From Aureibaculum luteum (GTDB lineage Bacteria; Bacteroidota; Bacteroidia; Flavobacteriales; Flavobacteriaceae): a stretch of 64,000 bases of DNA. The translations under genes were made by a program, and so were the position numbers. The DNA is taken from the NCBI RefSeq assembly GCF_003449015.1, contig NZ_QRGD01000002.1:248001-312000 (forward strand). The letters are read 5' to 3'. The number at the start of each line of letters is the position of its first letter. Positions within the stretch are counted from its first letter, which is position 1. The notes beneath the pieces were generated by a model. That model was not told the origin of the DNA and ran no database searches. It saw only the letters and a program-made list of their open reading frames with translations. Below are positions 1 to 64,000 of the stretch, piece by piece.

Positions 1-296
1 TTGTAACTTTCTATATATTTATTTTCAATTTGATAACTTAAGCTATTTACAATTAAGATGTAGCTATTCAACTCAAAACAGCAATCGTTTTGTTCATTAT
101 ATTCTGTTTCTAGCTTGGGTATTACAACAATTGTTTTAGTAGAATCATTTGGCATTACTTTTTCTACGATTAAATCAGTTTTACAATTAGACAAATTGAT
201 TTTTAACTCCTTCAATACGCTATCTACTAGATTTGAATGTTGTTGAGCATATAAATTAAAACTCATTAAAAATATAAATATAGAAGATAGTTTCAT
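1..296 (-). CDS. Partial secreted hypothetical protein
   Basis: The minus-strand frame is open from an ATG at 296 to the window edge (98 codons seen, C-terminus cut off). The first 18 or so residues form a Sec signal peptide (MKLSSIFIFLMSFNLYAQ), so the product is exported. The rest is mixed and polar with a CC pair near residue 72. I recognise no domain. It is oriented away from the SRAP gene. The stretch matches the Flavobacteriaceae signal-peptide style seen elsewhere in the window. Confidence 0.7.
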   Translation of the reverse strand, partial: MKLSSIFIFLMSFNLYAQQHSNLVDSVLKELKINLSNCKTDLIVEKVMPNDSTKTIVVIPKLETEYNEQNDCCFELNSYILIVNSLSYQIENKYIESY

Positions 297-612
297 TTTA
301 ATGTTTTGTAAAACAGTTAGATATGTACCATTACATATATACTCCGCATATCGCAAATATAAGGAATATAGTGACGTGTAGTTTATTGTTTAATCATACG
401 CTAGTTCGCCATTTAAAACGTCGAAAATTTATTTTCGTAAGAGAAGGGAAAACCAAAACCCAAAAAAACACATTGTGTTTTTGGGTTGCTATGCTTGCTC
501 AGGATACCCTTTCTGGGATAACGACCGCAGGGAGTAATCCTTATACAGTCATTGCGAACTCGGAGATAGCCGAGTGAAGCAATCTCATGAAATGAAGCAC
601 CCACCTAATTAG
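297..612. other. Intergenic region with palindromic repeats
   Basis: No convincing gene: both open frames here overlap low-complexity and palindromic DNA. It holds an A/T-rich stem-loop (457-487) and a CGAACTCGGAGATAGCCGAGTGAAGCAATCTC-type palindrome near 556-588, whose ACTCGG/CCGAGT arms can pair. The latter looks like a dispersed extragenic repeat. Confidence 0.5.
457..487. terminator. Stem-loop, possible bidirectional terminator
   Basis: AACCCAAAAA...TTTTTGGGTT forms a long A/T-rich stem around a short loop. It lies 130 nt downstream of the SRAP gene stop and could end that minus-strand transcript. Confidence 0.45.
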
Positions 613-1329
613 CTAAGCCGTCCGCTCCACAATATACGGCAAGTCCGTTTCTACATTCTTTTTATAGAGGTCTCTACTTACAGGGTAGGCCTTAAAGGGT
701 TTGGTGGTAAAACCTTCTGCCATGAGTTCATTAAGGCTCGGTGCATTCATGCCCTCATCTAGCCAATCTTCAAGGTTCGTTTCATCTAAGACCAGTGGCA
801 TTCTCTTTTGCTTATTATGCACTTCGGTAAAAAAGGCATTGGCTGGCATGGTAATAATGGTTGCCGTATTGGTTTGGGCATCTATTTCGTTATACAGCCC
901 AGCAAATAGAAATAAATCGCCTTCGGGATACGCTTCTGACGGCTGGTAACAAAAATTAGGTACGACAATCCCATTTTCGTGATGCGGCTCAAAAAAACCA
1001 TCGGCAAGAATTAAACAGCGTTTATGTTGTGCACTTTTTTTATAGGAGTTCCGCTCAAATAGCGTTTCGCTCTTGGCATTTAAGGTATTGCTTTTTTTAT
1101 AAAAGGCAGCAGGGTCGTTATTGGCCCAATCGGGAACTAGTCCCCACTGAGCGGGAGTTATTAAAGATGGTGACTCCATTGTAATGATATACAAGTTGCC
1201 ATGCGAAAAACCGTTTAAATGAAAGTACTGCTTATATTCATCGGGGATTTCAAAATTAGCGGGAATCATACTCAGTAAGCGTTGCTCAATTTCTTCTCGT
1301 TTTTTCCGTAATGCCGTTGAATAACACAT
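613..1329 (-). CDS. SOS response-associated peptidase (SRAP/YedK family)
   Basis: A 238-residue SRAP (YedK/HMCES) protein. The family covalently traps abasic sites in single-stranded DNA through the N-terminal cysteine, shielding them during replication. Seen here: Met-Cys at the N-terminus (Cys2 is the crosslinking residue after Met removal), the Asn of the NAKSET motif, the Glu of GFFEPH, and the late His region before RMPLVL. Length is normal for the family. ATG start at 1329; no clear operon partner. It acts in the cytoplasm on ssDNA. The family assignment is secure because all active-site motifs are present; the link to SOS control is by family name only, as I saw no LexA box. Confidence 0.93.
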   Translation of the reverse strand: MCYSTALRKKREEIEQRLLSMIPANFEIPDEYKQYFHLNGFSHGNLYIITMESPSLITPAQWGLVPDWANNDPAAFYKKSNTLNAKSETLFERNSYKKSAQHKRCLILADGFFEPHHENGIVVPNFCYQPSEAYPEGDLFLFAGLYNEIDAQTNTATIITMPANAFFTEVHNKQKRMPLVLDETNLEDWLDEGMNAPSLNELMAEGFTTKPFKAYPVSRDLYKKNVETDLPYIVERTA

Positions 1330-1541
1330 AATTTAAATTTTAGTTAAAAATATGGAAATTTTTATAAAAACGGAATGGAGATCGTATTTGAGACTAGCAC
1401 TATACGAACTTAATTTCAAATGCGTTAAACCTATGTATTGGTTGCTAAAAGAATGGAGGCCATTAATATTTAAAATTTCTTAGTTTTGGCACTAGACCGT
1501 TTTTAGTGTAAAGCTTCAGCGAAAAAATAAATTACTTATAA

Positions 1542-2354
1542 ATGATCATAAAACATACACCTATTTTTAGTCTACTATTGCTTGTAGTTTTTATTGCGGG
1601 TACTAAAGAAAAACGATACTTAAAAGCGAGTGCTTTACAACAAAACAAAATTGAAGCACAATTATATAAGATAGACACCATTGAAGTAAATATAGATAGT
1701 ATTATAGATATTTCAGGTGAATATGAACTCATTAAGGGAAGATCGTCCATGATTGACTCTGATGACTATGTAATTTATAAAGGAGCAATGGTTATTGAAA
1801 AACTTTCAGAAACTGATTTTGGTTTTTATTATGCTAATAAAATAAAAGAACTTACCCCTACTGGTCATTTTGGAATCATAAGGAATTTTAAAAATGAATT
1901 TCATACCCTTAGAATATGTAATGAAAAGGAGGTAGAAGGCTATTCTAATGAGAATTTTGTAAAAGGGGTCTACCTAAACAATCAAATATTAATTGAAAAA
2001 AAGGGTGATCTGCTTACTTTTATTCATTACGGTAGTAATTTTAGAAGTTATGCATTGTATAAAAAAAAGAAACCTGAAGCCGATTTTTATATTTCTGTAC
2101 TTAAAACACTAAAAAAGAATAAGCAATTTTATGATAAATTTCTTTTAGAGTATAAAGAGGCAGTAAATTATGATAAAAGTAAACTAGAAATAGAATTTGT
2201 TTTTAAACGCGGGCTCTGGATGTCAAAACACAAACATAATGTTGTTGATGGTATTTTGAGTTATACGCATACCTACAGTAAACCATCTGAAAATGAGGGT
2301 TTTGTAAAACAAGATTCCATTTTTAATAATGCACTTATAAATTATAAAAAATAA
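1542..2354 (+). CDS. Hypothetical exported protein
   Basis: A 270-residue protein I do not recognise. The first 20 residues are hydrophobic (SLLLLVVFIAG), giving a signal peptide or anchor; there is no lipobox cysteine. The remainder is rich in Lys, Tyr and Ile with no visible repeat or metal motif. ATG at 1542 follows an A-rich stretch with no Shine-Dalgarno, which is usual in this phylum. It stands alone between minus-strand genes. Composition is more AT-rich than the SRAP gene, so it may be accessory. Confidence 0.75.
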   Translation: MIIKHTPIFSLLLLVVFIAGTKEKRYLKASALQQNKIEAQLYKIDTIEVNIDSIIDISGEYELIKGRSSMIDSDDYVIYKGAMVIEKLSETDFGFYYANKIKELTPTGHFGIIRNFKNEFHTLRICNEKEVEGYSNENFVKGVYLNNQILIEKKGDLLTFIHYGSNFRSYALYKKKKPEADFYISVLKTLKKNKQFYDKFLLEYKEAVNYDKSKLEIEFVFKRGLWMSKHKHNVVDGILSYTHTYSKPSENEGFVKQDSIFNNALINYKK

Positions 2355-2516
2355 GGTATTACAAGTATTCGCTATTTAAAATGCCATAAGCTCCTTATTT
2401 GAGGTCATTCATTTATCGACAACACAACCTGCGAGTTATTGCCACCACGAATCCACAGACGATTTATCACCACACATTACGCCCTTGTATAGCAACGATC
2501 CGTAAAATTACTGCCC

Positions 2517-3848
2517 TTATTGGTTAAACTCCTTTACATCTTCACTTAAATCATAAACGGTAGCGTTTTTTAGTAGATTTTCAATAATACTGGTACCTGC
2601 TGCACTACGATATCCACCTGCACAATGCACTACGATGGGTTTATCAGTGGGAATCGTTTTTGCGGTTTTACGCAATTCATTTAATGGCCGTGGCAGTGCA
2701 TTTTCAAAAAATGATCCCTCGTTTATCTCGCTCATATTGCGGATGTCTACAATGGTGTACTCATCTGGATGGGCTTTAAAATTCTGAAGATTCAAGGGTT
2801 TATTTGCAATTAAATCTTCCTTAGCAAGGGTGATTACTTTTTTCAATTGTTTTTCGTAGCCTATTTTTGCTACACGTTGCAATATCATATCTAAGTCTTG
2901 CGGTTTTTCAATAACCAAACTAAACTTTTCTTTGGGTGCAATGATGGCTCCTAACCACGTTTCAAATTTAGAATCTTCAGAGGTAGCCTCAATATTCAGA
3001 CTTCCTTTTAGATGTCCTTTTTTAAATTCAGCATCCGTCCGTACATCCACAAGAAGCCCTTTAGCCGTAGTATTCAATTTAAAAGACACTTTGGCAATGG
3101 ATTTACGCAAGTTTTTAGCTCCTCTTTTATTCAGCATCACATTATAACCAAAATACGAAGGTATAAACGGTTGACTCTCCAACAAGGTAGCTACAAACTG
3201 TTCTTTGGTTTGTTCTTGAAATGCCCAATTGCTCATCCGTTCATTTCCCAGGGTACTACTGGCGGCATCACTTAAATTTTTTCCACACAATGAACCAGCA
3301 CCGTGAGCGGGATAGACCAATGTATCATTAGGTAGATTGGTGAATTTATGAAGCATGGTTTCGTACATGGCTTCCGCCAATTCTTTACGTTTCGCCTTCA
3401 TATTACCTGCTTTTTCTCGTAAATCGGGTCGGCCAACATCACCAATAAACAAGGTATCGCCTGTAAACAACACTTTTTTATCGCCATCATCAGCAACAAT
3501 ACTAATACTATCTGGCGAATGTCCGGGGGTGTTCATCGCTGTTAAGGTTGCTTTTCCTATGTTAATACGAATGCCATCATCAAAAGAGATGTGCGGATAA
3601 TCAGCACCTAATTTTTTACTATTGTAAATATTGGCTCCTGTTTCTTTGTGGATTTGCAAATGCGAACTCACAAAATCGGCATGCGGATGTGTTTCAATAA
3701 CCGCTATAATTTTTGCCTTATTTTTATAAGCAAACTCATAATACTGCATCGGGTCACGCTCTGGGTCAACAATAGCCATTTCACCATCACTTATTAAGGC
3801 GTACGAAAAATGGGATAAGGGTTTGTATTCAAATTGTTTTATTTTCAT
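2517..3848 (-). CDS. MBL-fold hydrolase fused to two rhodanese domains
   Basis: 443 residues. The N-terminal ~220 residues are a metallo-beta-lactamase-fold domain of the persulfide dioxygenase/glyoxalase II group, with HPHADF as the HxHxD metal motif (about residues 53-57), a later GHSPDS histidine and FTGDTLF aspartate. Two rhodanese-like domains follow: the first (about 260-340, LLVDVRTDAEF) lacks an obvious catalytic cysteine, the second (about 360-443) keeps HCAGGYRS with the active cysteine. Such fusions are linked to persulfide or sulfane-sulfur handling in the cytoplasm. Monocistronic as far as seen. The domain calls are firm; the exact substrate is inferred. It may work with the sulfide:quinone-reductase-like protein at 59.9 kb. 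Confidence 0.92.
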   Translation of the reverse strand: MKIKQFEYKPLSHFSYALISDGEMAIVDPERDPMQYYEFAYKNKAKIIAVIETHPHADFVSSHLQIHKETGANIYNSKKLGADYPHISFDDGIRINIGKATLTAMNTPGHSPDSISIVADDGDKKVLFTGDTLFIGDVGRPDLREKAGNMKAKRKELAEAMYETMLHKFTNLPNDTLVYPAHGAGSLCGKNLSDAASSTLGNERMSNWAFQEQTKEQFVATLLESQPFIPSYFGYNVMLNKRGAKNLRKSIAKVSFKLNTTAKGLLVDVRTDAEFKKGHLKGSLNIEATSEDSKFETWLGAIIAPKEKFSLVIEKPQDLDMILQRVAKIGYEKQLKKVITLAKEDLIANKPLNLQNFKAHPDEYTIVDIRNMSEINEGSFFENALPRPLNELRKTAKTIPTDKPIVVHCAGGYRSAAGTSIIENLLKNATVYDLSEDVKEFNQ

Positions 3849-4197
3849 GATGGTTTACATTTTAAAGCGACACATCGTTTAAAAATCACGTATAGCTAAG
3901 GTAAATTAGGTTCCACCAACGGAAAAACTCCCTTAGAAATAGGCAATCAATTAAACGTTTTACTGCATTATTTGTAAGGATACTCCTTACTGAAATAATG
4001 CATTTTACAGTTAGTAATTTAGACTACTAAAGGTACGTCTTTATTTTAAAAACACCACCAATTTGAATCCTAAAAAATAGAAAAAGATGCAGCCAATTTT
4101 TTGTGTTTTTGCTCCGCATTTAGAGGTTGCAGAACTACCTTTGGGTCGGTTTAGTACTATCCCATCCCATACATGGTAAAAACCCCCATTTACCGTG
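3849..4197. other. Intergenic region with long palindrome
   Basis: No gene seen. It separates divergent genes and contains a 39-nt imperfect palindrome at 3964-4002 (TGCATTATTT...AAATAATGCA outer arms, TAAGGA/TCCTTA inner arms). Otherwise AT-rich with no clear signal. Confidence 0.5.
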
Positions 4198-4227
4198 TTT
4201 GTACTCTACAGGGAATCACTAAATTTG
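4198..4227 (+). promoter_or_regulatory. Bacteroidota-type promoter for the MORN-repeat gene
   Basis: TTTG at 4198-4201, an 18-nt spacer, then a perfect TAAATTTG -7 box at 4220-4227. The ATG lies about 45 nt past the predicted start of transcription. Confidence 0.6.
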
Positions 4228-4277
4228 CGTAGTGGTGTCACCAAAAAAGGAGTCACTGTCAGTTATAACCTAAAAAC

Positions 4278-6368
4278 ATGCTCTTAAAAACGTTTACTAG
4301 TGCTTTCATTTTATTAATGATGGGGTATCATACCACAATAACCGCTCAAAAAGACACCATTTATTATGATCAGGATTGGGATGAAACCACAAAGTCTAAT
4401 GCCCATTTTTACAGACCCATGCCTTTGGAGCAAGACGGTAATAGAACCTTATTTAAAGACTATTATATTGATGGTACCTTACAATTTGAAGCCTGGCAAA
4501 AAAAGCTTGACACTACAGAAACATCATTTTTAGGTTCTAATGGGTATTATTACGATGGTAAAGTGGTTTGGTATTATGCCAATGGAAATAAAAAGACGGT
4601 CATTACCTATAAAAATAATAAAAGGAACGGAGCCGAAATTACCTATTATGAAGATGGAACCATAGAAACGGAAAATGTACATATAGATGACCGACAACAA
4701 TCCTCAAAAGCATATAACAAAGCAGGAAAATTAAGAAGTAGCCTAAGTTATAAAGAGGGTTCTCCGCAAGAAGGGGTAAGTAACTGTTTTATTCAATATA
4801 AAGAGGGGAGAAGAATAGGTGAAAAATTGTATTACGAAAATACCGATATACTGGCCTATGAACGTGTTTGCCCAGATAAAGGCTGTTACGACGAAAACAC
4901 AGAAACTTATTATGACAAGATAGGAGCCATTATTCAAAAAAACACCTGTATAGATGAAGAAGTAATTGAAGGAAGAGCCATTACGTTTTATAAGGGCGAT
5001 GACTGCGGCTATGTAAAAGCCATAAAAACAATAAAAACTGTTGAAAACACAAACTTTAACGGACCTTTTGTCAAATATGATAGTAACGGAGACGTGTTAT
5101 ATAAAGGTATGTATAAAAATCACTATCCCGATGAAGGTACTTTTGAACATGAAGATGATGATCGACTTTTGTATGTATCTGAGTACAAAAAAGGCAGTAA
5201 AAACGGAAAGGAAACGGTGTGGAATAAAGATAAGAAAATAGCCGAAGGTTTCTATGTAGATGGTGTAAAACAGAACGGTACTTTTGTTGAACAAAGGCAA
5301 TTTACAGGTTGGTCTAAAATACCTATTATTCTAAATTTAAAAGACGGAAAAGAAGAAGGGAAACAAATATTTTATAATAGTGCAAGAGATATGACCATGG
5401 GGTTTTACCATGCGAAAGCAGGGAAAAAAGACGGTGCTTATGCCGCTTATGATTATGATGGCGAAGTACTTGCCGAGGCTACCTATAAAGACGGAAAACC
5501 TTTTGATGGTGCCGTATTGTTTAATGATGAATATCGTTTTTATAAAAACGGAGAACGTTTAAGAGAAAATGTACATGAAGATATGGAAGAAAAAGAACGC
5601 CTAAAAGCCTTTTCTAAAGGTTCAGACACCGTAACGGGCAGTTATAATATGGGGGGATTTGAAATGGCGGCTTCTATGGTGTTTTTAGACACACATCAGT
5701 TTTTTTTCTCGTTAAGTGTGGGCAGTTTAGACTTAACGACCTACGGAGCCTATCATTTAAAAAACGGGACCTTAAAATTACAAATGCCTGAAGAGCAAAA
5801 GCTAGATTTTATGATCTATGGCAAAAAAGACGCTGCTTTAAAAGATTCCGTAGTCATTCAATATTATAATTACGATGCTGACAGTAAACCTGTAGTACAA
5901 TTGAATAAGCAATGGTTAACTTTAGAAGACGTAACGGAACCCAATGGCGAACGCTCTCGACAAAATAAGGAAACTTTTACCATCCCTATAAAGAAATTGA
6001 ATACGCTAAACTTGGGACTTAGATCAAGAGCTGAAAAAGGTATCGTTTTAAAGAGCCTATTGGAAGCTGATGCACTAAAAGATTTTAATAGTTTTATTAT
6101 AGCCTATAATGTTACTGCCAAAGAAATTAAACAATTTGAAAAGGGTACGTTTACCTTTAATGGAGATAACTTAGTAAGTGACGGTAAAGAAAAACAGAAA
6201 AGACCGTTAAGTGAAGCTGACAAAGAAAATATATTGGACTATATTATTGAAAATAAAGCCTTTCCGCACTATATTCAAAATTTTAGTTATGAAAAAATAA
6301 AGCTGCATTCAAAAGCAACGAATCAAAAAATTAAGAAGTATACACAACTCTTAAAAACGGAAGAATAA
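4278..6368 (+). CDS. Exported MORN-variant (YwqK-like) repeat protein
   Basis: 696 residues with an N-terminal signal peptide ending near TTITAQ. From about residue 75 to 430 it has many repeats of the form YYANGNKK / YYEDGTIETE / YDSNGDVLYKG, the MORN_2 or YwqK-like repeat of about 22-25 residues. In this phylum such proteins are often annotated as antitoxin YwqK family, but here the signal peptide argues for an envelope protein. The C-terminal 270 residues have no repeats and no family I recognise. It begins a three-gene run with the next lipoprotein (4 nt or 24 nt away) and the VOC gene. Function unknown. Confidence 0.82.
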   Translation: MLLKTFTSAFILLMMGYHTTITAQKDTIYYDQDWDETTKSNAHFYRPMPLEQDGNRTLFKDYYIDGTLQFEAWQKKLDTTETSFLGSNGYYYDGKVVWYYANGNKKTVITYKNNKRNGAEITYYEDGTIETENVHIDDRQQSSKAYNKAGKLRSSLSYKEGSPQEGVSNCFIQYKEGRRIGEKLYYENTDILAYERVCPDKGCYDENTETYYDKIGAIIQKNTCIDEEVIEGRAITFYKGDDCGYVKAIKTIKTVENTNFNGPFVKYDSNGDVLYKGMYKNHYPDEGTFEHEDDDRLLYVSEYKKGSKNGKETVWNKDKKIAEGFYVDGVKQNGTFVEQRQFTGWSKIPIILNLKDGKEEGKQIFYNSARDMTMGFYHAKAGKKDGAYAAYDYDGEVLAEATYKDGKPFDGAVLFNDEYRFYKNGERLRENVHEDMEEKERLKAFSKGSDTVTGSYNMGGFEMAASMVFLDTHQFFFSLSVGSLDLTTYGAYHLKNGTLKLQMPEEQKLDFMIYGKKDAALKDSVVIQYYNYDADSKPVVQLNKQWLTLEDVTEPNGERSRQNKETFTIPIKKLNTLNLGLRSRAEKGIVLKSLLEADALKDFNSFIIAYNVTAKEIKQFEKGTFTFNGDNLVSDGKEKQKRPLSEADKENILDYIIENKAFPHYIQNFSYEKIKLHSKATNQKIKKYTQLLKTEE

Positions 6369-6392
6369 ACAATGTTAATGCTACCAGTAAAA

Positions 6393-6761
6393 ATGAAAAA
6401 TAGTTTAAAAAATAGTTGGGTGGCAGCCGTATTGCTGTTACTAGTTGGGTGTAGTACGGAGTATTACCAAGGCTATGTGTACAATAATGGTAAACCTGTA
6501 AAAGATGTTTTTGTAAAAGAAAAAGACGGAAACATTTTTGCGGTAAAAACAGATAGCAACGGTTTTTTTAAACTAGAAAAAACCATTGATGCTGAGGCGT
6601 TAATTTTTATGAAAGACGAATTTAAAAATGATACCATTGCTTTAAAAGGAGTTGCCCCAGACGCAACACCTTTTTTACGAGCAACATCAGATACCTTGCA
6701 ATTAGAAAAAGCTCCACTACGTTTTGATACCGAAGGTTCTTATACCATAGAGCAGGAATAG
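6393..6761 (+). CDS. Small lipoprotein with carboxypeptidase-regulatory-like domain
   Basis: I choose the ATG at 6393 because it opens directly into a classic lipoprotein signal (MKNSLKNSWVAAVLLLLVGC); an in-frame ATG at 6372 would add seven residues before it. After the lipobox cysteine, residues 25-100 read like a CarboxypepD_reg or SdrD-B-like beta-sandwich (GYVYNNGKPVKDVFVKEKDG ... TDSNGFFKL). It probably sits on the outer membrane or in the periplasm. It follows the MORN-repeat gene closely and is likely co-transcribed with it. Confidence 0.8.
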   Translation: MKNSLKNSWVAAVLLLLVGCSTEYYQGYVYNNGKPVKDVFVKEKDGNIFAVKTDSNGFFKLEKTIDAEALIFMKDEFKNDTIALKGVAPDATPFLRATSDTLQLEKAPLRFDTEGSYTIEQE

Positions 6762-6771
6762 CAACCATAAC

Positions 6772-7440
6772 ATGCAGATAAAAGAATTAATAATATACAG
6801 CACTAATATAAAAGCCCAAGCCGACTTTTATACCCATATATTGCGTGTAACCTGCATTAAACGTACAGACCAAAAGGTGTCTTTTCAGTTGGGCACATCC
6901 ATATTGACCATAGCTTACAAGCCTAAAGCAACGCCGTATCATTTTGCCATAAACATTCCCGCCAATAAAGAAATGGAAGCCTTGGCATGGCTTAAAACAA
7001 AAGTGGCTATAGAGAAGGAGGGAAGCAATGAAATTATTGACTTTACCGCATGGAATGCGAAAGCCATTTATTTTTATGATAAAGACAAAAATATTGTAGA
7101 GCTGATTGCACGGAAAAATTTAAATAATAGTACACCACAACCATTTGATGCTTCTCAATTTTTAGAAATCTCAGAAATAGGAATGCCCACCACAACCATT
7201 GAAAAAATATACACACAATTACATAAGTTAACCGGTATAAAAATATATGACGGTACTTTTGATCGTTTTTGTGCCATAGGCGATGAGCATGGTCTTTTTA
7301 TCTGTATAAACCCCAACGTAAAAGATTGGTTTCCTACCCAAGACAAAGCCTTTACTTCCGCATTTGAAATTAGGTTTGTTGAGCAAGGCAAAGCGTACCG
7401 AATGAAGTACGAAAATGAAGCACTCAACCTGTTGCGTTAA
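6772..7440 (+). CDS. VOC-fold (glyoxalase/dioxygenase superfamily) protein
   Basis: 222 residues, ATG 10 nt after the lipoprotein gene, so likely the last gene of that run. The N-terminal 115 residues have the vicinal-oxygen-chelate pattern (ELIIYSTNIKAQADFY at the start and FYDKDKNIVELIARK at the end of the first unit). A second, weaker half follows (ISEIGMPTTTIEKIYTQL...). The metal-binding His at the start of the fold is not obvious, so it may not be a classical metal-dependent glyoxalase. Substrate unknown; cytoplasmic. Confidence 0.8.
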   Translation: MQIKELIIYSTNIKAQADFYTHILRVTCIKRTDQKVSFQLGTSILTIAYKPKATPYHFAINIPANKEMEALAWLKTKVAIEKEGSNEIIDFTAWNAKAIYFYDKDKNIVELIARKNLNNSTPQPFDASQFLEISEIGMPTTTIEKIYTQLHKLTGIKIYDGTFDRFCAIGDEHGLFICINPNVKDWFPTQDKAFTSAFEIRFVEQGKAYRMKYENEALNLLR

Positions 7441-7553
7441 AAAAGTAACTGAAAGTGCCCTAATAACATTGTATTTCCTGATTTAAGTTTTCAGCGTTTG
7501 TTTTATGACAAGCAATATAACTATATATCACTATAGTTTAAATATCCTTTTAA

Positions 7554-7569
7554 TACTCTTTAAAGAGTA
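7554..7569. promoter_or_regulatory. 16-bp perfect palindrome
   Basis: TACTCTTTAAAGAGTA is a perfect dyad 112 nt upstream of the lipoprotein gene at 7681. It could be an operator; no regulator can be named. Confidence 0.3.
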
Positions 7570-7644
7570 CTGCAAGAGCTATATTTAACTGATTAATATC
7601 ATTTTAGCTAACAGAAAATAGACATACCTTAATAGATATAATTA

Positions 7645-7668
7645 GAAGGGGGAAGCTCCCTTCTTCCA
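7645..7668. repeat. GA-rich stem-loop ahead of lipoprotein gene
   Basis: AGAAGGG...CCCTTCT arms surround GGGAAGCT in the leader of the next gene. Could be a leader hairpin or the terminator of the upstream run, though no T-tract follows. Confidence 0.3.
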
Positions 7669-7680
7669 AAATTTATTATT

Positions 7681-8169
7681 ATGAAACAATATGCATATCT
7701 ATTTTTGATTCTATTGATATCTCTGACGTTCTCCTGCAGTTCAGATGATGATGATGATAATGAAAATTTACTAACGAAGGATGGTACTTTTCAGATTAGC
7801 GAACTCGCAGGAACCTATGAGGCCACCAGTGCTCAATTTAGTGTATCAGGCACCTCAGTAGACGTTGTTGAAGATGGTGGAACCGTTGAAATGACTGTCC
7901 AATCTAATGGCAGCTTTACCATAACAATTAATCCAGTAGATCGAAATGAGTATACCATAAGTGGAGAAATGTTCTGGGAACCCTTTAACCAAACATTCTA
8001 CTTTGCCATAGTTTGGGATGATAACCTTGATGAATGGGATACCTACGGACATACCTACGATGGTACAACGCTATCTTTAAATGGAGGAACCGATTCTGGA
8101 GAATACGACTTTAACAATGACGGCAATATGCAATCTTGTACAGTTCATTTTATCTTTGTGCGTAACTAA
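7681..8169 (+). CDS. Surface-type lipoprotein, hypothetical
   Basis: 162 residues. The signal peptide ends in a lipobox (LTFSC), followed by SSDDDDDNEN. An acidic run directly after the cysteine is the kind of lipoprotein export signal that sends Bacteroidota lipoproteins to the cell surface. The mature part is beta-rich (ELAGTYEATSAQFSVSG ... VEMTVQSNGSFTITI), like the lipocalin-like lipoproteins of this phylum, but I cannot name the family with certainty. Stands alone, with a palindrome upstream. Confidence 0.82.
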   Translation: MKQYAYLFLILLISLTFSCSSDDDDDNENLLTKDGTFQISELAGTYEATSAQFSVSGTSVDVVEDGGTVEMTVQSNGSFTITINPVDRNEYTISGEMFWEPFNQTFYFAIVWDDNLDEWDTYGHTYDGTTLSLNGGTDSGEYDFNNDGNMQSCTVHFIFVRN

Positions 8170-8286
8170 GGGCATTGGGCGTACATACTCGTCTACTATT
8201 TTTTATGGTTATGTTTTTAAATGGCTCAACTTTGCATATTAATAGCTAGGGTAGTATTTAAATAATAAAAAGTGGCGGTTTCCCTT

Positions 8287-8317
8287 TTTGTTGTTTGGTT
8301 AGAATTAGTTAAATTTG
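8287..8317 (+). promoter_or_regulatory. Bacteroidota-type promoter
   Basis: TTTG at 8287-8290, 19-nt spacer, perfect TAAATTTG at 8310-8317. The predicted start lies about 23 nt before the ATG at 8345, which supports that start over the upstream in-frame ATG at 8315, which would overlap the -7 box. Confidence 0.65.
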
Positions 8318-8344
8318 ATGTTGTTGCTAACTTACACACACCTT

Positions 8345-8632
8345 ATGAAAAACACATTATTAGTTTTACTATTATTAACAGCTATTGTAAACGCACAAAA
8401 CAAAGTGGTTATTAAAAATACTTTTTTTAACCAAAACATTGATGAATTTGATGCATTGGCCATAAAAAATGGCGTTAAAGCAGGTGACGATGTTTTTATG
8501 TGGGTAAATTTTAAAAGTGATGTAGAAGGTTCTGTTTATGGGTTAGAGTTGGATGAACGCTCAAAAATATTTGAGCCTGCAATAACTGCAATCATTTCTA
8601 AAATACCAACGTTAGATGCCAACAACATATAA
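8345..8632 (+). CDS. Small exported hypothetical protein
   Basis: 95 residues from the ATG at 8345; the promoter position and the signal peptide (MKNTLLVLLLLTAIVNAQ) both decide this start. The mature part (NKVVIKNTFFNQNIDEFDAL...) has no known motif. After the stop, the +1 frame stays open for about 20 codons rich in Asn, Gly and Thr and ends at TGA near 8685, so a frameshifted tail is possible but unproven. Function unknown. Confidence 0.65.
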   Translation: MKNTLLVLLLLTAIVNAQNKVVIKNTFFNQNIDEFDALAIKNGVKAGDDVFMWVNFKSDVEGSVYGLELDERSKIFEPAITAIISKIPTLDANNI

Positions 8633-8751
8633 AAATAATGGAGGTAATTCAGCTAATACGAAGAACAGTGATAACAATAATATTTGATCTAAACTGAAAA
8701 AATTGTGATCTTAAAACAGCCACTATTCTTATAAAAACCGTTGCCAACACT

Positions 8752-9204
8752 ATGAGTAAACCAGAATTTCCATTAATATCGGTTTATAAAAAAAGTGGTA
8801 TAGATATATTACAATCTGAATCGACATGGCAAAAAGCGACTGTTTTAGCAGTTCTGAATGGGAATAAAAATAGCATTGCTTTTGACAAAAACGGCCAAAA
8901 ATGGAATTATGGATTTAAGTCGGACAAAGTAAATGACACATTTATTACAAGATTTTTAGCGAAAACTGTTTACAACCCAATTGTTGACATAAAAATAGAT
9001 TATAATTTATTGGAAAAATATACGCAACAAGAACTGAAAGAGGAGATATATCAATGTGTTGATAGTGATGATGATATTCTAACACAATTTGTAGAATCTG
9101 ATTTTCTAAAAAAGCAAATATCTGAATCAAATTCGTTTGAATCGATTTTAGAAAAATTAGATAAATACATTTTTAATGTTAACGAAAACGAATTATTTAA
9201 ATAA
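8752..9204 (+). CDS. Hypothetical protein with a decayed paralogue downstream
   Basis: 150 residues, no signal peptide, acidic, with the motif CVDSDDDILTQFVESDFL near residue 103. I do not recognise a family. The C-terminal third (about residues 95-145) is clearly repeated as a broken copy at 9763-9943. Small acidic cytoplasmic proteins present in decaying tandem copies are often immunity-type proteins, but no toxin is seen here, so that is only a guess. A stem-loop at 9341 probably ends transcription. Confidence 0.7.
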   Translation: MSKPEFPLISVYKKSGIDILQSESTWQKATVLAVLNGNKNSIAFDKNGQKWNYGFKSDKVNDTFITRFLAKTVYNPIVDIKIDYNLLEKYTQQELKEEIYQCVDSDDDILTQFVESDFLKKQISESNSFESILEKLDKYIFNVNENELFK

Positions 9205-9340
9205 AAAGCGGAATAAATACTGTGGGCTACAAAGTAGCTATTTTATTGCTTGTTTTAGCCTACTTACGAATCCCGAAGCGTTGTGAGGGTTTTTAGTTGC
9301 TAAATTAGGTACTAAATAGGAATAAAATTGTTGATAAAAA

Positions 9341-9366
9341 AACCCAAATGACTAATCATTCGGGTT
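9341..9366. terminator. Stem-loop terminator, possibly bidirectional
   Basis: AACCCAAATGA-CTAA-TCATTCGGGTT pairs over 11 bp with one mismatch, flanked by A6 on the left and T4 on the right. Confidence 0.65.
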
Positions 9367-9762
9367 TTCCGTAAAGTACTTTTTCCTTTTCAAGCAATGC
9401 ATATACTTTTCTAAGCAACTATTTTAGATTAACTGATATAAAAGTACTGACTTTTATTGGTTTTTAATAACGATTTAGGACGGCACTACGCTTTTTATGT
9501 CCGTATACACTAATTTACTTACCAAGAGATAGTAAAATGGTTCATTTAAACTGGTAGTAAAATATTTAGTTGAGTTCAAGGGGATCTATAACGAAAGTAT
9601 TTAATGGAGCTTGCCAATAAAATACAAATATAAAAGTAAGACATGGCGTTTAAACTTTAAGTTTACAAATATATTTTTGCTCCAAAAGATTACTATTTAT
9701 AGCGTTCGTTAAACAAGTTACAATGCACTACTTATTAAAAAAATTAACTTGCATTTTAAACT

Positions 9763-9943
9763 GAAAAAACAACTACATCTATGTGTTGATGCTCATAATG
9801 ATATGCTAATACAGTTTGTTAAATCTGACTATTTATAACAGGAAATATCTGAATCAAATACTTTAGAATCGATAATAAAAAAAATAGATAAATATATCTT
9901 TACTAATACTGAGGATGAATTATATATAGATAAAATAGCATAA
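9763..9943 (+). pseudogene. Decayed C-terminal copy of the 8752 gene
   Basis: The plus frame reads LKKQLHLCVDAHNDMLIQF then VKSDYL, stop (TAA 9836-9838), then QEISESNTLESIIKKIDKYIF. This parallels LKEEIYQCVDSDDDILTQF / VESDFL / KKQISESNSFESILEKLDKYIF of the intact gene. One in-frame stop interrupts it and the N-terminal two thirds are absent. It ends at a TAA (9941-9943), a few codons past the end of the intact gene. Confidence 0.8.
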
Positions 9944-10152
9944 AAAGTGTAACAACAAAGTGCGGAGTTAAACGTCTAAACAAACCGCAAACTACTTGTT
10001 ATAATAGAGCTTATATTTTTAGTTTATTTATACATAGAAAATAAAAACATTATATAGATCCTCTATTTTTATCCATTATTTTAGGAATATCGATTTCTCT
10101 ATACCTTTTAACCAAACTACGATGCTATAGCAACCTTGTTGCAGAACCCCTT

Positions 10153-11121
10153 TTAATATTCCTTAAACAGCACAGGAAATACCGGTGAACCCTGTTGCAT
10201 GGTTCCTTTCCAGGAATTATCCGTTTGTTTTTCTATGGACATAGTATACATTAATTTTACTTTTTTATCAGCAAGCGAATCCCATACATAGTTATCTGAT
10301 GTAATGGTGGTATCGGTTATAATAGATTCTGTAAAACGTTCTGAATTGTTTTTACCTTCATACCATTTATAAATAACGGGGTCCGATTTTTTAGTACGTT
10401 GCAGCACTAGTATTTTAAATTTTAACTGGCGTTCGTATTTACTACCTTTTTCGGTAAAGGCTCTATCTCTAAACAATTTATTGAGTATGCCAGGTCTACG
10501 AATAATGGTATCCGAGGTATTTAAAAGTAAGTTCTTGCCATACTCCGTAAGTTTTTCACGTATGGATGCATACGGAAAATCAGCAGATACATTTTCTACA
10601 CCATTTACTTTGACACGCATGTCGTCTTCTAATAATTCAATGCGAATAGAAATGTTAGACGTAGGGTTTATTTTATCGATGGCCACTAACGAATCTAATA
10701 GTAGGGTTAATTTTTCTTCATAGCCTCTATCCCTTTCATCAATAAATATATCATCATAATCAAAGAAATCTCCGGTACGTTTATCAAATAGTTCTATGTC
10801 CGTGTATGCCTTACCTTTTTGGGTACCAAATAGCTCTACAAAAATGATGTTAGCATTATAGTCAAAATGTTTCCATGCATTAAATTCTAGTTTACTAGCT
10901 AATTTCAGGGCTTTAGTAAAAGGCGTTTTGGTAAACTGTCCTGGTAAATGCCTCAAATGTTTTATGTGTAAAAAGGAATTTACTTTTTCTTCAACCAAGG
11001 TATCTGTTTTATAGGTTAAGACCGGGAATTTATACGAGTTAGTTGAATCTAACTCAGAAAATTCTTGGGCAAAGCCCATATTACAAATGAGTACTGCAAT
11101 GAGGAAACGTAATGTATTCAT
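10153..11121 (-). CDS. Exported hypothetical protein
   Basis: 322 residues with a signal peptide (MNTLRFLIAVLICNMGFAQ). The middle contains KRTGDFFDYDDIFIDERDRGYEEKL-type sequence (about 130-155) which loosely resembles the DUF3298/RsiV-like periplasmic domain, but I would not assign it. The C-terminal third is beta-rich. It is convergent with the gene-poor stretch and divergent from the defence operon, with 390 nt between. Function unknown. Confidence 0.75.
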   Translation of the reverse strand: MNTLRFLIAVLICNMGFAQEFSELDSTNSYKFPVLTYKTDTLVEEKVNSFLHIKHLRHLPGQFTKTPFTKALKLASKLEFNAWKHFDYNANIIFVELFGTQKGKAYTDIELFDKRTGDFFDYDDIFIDERDRGYEEKLTLLLDSLVAIDKINPTSNISIRIELLEDDMRVKVNGVENVSADFPYASIREKLTEYGKNLLLNTSDTIIRRPGILNKLFRDRAFTEKGSKYERQLKFKILVLQRTKKSDPVIYKWYEGKNNSERFTESIITDTTITSDNYVWDSLADKKVKLMYTMSIEKQTDNSWKGTMQQGSPVFPVLFKEY

Positions 11122-11510
11122 AAGGATAATGTAATGGTTGTTGTGCTAATAAGCGGTAAAATTACAGAATTTTACAAGGGAAGCAACCCCTGAATAGGGT
11201 TAAAATGATAAGGAGGTTAGTTAAGTGAATTTATAAACTTAAAAAATAGTTGTAATATAGTAGCCTAAAATTATATAATGTAAGACTAAAAATTTTTGAT
11301 AGATAATAATTATAAAACATATTTTTAATAAATCAAACCTTCCTTTAGGCATCAAAAAACGAAATGGACAATAAAAGATTCATGTGTAAATTTATCATCC
11401 ATTAAAACCACGTTAAATGACTTGTGAAATATTAATTAAAAACAATCATATATTATATTTTTTAAACAGTTTTAATTTTTAACTTTATAGCTATAAATTT
11501 CTTGAAAATC
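11122..11510. other. Divergent intergenic region ahead of defence operon
   Basis: Very AT-rich. It must hold the promoter of the defence operon; TAACTTTA at about 11480 is a fair -7 candidate but no convincing -33 element is seen. No gene. Confidence 0.4.
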
Positions 11511-14500
11511 ATGCACATTGATGCCCTCATCCATACTTTCAGCCAAAACAACCTTATACAATATTTACGTTACAAAATACCAACCTTTAAACCAGATGAA
11601 GATGATTTAAGTTATTTGTTTGATGATGAGGTCTTTGAAAAATACGAATCCATTGAAAAAATTGGTGAAGCCACCATTAATGGTGATGACCTAATTGTAA
11701 TTGCTTCTAAAACATCTGATGCTTTAACAGAAAAAACTGGTAAGAAAAACCAATATGAAATAGCTAAAAAAATTCTAAAAGAAGAGGTAAAAGATGCTTC
11801 TCTATTTGTATTTTATGATGATGATGGTAATTTTAGGTTCAGTTTTGTAAATGCCAATTACCTTGGTACTAAACGTAGTTATACAGATTTTAAACGTTAT
11901 AGCTATTTTGTTAATAAAGACAAACTAAATAAAACATTTAAACAACAAGTAGGTGATTGTAGCTTTGGTTCAGTTGATGAAATTATAAAAGCATTTAGCG
12001 TTGAACCATTAAACAAACTTTTTTACAAAGAAGTTTCCAAAGCTTTTTACGAGCTAATTGGTGGTAAAATAAACATTGCTAGTAAAAGATACAATTTTGA
12101 TACTTTGTTAGAATTACCTTCAACACCGTTAGCAAATAGAAAAATTTATCAGGAATTTGGTGTTCGATTAATTGGTAGAACTATTTTTTGTTGGTTTTTA
12201 AAAAATAAAAAATCACCAAATAAACTACCTTTAATTCCTGAAAGTTGGTTACACTCAGGTACTGTTGAAATTCTAAGTAATGGTGGATTCAATTACTACC
12301 ACGATTATTTAGAAAAATTATTCTTCTTAATACTTAATAAAAAACAAGAGCAACGAATCGATTATGATTTACCCGATGGTCACGAAACCATACCATTTTT
12401 AAATGGTGGTTTATTTGAACCACATACTGATGATTTTTTCCCTAAAGACAGTAGTGGTATTCATAAAGTATCCTATAACTTAAATATACCAAACGAATGG
12501 TTTTTTAAATTATTTACAGTTTTGGAGCAGTTTAATTTTACCATTGATGAAAATAGCATAAGTGATGCAGAGGTAAGTATTGACCCTGAAATGTTAGGTA
12601 CAATATTTGAAAACCTATTAGCTGAAATAGACCCAGACACAGAAAAAAGTGCAAGGAAAGCTACTGGTAGCTTTTATACTCCAAGAGAAATTGTGGATTA
12701 TATGGTAGAGCAATCCTTAACACAATACTTAATAACAAAAACAGGTGTTGAAGATGAAATTGCATTACAAAATTTGTTTAAAGAAGGTGGTGAAAATGAT
12801 TTTAATGAAGAAAGAACAGAAGAATTACTAGAAGCTTTAAATACGGTTAAAATATTAGACCCAGCTTGTGGTTCTGGTGCTTTCCCCATGGGTGCATTAC
12901 ATAAAATTATTACCATACTTCATAAACTTGACCCTGATGCTTCTTGGTGGAAAGAAAAACAAATTGAAAATATACCAAATGCATTGGCTAGAAAGTATAT
13001 GCAAGAAAAATTGGATACTGCCAATGCCGATTATATTAGAAAATTAGGGATTATTCAAAACTCAATTTATGGTGTAGATATTCAACCAATTGCAACAGAA
13101 ATTTCTAAATTAAGAAGTTTTTTATCTTTAATTATTGATGAAAATATTGTTGATGATGCGGAAAACAGAGGTATTGAACCTTTACCAAACTTGGAGTTTA
13201 AATTTGTAACTGCCAATACCTTAATTGGATTGCCTGATGAAAGTGGACAACAAGGAATGTTTGATAATTTTGAAGAACTACAGCAATTAGAGCAATTAAG
13301 GGCTGATTATCTCCAAAGCTCAGGTAAAAAGAAAAATAAGATTAAACAGAGTTTTTTAAAGGTTCAAAAAAAAGCCTTTATTAATCAAAATAATTTATTT
13401 ACAGACCACAACAGTAGAGCTTTTAAAATAATTAGCTGGAACCCTTTTAAAGATGATGCTTCTTCTTGGTTTGACCCTGAATGGATGTTTGGAATTGAAA
13501 AGTTTGATATTATTATTGGAAATCCTCCATATGGAGTTTCTGTGAAAAATGAATATAGAAAAGAGGTACTAAAACATCTTTTTAAAGTCCCTGATTATGA
13601 AATCTATTATTTCTTCATTGAAGTAGCTCAGAAATACCTGAAAAAGGATGGAATAAAATCATTTATTATTCCTAATAGTTTTTTATTTAATGTCTATGCT
13701 ACTAAATATAGAATTAGATTAATGGAGCTATGGTCTATGTTTATTTTGGATTGTACAGCTTTTAAGATTTTTGAAAAAGCAACCGTTTTAAACGCTATTA
13801 CAATATTTAGGAATAATAATGATAATGCCATATCTTACAAGAAAACAAGTGAAGTTTTTAATTTTCAAGAGTTAATTCAAATCGAAAATAGCAAGATTAA
13901 TTATGACAAAATTTTAAAATTCAATCAAAACTGGAGTTTAGCCTTTAAGCTTGATAAAAAGTCAATAAATTTAATAGAAAAAATCAAGAGTAATTCTGAG
14001 CCTTTAATGAATTTATTTCCAGAATATAGTCAAGGCTTAATCGCTTATGATAAATATCAAGGTCAAGATGAATTCACTATAAAAAATAGAGTTTATCACT
14101 TTAATAGATTAGAAAATGAAAACTTAAAAGAATGGATTTATGGTAGTGATGTTACCCCATTTCAGCTGAATTGGAATGAACAAGAATGGATTGACTATTG
14201 TGATAATTTGGCAAACCCAAGACAACCAAAATTTTTTAAAGGAAATAGGGTTCTAATACGAGAAATCACTAATCCATCAATTTTTGCCGCTTTTACCAAA
14301 ACTGAGTATTATCATGACCCAGCAATAATAGTAGTTCTTGAATCCCCTAATTATAATATATATTCTTTATTGGCTTTTCTTAATTCTAAACTAGCTACAT
14401 TTTATCATTTTAATTCATCTCCTAAAGCCACTAAAGGTGCTTTTCCTAAAATTTTGGTGGAGGATGTGAAAAATTTCCCTCTAAAGATTATTGATGAAAA

Positions 14501-14696
14501 AGTAGAATCAAAAATAGAGAAAATTGTAAAAGAAATTATTTTAAAAGGTTATGACAACTCTAGAGAGAATTTGGTGGAATTAAATTCAATAATTTATAAA
14601 ATGTATAATTTGACGTTTGAGGAAACATTAATAATCGACACAGAATTTGAATTAACTAAAGAACAATACGAAAATTACAGCATTGAAAATGAGTAA
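11511..14696 (+). CDS. Eco57I-type DNA methyltransferase (restriction-modification-like)
   Basis: 1061 residues from the ATG at 11511; the frame also has a TTG at 11502. Residues 1-380 are a region without motifs I can name. The class I SAM fold has motif I ILDPACGSGAF (448-458) and motif IV IIGNPPYG (NPPY 671-674), the N6-adenine methylase signature of the Eco57I/type IIG group. Residues 690-1061 are probably target recognition (TaqI-like C-terminus, SPKATKGAFPKI). It overlaps the next gene by 8 nt. Role inferred: modification subunit of a restriction system, with the PLD-helicase as effector or translocase. The N-terminal region might hold a nuclease, but I see no clear PD-(D/E)XK. Confidence 0.9.
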   Translation: MHIDALIHTFSQNNLIQYLRYKIPTFKPDEDDLSYLFDDEVFEKYESIEKIGEATINGDDLIVIASKTSDALTEKTGKKNQYEIAKKILKEEVKDASLFVFYDDDGNFRFSFVNANYLGTKRSYTDFKRYSYFVNKDKLNKTFKQQVGDCSFGSVDEIIKAFSVEPLNKLFYKEVSKAFYELIGGKINIASKRYNFDTLLELPSTPLANRKIYQEFGVRLIGRTIFCWFLKNKKSPNKLPLIPESWLHSGTVEILSNGGFNYYHDYLEKLFFLILNKKQEQRIDYDLPDGHETIPFLNGGLFEPHTDDFFPKDSSGIHKVSYNLNIPNEWFFKLFTVLEQFNFTIDENSISDAEVSIDPEMLGTIFENLLAEIDPDTEKSARKATGSFYTPREIVDYMVEQSLTQYLITKTGVEDEIALQNLFKEGGENDFNEERTEELLEALNTVKILDPACGSGAFPMGALHKIITILHKLDPDASWWKEKQIENIPNALARKYMQEKLDTANADYIRKLGIIQNSIYGVDIQPIATEISKLRSFLSLIIDENIVDDAENRGIEPLPNLEFKFVTANTLIGLPDESGQQGMFDNFEELQQLEQLRADYLQSSGKKKNKIKQSFLKVQKKAFINQNNLFTDHNSRAFKIISWNPFKDDASSWFDPEWMFGIEKFDIIIGNPPYGVSVKNEYRKEVLKHLFKVPDYEIYYFFIEVAQKYLKKDGIKSFIIPNSFLFNVYATKYRIRLMELWSMFILDCTAFKIFEKATVLNAITIFRNNNDNAISYKKTSEVFNFQELIQIENSKINYDKILKFNQNWSLAFKLDKKSINLIEKIKSNSEPLMNLFPEYSQGLIAYDKYQGQDEFTIKNRVYHFNRLENENLKEWIYGSDVTPFQLNWNEQEWIDYCDNLANPRQPKFFKGNRVLIREITNPSIFAAFTKTEYYHDPAIIVVLESPNYNIYSLLAFLNSKLATFYHFNSSPKATKGAFPKILVEDVKNFPLKIIDEKVESKIEKIVKEIILKGYDNSRENLVELNSIIYKMYNLTFEETLIIDTEFELTKEQYENYSIENE

Positions 14697-17600
14697 TAAT
14701 TTTATAACAAATAGCGGAGAATTCACCCTAAAAAAACGTTTAGAATCATTAATTTCTGTTAGTAGTGAACTTAAATTTTTGGTTGGGTATTTCTACTTTT
14801 CTGGTTGGCAAGAGATTTATAAAAAGTTAGAACAAAATAAAGAAGTAAATCTTAAAATACTAGTTGGGTTACAAGTAGAGAAATATCTTTCTAATATTGT
14901 TGAAATTGGTTTAAAAGATGATAGTTTAAGCCAAGAAGAGCATTTTACCCAGTTTATGAAATCTATGGGATATGCTATTAACAATGCCGAAATGGATAAT
15001 GAAGCATTTTATAACCAAATAGCTTTTTTTATTCAGTTACTAGAAGAGGGTAGGTTAATTATTCGCAAAACTTTAAACCCAAATCACGCTAAATTATATA
15101 TATTCAAATTGAATGAATCGCAGATTTCAGCTAAAGAAGCTTTTATAACTGGTAGTAGTAATTTAACCAAATCTGGTTTACATAAACAAGAAGAATTTAA
15201 TGTAGAAATTAAAGATTACGGTTTTGAAAGTGCTGAAAAATACTTTGATGATTTGTGGATTACTTCCATTCCAATCACGGAAGCCGAAAATGGCACAAAA
15301 GTTATTATAGATTTTTTAAAGAATAAAAGTCAAGCTTCATTAATTACACCTTATGAAGCATATGCATTGATATTAAAAACATATATTGAGCTTCAAGATG
15401 CTAAAAAAATTAACAATGCCATAGACCGTTTATTAGAAGATAATGGTTTTGAGAAATACAAGTATCAAATAGATGCGGTTAATCAAGCCTTAAACGTAAT
15501 TGAAACTTATAATGGTGTTATAATTGCAGATGTAGTAGGTTTAGGTAAAAGTATTATTGCATCATTGGTAGCAAACCAATTAGGTAAAAGAGGTCTAATT
15601 TTATGCCCTCCCGGATTAATTGGAAGTAGAAAGGATAATACTGGATGGTGGGAATATAAAAACAAGTTTAACCTTAATTGCGAGATAGCTAGTTCTGGTA
15701 ATTTAGAATCAGAAGCAGAGGCTTTTATAGAAAACAAACATTTAGATTATGATTTTGTAATAGTTGATGAAGCTCATAAATTTAGAAATCAAGATACCTC
15801 CGCATATGAAGCACTATTAGATATTTGTAGAGGTAAACAAGTGATTTTATTAACTGCAACACCATTTAACAATTCACCAGCAGATATATTTTCTTTATTA
15901 AAATTATTTATAATTCCTGGGCAATCTGGCATCACTTTAGAGCAAGATTTAGAAGGTAGGTTTAACGCTTATAATTATCGTTTTAAACGATTATCAAATA
16001 TTATTAAAAACCACCAGTCTTTAAACCAAGAAAAGGTGGTGAAAGCCGAAAAAGACTATGTTAAATTATTTGGTATTGAGCCACCTATTGATATTCATAT
16101 TGTAAGAGAAAATGTGAAGGCAATGGCTAATGATATTAAAAATATTATTACACCTATCGTAATTAGACGTAACAGATTGGATTTAAAAACAGATTTTGAA
16201 TATAAGAATGAGGTTCAAAATTTATCAGAAGTTAATGACCCAGAAGAGCAATTTTTTGAGCTTTCAAAAGAACAATCAGATTTTTACGATAGAATAATTA
16301 CCAATTATTTTAGTGAAGAAGGAAACTTTAAAGGAGCGATATACAAACCTTTTGAATATGAAAATAAGGTTGAGGATGAAGGTAAAATGAGTGAGGATGA
16401 TAACAGAGCATTCCAACAACAACGTAACTTATTCGATTTTATGAGAAGGTTGCTAGTGAAACGTTTTGAAAGTTCATTTGGTGCATTTGATAAAAGTATT
16501 GAACGCTTTTTAAGAACGCATAAAATGGTACTCTCATTTATTGTGCATTCTGGTAAATATGTAATGGATAGAAAAGTCATTGAACAGATATATAATGAAG
16601 ATGATGAAGCAGATGATTTTACCTATGAAGCTATTAAAAAAGCGTTAGAAGAATTTGAAAAAAATGCAGAATTTAAAAAGAAACCAAAACACACTACAAT
16701 TTATAAGGTTGATGAATTTGAATTTAAAGACAAATTTATTGCAGATATAAAAAGTGATATTCAATTATTTGAGCGAGTTGACCAAGAAGTAAAAGCGTTG
16801 AAATTAGTTGAAAATGACCCCAAAAGGGAAGCCGTTTTAAAAACGATTAAAAATGTATTACACCAAAAATCAACACCACGAAGAAAAGTCATCTTATTTT
16901 CTGAATATACGGATACAGTACGTCACCTAAAAGAGTTATTTGAAAAGGAGCTTGTTGGTAGAGCAATGTTTTGTGATGGTAGTATTACAAAAAAGTTTGC
17001 TTTAGAGTTAAATGCTAATTTCGATGCCAAGTTTAAAAATCAGGTAGATGATTTTGATGTATTAATTACCAGTGATAAACTTTCAGAAGGATACAATTTA
17101 AACAGAGCTGGATTAATTATCAACTATGATATTCCTTGGAATCCTACTAGAGTTATACAACGTGTTGGAAGGATAAATAGAATGAGTGCCAAGGTATTTG
17201 ATGAATTATATATTTACAATTTTTTCCCAACCGACCAAGGTTCTGATATTGTAAAAAGTAGAGAAATAGCACAGCAAAAAATGTTTTTAATTCATAGTGC
17301 ATTGGGTGAAGATGCTAAAATGTTTGATGCTGATGAAAAACCAACACCAAGTGGTTTATTTACTAAAATCAGTCAGAACCCAGAAGAGAATGAAGAATTA
17401 AGTGTTAGTACCATTATTAGGAATGATTACAATGAAATACTTAATAATCATCCAGACATAGTTAAGAAAATTAGTAAACTTCCAAGCAGAACCAAGACCG
17501 CTAAATTATTTGAAGAAAACAATGCAGTCGTTTTAAGGAAAAAAGGAATGGCTTTGTTTTCAATTGTTCACCAGTACGAAACTGAAAAGCCAATAGAGAA

Positions 17601-18048
17601 AACATTTGAAGAATTATTACATTTTGTAAAATGTACACCTGAAGATGAAAGACAACCTTTAACCAAAAAGTTTTGGAAGTCCTATGAAGAAATGAAAGTT
17701 TACAAACCAAAATATAGCACTGGAAAGTCTGAAGCTGCTTTGGAAACAAAGGCAAATATAGCTCTGAAGACACTTTTAAAAATAAAAAGAGATGACTTAG
17801 ACCAAGAACTTATTACCTTCATTGGTACCCTTTTGAATGATATAAAAAAGTATAAAACCCTATCTAAATTTACATTAAGAAGATTGGTTCTTGGTGATGC
17901 GAAAGGTGATAAAAAATATGATGATTTAATAGCTAGTATTATTGAGCTAAAAATAAAATTAGGTGCTGACTACCTTGATATTATTTTAACTAGAAGTAGC
18001 CATATTGAAAATGATGTGATTATTGCTGTTGCAAATTATAATGAATAA
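14689..18048 (+). CDS. PLD-like nuclease fused to superfamily 2 helicase
   Basis: 1119 residues from the ATG at 14689, which overlaps the methyltransferase stop. Residues 1-200 are a phospholipase D-like domain with NHAKLY (His133, Lys135) and GSSNLT, the HxK...GSxN pattern of PLD nucleases. Residues 255-850 are an SF2 helicase: GLGKS Walker A (284-288), DEAH (360-363), LTATPFN, and motif VI QRVGRINR (824-831). The C-terminal 270 residues are unassigned. PLD plus helicase plus methylase recalls DISARM and type ISP logic, but the fusion and gene set do not match those I know. Probably the DNA-translocating effector. Translationally coupled to the methylase gene. Confidence 0.92.
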   Translation: MSNNFITNSGEFTLKKRLESLISVSSELKFLVGYFYFSGWQEIYKKLEQNKEVNLKILVGLQVEKYLSNIVEIGLKDDSLSQEEHFTQFMKSMGYAINNAEMDNEAFYNQIAFFIQLLEEGRLIIRKTLNPNHAKLYIFKLNESQISAKEAFITGSSNLTKSGLHKQEEFNVEIKDYGFESAEKYFDDLWITSIPITEAENGTKVIIDFLKNKSQASLITPYEAYALILKTYIELQDAKKINNAIDRLLEDNGFEKYKYQIDAVNQALNVIETYNGVIIADVVGLGKSIIASLVANQLGKRGLILCPPGLIGSRKDNTGWWEYKNKFNLNCEIASSGNLESEAEAFIENKHLDYDFVIVDEAHKFRNQDTSAYEALLDICRGKQVILLTATPFNNSPADIFSLLKLFIIPGQSGITLEQDLEGRFNAYNYRFKRLSNIIKNHQSLNQEKVVKAEKDYVKLFGIEPPIDIHIVRENVKAMANDIKNIITPIVIRRNRLDLKTDFEYKNEVQNLSEVNDPEEQFFELSKEQSDFYDRIITNYFSEEGNFKGAIYKPFEYENKVEDEGKMSEDDNRAFQQQRNLFDFMRRLLVKRFESSFGAFDKSIERFLRTHKMVLSFIVHSGKYVMDRKVIEQIYNEDDEADDFTYEAIKKALEEFEKNAEFKKKPKHTTIYKVDEFEFKDKFIADIKSDIQLFERVDQEVKALKLVENDPKREAVLKTIKNVLHQKSTPRRKVILFSEYTDTVRHLKELFEKELVGRAMFCDGSITKKFALELNANFDAKFKNQVDDFDVLITSDKLSEGYNLNRAGLIINYDIPWNPTRVIQRVGRINRMSAKVFDELYIYNFFPTDQGSDIVKSREIAQQKMFLIHSALGEDAKMFDADEKPTPSGLFTKISQNPEENEELSVSTIIRNDYNEILNNHPDIVKKISKLPSRTKTAKLFEENNAVVLRKKGMALFSIVHQYETEKPIEKTFEELLHFVKCTPEDERQPLTKKFWKSYEEMKVYKPKYSTGKSEAALETKANIALKTLLKIKRDDLDQELITFIGTLLNDIKKYKTLSKFTLRRLVLGDAKGDKKYDDLIASIIELKIKLGADYLDIILTRSSHIENDVIIAVANYNE

Positions 18049-18092
18049 GAAGAAAGTATAACTGATATTGTATATTACAATATTTCACTAAT

Positions 18093-18251
18093 TGGATTGA
18101 ATGGAAAGATAGAAATTTTTTAAAAGGTATTAATTATTCTGGCATTTATTGTATTGCAGTTTAAGACAAATCACTTCATAAATTTAGTTTTATTTCAGAG
18201 CTTGAATATATATTCATGACAAATTTTAGAAAGGATTATAAAGCCGATTAA
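18093..18251 (+). pseudogene. Decayed GIY-YIG-like nuclease fragment
   Basis: In the 395-nt gap inside the operon, one frame reads NYSGIYCIAV, stop (TAA 18162-18164), then DKSLHKFSFISELEYIFMTN. GIY followed about 25 residues later by YI(G)MTN is the signature of one GIY-YIG nuclease group; here the second Gly is Phe and the frame is broken by TAA again at 18249. The rest of the gap (to 18443) reads as further decayed coding-like sequence (GDKKSIRDTFIGFQEYLYWD in another frame). The call rests on this short match only. Confidence 0.45.
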
Positions 18252-18443
18252 TTAATAATATTTTTAAATGAAATATAAATGCAAACTTAGTTAATAAACA
18301 TGAGTTAGGAGATAAAAAATCAATTAGAGATACGTTTATAGGCTTTCAAGAGTATTTGTATTGGGATAGGGCGGTGTAATATTAATTGTTATAGAAGGGA
18401 TGAAAATGTTGCAGTGAATGTGAATTTAAAATTTGATTAGGAT

Positions 18444-18938
18444 ATGTTAAAAGATGTGTTACATAAAGATTTAAAAATAGTTTTCTGTGGCACAGCTAAA
18501 GGTACAGCTTCCGTAACAAAAGGCTTTTACTATGCTGGTTCAGGTAATCAGTTTTACAAAATTCTTTTTAATGCTAATTTTACAGATTCATTGTTGATAC
18601 CAGATAATTGCTATGACATTTATAAATTTGGAATTGGTTTAACAGATTTAGTTCACAACCAACATGGCAATGATAATGAAATCAATGAAAGTAATTATAA
18701 TGTGAAAGGATTTATTGACAAAATAAATAAATTTAAGCCCAAATACATTGGGTTTAACGGTAAAAAAGCAGCTTCGTATGTTTTAGGACTTGAAGGAAAA
18801 ACAGGAAAAGTTCAATACGGGTTACAAACTCAGAAAATCAAAGAAACTAAACTTTTTGTGTTACCGTCTACTTCCGGCAGTGCAAGAAAATATTGGGATG
18901 AGGCGTATTGGAAAGAATTGGCAACTTATATTATTTAA
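18444..18938 (+). CDS. Mug/TDG-type mismatch DNA glycosylase
   Basis: 164 residues, the length of the single-domain MUG/TDG branch of uracil-DNA glycosylases. Motif 1 is FCGTAKGTAS (about 13-22), followed by KGFYYAGSGNQFYKIL, matching the GxYYAGPGNRFW pattern; motif 2 is LPSTSGSARKYW (about 142-153). The enzyme family removes uracil or thymine opposite G, or damaged bases. The usual catalytic Asn of Mug (GxNP) is not present: the motif here is GTAKG, as in some divergent members. Stop and next ATG abut exactly, so it is co-transcribed. In this operon it may act on phage DNA with modified or deaminated bases rather than in housekeeping repair. Confidence 0.82.
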   Translation: MLKDVLHKDLKIVFCGTAKGTASVTKGFYYAGSGNQFYKILFNANFTDSLLIPDNCYDIYKFGIGLTDLVHNQHGNDNEINESNYNVKGFIDKINKFKPKYIGFNGKKAASYVLGLEGKTGKVQYGLQTQKIKETKLFVLPSTSGSARKYWDEAYWKELATYII

Positions 18939-20039
18939 ATGACAGCAAGGAATTTTAGAATTTTAGTATTTTTATTAGCCTTTATATTAGGAATAACTTC
19001 AATCTTTTTGGTTTGGTTTTCATTTGAAGCAGCAGCTGAAACGGAAAATTGGAGTTTTATGGATTTCGATTTTTCTAAAAAAGAGGGAATTATTTCATCT
19101 TATGGGAGTTTATTAGCTGCCATACTTTCTTTTGTTGCCATTCTTTTAGTATTGCTCGATTTGTTTTATCAAAGAAGACTTAAAACAATTGAAGCTGAAG
19201 ATAAGGAAACGGAGGTAATTGATTCATATCGTGATAATTTAAATATCATAATTCTATTTATTGAGCAATTATGTCAAGATGTAATTAGTCAAAGTAAAAT
19301 AGCTAATGATTATGTCAAAAAAGAAAAAAACAATCCGACTGAGCCGAATAGAATGTCATTTGTTTCAAATGCATACCCTAAGTTAATACTTGATGTTGAC
19401 CGAAATAGGTTTTATAATTCTATACAACACTTTAAGCCAAGTGAAAATTGGAAAAAACTATATGTTAACATTTATAAAATTACTGATTTTTATGACAAGT
19501 CGTTTGAAGATATAAAAAAGAAACATCAAATACATCTTGATAAAAAATTTAAGCACTGTATAGATCTTGGAAAAACCCTAGATGAAATTATAGATATTAA
19601 TTCTGAAATAAGAAATAATATAATCAATGAATGTAAAGCCAATGAAACTCACTCAACTGAAAACCCTTATTTTGGAGTATTACAATTCATAAAGGAAAAG
19701 GCAATTGAAATTATATCGAGACGAACCAATGCTGAAGATAGACTTAATGATGATTATATAAATCCTACATCATTAACTGTTTGGCGGGATGAAGTATTTC
19801 AAGTTGCTTTTAATGAAATAATTTCACTATGGAATATTAATGGCCATGACAATTACAATCTAAAGTTATTGCTAAATAAAATTCAATTTTATTTAAGAGA
19901 ATATTCTAGATTAATACAGGATTCTGAAGACTATTCTAAACATGTCGAAATTTATTTTAATGATAATTATAGCGAAGATTCGAGCTATGTTAAAAAGTTA
20001 AAAGAAATTATAGAATCAATAGAAAAAGTTCTAGATTAA
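18939..20039 (+). CDS. Two-TM protein with long cytoplasmic tail, AbiC-like architecture
   Basis: 366 residues starting directly after the glycosylase stop. TM1 is at about 7-28, TM2 at about 53-75 (LLAAILSFVAILLVLLDLFY) followed by a basic charge cluster QRRLK, then 290 mostly helical residues. Two N-terminal helices with a YGSLLAAILSFVAI-type second helix and a long soluble tail is the layout of putative phage abortive infection proteins (PutAbiC, PF16872); I infer similarity by layout, not by a firm motif. It could be a membrane effector or a sensor for the system. Confidence 0.75.
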   Translation: MTARNFRILVFLLAFILGITSIFLVWFSFEAAAETENWSFMDFDFSKKEGIISSYGSLLAAILSFVAILLVLLDLFYQRRLKTIEAEDKETEVIDSYRDNLNIIILFIEQLCQDVISQSKIANDYVKKEKNNPTEPNRMSFVSNAYPKLILDVDRNRFYNSIQHFKPSENWKKLYVNIYKITDFYDKSFEDIKKKHQIHLDKKFKHCIDLGKTLDEIIDINSEIRNNIINECKANETHSTENPYFGVLQFIKEKAIEIISRRTNAEDRLNDDYINPTSLTVWRDEVFQVAFNEIISLWNINGHDNYNLKLLLNKIQFYLREYSRLIQDSEDYSKHVEIYFNDNYSEDSSYVKKLKEIIESIEKVLD

Positions 20040-20067
20040 ATAGTTTTAAAACTAATTATTATAAACA

Positions 20068-21861
20068 ATGATACAAAATACTGACAACAAACCAATTTCA
20101 GAATTATTTAGTGCAGATAATAAAATATCTTACCATATACCTAAATATCAACGTGAATATGTATGGAGTAAATGGAATTGGGAATCCTTATTTGATGACA
20201 TTGAAGAGAGTGAAGGAGGTCACTTTTTGGGATCAATAATTTGCATTAATACACAGAAGGATTCTAGTAAGCCTGCTGATTTACAATTGGTTGATGGTCA
20301 ACAAAGAATGACAACAATATGCTTATTTTATTTAGCTATTTATAAATTTTTAATAGATAATGCACCAGACAAGACAAATTTAAAACATCAGTTAAAATTA
20401 ATGGCTTTAAGGAATCGAATTGTTTTTGAAGACACAAATAAAGTTAGGTTAGAACCTTCATATTCTAACAGTAATTTAGATGATTATAAATGGATTTTTA
20501 CAACAATAATAGAAGAACTTAAGAAAATAAAAAAACCTAAAAATTTCGGAAATAGAAGAATTAGTAAGGCATACAATTATTTTCATGATAGACTGAATGA
20601 GTTGGATGAGAACAATAATCCAGTCTATAACTATAATCAAGTGAATAACATATTTAACAAGTTAAATAGTGCAACTTTAGTGAAAATAGATGTCGCTACG
20701 CATGCGGATGCATTTACATTATTTGAAACTTTAAATAATAGAGGTGTTCCATTATCAGCAATTGACTTAATTAAGAATAAGTTACTTGGACATTTAGAAA
20801 AGGTAGAGAAAACCACAAATTTAAACGAGAACTTTGAACGATGGAATGCTATTATTTCTAATTTGTCTGACGAATACAAAGTACAAGAACGCTTCTTACG
20901 TCAGTTTTATAATGCTTTTAAATTAGAACCTGAAATTTTGGTTAATAAACGACCTAAAGCCTTAAGATCTAATTTAATTTTGATTTATGAAGAATTAATA
21001 AATAGAAATGTACATTTCTTTTTTGATAGGTTGGAAGAAGCATCACTAATATATTCAAGTCATATTGAATATGATATTGATGAGCATTCTAGTGAATTAA
21101 TAAATGTAATGCGAAATCTAGAAAACGTTACAGGAGCTGACGCATATATGCTATTATTGTATATTGTCAAAAGGTTTGATATTAATGAAGATGAAAAAAT
21201 TAAATTGGTTAATCTTTTATGTAATTATTCGATTCGTAGAAATGTAACGGATACACCACCAACGAGAGATTTGACCAATCATTTTATGGAAATAATTGCT
21301 GAAACTGATAAATTGGAAGATTACTCTTATGATAATATCAGAGATATTATTTTAGACAAAGGAAAACCTGCTTCTGATGAATACTTTGCAGAAAAACTAA
21401 ATGGTGATCTTTATGACGAAAATGTAGGTGCAACGAGATATATTCTTTCATCAATAGAATTAGCAAATACTGAAACAAAGGAAATATATAAAAACTTTTA
21501 TGCCAGAGACAAGAGAAAATTTGTTTGGACAATTGAACATATATTTCCACAAGGTGATAAAATACCTACTCATTGGGTTGATATGATTGCTGATGGTGAT
21601 ATACTAAAAGCAAACGAGATAAAAAAAGAATCAGTTCATAAGCTAGGTAACTTAACTTTGACTGGTTACAATTCACAGTTAAGTAATATGTCTTTGGTTA
21701 AAAAACAGAACAGAAAATCAAAGGATGGTAAGTTTATTGGTTTCAAAAATGGACTTTATATAAATGAGAAGGTTAGCGACATTTCTGAATGGAAGCAAGA
21801 AAATATAAATAATAGAACCGATGAATTAGTTAACTCTGCACTTGAAATATTTAAATTATGA
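20068..21861 (+). CDS. GmrSD-type DUF262-DUF1524 restriction protein
   Basis: 597 residues. N-terminal DUF262 domain with YQREYVW (about 28-34) and LVDGQQRMTT (74-83), a ParB-like NTP-binding motif. C-terminal DUF1524 HNH-type nuclease domain with IEHIFPQG (E490, H491) and LGNLTLTGYNSQLSN. Fused GmrS-GmrD proteins are type IV, modification-dependent restriction enzymes that cut glucosylated hydroxymethylcytosine DNA; others of this class are found in BREX and other islands. All catalytic motifs look intact. It overlaps the next gene by 4 nt (ATGA), so both are coupled. Confidence 0.9.
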   Translation: MIQNTDNKPISELFSADNKISYHIPKYQREYVWSKWNWESLFDDIEESEGGHFLGSIICINTQKDSSKPADLQLVDGQQRMTTICLFYLAIYKFLIDNAPDKTNLKHQLKLMALRNRIVFEDTNKVRLEPSYSNSNLDDYKWIFTTIIEELKKIKKPKNFGNRRISKAYNYFHDRLNELDENNNPVYNYNQVNNIFNKLNSATLVKIDVATHADAFTLFETLNNRGVPLSAIDLIKNKLLGHLEKVEKTTNLNENFERWNAIISNLSDEYKVQERFLRQFYNAFKLEPEILVNKRPKALRSNLILIYEELINRNVHFFFDRLEEASLIYSSHIEYDIDEHSSELINVMRNLENVTGADAYMLLLYIVKRFDINEDEKIKLVNLLCNYSIRRNVTDTPPTRDLTNHFMEIIAETDKLEDYSYDNIRDIILDKGKPASDEYFAEKLNGDLYDENVGATRYILSSIELANTETKEIYKNFYARDKRKFVWTIEHIFPQGDKIPTHWVDMIADGDILKANEIKKESVHKLGNLTLTGYNSQLSNMSLVKKQNRKSKDGKFIGFKNGLYINEKVSDISEWKQENINNRTDELVNSALEIFKL

Positions 21862-22916
21862 GTCATAATCAATGGTCAGCATTAAATTTTATATTATCAG
21901 AGAATATAAGTTTTGGTATTAATGAACAACTTTTTGAAAATAAAGTAATTCAAGCTTTTGGAGAACTTGGATGGAAAGAATACCTAGGTAATATTGAAGT
22001 AAGACCTACACTTCATATTGGTTCTGTAAACAGAATAGAACCGGATTTATTATTTAAATCTGACAAACAAAAGAATTTATTCGTTATTGAAGTTAAAAGA
22101 CCAGACATAGACCTTAATCTTGATTATCAGAAGCAATTATTCTCTTACATGAGACAACTAAAACTTGATTATGGTATTCTTATAGGTAAAGAAATTCAGG
22201 TATTTTATGATGGTAATTTGTATAAATCAGATAATCCATTAATGATTGATAAAATTTCATTTGGTAAACGAAATGTAAAAGGAGAAAAGTTTGTTCAGTT
22301 ATTTAATAAATCAAGTTTTAATTTTGAAAATTTAGATAAATTCACCCAAAAAAAGTTGGACCAAATAGATAGAAGACAACAGAAAATAAAACTTAAGGAA
22401 ATAATCTTATCTGAAGAATATAAGAGGAATATGCTTAAAATTCTTAAAGAGAATTTATTTAATGATTACGATATAGAAACGATTGAAAATGTATTTGAAG
22501 AATTAGAAGTTGAAATAAAAGACAAAACGAAAAAGTCAGCGTCAGAGATAAAACACAAATTATTAATATCAAAAAATAGTATTACATCTAAGGTTTTGAA
22601 TAATGATAAAAGAAAAGTAGATGGTCTAAAAATAGGGGCATATGTTCAAAAAACATTTAGAAGATTTACTGACAAGAATCTTTTAACTTCTAAAGAAATA
22701 GTAAACCTTCGAAGTGAAGATTACTCAAAGCAAGTTTTTGGTGCCAATTATAAAATATTAAGACACATTTCAGAAGGAACGAAAGATTATTCGGGTAGAA
22801 GTAGGTATTATACAAAAGAATTATTTGTAGGTGATTATTATCTAACGGCACAATGGAATGAAAGTCATTGGGATAAGTTTTTATTGTGGGAGAATAAAGT
22901 TACTGGCAAAAATTAA
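21858..22916 (+). CDS. PD-(D/E)XK nuclease (HsdR N-terminal type)
   Basis: 352 residues. Residues 20-130 carry the restriction endonuclease fold of type I HsdR N-termini: Glu at the front helix (NEQLFENKVIQAF), IEPDLLF (D63) and VIEVKRP (E78, K80), which form D-x(n)-E-x-K. The C-terminal 200 residues are Lys-rich helices followed by a WNESHWDKFLLW end that I do not recognise. The last gene of the operon, sharing ATGA with the GmrSD gene. Likely the cutting partner or an added effector. There is no HsdS or HsdM nearby other than the Eco57I-type methylase. Confidence 0.88.
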   Translation: MSHNQWSALNFILSENISFGINEQLFENKVIQAFGELGWKEYLGNIEVRPTLHIGSVNRIEPDLLFKSDKQKNLFVIEVKRPDIDLNLDYQKQLFSYMRQLKLDYGILIGKEIQVFYDGNLYKSDNPLMIDKISFGKRNVKGEKFVQLFNKSSFNFENLDKFTQKKLDQIDRRQQKIKLKEIILSEEYKRNMLKILKENLFNDYDIETIENVFEELEVEIKDKTKKSASEIKHKLLISKNSITSKVLNNDKRKVDGLKIGAYVQKTFRRFTDKNLLTSKEIVNLRSEDYSKQVFGANYKILRHISEGTKDYSGRSRYYTKELFVGDYYLTAQWNESHWDKFLLWENKVTGKN

Positions 22917-23077
22917 TGAATCCAATGGGGTGTTTTTCATAAAAGTAATTTCTCTTATCACCAAACCAAATTAAAAGCATTCTAATCCACCATCCAAACA
23001 ATTTTAGCCAAAGGGTTAAAAAGAACAAATAAAAATTCTTAAATTAGGCTTCATTAAATTAACTACTATATTTCAAT

Positions 23078-23266
23078 ATGAAGTTTATAAAAAAAATAGG
23101 CATTGGTTATTTTCTAATGTTAGTATTATGTGCCCTTATCATTGTTGTAGCAGAATATACATTTTTACATGGAGATGAAATGCACGGTATTTTTATAGGG
23201 TTGTGGGCACCCATGTTAATAGGTTTAATGATATTCTTTAAATTGGTAGACCATGGAAGCAAATGA
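23078..23266 (+). CDS. Small two-TM membrane protein
   Basis: 62 residues, with hydrophobic segments at about 7-28 and 37-55 (IFIGLWAPMLIGLMIFFKLV). No family recognised. It overlaps the next small gene by 14 nt, and that gene in turn abuts a third, so the three form a compact operon of small proteins. Confidence 0.65.
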   Translation: MKFIKKIGIGYFLMLVLCALIIVVAEYTFLHGDEMHGIFIGLWAPMLIGLMIFFKLVDHGSK

Positions 23267-23357
23267 TATTGTATGGTACTTTTCGCTATTTGTGGGTGTA
23301 TGTGCAGCCTTATGGATTGGCATTGTCATTTGGTCTTATCATAAAATGGGAGAATAA
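23253..23357 (+). CDS. Single-TM micro-protein
   Basis: 34 residues: MEANDIVWYFSLFVG then a hydrophobic helix ending in WSYHKMGE. ATG at 23253 lies inside the end of the previous gene; the TAA is followed at once by the next ATG. The tight packing supports it being real. Function unknown. Confidence 0.55.
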   Translation: MEANDIVWYFSLFVGVCAALWIGIVIWSYHKMGE

Positions 23358-23510
23358 ATGGGAAAAATAGGGAAAGAAAAAAATACCAAGAATAAAGCCA
23401 AGCATAGTAAACAATTGGCTCGTAAAAAGAATAAAATAAAAACAGATCAGCAACAGCATAAAGCACGCTTAAAAGCAATTGTACAAAAAGCGAATGAAAA
23501 TGAGTTGTAA
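23358..23510 (+). CDS. Small Lys-rich hypothetical protein
   Basis: 50 residues, very basic (GKIGKEKNTKNKAKHSKQL ...), ATG immediately after the previous stop. It resembles small nucleic-acid-binding or ribosome-associated proteins in composition only. Unknown. Confidence 0.5.
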   Translation: MGKIGKEKNTKNKAKHSKQLARKKNKIKTDQQQHKARLKAIVQKANENEL

Positions 23511-23564
23511 GCTATTTTTAGTGGCAGTTTTTAGTAACAGTTTAACCCTTAAATAGCCTATCGT

Positions 23565-24176
23565 ATGAGAATTACGGCCATTATTTTTATGCTCGGTGTA
23601 GTAGCCTCTTGCCAAACGGCACCGAAAATAAATTCAGGGCAACACTATAACGTTTCCAAGGCTGATTTGGCTATGATACCGTATCAAGGTAAAACAGCAC
23701 TCGTTTTTGTGTCGTCAGAAAAAGATACGTTGCGTCTTTTTTCTGAGGGTGTTGTAAAAGATACTATTGGCTCAGACCCGTGGGCAAAAAATCCAGATTA
23801 TTTTGATTGATATATTTATACGTTAGCACCAAGTAAAAACGATACCGTTTTTACGGGAGAAATTACTATTAAATTATTGGCAGAACGAGAAAATGCCTTA
23901 ACCATTGAATTTTATATTGCTGCAAAAGGACTGGTGTTTTATGGCACTGATTATTTTAGTAGAGAGCAATTGGCGGCTGTGCCAATAACGGAATTTACCT
24001 TGGGTACAAAAACATTTACTGATGTACAGCTATTTAAAAGTACCGGACGTTTTAGTGAGCGTGATAATTCCATAGAAACGGTATATTTTAGTAAATCAGC
24101 AGGCTTTTTGGGGTTTGATAAAAAAAACACCCAATGGCGTTTACTGCTAACTCCCGAATCCGGAGACTCGAACTGA
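23565..24176 (+). pseudogene. Lipoprotein gene broken by an in-frame TGA
   Basis: A lipobox signal (LGVVASC) opens a frame that stops at TGA 23808-23810 after 81 codons, yet the same frame continues as clean coding sequence (YIYTLAPSKNDTVFTGEITIK ...) to 24176. Read through, it is a 203-residue protein. The last codons (TPESGDSN) lie inside a dispersed repeat copy, so the natural C-terminus was also altered. Either a nonsense mutation or a sequencing error; selenocysteine is unlikely without any selenoprotein context. Family unknown. Confidence 0.75.
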
Positions 24177-24225
24177 CGCTTGTCACGTCACTTGGAGTGA
24201 ACGCGTCCCGAATCCGGCAATACAT
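24137..24225. repeat. Dispersed repeat (CTCCCGAATCC family) copy
   Basis: Contains GGCGTTTACTGCTAACTCCCGA, also found at 24622-24643, followed by ACTCGAACTGACGC and CACGTCACTT...GAGTGA segments repeated at 25591 and 30301-30490. It is inserted over the 3' end of the broken lipoprotein gene. Confidence 0.6.
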
Positions 24226-24244
24226 ACATACAAAACCAATTGTA

Positions 24245-24610
24245 ATGATTAAAGTCCTCCGTATACTGCTTATTCTCTTTTTTCTCTTTGCGGGTAGCTA
24301 CCATTTTATAAATCCGGATTTTTATTTTGATCAGATTCCGCCTTATTTTGCAGACTATAAGCAATTTATTAATTATGCAGCAGGTGCAGTAGAAATGGGA
24401 TTGGCTATTGGTGTTGCAATTCCTAAAACAAGGGGATTAGCGGTTATAGGGATCCTCTTATTATTGATTGCTTTTATTCCCACCCATTGGTATGTTATTA
24501 ATCAAGAAGGTTGTATACCTACTGCCTATTGTATTCCATTATGGGGTGCATGGTTACGCTTGTTAGTAATGCAGCCGTTGTTAATGTTTTGGGCTTGGAG
24601 TGTTAGGTAA
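24245..24610 (+). CDS. DoxX-like membrane protein
   Basis: 121 residues from the ATG at 24245; the upstream extension of the frame to 24134 lies in a repeat and is rejected. Four hydrophobic segments, with the FAGSYHFINPDFY start and AAGAVEMGLAIGVAI second helix typical of the DoxX/DoxD-like family of small inner-membrane proteins. Contains two Cys in QEGCIPTAYCIP. Role in this family is loosely redox or sulfur related. Single gene, flanked on both sides by repeats. Confidence 0.82.
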   Translation: MIKVLRILLILFFLFAGSYHFINPDFYFDQIPPYFADYKQFINYAAGAVEMGLAIGVAIPKTRGLAVIGILLLLIAFIPTHWYVINQEGCIPTAYCIPLWGAWLRLLVMQPLLMFWAWSVR

Positions 24611-24670
24611 AGCAATACAAAGGCGTTTACTGCTAACTCCCGAGACTTCGGGAGAGTGAAAAAAGGGGTG

Positions 24671-24872
24671 ACCCCTCCGTCCACAATAGAAAGTACAAAA
24701 TGATAAAATTACGTTTGGACACCTCCCCTTTTTTTTTAGGGGAGGAGCTTACTTATTGCTTACAAATAACTTTGTATTAATTCTTGAAGGTTTACGTTTA
24801 AATTCGTTAGAAGCATACTTCGGCTGTCGCCTCAACTCGAACTAACCAATGTAACTTCTCTTCGAGTAAATT
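24671..24872. repeat. Repeat A, copy 1
   Basis: About 200 bp: ACCCCTCCGTCC..., GTACAAAATGATAAAATTACG, an ACCTCCCC/GGGGAGG hairpin with a T9 loop, then CATACTTCGGCTGTCGCCTC and TTCTCTTCGAGTAAATT. Nearly identical to 25321-25520. Confidence 0.85.
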
Positions 24873-24940
24873 TTATAGAGAAATGAAAAAGAATGTAAGG
24901 GATAGGGGGGTAGGTGATTGTTTTTTACTAATTGTAAGTG

Positions 24941-25140
24941 TTTTTCATGACTAAATTAGATAACAAAATAAAATGGAATCAGCGTACGTTTTTCATAAAA
25001 ATAGGCATTTAGCGTGTTTTTTTCATATAAAGCATGTGTTTTTCACAGTTGTTTTGTATGTTTGATATAGATTTAAGCGTTTATTTTTCACATCTTATAA
25101 TAATTAACATGCATTTTTCATATACAACGTCTGTTTTTCA
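24941..25140. repeat. Phased array of seven TTTTTCA motifs
   Basis: TTTTTCA ends at 24947, 24995, 25025, 25045, 25090, 25120 and 25140. The last six form two triplets offset by exactly 95 bp (spacings 30 and 20 within each). The DNA between is only weakly similar, so the motif and its spacing are what is kept. Confidence 0.6.
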
Positions 25141-25320
25141 AGGTAAGTTATAATAGCTTTAAAAGTTATATAGATAGTAATTTTGAAATGCCTGATAAAA
25201 TGGTCTCGATACTTCTTCGTTTCTTAGAACAAAATAATGGCGTGTTATCAAATAGAGCCTTATAAAAGGAGTTCTCTGGCTTAAAACAAGAAGAAATAAA
25301 GATATTGAAGAAAGGAGTTC

Positions 25321-25520
25321 ACCCCTCCGTCCGCCGTGGTATGTACAAAATGATAAAATTACGTTTGGACACCTCCCCTTAACAAGGGGAGGAGCTTACT
25401 TATTGCTTACAAATAACTTTGTATTAATTCTTGAAGGTTAACGTTTAAATTCGTTAGAAGCATACTTCGGCTGTCGCCTCAACTCTAACTAACCAATGTA
25501 ACTTCTCTTCGAGTAAATTA
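25321..25520. repeat. Repeat A, copy 2
   Basis: A direct copy of 24671-24872 with few changes; the hairpin loop is TTAACAA instead of T9. The two copies bracket the TTTTTCA array. Confidence 0.85.
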
Positions 25521-25640
25521 GGAGGTTACGAGTCCCTCCCGAAGTCTCGGGATTCGGGAGGGACTCGATACTTCGGCTGTCGCCTCAACTCGAACTGACG
25601 CATGCTAGGTTTCTTCGAGTGATTTAGGAGGCACGAGTCA
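25518..25640. repeat. Dispersed repeat D (CTCCCGAAGTCTCGGG palindrome)
   Basis: Contains GAGTCCCTCCCGAAG...GGGAGGGACTC, a long inverted repeat, then ACTTCGGCTGTCGCCTCAAC and CGAGTGATTTAGGAGG. Related copies lie at 24137 and 30301-30560. Confidence 0.75.
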
Positions 25641-25780
25641 GTAAAAACATAAAAAACTAATATCTCTAAGTTCTAACCACAATCAGTCTCGATTCTAGTT
25701 CTTTTTACTGTAATATTTATTGTATTTTAGTAATTGAAAAAGTAACGGTTGTCACATATTTTACAACATATCAATTTTAA

Positions 25781-26773
25781 ATGAAAGAACAAAACCAAAT
25801 AGAAATTTATCAAGCCAATGATGGTACCACTCAAATTAATGTACAATTTGAGAAAGATACGGTTTGGCTTACACAAGCTCAAATGGGGGAATTATTTGAT
25901 AAAAATAAGCGTACTGTTTCAGAACATATACGAAATATTTTTACTGAAGGTGAACTTCAAGAAAAAATGGTTGTCCGGAAATCCCGGATAACCACTGAAC
26001 ATGGTGCTATCCCTAGTAAAACGCAAACATCAGCTGTAAATCTATACAATCTAGATGTAATTATATCTGTAGGATATAGAGTAAAATCAAAGCAAGGTAC
26101 ACAATTTAGAATATGGGCAACACAAACCTTGAAAGAGCATTTAGTAAAAGGTTATACGCTGAATGAAAAGAGATTAGCACAAAAGCAACAAGAAGTCCAG
26201 GTATTAAAAGATGGGATTCATATTTTAACGAGAAGCGTAGCAAAGGCTATAGAAGAAAAATCATCAGATAATGATTTGTTAGAAATTTTTGCACAAGGTT
26301 TAAGTTTATTAGATGATTATGATCATGAACAATTAGATGTAAAAGGTTTAACTAAAAGAGAAGCTACTTATCCAAGTTTAGAAGACTATCAAAAACTAAT
26401 TAATCAAATGTTAACTGAATTTGATTCGGATGTATTTGGTAAAGAGAAAGACCAAAGTTTTCAAAGTTCAGTAGCACAAATAGCAAAAGGATTTGGAAAT
26501 GATGATTTTTATGCCACATTAGAAGAAAAAGCCACTATGCTTTTATATTTAATAGTAAAAAATCATTCTTTTGTAGATGGCAATAAACGTATAGCAGCTG
26601 CTTGTTTTCTGAAGTTTTTACAGTTGAATAAGATGCTTTTTAATAGTCAACAAGAACCGATAATTAGCAACGATACTTTAGCAAGCTTAACACTATACAT
26701 TGCTTCTAGCAAACCAGAAGAAATGGAAACCGTTAAGCGATTAGTGATTAGCGTATTAAATAGAAATAAATAA
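25781..26773 (+). CDS. RhuM-type domain fused to Fic/Doc domain
   Basis: 330 residues. N-terminal ~150 residues are the RhuM/virulence-protein domain (VWLTQAQMGELFDKNKRTVS, then YNLDVIISVGYRVKSKQGTQF), a DNA-binding-like module seen in phage antirepressors. The C-terminal ~130 residues hold the Fic/Doc motif HSFVDGNKRIA (His262, Asp266, Gly267, Asn268), which in the family AMPylates or phosphorylates targets; the usual HPF is HSF here. Found as a stand-alone gene in a repeat-rich area. Might be a self-contained toxin-antitoxin-like protein. No inhibitory helix motif was seen. Confidence 0.88.
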   Translation: MKEQNQIEIYQANDGTTQINVQFEKDTVWLTQAQMGELFDKNKRTVSEHIRNIFTEGELQEKMVVRKSRITTEHGAIPSKTQTSAVNLYNLDVIISVGYRVKSKQGTQFRIWATQTLKEHLVKGYTLNEKRLAQKQQEVQVLKDGIHILTRSVAKAIEEKSSDNDLLEIFAQGLSLLDDYDHEQLDVKGLTKREATYPSLEDYQKLINQMLTEFDSDVFGKEKDQSFQSSVAQIAKGFGNDDFYATLEEKATMLLYLIVKNHSFVDGNKRIAAACFLKFLQLNKMLFNSQQEPIISNDTLASLTLYIASSKPEEMETVKRLVISVLNRNK

Positions 26774-26845
26774 AGTTTCTGATCATCTTTTTATTCTAAT
26801 TTTCTCTATTCTAATTTTCTCTATTCTCTATTCTCTGCTCTCTAA
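26774..26845. repeat. Pyrimidine-rich low-complexity tract
   Basis: Tandem TTCTCTATTCTAATT-like units between convergent genes. The complementary purine-rich composition occurs at 37908-38015. Confidence 0.6.
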
Positions 26846-27562
26846 CTATTTATCCCCTAAAATAGCTTCACCTTTTACTAACCAAGAAAGTCCGAAACTA
26901 AATACGGCTAGAGTTTCCATCCAAAAGGTAAGACGCAATTTTGTATATACCGTTTCTTCTATTACGCCAGTGAGTCCCAAGACCATTACCAATAACCCAA
27001 TGCACATAAAAGTGCCACAGATTTTGTAAATGGTATTTCTAGTATTTTTTTCAGGGGTTCGCTCATTTTTAGGCACATTAGATTTTGTGAATTGAAAGAA
27101 GCTCATATAGGTTAAACACCCTAAGAAAATAGCCGCACTTATATAATGAAAACCAATCCTTACGGTATGGTCTGCGGGTATGGTAATCATATACGCTTCG
27201 TTTAGCGTAGTATTGGCGGCAACAATATTTGAGGTAGGAAATAATATGACCATTAAGGCAAAAAAACCAGCAATAAAAGAAATGTAGAAGTCCACCGGGT
27301 CTTTACCTTTATAAATCATTAAAAAGATAGCCATTAGGCTGATGATAATGGTAAATATACTCTGAGATTGGGTATAATAGTAATGACTAATAGATTCTAG
27401 GGTGTTGGCATGGCCGGTATACATATATAAAAACAGCGGTAAGAGTAATGGGAGCAAGATGCCTAAGAGTCCAATTAATTTTCGGAGGGTATAGGTATTG
27501 TCTAACCAAGGTGTATTGGTTTTAAAGTCTAAACCCAAAAATTTTTTAACGTCTGCTTGCAT
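26846..27562 (-). CDS. Multi-TM membrane protein, hypothetical
   Basis: 238 residues from the ATG at 27562; the frame extends to a TTG at 27595 but the ATG gives a normal cytoplasmic start (MQADVKKFLGLDF). Six or seven hydrophobic helices, with a conserved-looking SISHYYYTQSQSIF and a C-terminal ETLAVFSFGLSWLVKGE. I do not know the family (DUF998-like layout). Its C-terminal end is duplicated as a broken fragment at 29929-30055. Confidence 0.75.
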   Translation of the reverse strand: MQADVKKFLGLDFKTNTPWLDNTYTLRKLIGLLGILLPLLLPLFLYMYTGHANTLESISHYYYTQSQSIFTIIISLMAIFLMIYKGKDPVDFYISFIAGFFALMVILFPTSNIVAANTTLNEAYMITIPADHTVRIGFHYISAAIFLGCLTYMSFFQFTKSNVPKNERTPEKNTRNTIYKICGTFMCIGLLVMVLGLTGVIEETVYTKLRLTFWMETLAVFSFGLSWLVKGEAILGDK

Positions 27563-27650
27563 CACATAACTTTTAAAAGTGGTTAATCTGACCAAAAGTT
27601 AAGTAAAAATAGTGGTGGTATAAAATGAGAATAGAAAAAAGGGGGAAAAT

Positions 27651-27815
27651 CCCCTGACCCCTCCGTCCGCAGTAGTACGTACAAAATGATAAAATTACGT
27701 TTTAGTTAGATTAGCTAAACCACTATGCATATTTCACGTTGCATCTGGCTCGTAACTTTCGTTACGTCCTCCTTTAAAAAAAAAGGGGAGGAGCTTACTT
27801 ATTACTTGCAATAGG
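27651..27815. repeat. Repeat A, copy 3 (variant with GTAAC hairpin)
   Basis: Shares CCCCTCCGTCCGC and GTACAAAATGATAAAATTACG with copies 1 and 2, then differs: TTTAGTTAGATTAGC, CATATTTCACGTTGCATCTGG, CGTAACTTTCGTTACG and the GGGGAGGAGCTTACTTATT tail. Confidence 0.75.
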
Positions 27816-27869
27816 TTTTATGTTCATAGTCGATAAAGCTCGAAAAAGTGATTTTCTCAAAACGATGCA

Positions 27870-27971
27870 CTTTCGTTTTATTCAGATTAACTAAATCACT
27901 ATGCATATTTCACGTTGCATCTGGCTCGTAACTTTCGTTACGTCCTCCTCAAAAAAGGGGAGGAGCTTTAG
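27870..27971. repeat. Repeat A, partial copy 4
   Basis: Starts at the CGTTTTATTCAGATTAACTAAA part and continues through the GTAAC hairpin to GGGGAGGAGCTT, repeating the second half of copy 3. Confidence 0.75.
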
Positions 27972-28126
27972 GGTTACTTTTATAAAATGCTTCGTTTAAA
28001 AAAAAGGTATGCGTATTGAAAATAAAGACAAGGTAAGATTATTGATTATTTAATTATTTATCTAGATTAAAAAAAAAGTTTTGAGTACTTGGTGTAGAGA
28101 ATCTAAAACAAAGGGATAGTAAACAT

Positions 28127-28159
28127 TTTGATGCTGATTATAGTGTTGGCGTAAATTTG
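28127..28159 (+). promoter_or_regulatory. Candidate promoter of the hipBST-like operon
   Basis: TTTG at 28127-28130, 21-nt spacer, perfect TAAATTTG at 28152-28159. It would start transcription just ahead of operator 1, leaving a 150-nt leader. A second, weaker start nearer the gene (TATATTTA near 28293) is possible. Confidence 0.45.
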
Positions 28160-28184
28160 TCAAATGCAAAAATAGGAATCGTAA

Positions 28185-28204
28185 TAGTGCGTTAAAATGC
28201 ACTA
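28185..28204. promoter_or_regulatory. HipB-type operator O1
   Basis: TAGTGC-N8-GCACTA, a perfect 6+6 dyad. Same half-site spacing (N8) as the E. coli HipB operator TATCC-N8-GGATA. Confidence 0.7.
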
Positions 28205-28245
28205 TTGACAGTTATTATTGTCACTTAATTAAAAAACAACATAAA

Positions 28246-28265
28246 TAGTGCCATAAAAAGCACTT
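28246..28265. promoter_or_regulatory. HipB-type operator O2
   Basis: TAGTGC-N8-GCACTT, one mismatch from O1, with its centre 61 bp from that of O1 (about six helical turns). Lies 54 bp ahead of the first gene. Confidence 0.7.
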
Positions 28266-28318
28266 ATAGTGTGTTTATTTATTAAAAAAGTATATATTTA
28301 CATAAAAAGAGCTATATA

Positions 28319-28534
28319 ATGCACCCACAACAGTTAATAGAAATTATAAAAGCACGTAGAGATATGCTAAATGTAACCCAAGAGATGCTTGCAGATCTTT
28401 CTGGTGTAGGTTTACGTACCCTAAAACAATTTGAAAGCGGTAAAGGCAACCCAACTTTAGAAACCTTACAAAAGCTTGGTAACGCATTGGGTATGGAACT
28501 CACCTTTACAGTTAAAGATGTAACTAAAAAATAA
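28319..28534 (+). CDS. hipB: HipB-like HTH antitoxin/repressor
   Basis: 71 residues, a Cro/C1-type helix-turn-helix of HipB type: NVTQEMLADLSGVGLRTLKQ (about 19-38) forms helices 2-3, followed by FESGKGNPTLETLQKLGNAL. Directly overlaps the next gene (TAATG). Binding to the two upstream TAGTGC-N8-GCACTA sites would give autorepression of the operon; that is inference from position. In HipBST systems HipB also helps neutralise the kinase. Confidence 0.9.
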   Translation: MHPQQLIEIIKARRDMLNVTQEMLADLSGVGLRTLKQFESGKGNPTLETLQKLGNALGMELTFTVKDVTKK

Positions 28535-28860
28535 TGAGACAAGCAGAGGTATTATACAAAAAAGAAGCTGCAGGGTTGTTAATGCAGTTAGATGATGGTA
28601 GTTTTGTGTTTACTTATTACGACTATTGGTTTAATAATCCAGATAAACCCGCTATTAGTTTGACCTTACCCAAAACGCAACAAGAATTTACCTCAAAATA
28701 TCTGTTTTCCACTTTTTATAATATGTTGCCAGAAGGGTCTAACAAACAAACGGTTTGTTTTGAGAATCGAATAGATAAAAAAGACCATTTTGGCATCTTA
28801 CTTACCACTGCAAAATACGATACTATTGGAGCAATAACCATTAAAAAAATAACGAACTAA
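28534..28860 (+). CDS. hipS: HipS-like protein (HipA N-subdomain 1)
   Basis: 108 residues matching the N-terminal subdomain that is part of HipA in E. coli but is a separate gene in HipBST systems. Motifs: AGLLMQLDDGSFVFTYYDYW, PAISLTLP and FFSTFYNMLPEGSNKQ-like FSTFYNMLPEGSNKQ (about 66-80). In the known HipBST system HipS, not HipB, is the main antitoxin. Coupled to both neighbours through TAATG overlaps. Confidence 0.88.
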   Translation: MRQAEVLYKKEAAGLLMQLDDGSFVFTYYDYWFNNPDKPAISLTLPKTQQEFTSKYLFSTFYNMLPEGSNKQTVCFENRIDKKDHFGILLTTAKYDTIGAITIKKITN

Positions 28861-29843
28861 TGGCTTTACCAAAAATAACATATTGTCCAGGTACACTAGC
28901 AGCAAATTATACTAGCTACAGTAACACTGCATTAAAACGTTTGTTTCAAGGAAGAAAAGTAAGTCCAATATTGCCTTACGATTCGCCAACAAACAATGAA
29001 CAAACAGATATGTTGTTTACTGCAAACAGAAAACGCATGTCTATTTCTGGTGTTCAAGAAAAATTCTCGGTCTTACTAGAAAAAAATAAATTGCGTTTAA
29101 TAGATGAAGGAGAACAAGGACAATACATTTTAAAACCAATTCCTAACGTTGGTAAAAACGCCAGCCAAATGCCAGCAAACGAGCATGTAACCATGCAAAT
29201 TGCACGTCAGGTATTTCATATGGAAACCGCAGAAAATGCACTCATTTTTTTTAAAAATGGTGCTGCTGCATATATTACAAAACGTTTTGATGTTAAAGAT
29301 GATGGCAATAAATGGGCTCAAGAAGATTTTGCTTCTTTAGCTGGCAGAACACCACAAACACATGGCGAAGATTTTAAATATTCTGGTAACTACGTTGAAC
29401 TTTTTCAAATATTAAAAAAGTATACACCTGCTTATACTATAGAATCTATCAAATTATTTAAGCTGATACTCTTTAACTATTTATTCTCGAATGGAGATGC
29501 ACATTTTAAAAACTTTTCATTAATTGAAACACCTATGGGTGATTTCAGATTAAGTCCTGCTTATGATTTGTTAAATAGTAGATTACACATAGAAGATAAA
29601 GAATTTGCGTTAGATGATGGCTTATTGCCGCCTAATTTAGCACAGGGAAAAATTACAGAGCAGTTTTTTATCTTAGGAGAAAAAGCTGGTATTTTAAAAC
29701 AACAAGTAAACAAAGTGTTTTCCGATGTATTGTCTAAACAAAATGAAGTGCATACATTAATTGAAGCCTCTTTTTTAAATGAAAAAGCAAAACGAAATTA
29801 CACACAAGCCTATCAGACAAGATTAAAAAAACTAACCCGTTAA
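28860..29843 (+). CDS. hipT: HipT-like Ser/Thr kinase toxin
   Basis: 327 residues, the HipA-fold kinase without its N-terminal subdomain. Gly-rich loop MSISGVQEKFS with Ser61-Ile-Ser63 (the SIS double-serine autophosphorylation motif described for HipT), catalytic NGDAHFKNFSL (Asp213, Asn218) and the metal-binding LSPAYDLLNS aspartate. Known HipA-type kinases phosphorylate aminoacyl-tRNA synthetases (HipA GltX, HipT TrpS), giving growth arrest. Target here unknown. All catalytic residues appear intact. Confidence 0.9.
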   Translation: MALPKITYCPGTLAANYTSYSNTALKRLFQGRKVSPILPYDSPTNNEQTDMLFTANRKRMSISGVQEKFSVLLEKNKLRLIDEGEQGQYILKPIPNVGKNASQMPANEHVTMQIARQVFHMETAENALIFFKNGAAAYITKRFDVKDDGNKWAQEDFASLAGRTPQTHGEDFKYSGNYVELFQILKKYTPAYTIESIKLFKLILFNYLFSNGDAHFKNFSLIETPMGDFRLSPAYDLLNSRLHIEDKEFALDDGLLPPNLAQGKITEQFFILGEKAGILKQQVNKVFSDVLSKQNEVHTLIEASFLNEKAKRNYTQAYQTRLKKLTR

Positions 29844-29928
29844 TAAACTACAATTAGTAAGAATATAGTTTAATGCCAAATAGAAAATGCTACTCAAAAA
29901 ACATACTATTTGATACCATTTGTGTTAC

Positions 29929-30055
29929 TCATTTTTTATCCCCCAAAATAGCTTCGCCTTTTATCAACCACGAGAGTCCAACACTAAAAACAACTAGGGT
30001 TTTTTTTCAAAGTATAAGACGAAGTTTAGTATAAACGGTTTCGTCTAGTGCACTT
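29929..30055 (-). pseudogene. Broken C-terminal copy of the 26846 membrane gene
   Basis: Minus strand reads DETVYTKLRLIL, stop (TGA where the intact gene has Trp), then KKTLVVFSVGLSWLIKGE and AILGDK. The intact gene has EETVYTKLRLTFWMETLAVF / SFGLSWLVKGE / AILGDK. Only about 40 codons remain. A repeat A copy follows on the same side as for the intact gene, so gene plus flank were duplicated together. Confidence 0.88.
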
Positions 30056-30145
30056 TCGGTTTTCATGCAAATGCCATTAAAAGTTGGTTAATGGAATTAA
30101 CAATTAAGTCAACATAGGGAAGGCAAAAAATGAACTTCAATAGAA

Positions 30146-30157
30146 GGGGGGGGGGGG
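30146..30157. repeat. Homopolymer run of 12 G
   Basis: An uninterrupted G12 in an AT-rich genome just ahead of repeat A copy 5. Slippage-prone. Confidence 0.9.
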
Positions 30158-30160
30158 AAT

Positions 30161-30295
30161 CCCCTGACCCCTCCGTCCGCAGTAGAAAGTACAAAATGAT
30201 AAAATTACGTTTTAGTTAGATTAGCGAAATTACTATGCGTATCCCACACTGCATCTGGCCCGTAACTTTCGTTACGTCCTCCTTAATAATGGTAG
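30161..30295. repeat. Repeat A, copy 5
   Basis: CCCCTGACCCCTCCGTCCGC through CGTAACTTTCGTTACG to CCTCC, like copy 3 but losing the GGGGAGGAG tail. Confidence 0.75.
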
Positions 30296-30300
30296 GAATT

Positions 30301-30560
30301 TGCATGTCACGTCACTTCGAGTGATTTAGGAGTCCCTCCCGAAGTCTCGGGATTCGGGAGAGTGAATTGTATCGAGTCCCGACAATTCGGGAGAGTGAGT
30401 AATGGTACTTGGTTTGCATTCTCCCGAGGATTCGGGACTCGATACTTCGGCTGACGCCTCAACTCGAACTGACGCATGCCACGTCTCTTCTAGTGATTTA
30501 GGAGGTACGAGTCCCTCCCGAATCCCGAGACTTCGGGAGGGATTCGGGAGAGTGAGAAAA
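30301..30560. repeat. Dispersed repeat D, double copy
   Basis: Two adjoining units with CTCCCGAAG...CGGGAG hairpins, ACTCGATACTTCGGCTGACG and TAGTGATTTAGGAGG, closely like 25518-25640. Confidence 0.75.
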
Positions 30561-30727
30561 GAGGTTGACCCCTCCCCTTTTTTAAGGGGAGGAGCTTAGG
30601 TTCTGCATTTATTTAACATTCTGTTTAAGGTCTTCAAGTAGTAAGTTATAGTTTGTCCACAGCTATCGCTACATCTATCTTGAAACAAGGGAAGGAGTTT
30701 TAGTTTTGTTTTTAAAAGCAATAGGTT

Positions 30728-31000
30728 TTAATAATTGGCAGATTTCTTCAACAATTCTAGTAAAAAGAATTCAGGTTTATCATCGGTGGTAATCTGGAAA
30801 ATTTGCTTTTGGAGGCTGTCAATTTCCATGTCGTATTTATAGTATTCAGGAGTGCCTTTATACTTCTTTTTGAGGAGTTCCATACCGTGAATTTTGTTTT
30901 CTATACACACCAAATTAAAATATTGCTTATAGCAATCATTGTTTAAATGTGGCTGTCCGTGTTCTTTAAAATGTTGTCCGAAGTAATTGGTATATCTCAT
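30728..31000 (-). CDS. Small hypothetical protein
   Basis: 90 residues from the ATG at 31000 (MRYTNYFGQHFKEHGQPHLN); the frame has a TTG two codons earlier. Helical, charged, with no motif I know. Codon use looks like that of neighbouring genes, but support is limited because it lies between repeat blocks. Confidence 0.5.
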   Translation of the reverse strand: MRYTNYFGQHFKEHGQPHLNNDCYKQYFNLVCIENKIHGMELLKKKYKGTPEYYKYDMEIDSLQKQIFQITTDDKPEFFLLELLKKSANY

Positions 31001-31530
31001 GCTCAAATTTAGGCAATAGAGCCGTAGGGTATTGTTTCATTTTGTAACAAAAAGAGAAATAAATAATAGTTTAGGTAAGTGAGCTAGAGTGAGATTTTGA
31101 TACCGTCGCTTCAGAATCTATAATGTGATTTTTTAGCTGATTTGCACAGCTGGATTAAGTAACTAAAAACAAATCCCCCTTCCTTCGGAGGGGGTTAGGG
31201 GGAGGTCTTTTATGCCGTTCTTTCAGAATCTATAATATGATTTTTTAGCTGGTTTACACAGCTGGTTTAAGTAACTAAAACAAATCCCCTTCCTTCGGAG
31301 GGGGCTAGGGGGAGGTCTTTGTACACCCGCCCTTCAGGCCTTACTGAAATATTGATTGAAGTACTCCATACACTATACACTAAAAACAAATCCCCCTTCC
31401 TTCGGAGGGTGCTAGGGGGAGGTCTTTTTATACAGTCCCTACAAAACATACTGAAATATTGATAGAAGTACTTCATATACTATACACTAAAAACAATCTC
31501 CCTTTCCTTAGGAAAGGGCTGGGGATAGGA
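31001..31530. repeat. Tandem 106-bp repeat B, block 1
   Basis: Units start with CTAAAAACAA at 31163, 31275, 31380 and 31487 (periods 112, 105, 107). Each carries a TTCCTTCGGAGG-type hairpin, and the unit ends in GGAAGTACTCCATAC-like sequence. The last partial unit, CTCCCTTTCCTTAGGAAAGG, touches the stop codon of the receptor gene. The 31001-31160 part has no gene. Confidence 0.8.
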
Positions 31531-33921
31531 CTACCGCCTTCTACCACCAGAATAAGTCATGGCTTCTCCTTTTCCGAATCCGTAACTAACCCCTAGGGTA
31601 AAAAAGCGACCACGTTTGCCATAATTATAAGCTTCAAAAGTATCTTGATACACATAGCTTTCTTGAATTCGCGATTCAAACAGGTCTCTAACGCCTAAAT
31701 TCACCATTACTTTTCCTTTGATAATCTTCTTTCTAATTCCCAAATCTAAAAAGGCAAATCCCGTAACGTCACCTTGAACGGTTTCATAACCCGATTGGTA
31801 AGAACCTGTTAATTCCAAATCAATATCGGCAGGTAGACCAATTTTAGAACCTAATTTTGATGACCATTGACTTCCTGAAAAATCAAAAGACTTGGTTTCG
31901 AAAGTCCCGACACGGTTAAAGTAATTGAAATTAAAATCTCCCGTAAGGGTAAGCCATTTTGTAGGATTGTATTTTCCGTTGGTTTCAAATCCGACGGTGC
32001 CATTGGTACCAATATTTTCTGGTGTTGTGGTGGTCACATTGTCTAAAGAGGTAGAAACACGTTCTATAACTTCTGTGGTATATTTATAGTACAGACTAGA
32101 GCTTAATGCCGCTTTACCAATTTTATAAATACTCGTTAACTCATAAGAGTCTGTAAATTCTGGCTGTAAATTAGGATTCCCTGCACGGACATTAAAATTA
32201 TTTCTAACATTAAAGAAAGGGTTTAAATCCCATAACCTCGGTCTAAAAATTCGTTTAGAATATCCCGCCTGCAATGAAAAGTTTTCACCCACTTTATAAG
32301 AAGTATGTACCGAAGGAAAGAAATTGGTATAGTCTTGCGTATTGTTTACATTCGTAGTGGTCAGCAAAGTGACTAAATTGGTATTCTCTACTCGTAATCC
32401 TGCTTTTAATCCCCATTTTTTGCGTTCATAAGCTCCTGTCGCATAAACACCTAATACCTTTTGGTCGTACTCAAAATTATTGGTTAACGCATCATTTACG
32501 GTATATACATTACTATTATCATCTTTGTCTCTCACTTCATAATCATTACCCACATCATTAATAAGATATTGAGCTCCCGCTTCTATGCTATATTCTTCAG
32601 TAATCGGATTGGTATAATCTAACTTAAACGTATAATCGGCCTGCTGAAAATTGGTATCCGTTTGCTGATCGTCATTCACTTCAGTTCCAGAGAGCGTAGT
32701 GCTATTAAATTGTGACGATTGGTCTTTACCGAAGAAACTACCTAAGGCACTAAAGAGTAAGGTATGATCCTCATTATTTTCAAATTGTTTTTTATAATTC
32801 AGTTCATATTGCCATTTCGGATTTGTAGCGTCTGTGACTTCATCTCTAATCCATTTAGAAATAAGGTTATCGCTGGCATCAAAATAGCTAAACGTAGTTG
32901 CTGACGGTTGATCTTCAATTTCATAGGCAAAATTCCCCGATAAGGTAAGTACATTTAATTCGTTAATATGGTAATCGGCTCCTAAGGTGAGATTGAAAAA
33001 GGTCTCATCGCGATAGTCCGTCCCTTTGCTATAAATAACTTCGTTATTGGTCAAGTCGGTGTTCTTAGATTCACTATCTCGTGGTAATGAACGATAACCA
33101 GCACCCAACTGAGCAAACAAATTAAATTTTTCTGTCCGCCGGTTTAGGCTCAATCCAATACTATGATTATCAGGAATACCGGTATTTGCAGAAATGGAAC
33201 CATTCCACCCTTTTTTATCCTCTTTTTTTAAGATGATATTTAAAATTCCCGCCGTACCCGAGGCTTCATATTTTGCAGAAGGATTGGTAATTACCTCAAT
33301 ACTTTCAATCATATCTGCGGTAATGGTTCCTAAGGCATTGCTAGAGGCATCTGCCAACACAGAAGGTTTTCCATTAATTAGTATTTGCACACCAGAACTA
33401 CCACGTAAGCTGATTTCTCCTTCAATATTTACATTTACAGACGGTACATTATTCAACACTTCTAAGGCACTAACACCAGTGCTGCTGATATCTTTACCTA
33501 CATTAAATACCCGTTTGTCCAATTTAAAAACTGTTTTTGAAACTTCTGCTCGTACGGTAACTTCATCAAGAGCTTGATTGTCTGGGGCAAGGGTAATGGT
33601 ACCTAAATTTACTTTTTTATTGGTAACAGAATAGGTCGTTATGGATTTTGTAGCAAAGCCCATAAAACTGATTTCTATATAAAAGTTGGGATTGTTTATC
33701 GTAGTTCTAAAGCTACCATCATCATCTGAAGTAATACCTTTAATAATTTCCTTGCTAGTTTTATCAAAGAAAACTACCGTAGCATAAGGAACAGCTTGTT
33801 TCGTTTCGGCTTCTATTAAAGTACCCGATACTTCTATAGTGTTTTGTGAGAAACTAAAATTACAGGCAAAACTAAAAAGTAGAAAAGTAAAAGTAAAAGT
33901 ATATTTTGAGAATAATGGCAT
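31531..33921 (-). CDS. TonB-dependent receptor-like outer membrane beta-barrel
   Basis: 796 residues. Signal peptide ending near NFSFSQ; residues 27-115 are a CarboxypepD_reg-like beta-sandwich (SGTLIEAETKQAVPYATVV); residues 125-230 are a plug-like domain (LDEVTVRAEVSKTVFKLDKR ... SGVQILINGKPSVL); the remaining ~560 residues are an OMP_b-brl_3 beta-barrel ending in VSYGFGKGEAMTYSGGRRR. The aromatic C-terminal strand is followed by a basic tail. Such receptors import siderophores, peptides or glycans, or act as barrels without uptake; the substrate is not predictable because no SusD partner is nearby. The stop codon lies within the edge of a repeat B unit. Confidence 0.9.
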   Translation of the reverse strand: MPLFSKYTFTFTFLLFSFACNFSFSQNTIEVSGTLIEAETKQAVPYATVVFFDKTSKEIIKGITSDDDGSFRTTINNPNFYIEISFMGFATKSITTYSVTNKKVNLGTITLAPDNQALDEVTVRAEVSKTVFKLDKRVFNVGKDISSTGVSALEVLNNVPSVNVNIEGEISLRGSSGVQILINGKPSVLADASSNALGTITADMIESIEVITNPSAKYEASGTAGILNIILKKEDKKGWNGSISANTGIPDNHSIGLSLNRRTEKFNLFAQLGAGYRSLPRDSESKNTDLTNNEVIYSKGTDYRDETFFNLTLGADYHINELNVLTLSGNFAYEIEDQPSATTFSYFDASDNLISKWIRDEVTDATNPKWQYELNYKKQFENNEDHTLLFSALGSFFGKDQSSQFNSTTLSGTEVNDDQQTDTNFQQADYTFKLDYTNPITEEYSIEAGAQYLINDVGNDYEVRDKDDNSNVYTVNDALTNNFEYDQKVLGVYATGAYERKKWGLKAGLRVENTNLVTLLTTTNVNNTQDYTNFFPSVHTSYKVGENFSLQAGYSKRIFRPRLWDLNPFFNVRNNFNVRAGNPNLQPEFTDSYELTSIYKIGKAALSSSLYYKYTTEVIERVSTSLDNVTTTTPENIGTNGTVGFETNGKYNPTKWLTLTGDFNFNYFNRVGTFETKSFDFSGSQWSSKLGSKIGLPADIDLELTGSYQSGYETVQGDVTGFAFLDLGIRKKIIKGKVMVNLGVRDLFESRIQESYVYQDTFEAYNYGKRGRFFTLGVSYGFGKGEAMTYSGGRRR

Positions 33922-34590
33922 TCGCTTTTTTATTTGGGTTGTTGGTTGATTTTAGCAACGTAAAATTAACTTATAAGTTGGATAAAAATAGCATCAAAAA
34001 TAAGATTATATTTTAAGGTATTCTGTTGTTGTTTTGTTAAAGTGAACTTTCTTTGAACGTAGGGCTGTGACTCTGGTTCATATGGAGTAACGAAGGATAG
34101 CATCTTCGGTGCACATGCAGTAACGAAGGACTGTATTTCTGATTCATGTATAGTAACGAAGGACTTCGTCCCTCGTTAAAGATATATCATCCCTTCGGGA
34201 TTCTGATAAAAGAGAACCCTGAAGGGGTGATTTAATTCTGTAGTAGATAATGGCAGCTCATTATATGCTAAAAATAATCCCCCTTCCTTCGGAGGGGGCT
34301 AGGGGGAGGTCTTTGTATAGCGTCCCTTCAGGCATTACTGAAATATTGATGGAAGTACTCCGTCCGCTATACACTAAAAACAAGCTCCCTTTCCTTAGGA
34401 AAGGGCTGGGGATAGGATAATCACATGCAGTAACGAAGGAGTGTGTCTTTGTAACGAAGCACTGCGTCCCTCGTTAAGGGTATATCATCCCTTCGGGATT
34501 CTTATGGTGACACTACTAGAGGAGTTGATTAATACAAAAGGAATAAGTATATTGATTAGCAAAGTATTATAAACTAAACACACGATAACT
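33922..34590. other. Repeat region upstream of the REP-type transposase
   Basis: No gene. It holds GTAACGAAGGACT... units, ATCATCCCTTCGGGATTCTGAT hairpins and two repeat B units (34268, 34374; period 106), all reappearing at 35060-36030. Confidence 0.7.
34268..34412. repeat. Tandem repeat B, block 2
   Basis: Units at 34268 and 34374 with the TTCCTTCGGAGG and CCTTTCCTTAGGAAAGG hairpins and 106-bp period, as at 35774-36030. Confidence 0.8.
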
Positions 34591-35043
34591 ATGGGGCAAT
34601 CACTAGTAAAAAACTACGTACATATCGTTTTTAGTACTAAATATAGGGCTGCATTAATACATCCTCCTTATGAACAAGAATTACATAAATACCTAGGTGG
34701 AGTTTGTAATGACCTAGAATGTCCCGTATTAATTGTAGGTGGTTATACAGATCATATTCATATCTTATGTATGCTTTCTAAAAAAATAGCATTAATGACC
34801 TTGGTTCAAAAGCTAAAAGCAAATTCATCTAAATGGATGAAGACAAAGGATAAAAGTTTAGAAAATTTCTTTTGGCAAGATGGTTATGGTGCATTTTCGG
34901 TAAATCCTTATAAAGTAGACGCAATTGTCAACTATATAAAAAATCAACATGCTCATCATAATAAAAACTCATTTCAAGATGAGTACAAATACTTTTTAGA
35001 AAAAAATGAGGTGGAATATGATGATCGATTTGTATGGGATTAA
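34591..35043 (+). CDS. REP-associated tyrosine (IS200-like) transposase
   Basis: 150 residues of the Y1 HUH family. The HUH motif is DHIHIL (about residues 54-59) and the catalytic Tyr is likely in VNYIKNQHAHH (about 112-122), preceded by WQDGYGAFSV. These enzymes nick and join single-stranded DNA at hairpins. There is no TnpB. Dense palindromic repeats on both sides make it a RAYT-like gene of the type that spreads REP elements in other bacteria. It appears full length. ATG at 34591. Confidence 0.88.
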   Translation: MGQSLVKNYVHIVFSTKYRAALIHPPYEQELHKYLGGVCNDLECPVLIVGGYTDHIHILCMLSKKIALMTLVQKLKANSSKWMKTKDKSLENFFWQDGYGAFSVNPYKVDAIVNYIKNQHAHHNKNSFQDEYKYFLEKNEVEYDDRFVWD

Positions 35044-35773
35044 TGATATAATCACTTCATGACTAAGAAAGTCCTGAAGGGACGCATTCGAGTAAGGATG
35101 GAAGCATTCCATCCGCTACTATGGGTACCTACCGCTACTATGGGTACCTACCGCTACTATGGGTACCTACCGCTACTGTGAGTTCCAGCCAGTGCTACTA
35201 GTAATGAGTATAGAGAACCCTGTAAGGGTGGTGTAACGCATGGCTGTGTTCTGGCTTAGTTATCGAACAAGCTCCCTTTCCTTAGGAAAGGGCTGGGATA
35301 GGACATTCACATGCAGTAACGAAGGAGTGTGTCTCTGTAACGAAGGACTTCGTCCCTCGTTAAGGATATATCATCCCTTCGGGATTCTGATAGTCCTGCA
35401 AGGACGATGTTAAGCAAGGATGGAAGCATTCCGTCCGCTACTATGGGTACCTACCGCTACTGTGAGTTCCAGCCAGTGCTACTAGTAATGAGTATAGAGA
35501 GCCCTGTAAGGGTGGTGTAACACATGGCTGTGTCTCTGTAACGAAGGACTATGTCCCACGATCAGATGCAGTAACGAAGGACTTCGTCCCACGTTCATGT
35601 TATATCATCCCTTCGGGATTCTGATAGTCCTGCAAGGACGATGTTAAGTAAGGATGGAAGCATTCCGTCCGATTGTAGGAGTAATAAGAATATCATCCCT
35701 TCGGGATTCTGATAAAAGAGAACCCTGAAGGGGTGATTTAATTCTGTAGTAGATAATGGCAGCTTATTATATG
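35044..35773. repeat. Palindromic and tandem repeats after the transposase
   Basis: Contains GTCCTGAAGGGAC, CATCCCTTCGGGATT, TAACGAAGGACTTCGTCC and CAAGGACGATG units in several copies, and the 19-bp tandem repeat listed separately. The segments 35210-35400 and 35500-35600 repeat each other in order. The open frame on the minus strand at 35595-35783 is inside repeats and not a gene. Confidence 0.75.
35113..35178. repeat. 19-bp tandem repeat, about 3.5 units
   Basis: CCGCTACTATGGGTACCTA starts at 35113, 35132 and 35151, then a diverged fourth unit at 35170. A single unit recurs near 35448. Confidence 0.9.
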
Positions 35774-36030
35774 CTAAAAACAATCCCCCTTCCTTCGGAG
35801 GGGGCTAGGGGGAGGTCTTTGTATAGCGTCCCTTCGGGCATTACTGAAATATTGATGGAAGTACTCCATACGCTATACACTAAAAACAATCCCCCTTCCT
35901 TCGGAGGGGGCTAGGGGGAGGTCATTGTATAGCATCCCTTCATGCATTACTGAAATATTGATGGAAGTACTCCATACGCTATACACTAAAAACAAGCTCC
36001 CTTTCCTTAGGAAAGGGCTGGGGATAGGAT
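35774..36030. repeat. Tandem repeat B, block 3
   Basis: Units start with CTAAAAACAA at 35774, 35880 and 35986, exactly 106 bp apart, with TTCCTTCGGAGG or CCTTTCCTTAGGAAAGG hairpins. The last partial unit ends at the stop codon of the next minus-strand gene, as in block 1. Confidence 0.9.
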
Positions 36031-37029
36031 TTAATTCCCCTTAACGCGTTGCCACAATTCCGCCACTAATTTTTTACCATCTAAGGCATCTTTCGGTACT
36101 TCTACAAAAGTGACTTCTTTATTGGCATCTACTTCCATTTTATATTGAAATACAAAATTCTCGGCATCAGGTTTCATACTTAATAGGCCAAAACGTAGAT
36201 CGTTATAATACAAGTCGCCATTTTTCTTGGTAATGGTGTACCAACCTTGAGAAATATGGATCATTTCTTGAACCTTTTCATTATGGATTAATTCACCCAA
36301 TAACTCATGGTTTTTAGGATAGGCTTGAAACGTAATGGGCTGGCTGTCAAAAAACGAATAATAACCAATTAAAAACGAAGTTGGGGTATTTACATTGGCC
36401 GACCATAAAACGGTATTAAACGGTGCCGGTTTGGTGGATAGGTCATTATAAACAATCTGTTGATTGTCTAAGGCATTTTCAAATTTTTGATAGCTTACTA
36501 ATTTAAAAAGTAGTGTTAATACTAAGTAAGAGGTACTAATAATAAGTCCCATTCTATTGTAATAGCTTCTTTTTTCGGAAGTCCTATTTTGAACCATAGC
36601 CAAAATCAAAAACACTAAAAAAGGAATGGTATATAAAGGGTCTATGACAAAAATATTTTTAAAGGCCAATCGTATGTCTAAAGGCCAAAAAAGCTGTGTA
36701 CCCCAAGTAGTATGAGCATCGAGTATAGGGTGTGTTACAAAAGCCCAGAAAAACAACCAAGACCAATTTCTGAAATTTTTATAAGGTTCATAACGTGTCA
36801 CCAGCCACGCCATTAGTGGGGCAAATAATATGGAAAACACAATGGAATGGGTAAAACCTCTATGATATCGTAATGCGGTAACAGTATCTGTAAAAAATGA
36901 GGATATAATATCAAGATCAGGAATGGTACCTGCTATGGCTCCATAAAGCATGGCTTTATTCCCGATTTTTTTTCCGAGTACAACCTCACCGATGGCAGCA
37001 CCTAATACAATTTGAGTAAGAGAATCCAT
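36031..37029 (-). CDS. Membrane-bound metal-dependent hydrolase (YbcI/YdjM, DUF457)
   Basis: 332 residues. N-terminal MDSLTQIVLGAAIGEVVLGKK, GTIPDLD (Asp37-Asp39 region), YHRGFTHS (two His) and THPILDAHTTWG match the YdjM/DUF457 family of integral membrane hydrolases with conserved His and Asp metal ligands. Four to five TM helices to residue ~185, then a 145-residue periplasmic or cytoplasmic beta-rich tail. Physiological substrate of the family is not known. Its 3' end meets repeat B block 3. Confidence 0.88.
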   Translation of the reverse strand: MDSLTQIVLGAAIGEVVLGKKIGNKAMLYGAIAGTIPDLDIISSFFTDTVTALRYHRGFTHSIVFSILFAPLMAWLVTRYEPYKNFRNWSWLFFWAFVTHPILDAHTTWGTQLFWPLDIRLAFKNIFVIDPLYTIPFLVFLILAMVQNRTSEKRSYYNRMGLIISTSYLVLTLLFKLVSYQKFENALDNQQIVYNDLSTKPAPFNTVLWSANVNTPTSFLIGYYSFFDSQPITFQAYPKNHELLGELIHNEKVQEMIHISQGWYTITKKNGDLYYNDLRFGLLSMKPDAENFVFQYKMEVDANKEVTFVEVPKDALDGKKLVAELWQRVKGN

Positions 37030-37259
37030 TAAATAGATAAAATAGGTTAGGGGTTAAATGTTTAGCGATTTAAGGCTGCAAAAATCCACAAATAAATTTA
37101 CAATTCTGTTAATTATTTCTAAAATTCGATTTTAATTTAGATTAAGGAATTCTCATCATTCTGATTATTTTTATGATAAGAGTATAATAAACGCAATTTT
37201 TTAACGTTCTTCTTTAATAATCTCCCTGATTTATAAACTAACGATGCCTAAACCATAAT

Positions 37260-37907
37260 ATGGGAGAACAATTTACAAGCATACCTTTCAAAAGAATTTT
37301 CCTTCTTTTATTTTTCGTTACGTCCATTACACACAGTCAATTTTATCATGGTTTAGATGTGGGTGTCAACTCGACCAATACTGATTTTGTGGTTGGTGAA
37401 TCTGTAGAACCAAGTAGATCTACTGGTTTTTGGGTGGGATATGTAGCTGAAAGAGAATTAAACGATCGCATTTTTGTACGGTTGGGCTTTACCTTTAACC
37501 GAAGGTCTTTTAAGGCTATAAGCCGAAGAGGTATCAACACTTCCAATGAAAATTGGGGAATTGATGTTATTGAAATTCCCATCAATTTAGGATACTATCT
37601 TAATTTTAATAGAAGAAACCTTCAATTTTTTGTAGATGCCGGACTTAACGTCGGTTATCACAATAGAGCCATTACTAAAAATGATACAGAAACTGTTTTT
37701 TTAGATATTGGTGGTGATGCAACTATAAAGCGATTGGGCTTTGGTGCTAATGCAAGTGTTGGACTACTCGTTAAAAAACGGGTGAAACTTCGATTGAATT
37801 ATTACAATGGCTTAACCAATATAATGAATACGGATACTGATACTTGGAAAAATAAAACCATAGGAATTTCTATCAATTATTTTTTACGAGAAAAGGAAGT
37901 GTATTAG
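37260..37907 (+). CDS. PorT-like outer membrane beta-barrel protein
   Basis: 215 residues; signal sequence ending SITHSQ and eight to ten amphipathic beta strands of the OmpA-like barrel superfamily (FVRLGFTFNRRSFK, YLNFNRRNLQFFVDAGLNVG, RLNYYNGLTNI ...), the PorT/outer-membrane-beta-barrel domain common in Bacteroidota. It ends with ISINYFLREKEVY, a barrel-like C-terminal strand. Single gene followed by a purine tract. Specific role unknown. Confidence 0.8.
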   Translation: MGEQFTSIPFKRIFLLLFFVTSITHSQFYHGLDVGVNSTNTDFVVGESVEPSRSTGFWVGYVAERELNDRIFVRLGFTFNRRSFKAISRRGINTSNENWGIDVIEIPINLGYYLNFNRRNLQFFVDAGLNVGYHNRAITKNDTETVFLDIGGDATIKRLGFGANASVGLLVKKRVKLRLNYYNGLTNIMNTDTDTWKNKTIGISINYFLREKEVY

Positions 37908-38015
37908 GAAGAGAGAAAATAGAATAAAGAGAAGAGAAGATAGAAAAGAGAAGATAGAGTAGAGAGAAAAGATGATAGAGCAGAGAACAGAGAGAAAATA
38001 GAAGAGAGATTAAAA
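37908..38015. repeat. Purine-rich low-complexity tract
   Basis: About 100 nt of GAGAAGAGAAGATAGA-type sequence between the barrel gene and the DUF1800 gene. It is the reverse-complement composition of 26774-26845. Confidence 0.7.
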
Positions 38016-38084
38016 AACGACATGGATTATATCATACTATACATACTAATAAAACTATTTAACTAAGTTATAAAAGGCAACTAA

Positions 38085-39578
38085 ATGACAACTAGCTACT
38101 TATCATGTAATATTTCCCCTTTAACAGCTTATGTTCCAAGCACAGAAAACCCATGGAATGCCGCAAATGTACGCCACTTGCACAACCGTTTAGGCTTTGG
38201 TATTCCCTTTGCAGACATTGCCAATGCGTTGAGTCAGAGTCCATCTGCTTATGTCGATCAAATTATTGATGCTGCAATGGGATTGGCACCAACAGCTTCA
38301 CCTGGGTGGGCACCGTTAGATCCTGCTGATTACGCAGCGAACGGATTTACCTATAGTGAAGATGAAAATGATAAGAATAAAGAAACGGCACAGTATGCTT
38401 TTATTAAAGAATTAATAGACAATGGTGTTCGTGGACGCTTAACTTTTTTTTGGCATAATATTATAGTTACCAGAATTAATGAATATGATTTCGCTGGTTA
38501 TGCTTTTCGGTATTTTTTAGCGTTACAACGCCACAGTTTTGGCAATTTTAAAACTTTTATTCATGAAATTGGCTTGGATGAAGCCATGCTGAAATTTTTA
38601 AATAGTTTTGATAATGTAGTGGGCGATCCTAATGAAAATTATGCAAGAGAATTGTACGAACTTTTTACCCTAGGCGAAGGTAATGGGTATACAGAAGATG
38701 ATATCGTAAATACTGCGAGAGCCTTAACGGGATATAATGAATATGAAAATGGTGAAAATTCTCGAATTATTTTTGATGTAGAAAAATTTGATGCAGAACC
38801 TAAAACTATTTTTGATCAAACGGGTAACTGGGGTTATGATGATGTAATTAATATTTTATTTGAACAAAGAGCCGATCTCATTGCACGTTATATCTGTGAA
38901 AGAATCTATATCGATTTTGTGAGTCCTGAGGTAGATGAAGACATTCGTACCTTAATTATACATCCACTCGCCGCACAGTTTGTCGCAAATGGTTTTGAAA
39001 TAGCTCCTATTCTAAAAACTTTATTTAAAAGTGCTCATTTTTTCGATGCCAATGCTAAAAGTGTCATTATTAAAAGTCCACTAGATCTGATTGTTCAATT
39101 TATGACCTCCACAGGACTTAATTTTGGCGATTATGATATAAATAAGGAGTCTATAAAAAATATTTCCTCTTGGCTTTTCGATCAGAATATTTTGAATCCA
39201 CCCACCGTTGCGGGTTGGGATGGAGATAGAGATTGGTTAAATTCAGGAACAATTACCTTTAGAGCAGGTTATTTAATTGATGATGTATTGCAATGGGCTT
39301 GGGAACAAGACCAAGAACAATTTAGAGAATTTGCGATAGATGTATCAAGTAATAGTAATGATGCAGAGGTTGTTGCTACGGCTATTTTTGAAGCATTAAT
39401 GAATGAAATTCCCTATACCATGGATGATTATACTGTAGGTGTAGATGTATTTAAAAGTAGAGTGCCATCCAATTATTTCGATGACAATAGTTGGACCTTA
39501 GGCTTTGAAACGGCCACGCTCCAGGTCCGCGATTTATTAGAGTATATCGTATCCTTACCAGATTATCAAATTAAATAG
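38085..39578 (+). CDS. DUF1800 family protein
   Basis: 497 residues. ATNLLHLHNRLGFG-type start (NAANVRHLHNRLGFGIPFAD), WHNIIVT and ENYARELYELFTLGEGNGYTE are signature regions of DUF1800. No signal peptide is visible from the ATG at 38085. It precedes a DUF1501 gene by 5 nt. DUF1800-DUF1501 pairs recur across many phyla, in environmental bacteria, and are thought to be secreted enzymes or hydrolases of unknown substrate. Function not established. Confidence 0.9.
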   Translation: MTTSYLSCNISPLTAYVPSTENPWNAANVRHLHNRLGFGIPFADIANALSQSPSAYVDQIIDAAMGLAPTASPGWAPLDPADYAANGFTYSEDENDKNKETAQYAFIKELIDNGVRGRLTFFWHNIIVTRINEYDFAGYAFRYFLALQRHSFGNFKTFIHEIGLDEAMLKFLNSFDNVVGDPNENYARELYELFTLGEGNGYTEDDIVNTARALTGYNEYENGENSRIIFDVEKFDAEPKTIFDQTGNWGYDDVINILFEQRADLIARYICERIYIDFVSPEVDEDIRTLIIHPLAAQFVANGFEIAPILKTLFKSAHFFDANAKSVIIKSPLDLIVQFMTSTGLNFGDYDINKESIKNISSWLFDQNILNPPTVAGWDGDRDWLNSGTITFRAGYLIDDVLQWAWEQDQEQFREFAIDVSSNSNDAEVVATAIFEALMNEIPYTMDDYTVGVDVFKSRVPSNYFDDNSWTLGFETATLQVRDLLEYIVSLPDYQIK

Positions 39579-39583
39579 AACTT

Positions 39584-41182
39584 ATGTGTACAGATAAAAA
39601 TTTTCATGCCAGTTGTAAAACTGAAGATCATAAAAAATGGAACAGACGTTCTTTCCTACAAACCTTAGGGTTGGGTGGGGCAGGTGCTACCTTAATGGTA
39701 AACGGAATTCCGATGGCATATGGGCAACCAACAGCTTTAACAAAAGCCTTAGGGGAGTCGAATAGTGATAGAGTATTGTTAATCATTAGACTTCAAGGAG
39801 GTAATGACGGATTAAATACGATTGTACCTATTTATGATTATGATAGTTATGCCAATCACAGACCGACGTTAAAGCACGAAATGGCTGATATTTATAAGTT
39901 AACGGAAGAATTTGGAGTACCTAGTTATTTACAAGACTCCATGGAAGCCCTTTGGGAAGGTGGTTGTATGAAAGTGGTAAATGGTACAGGTTATGAAAAT
40001 ATGAACTTATCGCATTTTACAGGAACTGATAATTTCTCCAGAGGAACAGATGATGATTTGGTAGAAACGGGTGTCTATGGTCGTTATTTTGAAGATTTAT
40101 ATCCTGATTATTTATTGAATTTACCAGATGCACCTCCAGCCTTACAAATTGGAGGTATGGGTGATATTATGTTTAAAGGAACAGAAAGTAATTATTCCTT
40201 TACCATAGCCAATACGGGTCAGTTAGAACGAATTGCTTCAGATGGTACGTTATACAACGTAGCAGATGTGCCTGACTGTACAAAAGGCTCACAATTAAAA
40301 TATGTACGTGGTGTGTTAAATACCACTTTAAAATACTCAGGCGTAATAAAAGAGGCTGCGGCAACACAAACCAATACGGTTGAATTTCCAGATTCTAATT
40401 TGGGTAGAGCCTTATCTATTATTTCTAAAACAGTAAAAGCAGGGATGGGTACTTGTGTATATATGGTAAACCTGAATGGGTTTGATACACACGCCAATCA
40501 ACCCGAAAGACATCAAGAATTACTTACGGATATTTCTGAATCGGTACAAGCTTTTTATTTGGACTTAGAACCAAGTGGACGCGATCGTGATGTGTTAACG
40601 ATGACCATGTCAGAATTTGGGCGACGTGTAAAACAAAATGGCTCTAACGGAACTGATCATGGTACAGCTGCACCAATGTTACTTTTTGGTCCCGCCTTAA
40701 ATGGTAACGGGTTTATCGGAGAACATCCTAGTTTAACCAATTTAACACGCGGAGGGAACTTAAATTATACGCAAGATTTTATCAATGTATATGGTACGGT
40801 AATGCAAGAATGGCTTTGTGTAGATTCTGCAGCCATCAATGAGTCGATACCACGACCTTATGTACCTTTAGATTTAGGGTTTTCTTGTAGTAGTAAAGTG
40901 ACCAATCACGATTATTTAATCAGAGAAAAGTTTGAACATACGGCGATATATGATCAAGATCAAGTAGCCATACGTATAGAGAATAACGAAGAAGGTACGT
41001 ATAAAATATCCCTATTTAATATCATAGGTCAACAAACAGGTGTGTTGTTTGAAGATCGTTTAGAGGCAGGACAACATGATATTTCTATTTCAGAAAAGTG
41101 GCCACATTTAGCCGCTGGTGTTTATATTTATAATATTAATAAAGACAATAAAAACTACAGTAAAAAAATAGTAATTTCTTAA
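39584..41182 (+). CDS. DUF1501 protein with Tat signal and T9SS sorting domain
   Basis: 532 residues. The N-terminus has the twin-arginine motif NRRSFLQTLGLGGAGATLMV (Tat export) followed by the DUF1501 sulfatase-like fold with DRVLLIIRLQGGNDGLNTIV and MTMSEFGRRVKQNGSNGTDH. The last ~75 residues (KISLFNIIGQQTGVLFEDRL ... YIYNINKDNKN ... IVIS) form a type A T9SS C-terminal sorting domain. Tat export across the inner membrane with T9SS for the outer membrane is an unusual combination. Paired with DUF1800. A strong terminator follows. Confidence 0.9.
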   Translation: MCTDKNFHASCKTEDHKKWNRRSFLQTLGLGGAGATLMVNGIPMAYGQPTALTKALGESNSDRVLLIIRLQGGNDGLNTIVPIYDYDSYANHRPTLKHEMADIYKLTEEFGVPSYLQDSMEALWEGGCMKVVNGTGYENMNLSHFTGTDNFSRGTDDDLVETGVYGRYFEDLYPDYLLNLPDAPPALQIGGMGDIMFKGTESNYSFTIANTGQLERIASDGTLYNVADVPDCTKGSQLKYVRGVLNTTLKYSGVIKEAAATQTNTVEFPDSNLGRALSIISKTVKAGMGTCVYMVNLNGFDTHANQPERHQELLTDISESVQAFYLDLEPSGRDRDVLTMTMSEFGRRVKQNGSNGTDHGTAAPMLLFGPALNGNGFIGEHPSLTNLTRGGNLNYTQDFINVYGTVMQEWLCVDSAAINESIPRPYVPLDLGFSCSSKVTNHDYLIREKFEHTAIYDQDQVAIRIENNEEGTYKISLFNIIGQQTGVLFEDRLEAGQHDISISEKWPHLAAGVYIYNINKDNKNYSKKIVIS

Positions 41183-41210
41183 TTACGCAGACTATTTGTT
41201 AATTAAAATT

Positions 41211-41259
41211 AAAACGCTCCATAATTCGGTGATTTCCGAAAATAGGGAGCGTTTTTTTA
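41211..41259 (+). terminator. Rho-independent terminator
   Basis: AAAACGCTCC ... GGGAGCGTTTTTTT with a 29-nt loop that also contains an inner TTCGG/CCGAA stem. It follows the DUF1501 gene. Confidence 0.85.
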
Positions 41260-41493
41260 GTATTGGGTAATCCTTGATTCCTTTTTTATCGTGTGTATTC
41301 CTATAAATTACACGGTCTTAATTGTAAATAACCTTTTTAATTTACTTCATTATAGGTAAAAATCATTACTTTTAAAATCTACATTGTTTTAAAAAAACAT
41401 GTCGCTTAAATTTATATGAATCATTTGAATGTCTAGTTTTAACAGTAATGGGAGCTTAAAATATATCCATTCTACCCAATAATCCCAAATTTT
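41260..41493. other. Intergenic region
   Basis: AT-rich leader of the DUF4251 gene. No clear promoter or gene. Confidence 0.4.
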
Positions 41494-41997
41494 ATGAAAA
41501 AGAATAAGATATTATTTTATTGTTTAATGTTTGTAATGAGCACAACAATGTTGACAGCTCAATCTAAAAAAGAATTAAAAAAGCAAAAGAAATTAGCCGA
41601 GTATGCTAAAACGAAAATACTAGTTCAAAATGGTCACTTTGTTTTTAAAACGGCATGGATTGTTACTCAAAAAGGCGATCGTACAGAAGCCATTGGTGAT
41701 GGTTTACTAATTGAAGGTGATAAAACGTATGCAAATTTTCCTTTTATTGGAAATATGAATAGAGGTACGTTAAGCGGACCAAATAATATTGAGTTTAAAA
41801 CTAAAGAAACGGTTTTTATTGCTGATTATAATGACAAAAAGAGAAAAATATTTCTAAAATTCGAAGCCAAAGATAAAAATGAGAGTTATAGTATCTATAT
41901 AACCATTTTAGGTACTGGAAAAACTACTGTTCAAATTTCTTCAAGTGCGAGAGGTATCATGAGTTACGAAGGTGAAATTAAAAAGGTCGTAATTTAA
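41494..41997 (+). CDS. DUF4251-like exported protein
   Basis: 167 residues with a signal peptide (CLMFVMSTTMLTAQ), then QSKKELKKQKKLAEYAKTKI, a Lys-rich helix ahead of beta strands (NGHFVFKTAWIVTQKGD ... GDGLLIEGDKTYANFPFIG). This helix plus beta-barrel layout fits the DUF4251 family. Likely periplasmic. Terminator follows. Confidence 0.75.
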   Translation: MKKNKILFYCLMFVMSTTMLTAQSKKELKKQKKLAEYAKTKILVQNGHFVFKTAWIVTQKGDRTEAIGDGLLIEGDKTYANFPFIGNMNRGTLSGPNNIEFKTKETVFIADYNDKKRKIFLKFEAKDKNESYSIYITILGTGKTTVQISSSARGIMSYEGEIKKVVI

Positions 41998-42092
41998 ATA
42001 AGCTATTTTTAGTTTTTAAAAGATGTAAATAATTTAAATTCTATTTCGATATATAAAGTATTGTAAAACCATTGAGTTTTACGAATAGAGAG

Positions 42093-42119
42093 CCATTACG
42101 AAAGTAATGGTTTTTTTTT
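42093..42119 (+). terminator. Rho-independent terminator
   Basis: CCATTAC-GAAA-GTAATGG followed by T9. Ends the DUF4251 transcript. Confidence 0.9.
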
Positions 42120-42185
42120 ATTTTGATTTTACTCGAATATATTAAAGTTTTCAATTTATTTTTTAATAACAATAAGTTTCAATTT

Positions 42186-42229
42186 CCCCATTTTTAGGGA
42201 TTGACTACTGTAGCCTTAGCATCTAATTT
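42186..42229 (+). promoter_or_regulatory. C4/G3 dyad-TTGAC promoter of the FNPQPDPP gene
   Basis: CCCCATTTTTAGGGATTGAC at 42186-42205 followed by a TTG-N20-TAATTTAG promoter shape. The dyad plus TTGAC pattern recurs at 45151 and, on the minus strand, at 51949-51963. Confidence 0.55.
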
Positions 42230-42269
42230 AGCTCCTAACAAAATTAATATAATTTAAAAACAAAACGCT

Positions 42270-44486
42270 ATGCCAATTAAAATGCAAGGTGCTTGGTTCG
42301 TCCGAGTAAAATCAAAATCAGCAAGTTTTGCCCAAAGGTTCATTATATCAGGGGCTAACCAAGGTAATGGAACTTATAACGGAGTTGTTTCAGATAATGA
42401 ATATTTTGTTTCTGGAAATTCATGGAATATTGCTATTCAAAACAAACCAAGTTCCAGTTCCAGCTATGTAAATTCGACAATGAAACTGAAATTTCCTCAA
42501 ATTGTAGGAGGAGAGTATCGATTCAATCTTGAATCGAATGACAGTGGAGGAGATGCCGATTTTAATGACTTAATCCTGAGCTTTAGAACTCCAGCAACCC
42601 CAGAAGATTATGTCGTTTATGGTAACATTAGTTATTATAAAGGTTGTTTAATTAATCCTTGTTGGCGACTTATTGTGATAGATACCTATCCAAAATTAAA
42701 AGAAGTATTGATAAACCCTCAAATTAGAGAGGCGGTTAAAAGCTATTATCCCCAATTGGTCGATAGTGTCATGTTTAATCCACAACCTGATCCTCCAAGA
42801 ACATTCAAACCGATTGTGGTTCCATTTGGTGGCCCTGCTATCCCTGAAAAGGAAGAAATAACTGTCATTTCAAAACCAGAGGAAATTTCCATAAAAGCCA
42901 ATAAAAAGGAAAATAGAGAAGCTGTTTCTTATACATACAATGCTTTAAAATCTACGCAATCTATAAGACTGGAAACTTCAAATATAAACACTGGAGCAGC
43001 AATAGATAAAAATAAATTTATTGATGCGGCAAGAATTGTTGACCGTTTTAGACGACGTTGTGAAACGGGTCCGATACCTTATGCACTTTTAAATTTTGAA
43101 GAATATGATAGAACCACTGCAGAACTCTCAGGTGGTGCTTATACCGGTACTGGCGAACGAGAAAATTTAGGAACTATTAATGCAGATCATTTTGGTAATT
43201 ATATTTTAAGGTTTAACCGTACTGATCCGCAAAATTTTAATGAATCGGAGATAGATACCGCTTCAGGTGAAAATGCTTTTGTACAAGCCAGACCTGATCT
43301 TACAATAAAACTATTAGATCCATTAGCCACTTCGTCAAGTTTGTTTGAAACGGCTCCTTACTGGAATGTGCCCTATTTAAAGCGGATTAATCTATGTATA
43401 CCTATAGAGAGATCAGGACTCATTCCAGTTGCCTGTCAAGGCCAACATATTTTACAAGGTATCGGAAATATTGCTTTAGGTAAAGAAGAGAGTGGTGTTA
43501 GAGGCGATTTTAATAATACGTTGAACAATTTGGGTATTATTACTGCCAACGCAGACATAGCTCCCAAAGTGCAATGTGCGGCATGGAGCGGTCAACTTAT
43601 ATTGCGAGGCTGTCTTAAAAATGTAGGAATTAAATATTATACGATAGAATATAGAAAAGGATTAGATTCTTGGCAATATTTAACTAAAGATCTCCGCTTG
43701 CCATATCTAACTACGGGTTTTAATGCTCTAGTAAATCGTACCTTCTCAACTCCTTCCTCCCTTTTACATGGCTATTTAAATATAGAAACCGATTCTGGAT
43801 TATGGCTAGAAGGTTACAAAAATATTAAGGCCAAAATTTTAACAAATGAATTTGATAATGGTACATATTATTTTAGAATTCAAGGTTATAAAGATGATGG
43901 TTCAAAGTTCGCAAATTCTGAAGATACAATTCGTTTGTATTTGCAAAAAACGAGAAATGTAACAGCGGTAATTGATCTTAATGTTACTATGGGTGGAAAT
44001 ACGATAGGCGAATGCGGCTTGTTTACCTTACCGGTTGATAGCAGTAATAATATCATTAATGATGCCCCAATGACAATAAGGTTTAAGGTAGATCACAACC
44101 CTGGAGAAGCAAAAGGATTTATGAATAGTTACGAATTAACTATGGGTAAAGGAGCGACAGAGGTATTTCCATTAAATGTACCTTTAAGAGCTGCAGACTT
44201 TAGTATTAATGACCCTAATAGAGGTAGATATTATGTTGAAAATAATCCATTAAACTGTAATATTTCTTTTAAAGGTACAGGTAATGAGACGATGGCAGAT
44301 GCCGAAGACTATTATACAGTAATAGTGCAACCTGCCTCTGGAGGATGGTTGACAGCCGAGCAAAATTTCTGTGCCTTTAAAATACGTCTTGTTGGAAACC
44401 TCAGATTAACAAATGGAAATTCTGGATATCAGCCTTTTAATGCAATAGACATATTAATTGGAATTGAAAAACCAGAACCAGCGTAA
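42270..44486 (+). CDS. Large protein with beta-sandwich N-terminus and FNPQPDPP motif
   Basis: 738 residues, no signal peptide. Residues 1-115 form a beta-sandwich with [13 protein letters not shown] (about 94-106), a D-x-D-x-N-D motif like that of calcium-binding DUF4114/LruC-type domains. Residues 165-180 hold [21 protein letters not shown] or FNPQPDPP is a motif seen in scattered uncharacterised bacterial proteins. Residues 230-738 contain beta-rich segments ([30 protein letters not shown]). I cannot assign the family. It begins the cluster with DUF1360 (TAATG overlap). Not secreted by Sec as far as seen. Confidence 0.7.
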
Positions 44487-44767
44487 TGGAAGTAGGGTTC
44501 ATCTTTATATTATCAGGATTAACCGTTTGGCGAATAACCCATCTGTTAAGCCAAGAAGACGGTCCCTTTGACCTAGTCATTAAATTTAGAAAACTATTTG
44601 GGCAAGGGTTCTTTGGAACCCTGCTCGATTGTTTCTACTGCCTCAGTATTTGGATAGCCATTCCCTTTGCCTATTTTCTAGGAAATACAATGATTGACAT
44701 GTTATTGTTCTGGGGGGCATTATCAGGAATTGCATGTATCACTGAGAAAGCCATTACAAAAACTTAG
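44486..44767 (+). CDS. DUF1360 membrane protein
   Basis: 93 residues. [21 protein letters not shown] and [19 protein letters not shown] match DUF1360, a small family of membrane proteins with an N-terminal and two C-terminal hydrophobic segments. The Cys-x-x-Cys (FYC, DCFYC) is conserved in the family. Start codon overlaps the previous stop (TAATG), so they are co-translated. Function of the family is unknown. Confidence 0.85.
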
Positions 44768-44810
44768 TGAGCACAATAATCAATTAAAAAATATCATAAA
44801 ACCAATAGTT

Positions 44811-45080
44811 ATGGGATGTTGCGGTCAAAAAAGAGTAGCATTGAGACAGCAGAATAAACAACCTTCAGTTCGTCATAATAGCAGTGCTTCAAAATCAATA
44901 CCGATTATCAGAGAAAATGTGCCATTTAAATATCTTGGTTCTAGGGCGGTAACCATAAAAGGAGCGGTAACTACGAGACGATATACATTTAGAATAATTG
45001 GAGATATTGTGTACGTAGATCATAGAGATGCAGCTAGTATAATGGCTGAACCTCTAATGGAAAAAGTGAAAGAGAAATAA
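44811..45080 (+). CDS. Small MGCCGQ-type protein
   Basis: 89 residues from the ATG at 44811; the frame runs back to 44694 inside the DUF1360 gene and is rejected. It starts MGCCGQKRVALR, with two adjacent Cys, followed by a polar linker and a small beta-fold (PFKYLGSRAVTIKGAVTTRR, then VDHRDAASIM). Small proteins of this shape (Cys-rich start, V-R-G-x-V-T-G-R strand, V-D-x-R-D end) occur in several phyla, often beside phage-tail-like or subtilase clusters; I recall this only loosely. Followed by a terminator. Confidence 0.7.
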   Translation: MGCCGQKRVALRQQNKQPSVRHNSSASKSIPIIRENVPFKYLGSRAVTIKGAVTTRRYTFRIIGDIVYVDHRDAASIMAEPLMEKVKEK

Positions 45081-45105
45081 ATTAAACCTTCCCTAATTGG
45101 TAAAG

Positions 45106-45137
45106 CAGCTCCTATCCAATGGGAGCTGTTTTATTTT
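45106..45137 (+). terminator. Rho-independent terminator
   Basis: CAGCTCC-N8-GGGAGCTG then TTTTATTTTTAT. It separates the 42-45 kb transcript from the subtilase gene. Confidence 0.8.
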
Positions 45138-45150
45138 TATAAATCAAAAT

Positions 45151-45170
45151 CCCCAAAAATGGGGATTGAC
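45151..45170 (+). promoter_or_regulatory. C4/G4 dyad-TTGAC element of the subtilase gene
   Basis: CCCCAAAAATGGGGATTGAC. Same element type as at 42186. No clear -7 TAnnTTTG follows at the usual distance, so the start site is not settled; the ATG is 140 nt downstream. Confidence 0.5.
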
Positions 45171-45309
45171 ATGGTTTACTATTTTTTTGAAATTGTTACG
45201 CTGTTGAATTATATCTAATGTGAAAATAAATCGACGTATGTCATTTCATATTACTTAATAATTTTTCATTTGGAAAAACTAAATAGACTAGACACTTAAA
45301 ATAAAAAAT

Positions 45310-48300
45310 ATGAAAAATACAATAAACAATTTAAGGATTCGAGTAGTCGATAAAAAATATAAAGGAATAGATAATGCTTCGGTTGTATTACAATCACAGA
45401 GAAAAACATTTTATCTAAATTGTCTAGATGAAAAAGGGAATTATGTAAGTGAAAATAATATTCCAAAAGGTGAATATATAGTAATTATCTCTAAAAAACC
45501 ATTCGATGAAGAAAGACGGAAAATTAGTTTTAAAGGAGGTAAACACGAAGAACTCTTTATTTTATTTGAAAATAATACTCCTTTTTATTATAGGGGTAAA
45601 GTAAAAACTCCTTTCACCCCTTATAAAAATGAAATTGTAGTGGTAATTGAGGAAGAACCTGAAAAGCCCAAAAGTAAAACAAGGATAGATAAAAAGCATG
45701 TACTTACTACTTTGGTAAAGAAGTACAAATTAAGTATTGAAGAACAAGGTGAAAACATTGAGAATAATGGTTTTTACATCATTAAATATTCATCAAAGAC
45801 CTCCGAAAAAGAAAAGTTAGAAGTACGTAAAGCCTTTGAAAAAGAAAGTTTGATTACGGCACCCTTACTGCATTTGAGTGAAAACAATGCTTCTGCATTG
45901 ACTAATGAAATTATGGTAAAATTCGAAGATTACGTAACCAAAGATACCATAGAAGAATTGGCGAAAAAGTTTAAATTAAAAATAAAAAGAAAGATGTCTG
46001 TTTTAGGTAATCTTTATCATTTTACTACTGGAACTACGCCAACTTATGAAGTTTTAAAAATAGCCAATGAAATTGCTGAATTGGAAAATGTTATTTTTTC
46101 TGAGCCCAATCTTATGCACACCACAGAAGAAGATGCGGTAACTCCAACAGATTTTTTATATCCTGAACAATGGGATCACCAAATTTTAAACACACCTGAT
46201 GCTTGGCAATTTTTAAGAAATATAAATACCAATCGAACTTTTGGAAATGCCAATGTTATCATAGGCGTTGTTGATTCAGGAGTTGATCCAAATCATCCTG
46301 AATTTTCAGGGAATGTCAGTAATGGAAATTCCAAAACGTATCAAGCTTTTGACTTTGGAAATATGGTAGCAAATAATAACACATTAACCAGCGATCATGG
46401 AACCTGTTGTGCAAGTGCAGCAGCAGCTAATGCAAATAATGCAACTGCCGTTACGGGAATTAATGAAGGCGTTGCTGGAGTTGCTGGTAATTGTAGGGTT
46501 TTGGCCATTAAAAGAGGTGGTGATGAAGCGAGATACGCCGATATGTACTTATGGGCAGCTGGCTTTGATCCGGAAAGTGATACCGCCAATTTTCCAGCTC
46601 AAATTACACCCGGGGCTGATGTGATTACCAATAGTTTTGGTTTTAGTACCGGTTCGCCAATTTCAGGAACAATGAGTGCCGTTTTTGATAAACTTACTGA
46701 TGATGGTAGAAATGGCTTAGGTACACTACTATTTTTTTCAGCAGGCAATGCAAATTCTGATATAGATATTACTTTTGCTCGTCCATGGGGTATGTATAGT
46801 AAATGCTTTTCTGTTTCCGCTTCCACTTTGGCGAATGACGGAGTTACAGAAACTAGAGCTGGATATAGTAGCTTTGGTTCGGTTGTAGAGTTTTGTGCCC
46901 CTAGCCATGATGCCTACGTGTCCAGTCAACCCTTACATAATCCAACCACGAATTATGGTGCCTTTACAGCCACAAGAATGGGTAATCCTAACACTAAAGA
47001 TGTGGCCGTTGGACGTCCTTCAGTTCAAAATACACTCTCGGCAAATGCAACTTCGGGTAGCAATAGTATAACCGTTAATAATAGTGCTGGTTTTAACGTA
47101 GGCCAAGCCATTATGATTAACAATCCCGGTAGCGGAAATGCAGAAACCCACTCGATAACTGCAGTTAATAATGCAGGAAAACAGCTAACCTTAGATGGAA
47201 ATTTATTTAATAATCACCCTACTGGAACAACCGTTTTTGCAACTCAAGCTGATTATAGAAATAATTTTGGCGGCACTTCTCATGCCACACCATTATGTGC
47301 TGGAGTTGCTGCTTTAATCTTATCTGCAAATCCGCAATTAACATGGACAGAAGTACGAGATTTGATGAGAAATACTGCTGTTAAAATAAATCCTGGTGAA
47401 AGTAATGCTAATGGTCGGTGGCAAGACATCAATGGTAATTTTTCAAATAGCGGTACTTATGATGGAAATCCCATTTTTAGTGAATTCTACGGATTTGGAC
47501 GAATCGATGCCGCTAGAGTTGTTCGCGAAGCAGGCTGGGATATTGAATTGGTAACTACCAACCTTAACTTTAATGATGTGCCAGAAGGAGAAGAAGTAGC
47601 CAGAGCAATACGATTTAATGTAAGGAGCCTTTGGAGTACTAATTTTAATATGACAAATCCTGGAACACCATTTGACACTCCTTATGGTACTTCTGAAAAC
47701 TTAGGAACGTCTTCAGATGCAAGTATAGTTAGGGAGGTATATTTATGGGTAACGTATAGAGGTACCACAGATGGTGATGAAATTACGATGGCTGATGGGT
47801 ATTCGGTCACCGTAACGAACCCAGAAACTGAACAAGAATGGATTATACCAATCACTGCCAATACCATAGGTAGAAAGACTTCTGCTATAATGCTCTGTTT
47901 AGACCAATCAGGTAGTATGGATTTTCCTTCTGGTATTGATAGTTCTAAAAGAATAGACGTTTTGAGATTTTCAGCGTCAATTTTAGCTGATGTTATTCAG
48001 CAAGGAAATGGTTTGGGAATTGTTTCATTTGATCAAGACCCACATGACATATTAATTCCTTTAGTAGGACCCCTCGGACCAGTGTCTCCTTTTGATGTTG
48101 ATAGAACCAATATTAAATCAGCAATTACCACTTTTAGTCCAAATTTAAATGGGTCAACTGCTATTGGTGATGGGCTTGAGAGGGCACAATTAAGATTAAA
48201 CCCTATAACTAATTATGATACAAAGTCCGTAATTGTATTAACAGACGGTAAAGAAACGGATTCTAAGTACATTGCCGATGTATCAGGTAGTATCAATGAC

Positions 48301-49479
48301 AGAGTATTTGCAATTGGATTAGGAAAAGCTGAAAATATTGAGCCATCAGCCTTAAATGCAGTTGTAAATAGTAGCGGAGGCTACTTACTTTTGACTGACG
48401 CATTAAATAATAATAGCATTTTTAAATTGGCAAAATATTTTCTTCAAATTTTAGCAGGTGTAAACAACGAAGAAGTGGTAGTTGATCCAGATGGAGAGTT
48501 ATTTCTAGGGCAAGAACACAAAATACCTTTTGTTATAAATGAAGCCGATATTAGTTCAGATGTCATTCTGATGTTACCCAATCCTCAAATGATTGACTTT
48601 GCATTAGAATCCCCAAATGGTCATATAATAAAACCTTCTGACAGCACAACGATACCTGGCCTTACTTTTAATTACGGTAATAACGTCTCTTATTATAGAA
48701 TGACCATGCCACTTCCAATAGGTGCAGGGGAAAGGGATGGGAAATGGCATGCTATTTTAAAAGTAAACGAAAAGTATTATCATAAATATAAAAATCGTTC
48801 ACTTACACATATAAATTATGAAGAAGAGTATCAATCATCAGGCACTAATATCTCTAAAGGAATACCCTATAGTCTTTTAGTTCACGCTTTTTCTAATCTG
48901 AAGATGAAAGTTGATATAAGTCAAGACGGTTTTGAGCAAGGAGCAACAATAAAATTGAAAGTGATACTTACGCAATATGGTATCCCATTACCAAACAATG
49001 TCTTTGTGTCAGCCATATTAACACCTCCTAACGGTATCAAAAAGACCGTTACATTTATCAAAGGCGATATTGGCGAATACAATCTTGATTTGAAAACTCA
49101 AACTTCGGGAATCTATCAATTCAGAATTATAGCAAAAGGAACAACCTTACGAGGAAGAGATTTTACAAGAGAACAAGTTAGAACAGGTGCAGTATGGGTA
49201 GGAGGAAATAATCCAGCACCAGAGAGCAATAGAAGTAATAAAGACAAACAGGAATTGTGTAAATTGTTAAGTTGCTTATTAAGCGAAAAGAACTTTTCTA
49301 CTGAATTTAAAGCGAGGATGGTTAAACAAGGTATTCATGTTGATGGAATGATAAAATGCTTAAAAGCGTACTGTAATAAATCAAATTCAACCAAATTAAA
49401 TGTTAATACCCTGGAAAGTTTAAAGTTGCAATACACAACACTAATGGATTCTTATAATGAAATTATAAATGAAATTTAA
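45310..49479 (+). CDS. Subtilisin-like protease with vWA domain, giant
   Basis: 1389 residues, no signal peptide. N-terminal domain (NNLRIRVVDKKYKGIDNASV) looks like a CarboxypepD_reg fold. About 130-270 is a propeptide-like region. The S8 domain has the triad GVVDSGVD (Asp322), DHGTCC (His363) and GTSHATP (Ser657); a 120-residue insert lies before the serine. A vWA domain follows, with LDQSGSM (MIDAS D865-S869), then a beta-rich region (about 1040-1300) and a Cys-containing C-terminus (LCKLLSCLLSEKNF). A cytosolic or non-Sec-exported subtilase coupled to vWA is unusual. It has its own promoter and is followed by two more cluster genes. Confidence 0.88.
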   Translation: MKNTINNLRIRVVDKKYKGIDNASVVLQSQRKTFYLNCLDEKGNYVSENNIPKGEYIVIISKKPFDEERRKISFKGGKHEELFILFENNTPFYYRGKVKTPFTPYKNEIVVVIEEEPEKPKSKTRIDKKHVLTTLVKKYKLSIEEQGENIENNGFYIIKYSSKTSEKEKLEVRKAFEKESLITAPLLHLSENNASALTNEIMVKFEDYVTKDTIEELAKKFKLKIKRKMSVLGNLYHFTTGTTPTYEVLKIANEIAELENVIFSEPNLMHTTEEDAVTPTDFLYPEQWDHQILNTPDAWQFLRNINTNRTFGNANVIIGVVDSGVDPNHPEFSGNVSNGNSKTYQAFDFGNMVANNNTLTSDHGTCCASAAAANANNATAVTGINEGVAGVAGNCRVLAIKRGGDEARYADMYLWAAGFDPESDTANFPAQITPGADVITNSFGFSTGSPISGTMSAVFDKLTDDGRNGLGTLLFFSAGNANSDIDITFARPWGMYSKCFSVSASTLANDGVTETRAGYSSFGSVVEFCAPSHDAYVSSQPLHNPTTNYGAFTATRMGNPNTKDVAVGRPSVQNTLSANATSGSNSITVNNSAGFNVGQAIMINNPGSGNAETHSITAVNNAGKQLTLDGNLFNNHPTGTTVFATQADYRNNFGGTSHATPLCAGVAALILSANPQLTWTEVRDLMRNTAVKINPGESNANGRWQDINGNFSNSGTYDGNPIFSEFYGFGRIDAARVVREAGWDIELVTTNLNFNDVPEGEEVARAIRFNVRSLWSTNFNMTNPGTPFDTPYGTSENLGTSSDASIVREVYLWVTYRGTTDGDEITMADGYSVTVTNPETEQEWIIPITANTIGRKTSAIMLCLDQSGSMDFPSGIDSSKRIDVLRFSASILADVIQQGNGLGIVSFDQDPHDILIPLVGPLGPVSPFDVDRTNIKSAITTFSPNLNGSTAIGDGLERAQLRLNPITNYDTKSVIVLTDGKETDSKYIADVSGSINDRVFAIGLGKAENIEPSALNAVVNSSGGYLLLTDALNNNSIFKLAKYFLQILAGVNNEEVVVDPDGELFLGQEHKIPFVINEADISSDVILMLPNPQMIDFALESPNGHIIKPSDSTTIPGLTFNYGNNVSYYRMTMPLPIGAGERDGKWHAILKVNEKYYHKYKNRSLTHINYEEEYQSSGTNISKGIPYSLLVHAFSNLKMKVDISQDGFEQGATIKLKVILTQYGIPLPNNVFVSAILTPPNGIKKTVTFIKGDIGEYNLDLKTQTSGIYQFRIIAKGTTLRGRDFTREQVRTGAVWVGGNNPAPESNRSNKDKQELCKLLSCLLSEKNFSTEFKARMVKQGIHVDGMIKCLKAYCNKSNSTKLNVNTLESLKLQYTTLMDSYNEIINEI

Positions 49480-49537
49480 TAAAAATCTGGGACACCGAAA
49501 ACAGAATAGAGTAGGTATAAATTAAAATTATAATCAA

Positions 49538-49777
49538 ATGAAAGATTCAAAAGATGTTGCCAAACAAGTGTTGGGCTCTAAAATTGTGAATTACGAAGCA
49601 TTAGGTAAAACAATTGCTAAGCTTGGACCTGAATTAGCGTTAATGGATGATCCTTGGGAAAATTTTTGTGGAACAATGAGATACTATATTAGAATTTTCC
49701 GACTAGCCCCATTTGGCTCTAATGTTCAAGAATTGGATAGATTAGAAAGATTAGAGGAGCTAGATAGACAGTTGTAG
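49538..49777 (+). CDS. Small hypothetical protein of the subtilase cluster
   Basis: 79 residues, with GPELALMDDPWENFCGTMRY near residue 30. No signal peptide, no family known. It lies 58 nt after the subtilase gene and overlaps the next gene by one base (TAGTG), so it is part of the operon. Confidence 0.7.
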   Translation: MKDSKDVAKQVLGSKIVNYEALGKTIAKLGPELALMDDPWENFCGTMRYYIRIFRLAPFGSNVQELDRLERLEELDRQL

Positions 49778-51087
49778 TGAGAAAATTGAATGAAAATATA
49801 AATGTTGATTCTAAGCATACTTTTAAAAATAGCTTGCCTGAAAAACAATTATTTGAGGATAGATTGTCCTACGCATTAGATTTTGCCTCACGTACCATCA
49901 GGCATCTCATCATCGAAGGGCATGCAGCACCTGAAAATGCTCCCTGGTTTGTCAGGTCAGAAAAAATAATTGCTGAGGCAGCATTTTTAATAGTTTATGC
50001 CAAAGCTAGTTTATCACATAAAAAAGTAGCAAATGCAGTAAACACGCTATATAAGTTAATTGAACCTTTAGCGAGAAGCAAAGCTACTTTAACAAATATA
50101 TGTCTTAAACCAGCTTTGGCTTTAGATTATGCCCACGGACATATTTGTTTACATTATTCTGGATATCCAAATTCATCGTTTGATAAGATTCTTGAAAATG
50201 TGTTGAATGATGAAAAAAGTATAGAACGGACACCCTATAGAATGCTTGAACAAGAATGGTTATTTAATATATGGAAAAATACAGATAACAAAAAAGAAAT
50301 TCAATTTTGGACTAATCTGGGTTGCTTGAACCATTCCTTTGATTTTTTTAGTGAAAGCACGGACGGTGTCTACGCTCTTACACATTCAGTAATGTATACT
50401 TTTTTCAATTCAGTAACCACTGTTAAAATCGATATGGATAAATTAATAAATGATTTAGAGGCCTTATTAATAATCTTCATGGACAGACAAGACTATGACA
50501 TTGCAGGAGAACTATTAATTGCATGGACATTAACAAAAAAACCATTCAGTAATTTAGCTATTTTCGCATTAAGATGTTTAAATTATATTGAAAAAAGAGT
50601 AGGCTTTTTACCTGCACCAAATCTTGACTTAAAAGTAATTGAAGGAAAGGACCAAAAAGAAAGAAGAACATATCTATATAGTCTAAACTATCATACCGTA
50701 TTTGTAATGGGGCTATTATCTGGGAGCTTACTTAAAAATTATGAATCTATAAAGATTACGCAAAATGAACCCAATGATTTTTCAAAATTAAATATGCTTT
50801 TAAATTGTGAACTACAAAAAGAAAAACAAGTTCATTGGATGGAATATTTTAGTGTTTTAAATAAGGACCAAAAAAAAGAACTCTTACCTTGGATTTACCA
50901 AGTTCTCTTAGTTAGAAAAATAAAACTGCATAAATATGATGCCGTTAAGAAAATGTTAGATTTTTCTAAAGGCACATCTCTTGAGGGTTATAATATAACT
51001 AAACAAGCTGAGGAGTTATTAAATAGGTTAAAATATTTTAGCATTATAAATAATGATAGAAATGATTTAACCCTACAGACCGATTGA
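49777..51087 (+). CDS. DUF6895-like protein
   Basis: 436 residues with a GTG start that overlaps the previous TAG; there is no nearer in-frame ATG. Helical. SFDFFSESTDGVYALTHSVM and YLYSLNYHTVFVMGLLSG are like the family I recall as DUF6895, whose members sit in secondary-metabolite or peptide-type clusters, but I cannot confirm it. No TM or signal. Cluster member; ends convergent with the LuxR gene. Confidence 0.6.
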   Translation: MRKLNENINVDSKHTFKNSLPEKQLFEDRLSYALDFASRTIRHLIIEGHAAPENAPWFVRSEKIIAEAAFLIVYAKASLSHKKVANAVNTLYKLIEPLARSKATLTNICLKPALALDYAHGHICLHYSGYPNSSFDKILENVLNDEKSIERTPYRMLEQEWLFNIWKNTDNKKEIQFWTNLGCLNHSFDFFSESTDGVYALTHSVMYTFFNSVTTVKIDMDKLINDLEALLIIFMDRQDYDIAGELLIAWTLTKKPFSNLAIFALRCLNYIEKRVGFLPAPNLDLKVIEGKDQKERRTYLYSLNYHTVFVMGLLSGSLLKNYESIKITQNEPNDFSKLNMLLNCELQKEKQVHWMEYFSVLNKDQKKELLPWIYQVLLVRKIKLHKYDAVKKMLDFSKGTSLEGYNITKQAEELLNRLKYFSIINNDRNDLTLQTD

Positions 51088-51171
51088 ATTGTCATTAACA
51101 GTAATAGTCGCTCAAAAGAAATGGAATACTAAAGTTTCTTAATTGACACTGAAGGCAGAAGAGATAAAAAT

Positions 51172-51858
51172 TTACAAATCAATTACTTTAGAAGCCCTTT
51201 TAATAAGTTGAGCCGTGTTTTTAACTTTAAATTTTTCGATTAAATTTTTACGATGAGAGATAGCCGTATGGTTACTAATATAAAGTTTATCTGCTATTTG
51301 TTTAGAGGAAAAACCATCTCCAATTAATCCCAATACTTCTCTTTCTCTAGATGAAATTGGATAGAATTGTTCGCTATTTGATGCGTTAAATTTTATGAGT
51401 TCATTTGATTTAAAACAATGTTCTATTTTTTCTTTATCCGAAATATCAAAAAGATAATTTACAAGGAGGGAATAATCTTTTAATTTGTACATGAATATTT
51501 CATGCTTTATAAAAATTCTTTTTTTAAAAACGTTAGTGATATGATACCTAAGGTTTAATTTTTGATAAATATAGGGTGGGGTGATAAAGGCTTTTATTTT
51601 TTCCTTGACTACTTTTGATTCTTTAAAATCAATCAGCTCAAACCAAAACTCCCAACCTTGATCAAACAACTTAGGATAATTTTCACCAATAAATTTTTTT
51701 ATTCCTTCATTACAACATAAAAATTGTTCGGTTTCAATGACATAGATGCTGATCATTGAATTTTTTGAAGATTCATCTGCGTTGATAATTTTCGAAATTT
51801 TTGATATTAAAAAATTCCGAGTCAAATCAAAAACCTTATGTTTTCCAATTGGAATCAT
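51172..51858 (-). CDS. LuxR-type regulator with PAS-like N-terminus
   Basis: 228 residues from the ATG at 51858. The frame also has an upstream TTG (51951), but that TTG is the -33 element of the promoter, so I reject it. The C-terminal HTH is SSREREVLGLIGDGFSSKQI ... LYISNHTAISHRKNLIEKF, the LuxR/GerE type. Residues 20-140 have a PAS-like pattern (MISIYVIETEQFLCCNEG). No receiver domain or signal-anchor seen. It is convergent with the subtilase cluster, and its promoter carries the same dyad-TTGAC element as two cluster promoters, so it is the best candidate regulator of that cluster. Confidence 0.85.
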   Translation of the reverse strand: MIPIGKHKVFDLTRNFLISKISKIINADESSKNSMISIYVIETEQFLCCNEGIKKFIGENYPKLFDQGWEFWFELIDFKESKVVKEKIKAFITPPYIYQKLNLRYHITNVFKKRIFIKHEIFMYKLKDYSLLVNYLFDISDKEKIEHCFKSNELIKFNASNSEQFYPISSREREVLGLIGDGFSSKQIADKLYISNHTAISHRKNLIEKFKVKNTAQLIKRASKVIDL

Positions 51859-51920
51859 TTTTAGTCGGTTATGAATTAATTTTGGGAAGATTTTAAATGT
51901 GATAACTCCTATTATCAAAT

Positions 51921-51963
51921 CAAAAATACACTTATATATAACTATTGTCAAGGGGGTATTTCC
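51921..51963 (-). promoter_or_regulatory. Promoter of the LuxR-type gene with dyad element
   Basis: Minus strand: GGGGAAATACCCCCTTGAC, where TTG is at 51951-51949, then a 20-nt spacer and a perfect TATTTTTG (51928-51921). The predicted start is about 55 nt ahead of the ATG at 51858. Confidence 0.65.
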
Positions 51964-52298
51964 CCTTTTACGAAAGGTGTTTTCCCCTTTTTTTTTTGAA
52001 ACATTAGTTAGAGTGTGTTTAAATTACAATAACTTTTGATAGTAATCAATAGCGGAAATGGGTAATTTTTAAACTAGTGGAATTCAGGTATTATTTTAAA
52101 TGTGTACGCTATTTATTTCGATGTGGTTTGCACGCATGTTATAAGCACCTCCCTTAATTTGGACGGTCAACTTGTGCTGAACTCAATTCAGTATGTTCAA
52201 TATTATAATTGTGGTTAAAGGGTATAAAAATCTATATGTTTATCTAAATTTAGCTACATGTATTCTTTAAGAAATTTGTTTTCACCACAAACGTGTAC
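51964..52298. other. Intergenic region
   Basis: 335 nt of AT-rich DNA between two minus-strand genes. It includes a T11 run and a CTGAA-CTCAA-TTCAG inverted repeat near 52177. No gene seen. Confidence 0.4.
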
Positions 52299-52535
52299 TT
52301 ATTTTAAAACCGCAATATATCCTTTATTATAAGCATCGCCAATCTGATAGCTAAAACCATGTTCTTTTAAACAACGTGTTACTTTGTTCTTCATACCTTG
52401 AGAATTACCAGTGATAATTTGTAACGGTAAAAAACGCTGATTTAGCAGTACATAATCTTCTACCAATTCTTGTACTTCCGAATAGGTAACACCATGAAGG
52501 TCTAAAGGAGATTTTCTAAAAAATAATTTTTTCAT
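52299..52535 (-). CDS. Smr-domain protein
   Basis: 78 residues, a stand-alone Smr domain: LDLHGVTYSEVQELVEDYV with the DLHG motif and LQIITGNSQGMKNKVTRCL with the TGxG-like GNSQG. Smr domains are DNA or RNA endonucleases, fused to MutS2 in other genes. The short size is usual for single-domain members. Divergent spacing of 41 nt to the cytochrome gene, both minus strand, so may be co-transcribed with it. Confidence 0.82.
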   Translation of the reverse strand: MKKLFFRKSPLDLHGVTYSEVQELVEDYVLLNQRFLPLQIITGNSQGMKNKVTRCLKEHGFSYQIGDAYNKGYIAVLK

Positions 52536-52576
52536 TACTAATGGTATATAGGCGTACTAATTGCTTCACAAATTAC

Positions 52577-54823
52577 TTATGCTTGATTTAATGTTTTCAT
52601 CAAGTTTTGATAATTGGTATTATTAGGATCTAGCTGAATCAATTTATTTATAATAGGGATGGCTTTTTTAACTTCTTTCAGGTTCACATACTGAAAGGCT
52701 AACGCATATAGTAAATCCTCATTATTTGGATAGATTTTAATGCCCTCTTTTAACGTTTTCTCAGCAGCTTTCAAATTATTTACTTTACCATACATTAAAC
52801 TCAAGTTATAGATCACACGAATGTTATCTGGTAGTAATGCATGGGCTTTTTCCATTTCTGTAACGGCATCGTCAACCCTATTTAGTTCAGCAAGTAACAG
52901 GCCTAAAGAATAATAGGTAATTCCGAACTCAGGTTCTTGTTTAATGACCTCTCTAAATGCTTTTTCGGCCTTGTCAGGCTCTCCTAAATTATAATAGATA
53001 TTGGCTAAATTACTACGAACTATATTATTGTTAGGATCAATTTCTAAAGCTTTTTCATAGCCTATTTTAGTATTTTGTAAATCACCTTTCTTTTGGTAAT
53101 AGGTTGCTTTTGTTGCTTGTCCACCACTAAAATCGGCATTTATTTTTAAATAGCTCTGAAATTCCTTACCCGCTTTTGTATAAGCATCGGCATAAGTTGC
53201 TGGTATATTTACTTCAGGCACATCACCTAAGGCAAAATAGGCTTTTATTCGAATAGATCTTTTCGCATCTTTTAATAAGGGTAATAAATACGACATAAAA
53301 TCGGTTGTATTCGATTGGCTTAACACATCAAGTGTAGCACCACGAACTAAGGGTGATTTGTCATTTAAAAACGCCATAAATTCATCAAAACGACTTTGCA
53401 AATTATAGTTTTGAAGAGCCTTTACTGCTGAAGCTCTTGCAATATCTGGTTGTTTTTTGTTTTGAACTAAATCAAACAACCCTTCATGTGCATTGGGTAA
53501 TCCAATAATTCCCGGAGCCAATTGATCTGAAAAATGGATACTATCTGGCTGTCCATATAATTTTTGAAAACCTTGCCACGCCCATTCATTTGTTTTATCT
53601 GTATGGCATTGCACACAGGCATTAGGCGTATCATATTTGATACTTTGGTCAGGTCTCGGTATTCTAAAACTATGATCGCGTCTGTAATCATTGCCCATAT
53701 ACGTTCTGCCCACCATATGACAGTTAATACATTGTGTAGCGTCTTCAAACCCTTCATGCTTGTGATGCGAAGCTACATTGTATGTTGTAGGTTCGTGACA
53801 TTGCATACAGAGTTTATTACCGTCAAATTTTAATTTTAAGGAGTGTGAATTGTGACAATCTTTACAAGAAACACCATTGTTATACATTTTACTTTGAACA
53901 AAGGAAGCATAAACATAATCTTCATCTAAAATTTGACCATCAGCATTATAAGTAGGGGCTTCTAATAATTGCGGAAAATAATGGTCAAGCATTGTTCCTT
54001 CATAATTAAAATTCTCTGAAACTTGTTCACGTCTCATATGGCATCTTGCACAGGCATCTACCAATTGGTGTGAAGAAATATCAGAAGTCATGTGTAACTT
54101 ACTAGTAGCAGTGTCATAGGCATCTCCCAAATCCTTTACTTGAGTAATATGGTCTTTCCCTGGGCCATGACAGGCTTCACAGCTTACATTAATTACAGAA
54201 TATTTGGTGTCGTATTTTTTAGTAGTCTCATCATAATTTTCACGGACATTTGTAGAATGACAATCAGCACACATATTGTTCCAGTTCAAACCACCTCTAG
54301 ACCAATGTAGCCATTCAGAATGTACTACTTTAAAATCCGGATAAAGGTCAAACCATATTTCTTTCTCAGTGTCCCAAGCCGTTCGTAAGGCTTGATAGGC
54401 TCCATCTGGAAATTGAACTAAATATTGTTGTAAGGGTTTTACACCAAAGGTATAAGCTACCTTATAATCGTGATTTAATCCGTCAGGTCCTTCTGTATTG
54501 GCATAGAACACACTATCTTTTATAAAGAAGGTAGAAGTTACGCCTTGACTTTTAAATACTTCTCCTTCAAATTTTGCCAAAACAGTTTCACGTGTTGGAA
54601 GTTCCATGGCCCTATCATGATCAGATCCTTTCCAGTCTTTAAATTGGTCTTGATGGCATTCCTTGCACGATTCGCTACCTAAAAAATGAGCATCGGGTAT
54701 CAATTTCGTTGATAATCCGGTATTTTTTGTGGTTTCTATTTTTTTGTATTTTTCTTTTTTATCCACACAGGCGGTCAATAATAGCGTAGCAAGTAGTAGA
54801 AAAAAAGTAATTATTTTAGGCAT
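52577..54823 (-). CDS. Octahaem c-type cytochrome lipoprotein with TPR repeats
   Basis: 748 residues from the ATG at 54823, which begins the lipobox signal (ITFFLLLATLLLTAC); the frame runs back to a TTG at 54838. Eight CxxCH motifs: CKECH, CADCH, CEACH, CARCH, CKDCH, CMQCH, CINCH and CVQCH, in the first ~400 residues. The C-terminal ~200 residues hold about five tetratricopeptide repeats (IVRSNLANIYYNLGEPDKAE and similar). A multi-haem electron-transfer lipoprotein on the periplasmic or outer-membrane side, in the style of cytochrome c554/octahaem families. No partner reductase is adjacent. Confidence 0.92.
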   Translation of the reverse strand: MPKIITFFLLLATLLLTACVDKKEKYKKIETTKNTGLSTKLIPDAHFLGSESCKECHQDQFKDWKGSDHDRAMELPTRETVLAKFEGEVFKSQGVTSTFFIKDSVFYANTEGPDGLNHDYKVAYTFGVKPLQQYLVQFPDGAYQALRTAWDTEKEIWFDLYPDFKVVHSEWLHWSRGGLNWNNMCADCHSTNVRENYDETTKKYDTKYSVINVSCEACHGPGKDHITQVKDLGDAYDTATSKLHMTSDISSHQLVDACARCHMRREQVSENFNYEGTMLDHYFPQLLEAPTYNADGQILDEDYVYASFVQSKMYNNGVSCKDCHNSHSLKLKFDGNKLCMQCHEPTTYNVASHHKHEGFEDATQCINCHMVGRTYMGNDYRRDHSFRIPRPDQSIKYDTPNACVQCHTDKTNEWAWQGFQKLYGQPDSIHFSDQLAPGIIGLPNAHEGLFDLVQNKKQPDIARASAVKALQNYNLQSRFDEFMAFLNDKSPLVRGATLDVLSQSNTTDFMSYLLPLLKDAKRSIRIKAYFALGDVPEVNIPATYADAYTKAGKEFQSYLKINADFSGGQATKATYYQKKGDLQNTKIGYEKALEIDPNNNIVRSNLANIYYNLGEPDKAEKAFREVIKQEPEFGITYYSLGLLLAELNRVDDAVTEMEKAHALLPDNIRVIYNLSLMYGKVNNLKAAEKTLKEGIKIYPNNEDLLYALAFQYVNLKEVKKAIPIINKLIQLDPNNTNYQNLMKTLNQA

Positions 54824-54988
54824 AAAGTGCGATAACAAATGAGAGGATAAAGCTATTGTAAATATAGTGAAATAAAAAATTTTGCTTTTTTAAATTGAAT
54901 TTATTTATGAGCAACAAAAGTTCTTCTTTTATGAGTGACAGAAGGCGTATTTATTTTTAACTTTACATCTCAAATTTTTAATTCAAAA

Positions 54989-55969
54989 ATGAATCTACAG
55001 CCACAAGTAATTACCATAAAGAATAGTAAAGGATTAGAAGCAGAAATTTCCAATTTAGGAGCCTCTCTTTTAAGCTTAAAAGTTCTTGATAAAGAGAATA
55101 ACCCTATTAATGTTGTTGTAGGTCTAGAGAAGCCTGTAGCTTATTTTGGTCAAGAATATTTGAATAATTATAATTGTTTAGGAGCTTCTGTGGGCAGGTG
55201 GGCAGGTAGAATATCAGGTGGAAAATTTGAAATAGAAGGGGAGGAGTATCCGCTTTACAACGAAGATGGTGTGCATCTACATGGTGGCAAGGAAGGTTTT
55301 AGTAAGAAATATTGGAAGATGGAAAAGGTTACAAAAAGTAGTGTCACCTTATCTTATTTTAGCGTGGATTTAGAAGAAGGTTATCCCGGTAATTTAAAAG
55401 TTACGGTACACTATGAGCTTACGGAAAACAATGCGTTAAAAATTGTATATAAAGCGACAACTGACAAAACAACTCCTGTTAATTTAACCAATCATTCTTA
55501 TTTTAATTTGGAAGGATATGGTTCAGTTTTGGATCATGAATTGGAATTGAAAAGTAATAAATATGTAGAGCTTAATGAAAAGTTATTGGTGACCGGTAAT
55601 TTTATTGAAACCCAAAAGACAAGCTATGATTTTTCGAATAAATCTATTATCGGAAAGATAGGTTTTACAGGTTTGGATGATGTTTTTGTGTTGAATGATG
55701 ATCCTTCTTATAAGGCAGTTTTGTCATCATCAAAGACAGGTATTGAAATGAAAGTACATACCAATCAGCCAACACTTGTAGTGTATACACCAATTCAATT
55801 ACCTGATTTACCCTATAAGAATAAGGCTAATTTTACGAAATACGCAGCCATTTGTTTTGAAGCAGAGGCGTATCCTGATGCTCCAAATCAATCTGATTTT
55901 CCGTCAGCTTTGTTAAAACCTAATGAAACATATCGCAATGAAACAGTTTTTGAGTTTTTGGTCAAATAG
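54989..55969 (+). CDS. Aldose 1-epimerase
   Basis: 326 residues from the ATG at 54989 (the upstream GTG at 54935 is not needed). The galactose mutarotase fold has NLGASLLSLKVLDKE, GRWAGRISGGKF, VHLHGGKEGFSKKYW (a His pair) and NLTNHSYFNL (catalytic His), with the late Glu in CFEAEAYPDA. All catalytic residues are present. It interconverts alpha and beta anomers of aldohexoses in sugar use. No carbohydrate operon is adjacent. Confidence 0.93.
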   Translation: MNLQPQVITIKNSKGLEAEISNLGASLLSLKVLDKENNPINVVVGLEKPVAYFGQEYLNNYNCLGASVGRWAGRISGGKFEIEGEEYPLYNEDGVHLHGGKEGFSKKYWKMEKVTKSSVTLSYFSVDLEEGYPGNLKVTVHYELTENNALKIVYKATTDKTTPVNLTNHSYFNLEGYGSVLDHELELKSNKYVELNEKLLVTGNFIETQKTSYDFSNKSIIGKIGFTGLDDVFVLNDDPSYKAVLSSSKTGIEMKVHTNQPTLVVYTPIQLPDLPYKNKANFTKYAAICFEAEAYPDAPNQSDFPSALLKPNETYRNETVFEFLVK

Positions 55970-55982
55970 GTTTAATATTTAA

Positions 55983-55996
55983 GTAACCATTGTTAC
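55983..55996. promoter_or_regulatory. GTAAC-N4-GTTAC operator of cydAB
   Basis: GTAACCATTGTTAC, 35 bp ahead of a perfect TAACTTTG -7 box (56018-56025). The centre sits near -41, the FNR/CRP class II activator position. Confidence 0.7.
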
Positions 55997-56017
55997 ACCT
56001 TAAAATATACTAAAGGA

Positions 56018-56025
56018 TAACTTTG
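56018..56025 (+). promoter_or_regulatory. -7 box of cydAB
   Basis: TAACTTTG, a perfect TAnnTTTG match, 27 nt ahead of the cydA ATG. Confidence 0.65.
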
Positions 56026-56051
56026 TGTTTTTATTCTAAAATTTCGTTTGT

Positions 56052-57383
56052 ATGGAAGACATGATTTTTTACGATAGGTTGCAATTTGCATTTACTATCA
56101 CATTTCACTATATATTTCCACAATTAACAATGGGATTATCATTAATAGTGGTCTATTTTAAATGGAAATTTTTAAGAACTAAAATTGAAAAATATAACAC
56201 CGCAGCGAAATTTTTTATGAAAATATTTGCTATTAACTTTACAATGGGAGTGGTAACAGGAATTCCAATGGAGTTTCAATTTGGTACCAATTGGGCAAAA
56301 TTTTCGGAACTAACAGGTGGTATTATAGGTCAAACATTGGCTATGGAAGGAATGTTTTCTTTCTTTTTAGAATCCTCATTTTTAGCACTATTTATTTTTG
56401 GTGAAAAATTAATGGGACAAAAACTGCATTTCTTTACAGGTTTTTTAGTTTTTTTAGGTTCTTGGGCAAGTGGTTGGTTTATTTTAGCAACCAACGCTTG
56501 GATGCAACATCCTGTAGGTTATGAAATTTTGGAAAATGGTAAATACGTTTTGCAAAATTTTTCAGCCCTATTTAGTAACCCTTGGCTTCTACCAGCTTTT
56601 TTACATAATCAATTAGCATCTGTTGTAACATCTTCTTTTGTCGTTGCAAGTATTGGTGCATTTTATGTTTTAAGAAATAAACAAACGGAATACGGAAAAC
56701 TGTTTTTAAAAACAGGTGTAATTTTCGGATTAATTTCAAGTGTATTATTAGCTTTTCCTACAGGAGATTGGAATGCTAAAAATGTTGCAAAATACCAACC
56801 AGCATCTTTTGCTGCTATGGAAGGAATTTTTCAAACAGAAGATGCTGGAGCTGAAATTGTACTTATTGGACAACCAAATATGGTTGAAAAAAAATTAGAT
56901 AATAAAATTGCAGTACCTAATATATTAAGTTTTTTAACCTATCAAGATTGGGATAAACAAATTGCAGGGATGGATCAATTTAAAAAAGAAGAATTGCCAG
57001 ATAATATCCCTGCACTATATTACTCTTATCATATAATGGTTGGTTTAGGCACCATATTTATAGGTGTTATGGCATTAGCCCTTTTCTTTTTATGGAGGAA
57101 AAAATTGTATAACTCTAAAGCACTACTTTGGACAATTATGTTTTTAGTTCCGTTTCCTTATATAGCAAACATTACAGGCTGGTATGTTGCAGAATTAGGA
57201 AGGCAACCATACTTAGTTTATGGTTTATTAAGAACAAGTGATGGTATTTCTCCAACAGTTTCATCAGGTAATACATTATTTACCCTACTCGGTTTTGTTG
57301 CTTTATATATGCTACTAGGGTTGTTGTTTTTACTCTTAGTTGGTAAAACTATTAACCAAGGTCCAAAACCTCAAACACATTAA
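56052..57383 (+). CDS. cydA: Cytochrome bd ubiquinol oxidase subunit I
   Basis: 443 residues, nine TM helices. His19 region (FTITFHYIFPQLTMGLSL), a conserved Glu in the second helix, the Q-loop and the GRQPY motif in helix region ELGRQPYLVYGLLR are all present. It is the high-affinity oxygen reductase subunit carrying haems b558, b595 and d. Length is short, lacking the long Q-loop insert of E. coli. First gene of cydAB, with the operator at 55983 suggesting oxygen-responsive control. Confidence 0.97.
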   Translation: MEDMIFYDRLQFAFTITFHYIFPQLTMGLSLIVVYFKWKFLRTKIEKYNTAAKFFMKIFAINFTMGVVTGIPMEFQFGTNWAKFSELTGGIIGQTLAMEGMFSFFLESSFLALFIFGEKLMGQKLHFFTGFLVFLGSWASGWFILATNAWMQHPVGYEILENGKYVLQNFSALFSNPWLLPAFLHNQLASVVTSSFVVASIGAFYVLRNKQTEYGKLFLKTGVIFGLISSVLLAFPTGDWNAKNVAKYQPASFAAMEGIFQTEDAGAEIVLIGQPNMVEKKLDNKIAVPNILSFLTYQDWDKQIAGMDQFKKEELPDNIPALYYSYHIMVGLGTIFIGVMALALFFLWRKKLYNSKALLWTIMFLVPFPYIANITGWYVAELGRQPYLVYGLLRTSDGISPTVSSGNTLFTLLGFVALYMLLGLLFLLLVGKTINQGPKPQTH

Positions 57384-57386
57384 ACT

Positions 57387-58460
57387 ATGGAAATATTTTG
57401 GTACATAATAATAGCTATTGTTTTAGCTGTATTTTTTATTTTAGATGGTTATGATTTTGGAACAGGAATAATTCATTTGTTCTTTGCTAAAAATGAAAAA
57501 GATAAAGAAGTAATTGCAAAATCTGCAGGTTTGTTTTGGGATTCAAATGAGGTTTGGTTAGTTGCTGGTGGGGGGATGCTTTTCATGGCTTTTCCAACTT
57601 TTTACGCTTCCGTTTTTAGTGGTTTTTATTTACCATTAATAATAGTTTTGTGGTTAATTGTCTTTAGAGCTATTGGGTTAGAGTTTAGAAGCCAATTTAA
57701 GTATCAAATGTGGAAAGATATTTGGGATAAATCTTTTGGTGTTTCTAGTTTATTATTAGCCTTATTTTTTGGAATTGCATTGGGTAATGTGGTAAGAGGT
57801 GTAAATTTAGGTGGTGTTGAAAATGGAGTATCTATTTATGAAGGGCATTATTTTTTCTTACCATTATGGGATAGTAGTTTTAGTCCATTGAGTACAACAC
57901 CTGGAGTTATAGATTGGTTTACCATTATTATTGGTTTAATATCAGTGGTTACTTTAGCAATTCATGGTGCTAATTGGGTGATTTTAAAAACTAATTCATC
58001 AATAAATAATAAACTTAAAAGCATTATTTTTAAGTTAAACATAGTGCTAACAGCTCTCACCATATTTTCTTTAATGGTATGGCAAATAGTTAATCCTAGT
58101 TCGTTAGATAATTTCATAGATAAGCCATATTTAATAGTTTTCCCTTTGATTTATATGACAGGATTAATTGGATTATTTTTTATAAAAAAAATAAAAAAAG
58201 ATATCTATGGTTTTATGCTGTCCACTTTATTGATATTGGGTGGGATTACTTCCTCTTTAGCATCTTTATTTCCAGTGCTATTACCTTCTGTTAATACTAT
58301 TAATGAACCTTTGACCATATACAATACATCAGCAGCAGAATATGGTTTGTCTGTAGCTTTAACTTGGGGAATTATAGGCTTTATCCTTCTATTTGTTTAT
58401 ATGATTATCCAAAAAAGATTAATGGGAGGGAAAATAGATAAAATGGATTATGGACATTAG
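57387..58460 (+). CDS. cydB: Cytochrome bd ubiquinol oxidase subunit II
   Basis: 357 residues, eight TM helices, starting 3 nt after cydA. LDGYDFGTGIIHLFF and AKSAGLFWDSNEVWLVAGGGML at the N-terminus are typical of CydB. It pairs with CydA in the inner membrane. No cydX-like gene was seen, but a small membrane protein follows. Confidence 0.96.
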   Translation: MEIFWYIIIAIVLAVFFILDGYDFGTGIIHLFFAKNEKDKEVIAKSAGLFWDSNEVWLVAGGGMLFMAFPTFYASVFSGFYLPLIIVLWLIVFRAIGLEFRSQFKYQMWKDIWDKSFGVSSLLLALFFGIALGNVVRGVNLGGVENGVSIYEGHYFFLPLWDSSFSPLSTTPGVIDWFTIIIGLISVVTLAIHGANWVILKTNSSINNKLKSIIFKLNIVLTALTIFSLMVWQIVNPSSLDNFIDKPYLIVFPLIYMTGLIGLFFIKKIKKDIYGFMLSTLLILGGITSSLASLFPVLLPSVNTINEPLTIYNTSAAEYGLSVALTWGIIGFILLFVYMIIQKRLMGGKIDKMDYGH

Positions 58461-58474
58461 TATAAAATGTTATT

Positions 58475-58774
58475 ATGACAGAAACATTAATTTCTTTAAT
58501 TAGTATTTTTATAGGAATAATTGGAGCTAATAGTACAGGCTTTTTTTTTAGGCAATACTCATTTGGTGTTATTGGCAATACTATTTTAGGTGTTTTTGGG
58601 AGTATATTTTTTATTAAATTTATAAGTAGGCTCGGTTTTGATCCCATTGCTATCATGCGGACAGGAGAAGTAAATATCACATTATTTTTCATTAATATGT
58701 TCGTCTCCTTAACTGGTGGTGCCGTTGGCTTAATACTGACTAAACTCATTATTAAAAAGCTGAATAAAGCTTGA
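58475..58774 (+). CDS. Small three-TM protein, GlsB/YeaQ-like
   Basis: 99 residues with three hydrophobic segments and the pattern FFFRQYSFGVIGNTILGVFG, similar in layout to GlsB/YeaQ/YmgE transglycosylase-associated proteins. ATG 14 nt after cydB, likely co-transcribed. Role unknown. Confidence 0.7.
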   Translation: MTETLISLISIFIGIIGANSTGFFFRQYSFGVIGNTILGVFGSIFFIKFISRLGFDPIAIMRTGEVNITLFFINMFVSLTGGAVGLILTKLIIKKLNKA

Positions 58775-58781
58775 TTTCAAT

Positions 58782-58824
58782 GTAACTGTTGTTACGTTGA
58801 ATTAGGACTAGGAACGTAATTTAG
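58782..58824 (+). promoter_or_regulatory. GTAAC-N4-GTTAC operator and -7 box of the DUF3365 gene
   Basis: GTAACTGTTGTTAC at 58782-58795 and TAATTTAG at 58817-58824, the same 35-bp offset as in cydAB. Confidence 0.7.
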
Positions 58825-58847
58825 CAAAACAATCAAAATGGAAACCA

Positions 58848-59456
58848 ATGGAGAAATACACTATTTTAATTGCATTCTTTTTATTGATAGGATTATCATC
58901 TTGTAAATCTGACACCAAAAAAGATACTGTAAAAGCAACACAAGAAACGCAACAAGTTCAAGACTCTCTTTATAAGGCAATAGGATTAAAATATGCCATG
59001 AGTACGAAAGCTACGTTGGGTAAAAATTTAATGGGAGTCATCCAGAAAAACGGAACTGAACATGCTCTTGAATTTTGTAATACGAAAGCCATTCCATTAA
59101 CGGATAGTATGGCTGTGGCTCAAAAAGCAACGATAAAAAGAGTATCAGACAAGCCTAGAAATCCAGACAATCAAGCCAATGCAGAAGAGTTGGGGTATAT
59201 AAAAACGTTTAAAGAACAATTAGCAGCAGGTCAACAACCAGAAGCGATTGTTAAAAAGAAAAACGGAAAAGTACATTTTTATTATCCAATAGCCACCAAT
59301 CAAATGTGTCTGCAATGTCATGGTACACCAAATGAACAGATCAAACCAGCGGTGATGACCATGATTGATAAACTGTATCCAGAAGACAAAGCCAAAGGAT
59401 ATGCAATCAATGAAGTGCGTGGTATCTGGAATGTTGTTTTTGAAGAGGGTGAATGA
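58848..59456 (+). CDS. DUF3365 (Tll0287-like) haem lipoprotein
   Basis: 202 residues with a lipobox (GLSSC) after a hydrophobic signal. One haem site CLQCH (Cys154, Cys157, His158) in TNQMCLQCHGTPN, in a C-terminal DUF3365 fold (KPAVMTMIDKLYPEDKAKGY). Family members are periplasmic haem-containing sensor or electron-transfer domains. Own promoter with the shared operator; stands after the cyd cluster. Confidence 0.85.
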   Translation: MEKYTILIAFFLLIGLSSCKSDTKKDTVKATQETQQVQDSLYKAIGLKYAMSTKATLGKNLMGVIQKNGTEHALEFCNTKAIPLTDSMAVAQKATIKRVSDKPRNPDNQANAEELGYIKTFKEQLAAGQQPEAIVKKKNGKVHFYYPIATNQMCLQCHGTPNEQIKPAVMTMIDKLYPEDKAKGYAINEVRGIWNVVFEEGE

Positions 59457-59732
59457 TATAACATTTATCTAGCAAAAACAATTATAAATAGCATTAAGAG
59501 TACCACAAAGCAGTATTATGTTAGTTTCGTGGTTATAATTTTATAGAGTGGAAATTTCTCTCCTTTTTTCTAGGGGAGAGCATTTACTGAATAGGTTTCA
59601 GTATGCCCCTAACGCCCTTTTAGTTTTAAAAACAGTTAAAGGGCGAAGGGGTACTTTATAGGATGGTCAATTACTAATTTAATTACGAAAGTTTACAGAC
59701 AATTAACTTTCGTCCTACTTCTAATTGCCTAA
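59457..59732. other. Intergenic region with hairpins
   Basis: No gene. It contains a CTCTCC...GGGGAGAG stem near 59558-59580 and a long CGCCCTTTTAG...AAAGGGCG stem near 59608-59646, likely a transcript end and a repeat. Confidence 0.45.
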
Positions 59733-59776
59733 GTAACAATAGTTACAACTTAGGTTAAATAAAAATCTGAACTTTA
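59733..59776 (+). promoter_or_regulatory. GTAAC-N4-GTTAC operator and -7 box of the SQR-like gene
   Basis: GTAACAATAGTTAC at 59733-59746 and GAACTTTA at 59769-59776 (weak TAnnTTTG match), offset 36 bp. Confidence 0.6.
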
Positions 59777-59863
59777 CGAATGCAAATCATTTTTCATCAA
59801 ACTGATGCAAATCATTTTTCAATGAAATGTAATGCTATAATTTTACAATTAAATAACCAACCA

Positions 59864-61318
59864 ATGGCAAAAATAGTAATCTTAGGAGCTGGTATTTCAG
59901 GACACGTTGCGGCCTCGCATTTACGCAGAAAACTATCTAAACAACATGAAGTTGTAGTGGTTTCACCTAATAGTAATTACCAATGGATTCCTTCTAACAT
60001 TTGGGTAGGCATTGGTAGAATGAAATCAGAACAAATTTTATTTCCACTAGAACCACTTTACAAAAAGAAAAACATCGGTTTTAAACAGGCTAAAGCGGTT
60101 TCATTTCATCCTGAAGGTGACAAAGAAGTTACCAAGCCTTATGTAATGGTTGAATATGTAAAGGGAGAAGATAAAAATAATTTTGAAAAAGTAACCTATG
60201 ATTTTCTAATAAATGCCACAGGACCGAAATTGGCATTTGATATGACAGAAGGCTTAGAGCCAGGTAAAAATAAAGCATATTCAGTGTGTACCTATGGCCA
60301 CGCAGAACATGCTTGGCACGGATTAAAAGAACTTATTGAAGAAGTTAAAAAAGGAAAAAAAGCTAAAATTTTAATTGGTACGGGACATGCCAAATCAACG
60401 TGTCAAGGTGCGGCATTTGAATACATTTTAAATGTTGAGCAAGAATTAAGAAGACATGATGTAAGAGAATTGGTAGAAGTAACATGGATTGCCAATGAAT
60501 ATCAATTAGGAGATTTCGGTATGGACGGGATGCTATTGAGTTATGGTAGCAATATTATGAAGTCTAACGAAATGATTGAAATGATTTTTGAAGACCGAGG
60601 TATCAATTGGATTATTGGAGCGGGGGTTAATAAAATTGAAGATGGTGTAGCTCACTATGAAACTTTGGATGGAGAATACAAAACAGAAACTTATGATTTT
60701 GCCATGTTAATTCCTGCATTTTCTGGTCATGGCTTTAAAGCTTATGATAAAGAAGATAATGATATCACAGAGAAATTATTCAAAGGCTTTATGATTGTTG
60801 ATGCTGATTATACACCAAGACCATATGAAGAATGGACCGTACAAGATTGGCCTGAAACGTATCAGAACCCGTCTTATAAAAACATTTTTGCTCCAGGTAT
60901 TGCATTTGCACCACCACATGCTATTTCTAAGCCAAGAGTAAGTAAAAATGGGACAGCCATCTCTCCGGCACCACCAAGAACAGGAATGCCATCTGGTATC
61001 ACTGCAAAATTGGTAGCTGAAAATATAGTTGACATTATAAATGGTAAAAAAACATTGAATCATAAAGGTTCTATGGGTAATATGGGAGCAGCTTGTATTG
61101 CCTCTGCTGGTTTTGGAATGACAAAAGGTAGCGGTGTAAGTATAACAACATATCCAATTGTACCTGATTATGTAAAATATCCAGATACGCAAGGTCGAAA
61201 ATTAGGAAAAACCTTTGGTGAAATAGGTTTGGCTGGACACTGGTTAAAATTAACCTTACACTATGCATTTATTTATAAAGCTAAAATGAAACCGTTTTGG
61301 TGGTTAATACCTGAATAG
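59864..61318 (+). CDS. Sulfide:quinone reductase-like flavoprotein
   Basis: 484 residues from the ATG at 59864, where AKIVILGAGISGHVAASHLR gives the Rossmann FAD motif; the upstream in-frame ATG at 59780 lacks support and would overlap the -7 region. TGHAKSTCQGAAFEYILN and NMGAACIASAGFGMTK each hold a cysteine, matching the two-Cys arrangement of SQR-type enzymes. A C-terminal amphipathic stretch (AGHWLKLTLHYAFIYKAK) may bind the membrane. Oxidises sulfide to polysulfide with quinone reduction in this family. Promoter with FNR-type operator, so likely induced in low oxygen or nitrosative stress. Confidence 0.85.
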   Translation: MAKIVILGAGISGHVAASHLRRKLSKQHEVVVVSPNSNYQWIPSNIWVGIGRMKSEQILFPLEPLYKKKNIGFKQAKAVSFHPEGDKEVTKPYVMVEYVKGEDKNNFEKVTYDFLINATGPKLAFDMTEGLEPGKNKAYSVCTYGHAEHAWHGLKELIEEVKKGKKAKILIGTGHAKSTCQGAAFEYILNVEQELRRHDVRELVEVTWIANEYQLGDFGMDGMLLSYGSNIMKSNEMIEMIFEDRGINWIIGAGVNKIEDGVAHYETLDGEYKTETYDFAMLIPAFSGHGFKAYDKEDNDITEKLFKGFMIVDADYTPRPYEEWTVQDWPETYQNPSYKNIFAPGIAFAPPHAISKPRVSKNGTAISPAPPRTGMPSGITAKLVAENIVDIINGKKTLNHKGSMGNMGAACIASAGFGMTKGSGVSITTYPIVPDYVKYPDTQGRKLGKTFGEIGLAGHWLKLTLHYAFIYKAKMKPFWWLIPE

Positions 61319-61378
61319 TTTCGGGTAGTATAACAAAAATAAAAAGTAGATCTAGAATAGTATAAAATCTAAGAAGCC

Positions 61379-61516
61379 ATGACACAAAGAATTTCAAAAA
61401 CTAAGCGTTTTATAATGATGAATCCCGTTATTCAATTCTTTAAATATATTTATTTAAGTATTAAAATACTGGTCGTTGTTGCAGGTGGACATGGGGGGAC
61501 TAGAAATAAAGTTTAA
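61379..61516 (+). CDS. Micro-protein with GGHGGTR ending
   Basis: 45 residues: an N-terminal basic stretch, then a hydrophobic helix (YIYLSIKILVVVA) and a GGHGGTRNKV tail. ATG at 61379 is 60 nt after the SQR-like gene. The tail looks conserved-peptide-like, but I know of no named family. It may be co-transcribed with SQR. Confidence 0.5.
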   Translation: MTQRISKTKRFIMMNPVIQFFKYIYLSIKILVVVAGGHGGTRNKV

Positions 61517-61575
61517 TAATTTGGTTATTTAAGGATCTTCGGATTCTTTCATAATAAGTTGGTTGATTTTTGGAG

Positions 61576-61606
61576 GCACCTTACCCATGTGGTAAGGTGC
61601 TTTTTT
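61576..61606 (+). terminator. Rho-independent terminator
   Basis: GCACCTTACC-CATGT-GGTAAGGTGC followed by T6. A clean 10-bp stem ending the SQR region. Confidence 0.92.
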
Positions 61607-61733
61607 AGTAAATAAACCTTGAGGATGACATTGTTTTTAAAGACTAACGTGTCGTTTTGAATCATAATAATCATTAAAAATTGAGGTATTGAAACGTCTG
61701 TTAATCCCTAATGGTGTTTTAAATCAAATCTCA

Positions 61734-61777
61734 GTAACATAGGTTACTTTCAATTGAAGTAACCACCACTATTTTTG
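61734..61777 (+). promoter_or_regulatory. GTAAC-N4-GTTAC operator and -7 box of the tolC operon
   Basis: GTAACATAGGTTAC at 61734-61747 and a perfect TATTTTTG at 61770-61777, offset 36 bp. The ATG follows 19 nt later. Confidence 0.75.
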
Positions 61778-61795
61778 CATTAAAATAAACTAGAA

Positions 61796-63097
61796 ATGAA
61801 GCAAATACTATATACTGGAATTTTGATATTAATGCCTTTACTATCAAATGCCCAAGAAGTAAAATTAATAACGAAAGAAGAAGTGATCGCTAAAGTGAAC
61901 GATCAAAATAATAGTCTAAAAATGGCAGAGCAAGATGTAAAGGCAGCTCAAGGTGATTTTAGGCAAACAAATGCGATTTTATTACCAACAATTGGAGTTT
62001 CGCATACCGCAATGTCAACCACAAATCCCTTAATGGCTTTTGGGTTTAAACTCAATCAAGAAGTTTTAACGCAAAATGATTTTAATCCCGATTTACTAAA
62101 TGACCCTACTACGGTTCAAAATTACGCGACTAAAATAGAGGTACAACAACCGGTATTAAATTTTGATGGATTTTACCAACGTGGAGCTGCAAAAGCAAAA
62201 TTAAAAGCTACTGAACTGCAATCAGAACGTACTAAAGAATATATGTCTCTAGAAGTTGAAAAAGCGTACATGCAATTGCAATTGGCCTATAAAACAGTTG
62301 ATGTGTTGCAAAAAGCACAAGAAACAGCATTGGATAATCAACGAATTGCAGATAATAGTTTTAAACAAGGCTATATGCAAAAGGCAGATCTTTTAGCAGT
62401 TGAAGTCCGTGTAACAGAAATTGAAAATCAATTACAATATGCTAAAAGTAATATTGCCAATGCGTCAAACTATTTATCGGTTTTAATGAATGATGATAAT
62501 GATAAGATTTTAAAGCCTATAGATTCATTGACGGTTGCTATAACTATGATAACAGAAAATAGTGTACTAAATAATAGAAAAGACATACAAGCTTATGAAA
62601 AGGCATCTTTGGCTTTTGAAAAAATGTATAAAGCCGATAAAATGAGTTTTATGCCAAGGTTAAACCTTTTTGGAAGTTATGAATTGTATGATGATGAAAT
62701 CTTTAAAGGAGATGCTGAAGGATATCTTATAGGAGCTGCATTGAGTTGGAACATTTTTGAAGGTTCAAAACGTTTTGGAAAAACACAAAAGAGTAAAGCA
62801 GATTTTGAAAAATCAAAATTTGAAATGGCACAATATAAAGCCACAAGTTCTTTAGAACTCAATAAAGCCAAACGGAATTTAGAAGATGCCAAAAACAATT
62901 TAAAACTTTCAAAATTAGGAGTAGAGCAATCAAAAGAAGCATTGCGAATTCGGACAAACAGATTTAAGCAAGGGCTTGAGAAAACATCAGATTTGTTAAT
63001 GGCAGAAACGCAATTTGCACAAAAACAATTAGAATATTACGGTACCGTATTTAATCACAATTATGTATTGAAGTATGTTGAATTTTTGACGAAATAA
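61796..63097 (+). CDS. TolC-family outer membrane efflux protein
   Basis: 433 residues with a signal peptide (ILMPLLSNAQ). Long helical regions typical of TolC/OEP proteins, with two repeated halves (EVIAKVNDQNNSLKMAEQDV and KASLAFEKMYKADKMSF). It is the outer-membrane channel for the RND-type adaptor that follows 80 nt downstream. The promoter carries the shared operator. Confidence 0.92.
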   Translation: MKQILYTGILILMPLLSNAQEVKLITKEEVIAKVNDQNNSLKMAEQDVKAAQGDFRQTNAILLPTIGVSHTAMSTTNPLMAFGFKLNQEVLTQNDFNPDLLNDPTTVQNYATKIEVQQPVLNFDGFYQRGAAKAKLKATELQSERTKEYMSLEVEKAYMQLQLAYKTVDVLQKAQETALDNQRIADNSFKQGYMQKADLLAVEVRVTEIENQLQYAKSNIANASNYLSVLMNDDNDKILKPIDSLTVAITMITENSVLNNRKDIQAYEKASLAFEKMYKADKMSFMPRLNLFGSYELYDDEIFKGDAEGYLIGAALSWNIFEGSKRFGKTQKSKADFEKSKFEMAQYKATSSLELNKAKRNLEDAKNNLKLSKLGVEQSKEALRIRTNRFKQGLEKTSDLLMAETQFAQKQLEYYGTVFNHNYVLKYVEFLTK

Positions 63098-63176
63098 TAG
63101 CATCATCATCAACTTAGACAATACCAATAATTACTTAAGAAATCAACGAACTACGAAAATAAAAACACAAATAAAA

Positions 63177-64000
63177 ATGAAAAAACATATTCAAATAACC
63201 ATAGTAATAGTCCTTTCGCTTTTGTTAGCAAATTGTGGAAGCGAAGAAAGCAAAACCCTTGCGGATAATTCAACGCCTATTGCCGTGAAGGTTAGTAAGA
63301 CTACTGAAGCTGATGGTCAATTTATTACGGTAAGTGGTAAAATAGAAGCCTCTAATAGTGCCGATTTAAGTACCAGAATGATGGGGTATGTTAATAAGGT
63401 ATATGTTAATGTTGGCGATAAGGTTAAGAAAGGTCAACTATTGGTTTCAATTAATAATGCGGATTTACAAGCTAAAAGAGCACAAGTAAACGCAGGTATT
63501 TCAGAAGCTACTGCAGCTTTTAATAATGCTGAAAAAGATTATAATCGCTTTCAAAGTTTATTAGCAGAAAAAAGTGCATCGCAAAAAGAAATGGACGATA
63601 TGACGGCTAATTTTGAAATGGCAAAAGCACGTTTAGAATCTGCAAATCAAATGAAAAATGAAATTAATGCACAATTCACCTATAGTAATATGATAGCACC
63701 TTTTAGCGGTGTGGTAACGAGTAAAAACATTGATGCGGGTGATATGGCAAATCCAGGAATGCCTCTAATAAGTATAGAAACTCCTGGTAATTTTGAAGTA
63801 ATGGCCATGGTGCCAGAAACAGAGATTTCACGCATCAATAAGGGGGCAGAAGTTGCTGTTTTAGTGAAGTCAATTGGAGCTACGCTAAAAGGTAAGGTTA
63901 CTGAAGTTAGCACATCAGCTAAAAATACAGGTGGTCAATATTTAGTTAAAATTGACATAGATAAAACGGAAGCAGATATTCTTTCTGGAATGTTTGTTAG
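63177..64000 (+). CDS. RND efflux periplasmic adaptor (partial)
   Basis: Starts at ATG 63177 and runs off the window (274 codons seen). Lipobox signal (LLLANC), then an HlyD-type lipoyl domain (VNKVYVNVGDKVKKGQLLVS), a coiled-coil hairpin (about 95-155) and the second half of the lipoyl domain (YSNMIAPFSGVVTSKNIDAG). Membrane-fusion protein that pairs with the TolC gene; the RND pump is expected just past the window. Confidence 0.92.
   Translation, partial: MKKHIQITIVIVLSLLLANCGSEESKTLADNSTPIAVKVSKTTEADGQFITVSGKIEASNSADLSTRMMGYVNKVYVNVGDKVKKGQLLVSINNADLQAKRAQVNAGISEATAAFNNAEKDYNRFQSLLAEKSASQKEMDDMTANFEMAKARLESANQMKNEINAQFTYSNMIAPFSGVVTSKNIDAGDMANPGMPLISIETPGNFEVMAMVPETEISRINKGAEVAVLVKSIGATLKGKVTEVSTSAKNTGGQYLVKIDIDKTEADILSGMFV

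What the first reader, a model, noticed from the sequence alone, without database searches (positions are those of the whole stretch)
11511..22916. Undescribed composite defence operon: methylase, PLD-helicase, glycosylase, 2-TM protein, GmrSD, PD-(D/E)XK nuclease
Six intact genes in one direction with overlaps or tight spacing (8-nt overlap, abutting, 28 nt, 4-nt overlap), apart from a 395-nt gap with a decayed nuclease remnant. Together they hold an Eco57I-type adenine methylase, a PLD nuclease fused to an SF2 helicase, a Mug/TDG-type glycosylase, a two-TM tail protein, a fused GmrS-GmrD and an HsdR-N-like nuclease. Parts match known logic (DISARM, type ISP, type IV), but I know no named system with this whole set. 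Whether all parts act together is inference.
Basis: partly seen in the sequence, partly recalled or inferred. Interest (0 to 1): 0.88.

Follow-up and report, generated by a model that had tools for sequence, protein, structure and literature searches.

The report
Two-gene restriction system plus unrelated neighbours
Six defence-like genes sit in a row, but only the first two form a unit that recurs in other genomes (a DNA-marking enzyme and a DNA-cutting motor); the other four look like separately acquired defence genes parked behind it.

Summary
The remnant in the 395-nt gap belongs to a GIY-YIG-like protein whose intact relative sits behind the same helicase in another genome.

The claim of one six-gene system is not supported. 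The best 80 loci from a scan with the helicase (g2) span many phyla. Of the 29 with at least 5 kb on both sides, 27 have a g1-type methylase beside g2; of all 80, 53 do, most of the rest being cut by contig ends. Relatives of g3, g4 and g6 occur in 0 of 80 (44 have 5 kb downstream). Starting from g1 in viral contigs, 24 of 32 loci hold a g2-type helicase, 17 with its nuclease end. Nineteen regions around relatives of g3, g4 or g6 contain no g2.

So g1+g2 is a two-gene restriction-modification-like module (adenine methylase plus PLD-nuclease/SNF2-helicase) that failed the tests run for DISARM, Hma/BREX-related and type IIG. Its two gene orders split the g2 tree. Methylase-first loci often carry an exchangeable, often toxin-like cassette between the genes; the window's slot is empty. 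Genes 3-6 look like stacked, independent defence genes. No paper I saw names the pair.

The parts
11511..14696 (+). g1: N6-adenine DNA methylase (Eco57I/TaqI_C type) with an N-terminal domain; modification half of the pair
   Evidence: Pfam Eco57I 90.5 bits, TaqI_C 59.9; AF2 model pLDDT 78.1; Foldseek best matches BrxX/PglX, CamA, BseCI, MmeI, DrdV; no conserved PD-(D/E)XK triad in the N-terminus of 38 aligned rows, window included
14689..18048 (+). g2: N-terminal PLD nuclease fused to a SNF2-type SF2 helicase; restriction half of the pair
   Evidence: Pfam PLDc_2 33.9, SNF2-rel_dom 50.5, Helicase_C 58.6 bits; H135, K137, GSSN, GLGK, DE-H and QR-GRINR residues invariant in 37 aligned rows, window included
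18084..18245 (+). decayed remnant of a GIY-YIG-like protein (label from its GIY and EYVGMTN-type motifs, recalled; Pfam gave no hit)
   Evidence: 65% identity over 54 aa to P0007 in L007, one stop inside; 0 Pfam families for P0007
18444..18938 (+). g3: MUG/TDG-type DNA glycosylase
   Evidence: Pfam UDG 56.3 bits; E. coli Mug 2.6e-20 and D. radiodurans MUG 9.4e-19 in PDB (the species names of 1mtl and 2c2p are recalled)
18939..20039 (+). g4: protein with two N-terminal hydrophobic helices and a long helical tail, no named family; its relatives sit beside defence nucleases in half of the other genomes found
   Evidence: no Pfam hit at E 0.001 and no PADLOC or PHROG family; relatives; model only pLDDT 41.7
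20068..21861 (+). g5: fused GmrS-GmrD type IV restriction enzyme
   Evidence: GmrSD_N 133.5 (cut-off 33.2) and GmrSD_C 62.2 (cut-off 23) bits
21858..22916 (+). g6: HsdR-N-like PD-(D/E)XK protein with a separate C-terminal domain
   Evidence: HSDR_N_2 24.4 bits, just under cut-off; C-terminal ~100 aa shared with other proteins in L123-L125

Best explanation
g1 and g2 form a two-gene, ATP-dependent restriction-modification-like module: g1 methylates adenine at its target site in host DNA, and g2 is recruited to unmethylated foreign DNA, translocates with its SNF2 motor and cuts with its PLD site (pairing and motifs shown; methylation, translocation and cutting inferred). Genes 3-6 are not parts of this machine. 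They are separately acquired defence genes that accumulated behind it in one island and may share its transcript: a MUG-type glycosylase and a GmrSD enzyme that would attack DNA carrying unusual bases, a membrane accessory protein, and a small nuclease-like protein. Together the island would give layered protection against unmodified and modified phage DNA, without the parts needing each other.
For: g1 lies beside g2, same strand, in 27 of 29 loci with at least 5 kb on both sides and in 53 of all 80 (26 upstream, 27 downstream); the two full-flank exceptions keep short g1 fragments. Reciprocal scan from g1 in viral contigs: 24 of 32 loci have a g2-type ORF, 17 of them matching the PLD end. Catalytic residues of PLD and helicase, and NPPY of the methylase, invariant across 37 and 38 aligned rows. 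The g1 N-terminus lacks a conserved nuclease triad, so the PLD site is the likely cutter. Gene order tracks the g2 tree with one change. g3, g4, g6 relatives in 0 of 80 g2 loci; no g2 in 19 regions around relatives of g3, g4 or g6.
Against: All six genes are codirectional with tight joints and similar low GC, so co-transcription and some cooperation remain possible. A second locus has the order methylase - HsdS - g4 relative - GmrSD with the same 28-nt g4-to-GmrSD gap as the window (L113), hinting that g4+g5 may be a real pair. Only the best 80 of 520 g2 relatives were read, some are near copies (L049/L050, L072/L079), and 36 of them have under 5 kb downstream of g2. Eight of 32 g1-type viral loci have no g2-type ORF: L143 at a contig edge, L155 with a strong methylase match, and six with weaker ones. 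No methylation or cleavage data exist here. PADLOC models call g1 a type IIG enzyme.
Confidence: 0.75

Rival explanations
1. One composite six-gene system, in which glycosylase, membrane protein, GmrSD and nuclease are effectors or backups of the methylase-helicase core.
For: Codirectional genes, overlaps, shared low GC; a published survey reports PD-(D/E)XK nucleases and GmrSD-family HNH enzymes as prominent auxiliary effectors of BREX and BREX-related systems (PMC12839542, passages).
Against: The set recurs nowhere in what I searched: 0 of 80 g2 loci carry g3, g4 or g6; 0 of 19 g3/g4/g6 regions carry g2; the gap holds a remnant of a different gene, a sign of cargo turnover.
Confidence: 0.12
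2. g1 is a self-contained type IIG restriction-methylase and g2 a separate helicase-nuclease defence gene that merely sits beside it.
For: All 38 g1 rows hit PADLOC REase_MTase_IIG models, best 2e-204; the g1 fold matches MmeI and DrdV among others.
Against: Close adjacency in both search directions; no conserved PD-(D/E)XK triad in the g1 N-terminus.
Confidence: 0.1
3. g3-g6 contain a second true module: g4 (two-TM) plus g5 (GmrSD) as a membrane-coupled type IV system, with g3 and g6 loosely attached.
For: The g4-then-GmrSD order with a 28-nt gap occurs twice, in the window and L113; g4 relatives also lie beside a pAgo relative, a type I HsdR and a large protein with an Mrr_cat hit at its cut-off.
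Against: Only two cases; other g4 relatives have other partners or none that I recognised.
Confidence: 0.3

Closest known systems
DISARM class 1 (DrmMI + DrmD with DrmA, DrmB, DrmC; composition recalled)
   Same: Adenine methylase next to a SNF2-like helicase; g2 hits DrmD models, g1 hits DrmMI models
   Different: DrmD score 149.7 against a curated cut-off of 610; no MZB/DUF1998 protein (the DrmA mark, recalled) in the genome; the PLD site is fused to the helicase instead of a separate DrmC
DUF499-centred BREX-related systems, type 2 (DUF499 systems also published as Hma)
   Same: N6-methylase plus an N-terminal HKD/PLD nuclease fused to a Swi2/Snf2 helicase (PMC12839542, passages and section 28)
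   Different: No DUF499 ATPase in the window's genome or in two relatives with the pair, nor in the 8 of 16 large neighbour ORFs tested
Type IIG/IIL enzymes (MmeI, DrdV, BpuSI)
   Same: Methylase and specificity-domain resemblance by profile and fold
   Different: No conserved nuclease triad in the N-terminus; a partner gene g2 nearly always beside it
CglI / NgoAVII and SauUSI
   Same: ATP-driven SF2 motor working with a PLD nuclease (abstract starts in the listing; PLD assignment recalled)
   Different: CglI and NgoAVII are three-gene systems with motor and nuclease as separate proteins; SauUSI is a single-protein modification-dependent enzyme (recalled)
Brig1/Brig3 antiphage glycosylases
   Same: UDG-superfamily glycosylase in a defence island (PMC13160076, passages)
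   Different: g3 is in the Mug/TDG branch; relation to Brig proteins not tested

Membership tests
DISARM | DrmD at curated equivalog score | tested here: not met
   149.7 bits against cut-off 610; second DrmD model 88.2 against 950
DISARM | DrmA-type helicase with MZB/DUF1998 domain | tested here: not met
   PF09369: 0 matches in the window's genome; control genomes ring in 8 of 14
DISARM | separate DrmB and DrmC genes | tested here: inconclusive
   none among the six proteins; further neighbours and the rest of the genome were not scanned for them
Hma / BREX-related type 2 | DUF499 ATPase | tested here: not met
   PF04465: 0 of 3 genomes (own, G083, G269); control rings in 1 of 14
Hma / BREX-related type 2 | HKD nuclease fused N-terminally to a SNF2 helicase | tested here: met
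   PLDc_2 33-192 then SNF2/Helicase_C; PADLOC HKD+Snf2 model covers 16-870
Hma / BREX-related type 2 | DUF3780 gene | tested here: inconclusive
   no such Pfam hit among the six proteins or the eight flanking window proteins scanned; rest of genome not tested
BREX | PglZ and BrxC | not tested
   the genome was not searched for them; none among the six proteins
Type IIG restriction-methylase | active PD-(D/E)XK nuclease in the same chain | tested here: not met
   no conserved triad in the N-terminal columns of 38 rows; no nuclease Pfam hit; other nuclease types in the chain not excluded
Two-gene MTase + PLD-SNF2 module (this report) | g1 and g2 adjacent, same strand | tested here: met
   window overlap 8 nt; 27 of 29 full-flank loci, 53 of 80 overall
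GmrSD type IV restriction | GmrSD_N and GmrSD_C in one chain with HNH motif | tested here: met
   133.5 and 62.2 bits over cut-offs; EHIFPQ and LGNLTL strings (HNH reading recalled)
GmrSD type IV restriction | cleaves modified DNA | not testable with these tools
   needs an assay
Mug (E. coli type) | curated NCBIfam equivalog score | tested here: not met
   99.6 bits against 144
MUG/TDG branch of the UDG superfamily | homology to solved MUG/TDG enzymes | tested here: met
   1mtl Mug 2.6e-20, 2c2p MUG 9.4e-19, thymine DNA glycosylases 1e-14 to 1e-15
MUG/TDG branch of the UDG superfamily | catalytic residue kept | tested here: inconclusive
   motif 1 is GTAKG where 1mtl has GINPG, but the Asp aligned with Asp93 of 2c2p is kept (alignments; the catalytic role of Asp93 is recalled)

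The most novel reading that the evidence does not exclude
The g1-g2 pair is an unnamed, phylum-spanning restriction-modification type in which cutting is done by a PLD nuclease on a SNF2 motor, and what models file as a lone type IIG enzyme is only its modification half. In its methylase-first branch the junction between the two genes is a cargo slot for exchangeable, often toxin-like cassettes (AbiE, Schlafen-AlbA, HipA, Fic and others), which could act as fail-safes when the restriction unit is disabled.
Probability: 0.4. Interest if true: 0.65.

Novelty: new variant of a known kind. Interest (0 to 1): 0.45.

Why it matters
If right, a widespread gene pair that annotation models split into a type IIG enzyme and a stray helicase should be counted as one two-gene restriction system, and its methylase/helicase junction is a ready-made place to look for new toxin cassettes. 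It also shows that tight spacing in a defence island is weak evidence for one machine: testing recurrence from both sides separates a real unit from stacked cargo.

Tried and rejected
Six-gene system: rejected because the set does not recur. DISARM and Hma membership: rejected on missing parts. Viral-contig scans with g4 and g3, each with a single protein as query, found no relatives; plasmid searches with g4 and g6 found none. g3 relatives occur in 94 of 72,556 plasmid-collection records, mostly proteobacterial, and in 6 of 50,697 phage-collection records; the one such context I read, a Microvirga plasmid, is not a defence island, so g3-type glycosylases are not always defence genes. A same-genus empty site could not be shown: the flank protein used had no match in the one same-genus genome searched. 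The single-sequence fold of g4 was too poor to search (pLDDT 41.7). Bacteroidota-type TAnnTTTG motifs (recalled) occur at eight places between 9000 and 24000, none just before g1 or in the 395-nt gap, which says little either way.

Literature: nine paper searches were answered. In their listings, and in the passages I read of PMC12839542 (also abstract, outline and section 28), PMC10273834, PMC13160076, PMC13092281, PMC6329791 and PMC3710099, I saw no system described as this pair. The library lacks most subscription journals, and REBASE was not available.

Counts and rows dropped: the pairing count keeps every locus with g1 but, among loci without g1, only the two with 5 kb on both sides (53 of 55); because that favours pairing, I give the count on the 29 full-flank loci instead (27) and the plain 53 of 80. 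L071, with a methylase 6.2 kb away, is among the 27 of 80 counted as without g1. One partial locus (L051) was left out of the tree. The Pfam survey of slot proteins used 21 of 22 slot ORFs (one was a methylase fragment) plus 12 of 36 upstream ORFs; at least two of these 12 (L083, L089) are probably outside any slot. The downstream survey used 49 of 64 ORFs, and 25 of its 45 families were shown. The g1 alignment used 37 of 43 full-length relatives plus the window, the g2 alignment 36 of 74 plus the window. DUF499 was looked for in 8 of 16 large neighbour ORFs.
Full report
Observation. The six ORFs, their coordinates and their joints are as described. Domains are confirmed by Pfam, and the catalytic strings are present. 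The block is 26-31% GC against 34-35% in the flanks. The 395-nt gap contains a decayed copy of part of a 154-aa protein that is intact behind the same helicase in genome G269 (65% identity over 54 aa, one stop). Its GIY and EYVGMTN-type motifs suggest a GIY-YIG nuclease, a label I recall and that Pfam did not give.

First look at relatives. In 299 genomes of the family, a close g2 relative (E <= 1e-100) occurs in 4 including the window's own. In G083 a g1 relative and g2 lie next to each other without g3-g6 relatives in the stretch read. In G269 a 1133-aa g1 relative is followed by ORFs that group by sequence with AbiE-like slot proteins of other loci, then g2, a 211-aa ORF, the intact GIY-YIG-like ORF and a Piwi-domain protein. 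In G088 the contig ends at g2.

Recurrence of the pair. A g1-type ORF of at least 150 aa lies within 6 kb on the same strand in 53 of 80: 26 upstream and 27 downstream of g2. Of the 27 without one, 25 have too little flank on at least one side. Counting only the 29 loci with at least 5 kb on both sides, 27 have it. The two exceptions, L043 and L065, keep 76- and 63-aa g1 fragments. From the other side, a g1 profile scan of viral contigs gave 32 loci, of which 24 carry a g2-type ORF; in 17 of these it matches the PLD end, in 7 only the later part. Among the 14 that have both a g2-type ORF and a methylase with the N-terminal domain, 13 helicases match the PLD end; among 9 whose methylase lacks it, 3 do (Fisher p 0.005, not corrected for relatedness).

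Order and slot. On a quick maximum-likelihood tree of 53 g2 proteins, methylase-first and helicase-first loci fall on the two sides of one branch (SH-aLRT 98, one change). More than 500 nt separate the two genes in 16 of 26 methylase-first and 4 of 27 helicase-first loci (Fisher p 0.0006, same caveat). Pfam on 33 proteins from these slots or just upstream gives AbiEii in 5, Schlafen AlbA_2 in 5, DUF4143 in 2, resolvase in 2, DUF6088 in 2, and single HipA, RhuM, Bro-N, Fic, DUF2971, SocA, PDDEXK_3 and other hits; TatD and Radical_SAM in 2 each are not toxin-like. The window belongs to the methylase-first branch and has no cassette. Downstream neighbours of the pair are heterogeneous (49 proteins, no family in more than 2).

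What the proteins are. g2 keeps the PLD histidine and lysine, the GSSN string, Walker A, DE-H and QR-GRINR residues in all 37 aligned rows, window included. g1 is closest by profile and fold to CamA, BseCI, BrxX/PglX, MmeI and DrdV (model pLDDT 78.1). Its N-terminus shows no conserved PD-(D/E)XK triad in 38 rows, although PADLOC models label all 38 as type IIG. The plain reading is that g1 marks and g2 cuts; this is inference from motifs and pairing.

Membership. DISARM is not met (DrmD score far below cut-off, no MZB protein in the genome). The published DUF499-centred BREX-related type 2 system has the same helicase architecture (PMC12839542, passages and section 28), but DUF499 is absent from the window's genome and two relatives and from the 8 of 16 large neighbour ORFs tested. 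CglI/NgoAVII and SauUSI are mechanistic analogues (abstract starts).

Genes 3-6. g3 is a MUG/TDG-type glycosylase, found at E <= 1e-12 in 1 of 299 family genomes and 3 of 395 phylum genomes, own included in each. The two other copies from the phylum search each overlap a downstream gene: one with a CoiA_N domain in L133, one with a NucS_C hit just over its cut-off in L134; both neighbourhoods look like defence islands by my reading, most of their genes unscanned. g4 has no family; 9 of 299 family genomes have it, own included, plus two more genomes from the phylum search. Of the 10 other genomes, relatives lie within two genes of a defence-type nuclease in five: a 1495-aa protein with an Mrr_cat hit at its cut-off (L111), HsdR (L112), GmrSD (L113), and a pAgo relative (L115, L116, near copies). 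In a sixth, L114, a g1-like methylase is nearby; in the other four I recognised none, but did not scan their neighbours. In L113 the order methylase-HsdS-g4-GmrSD has the same 28-nt g4-GmrSD gap as the window. g6 relatives occur in 9 of 299 genomes, own included; six of the eight other regions were read, and four show no g1-g5 relative, while L121 has a g1-like methylase and L125 a weak g1 match. None of the 19 regions read around g3, g4 or g6 relatives contains g2. g5-profile relatives occur in 1 of 80 g2 loci, L028, and one further GmrSD_N protein turned up among 49 downstream neighbours.

Function of the extras. Antiphage glycosylases of the UDG superfamily that excise modified bases are described (Brig1, Brig3; PMC13160076, passages), and GmrSD cuts glucosylated 5hmC DNA (same source). 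A layered island against unmodified (g1-g2) and modified (g3, g5) DNA is therefore plausible, but that g3 and g5 act this way here is inference.

Verdict. What remains of interest is the two-gene module with its two orders and its cassette slot, and the g4 family beside varied defence nucleases.

Noticed in passing
L013, L015-L017, L021-L024, L030, L031, L040, L041, L051, L052 and others: Exchangeable, often toxin-like cassettes between methylase and helicase genes, mostly in methylase-first loci (16 of 26 against 4 of 27 helicase-first).
   Followed up: partly
L111-L118, L131, L132: The g4 family sits within two genes of an Mrr_cat protein, type I HsdR, GmrSD or a pAgo relative in five of ten other genomes; in L112, L115 and L116 a second small protein that reads as membrane-bound lies next to it (L112 10135-10560; L115 7335-7883).
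   Followed up: partly
L007 11972-18560: Behind g2 in G269: a 211-aa ORF, an intact GIY-YIG-like ORF and a 688-aa Piwi-domain protein in a row.
   Followed up: partly
L134 7692-9082 and L133 7378-8911: MUG-type glycosylase genes overlapping a NucS_C-domain gene or a CoiA_N gene, a possible glycosylase-nuclease couple.
   Followed up: no
viral loci L137-L164: The methylase N-terminal domain and the PLD end of the partner helicase tend to be present together (13 of 14 against 3 of 9).
   Followed up: partly
window 25781-26773 and 28319-29843: A RhuM-Fic fusion (Pfam) and a gene set that reads as HipB/HipA (recalled, not scanned) lie downstream of the island; both kinds also occur among slot proteins of related loci.
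   Followed up: no
window 23565-24176: Two short ORFs in one frame separated by a single stop, which look like one interrupted gene.
   Followed up: no
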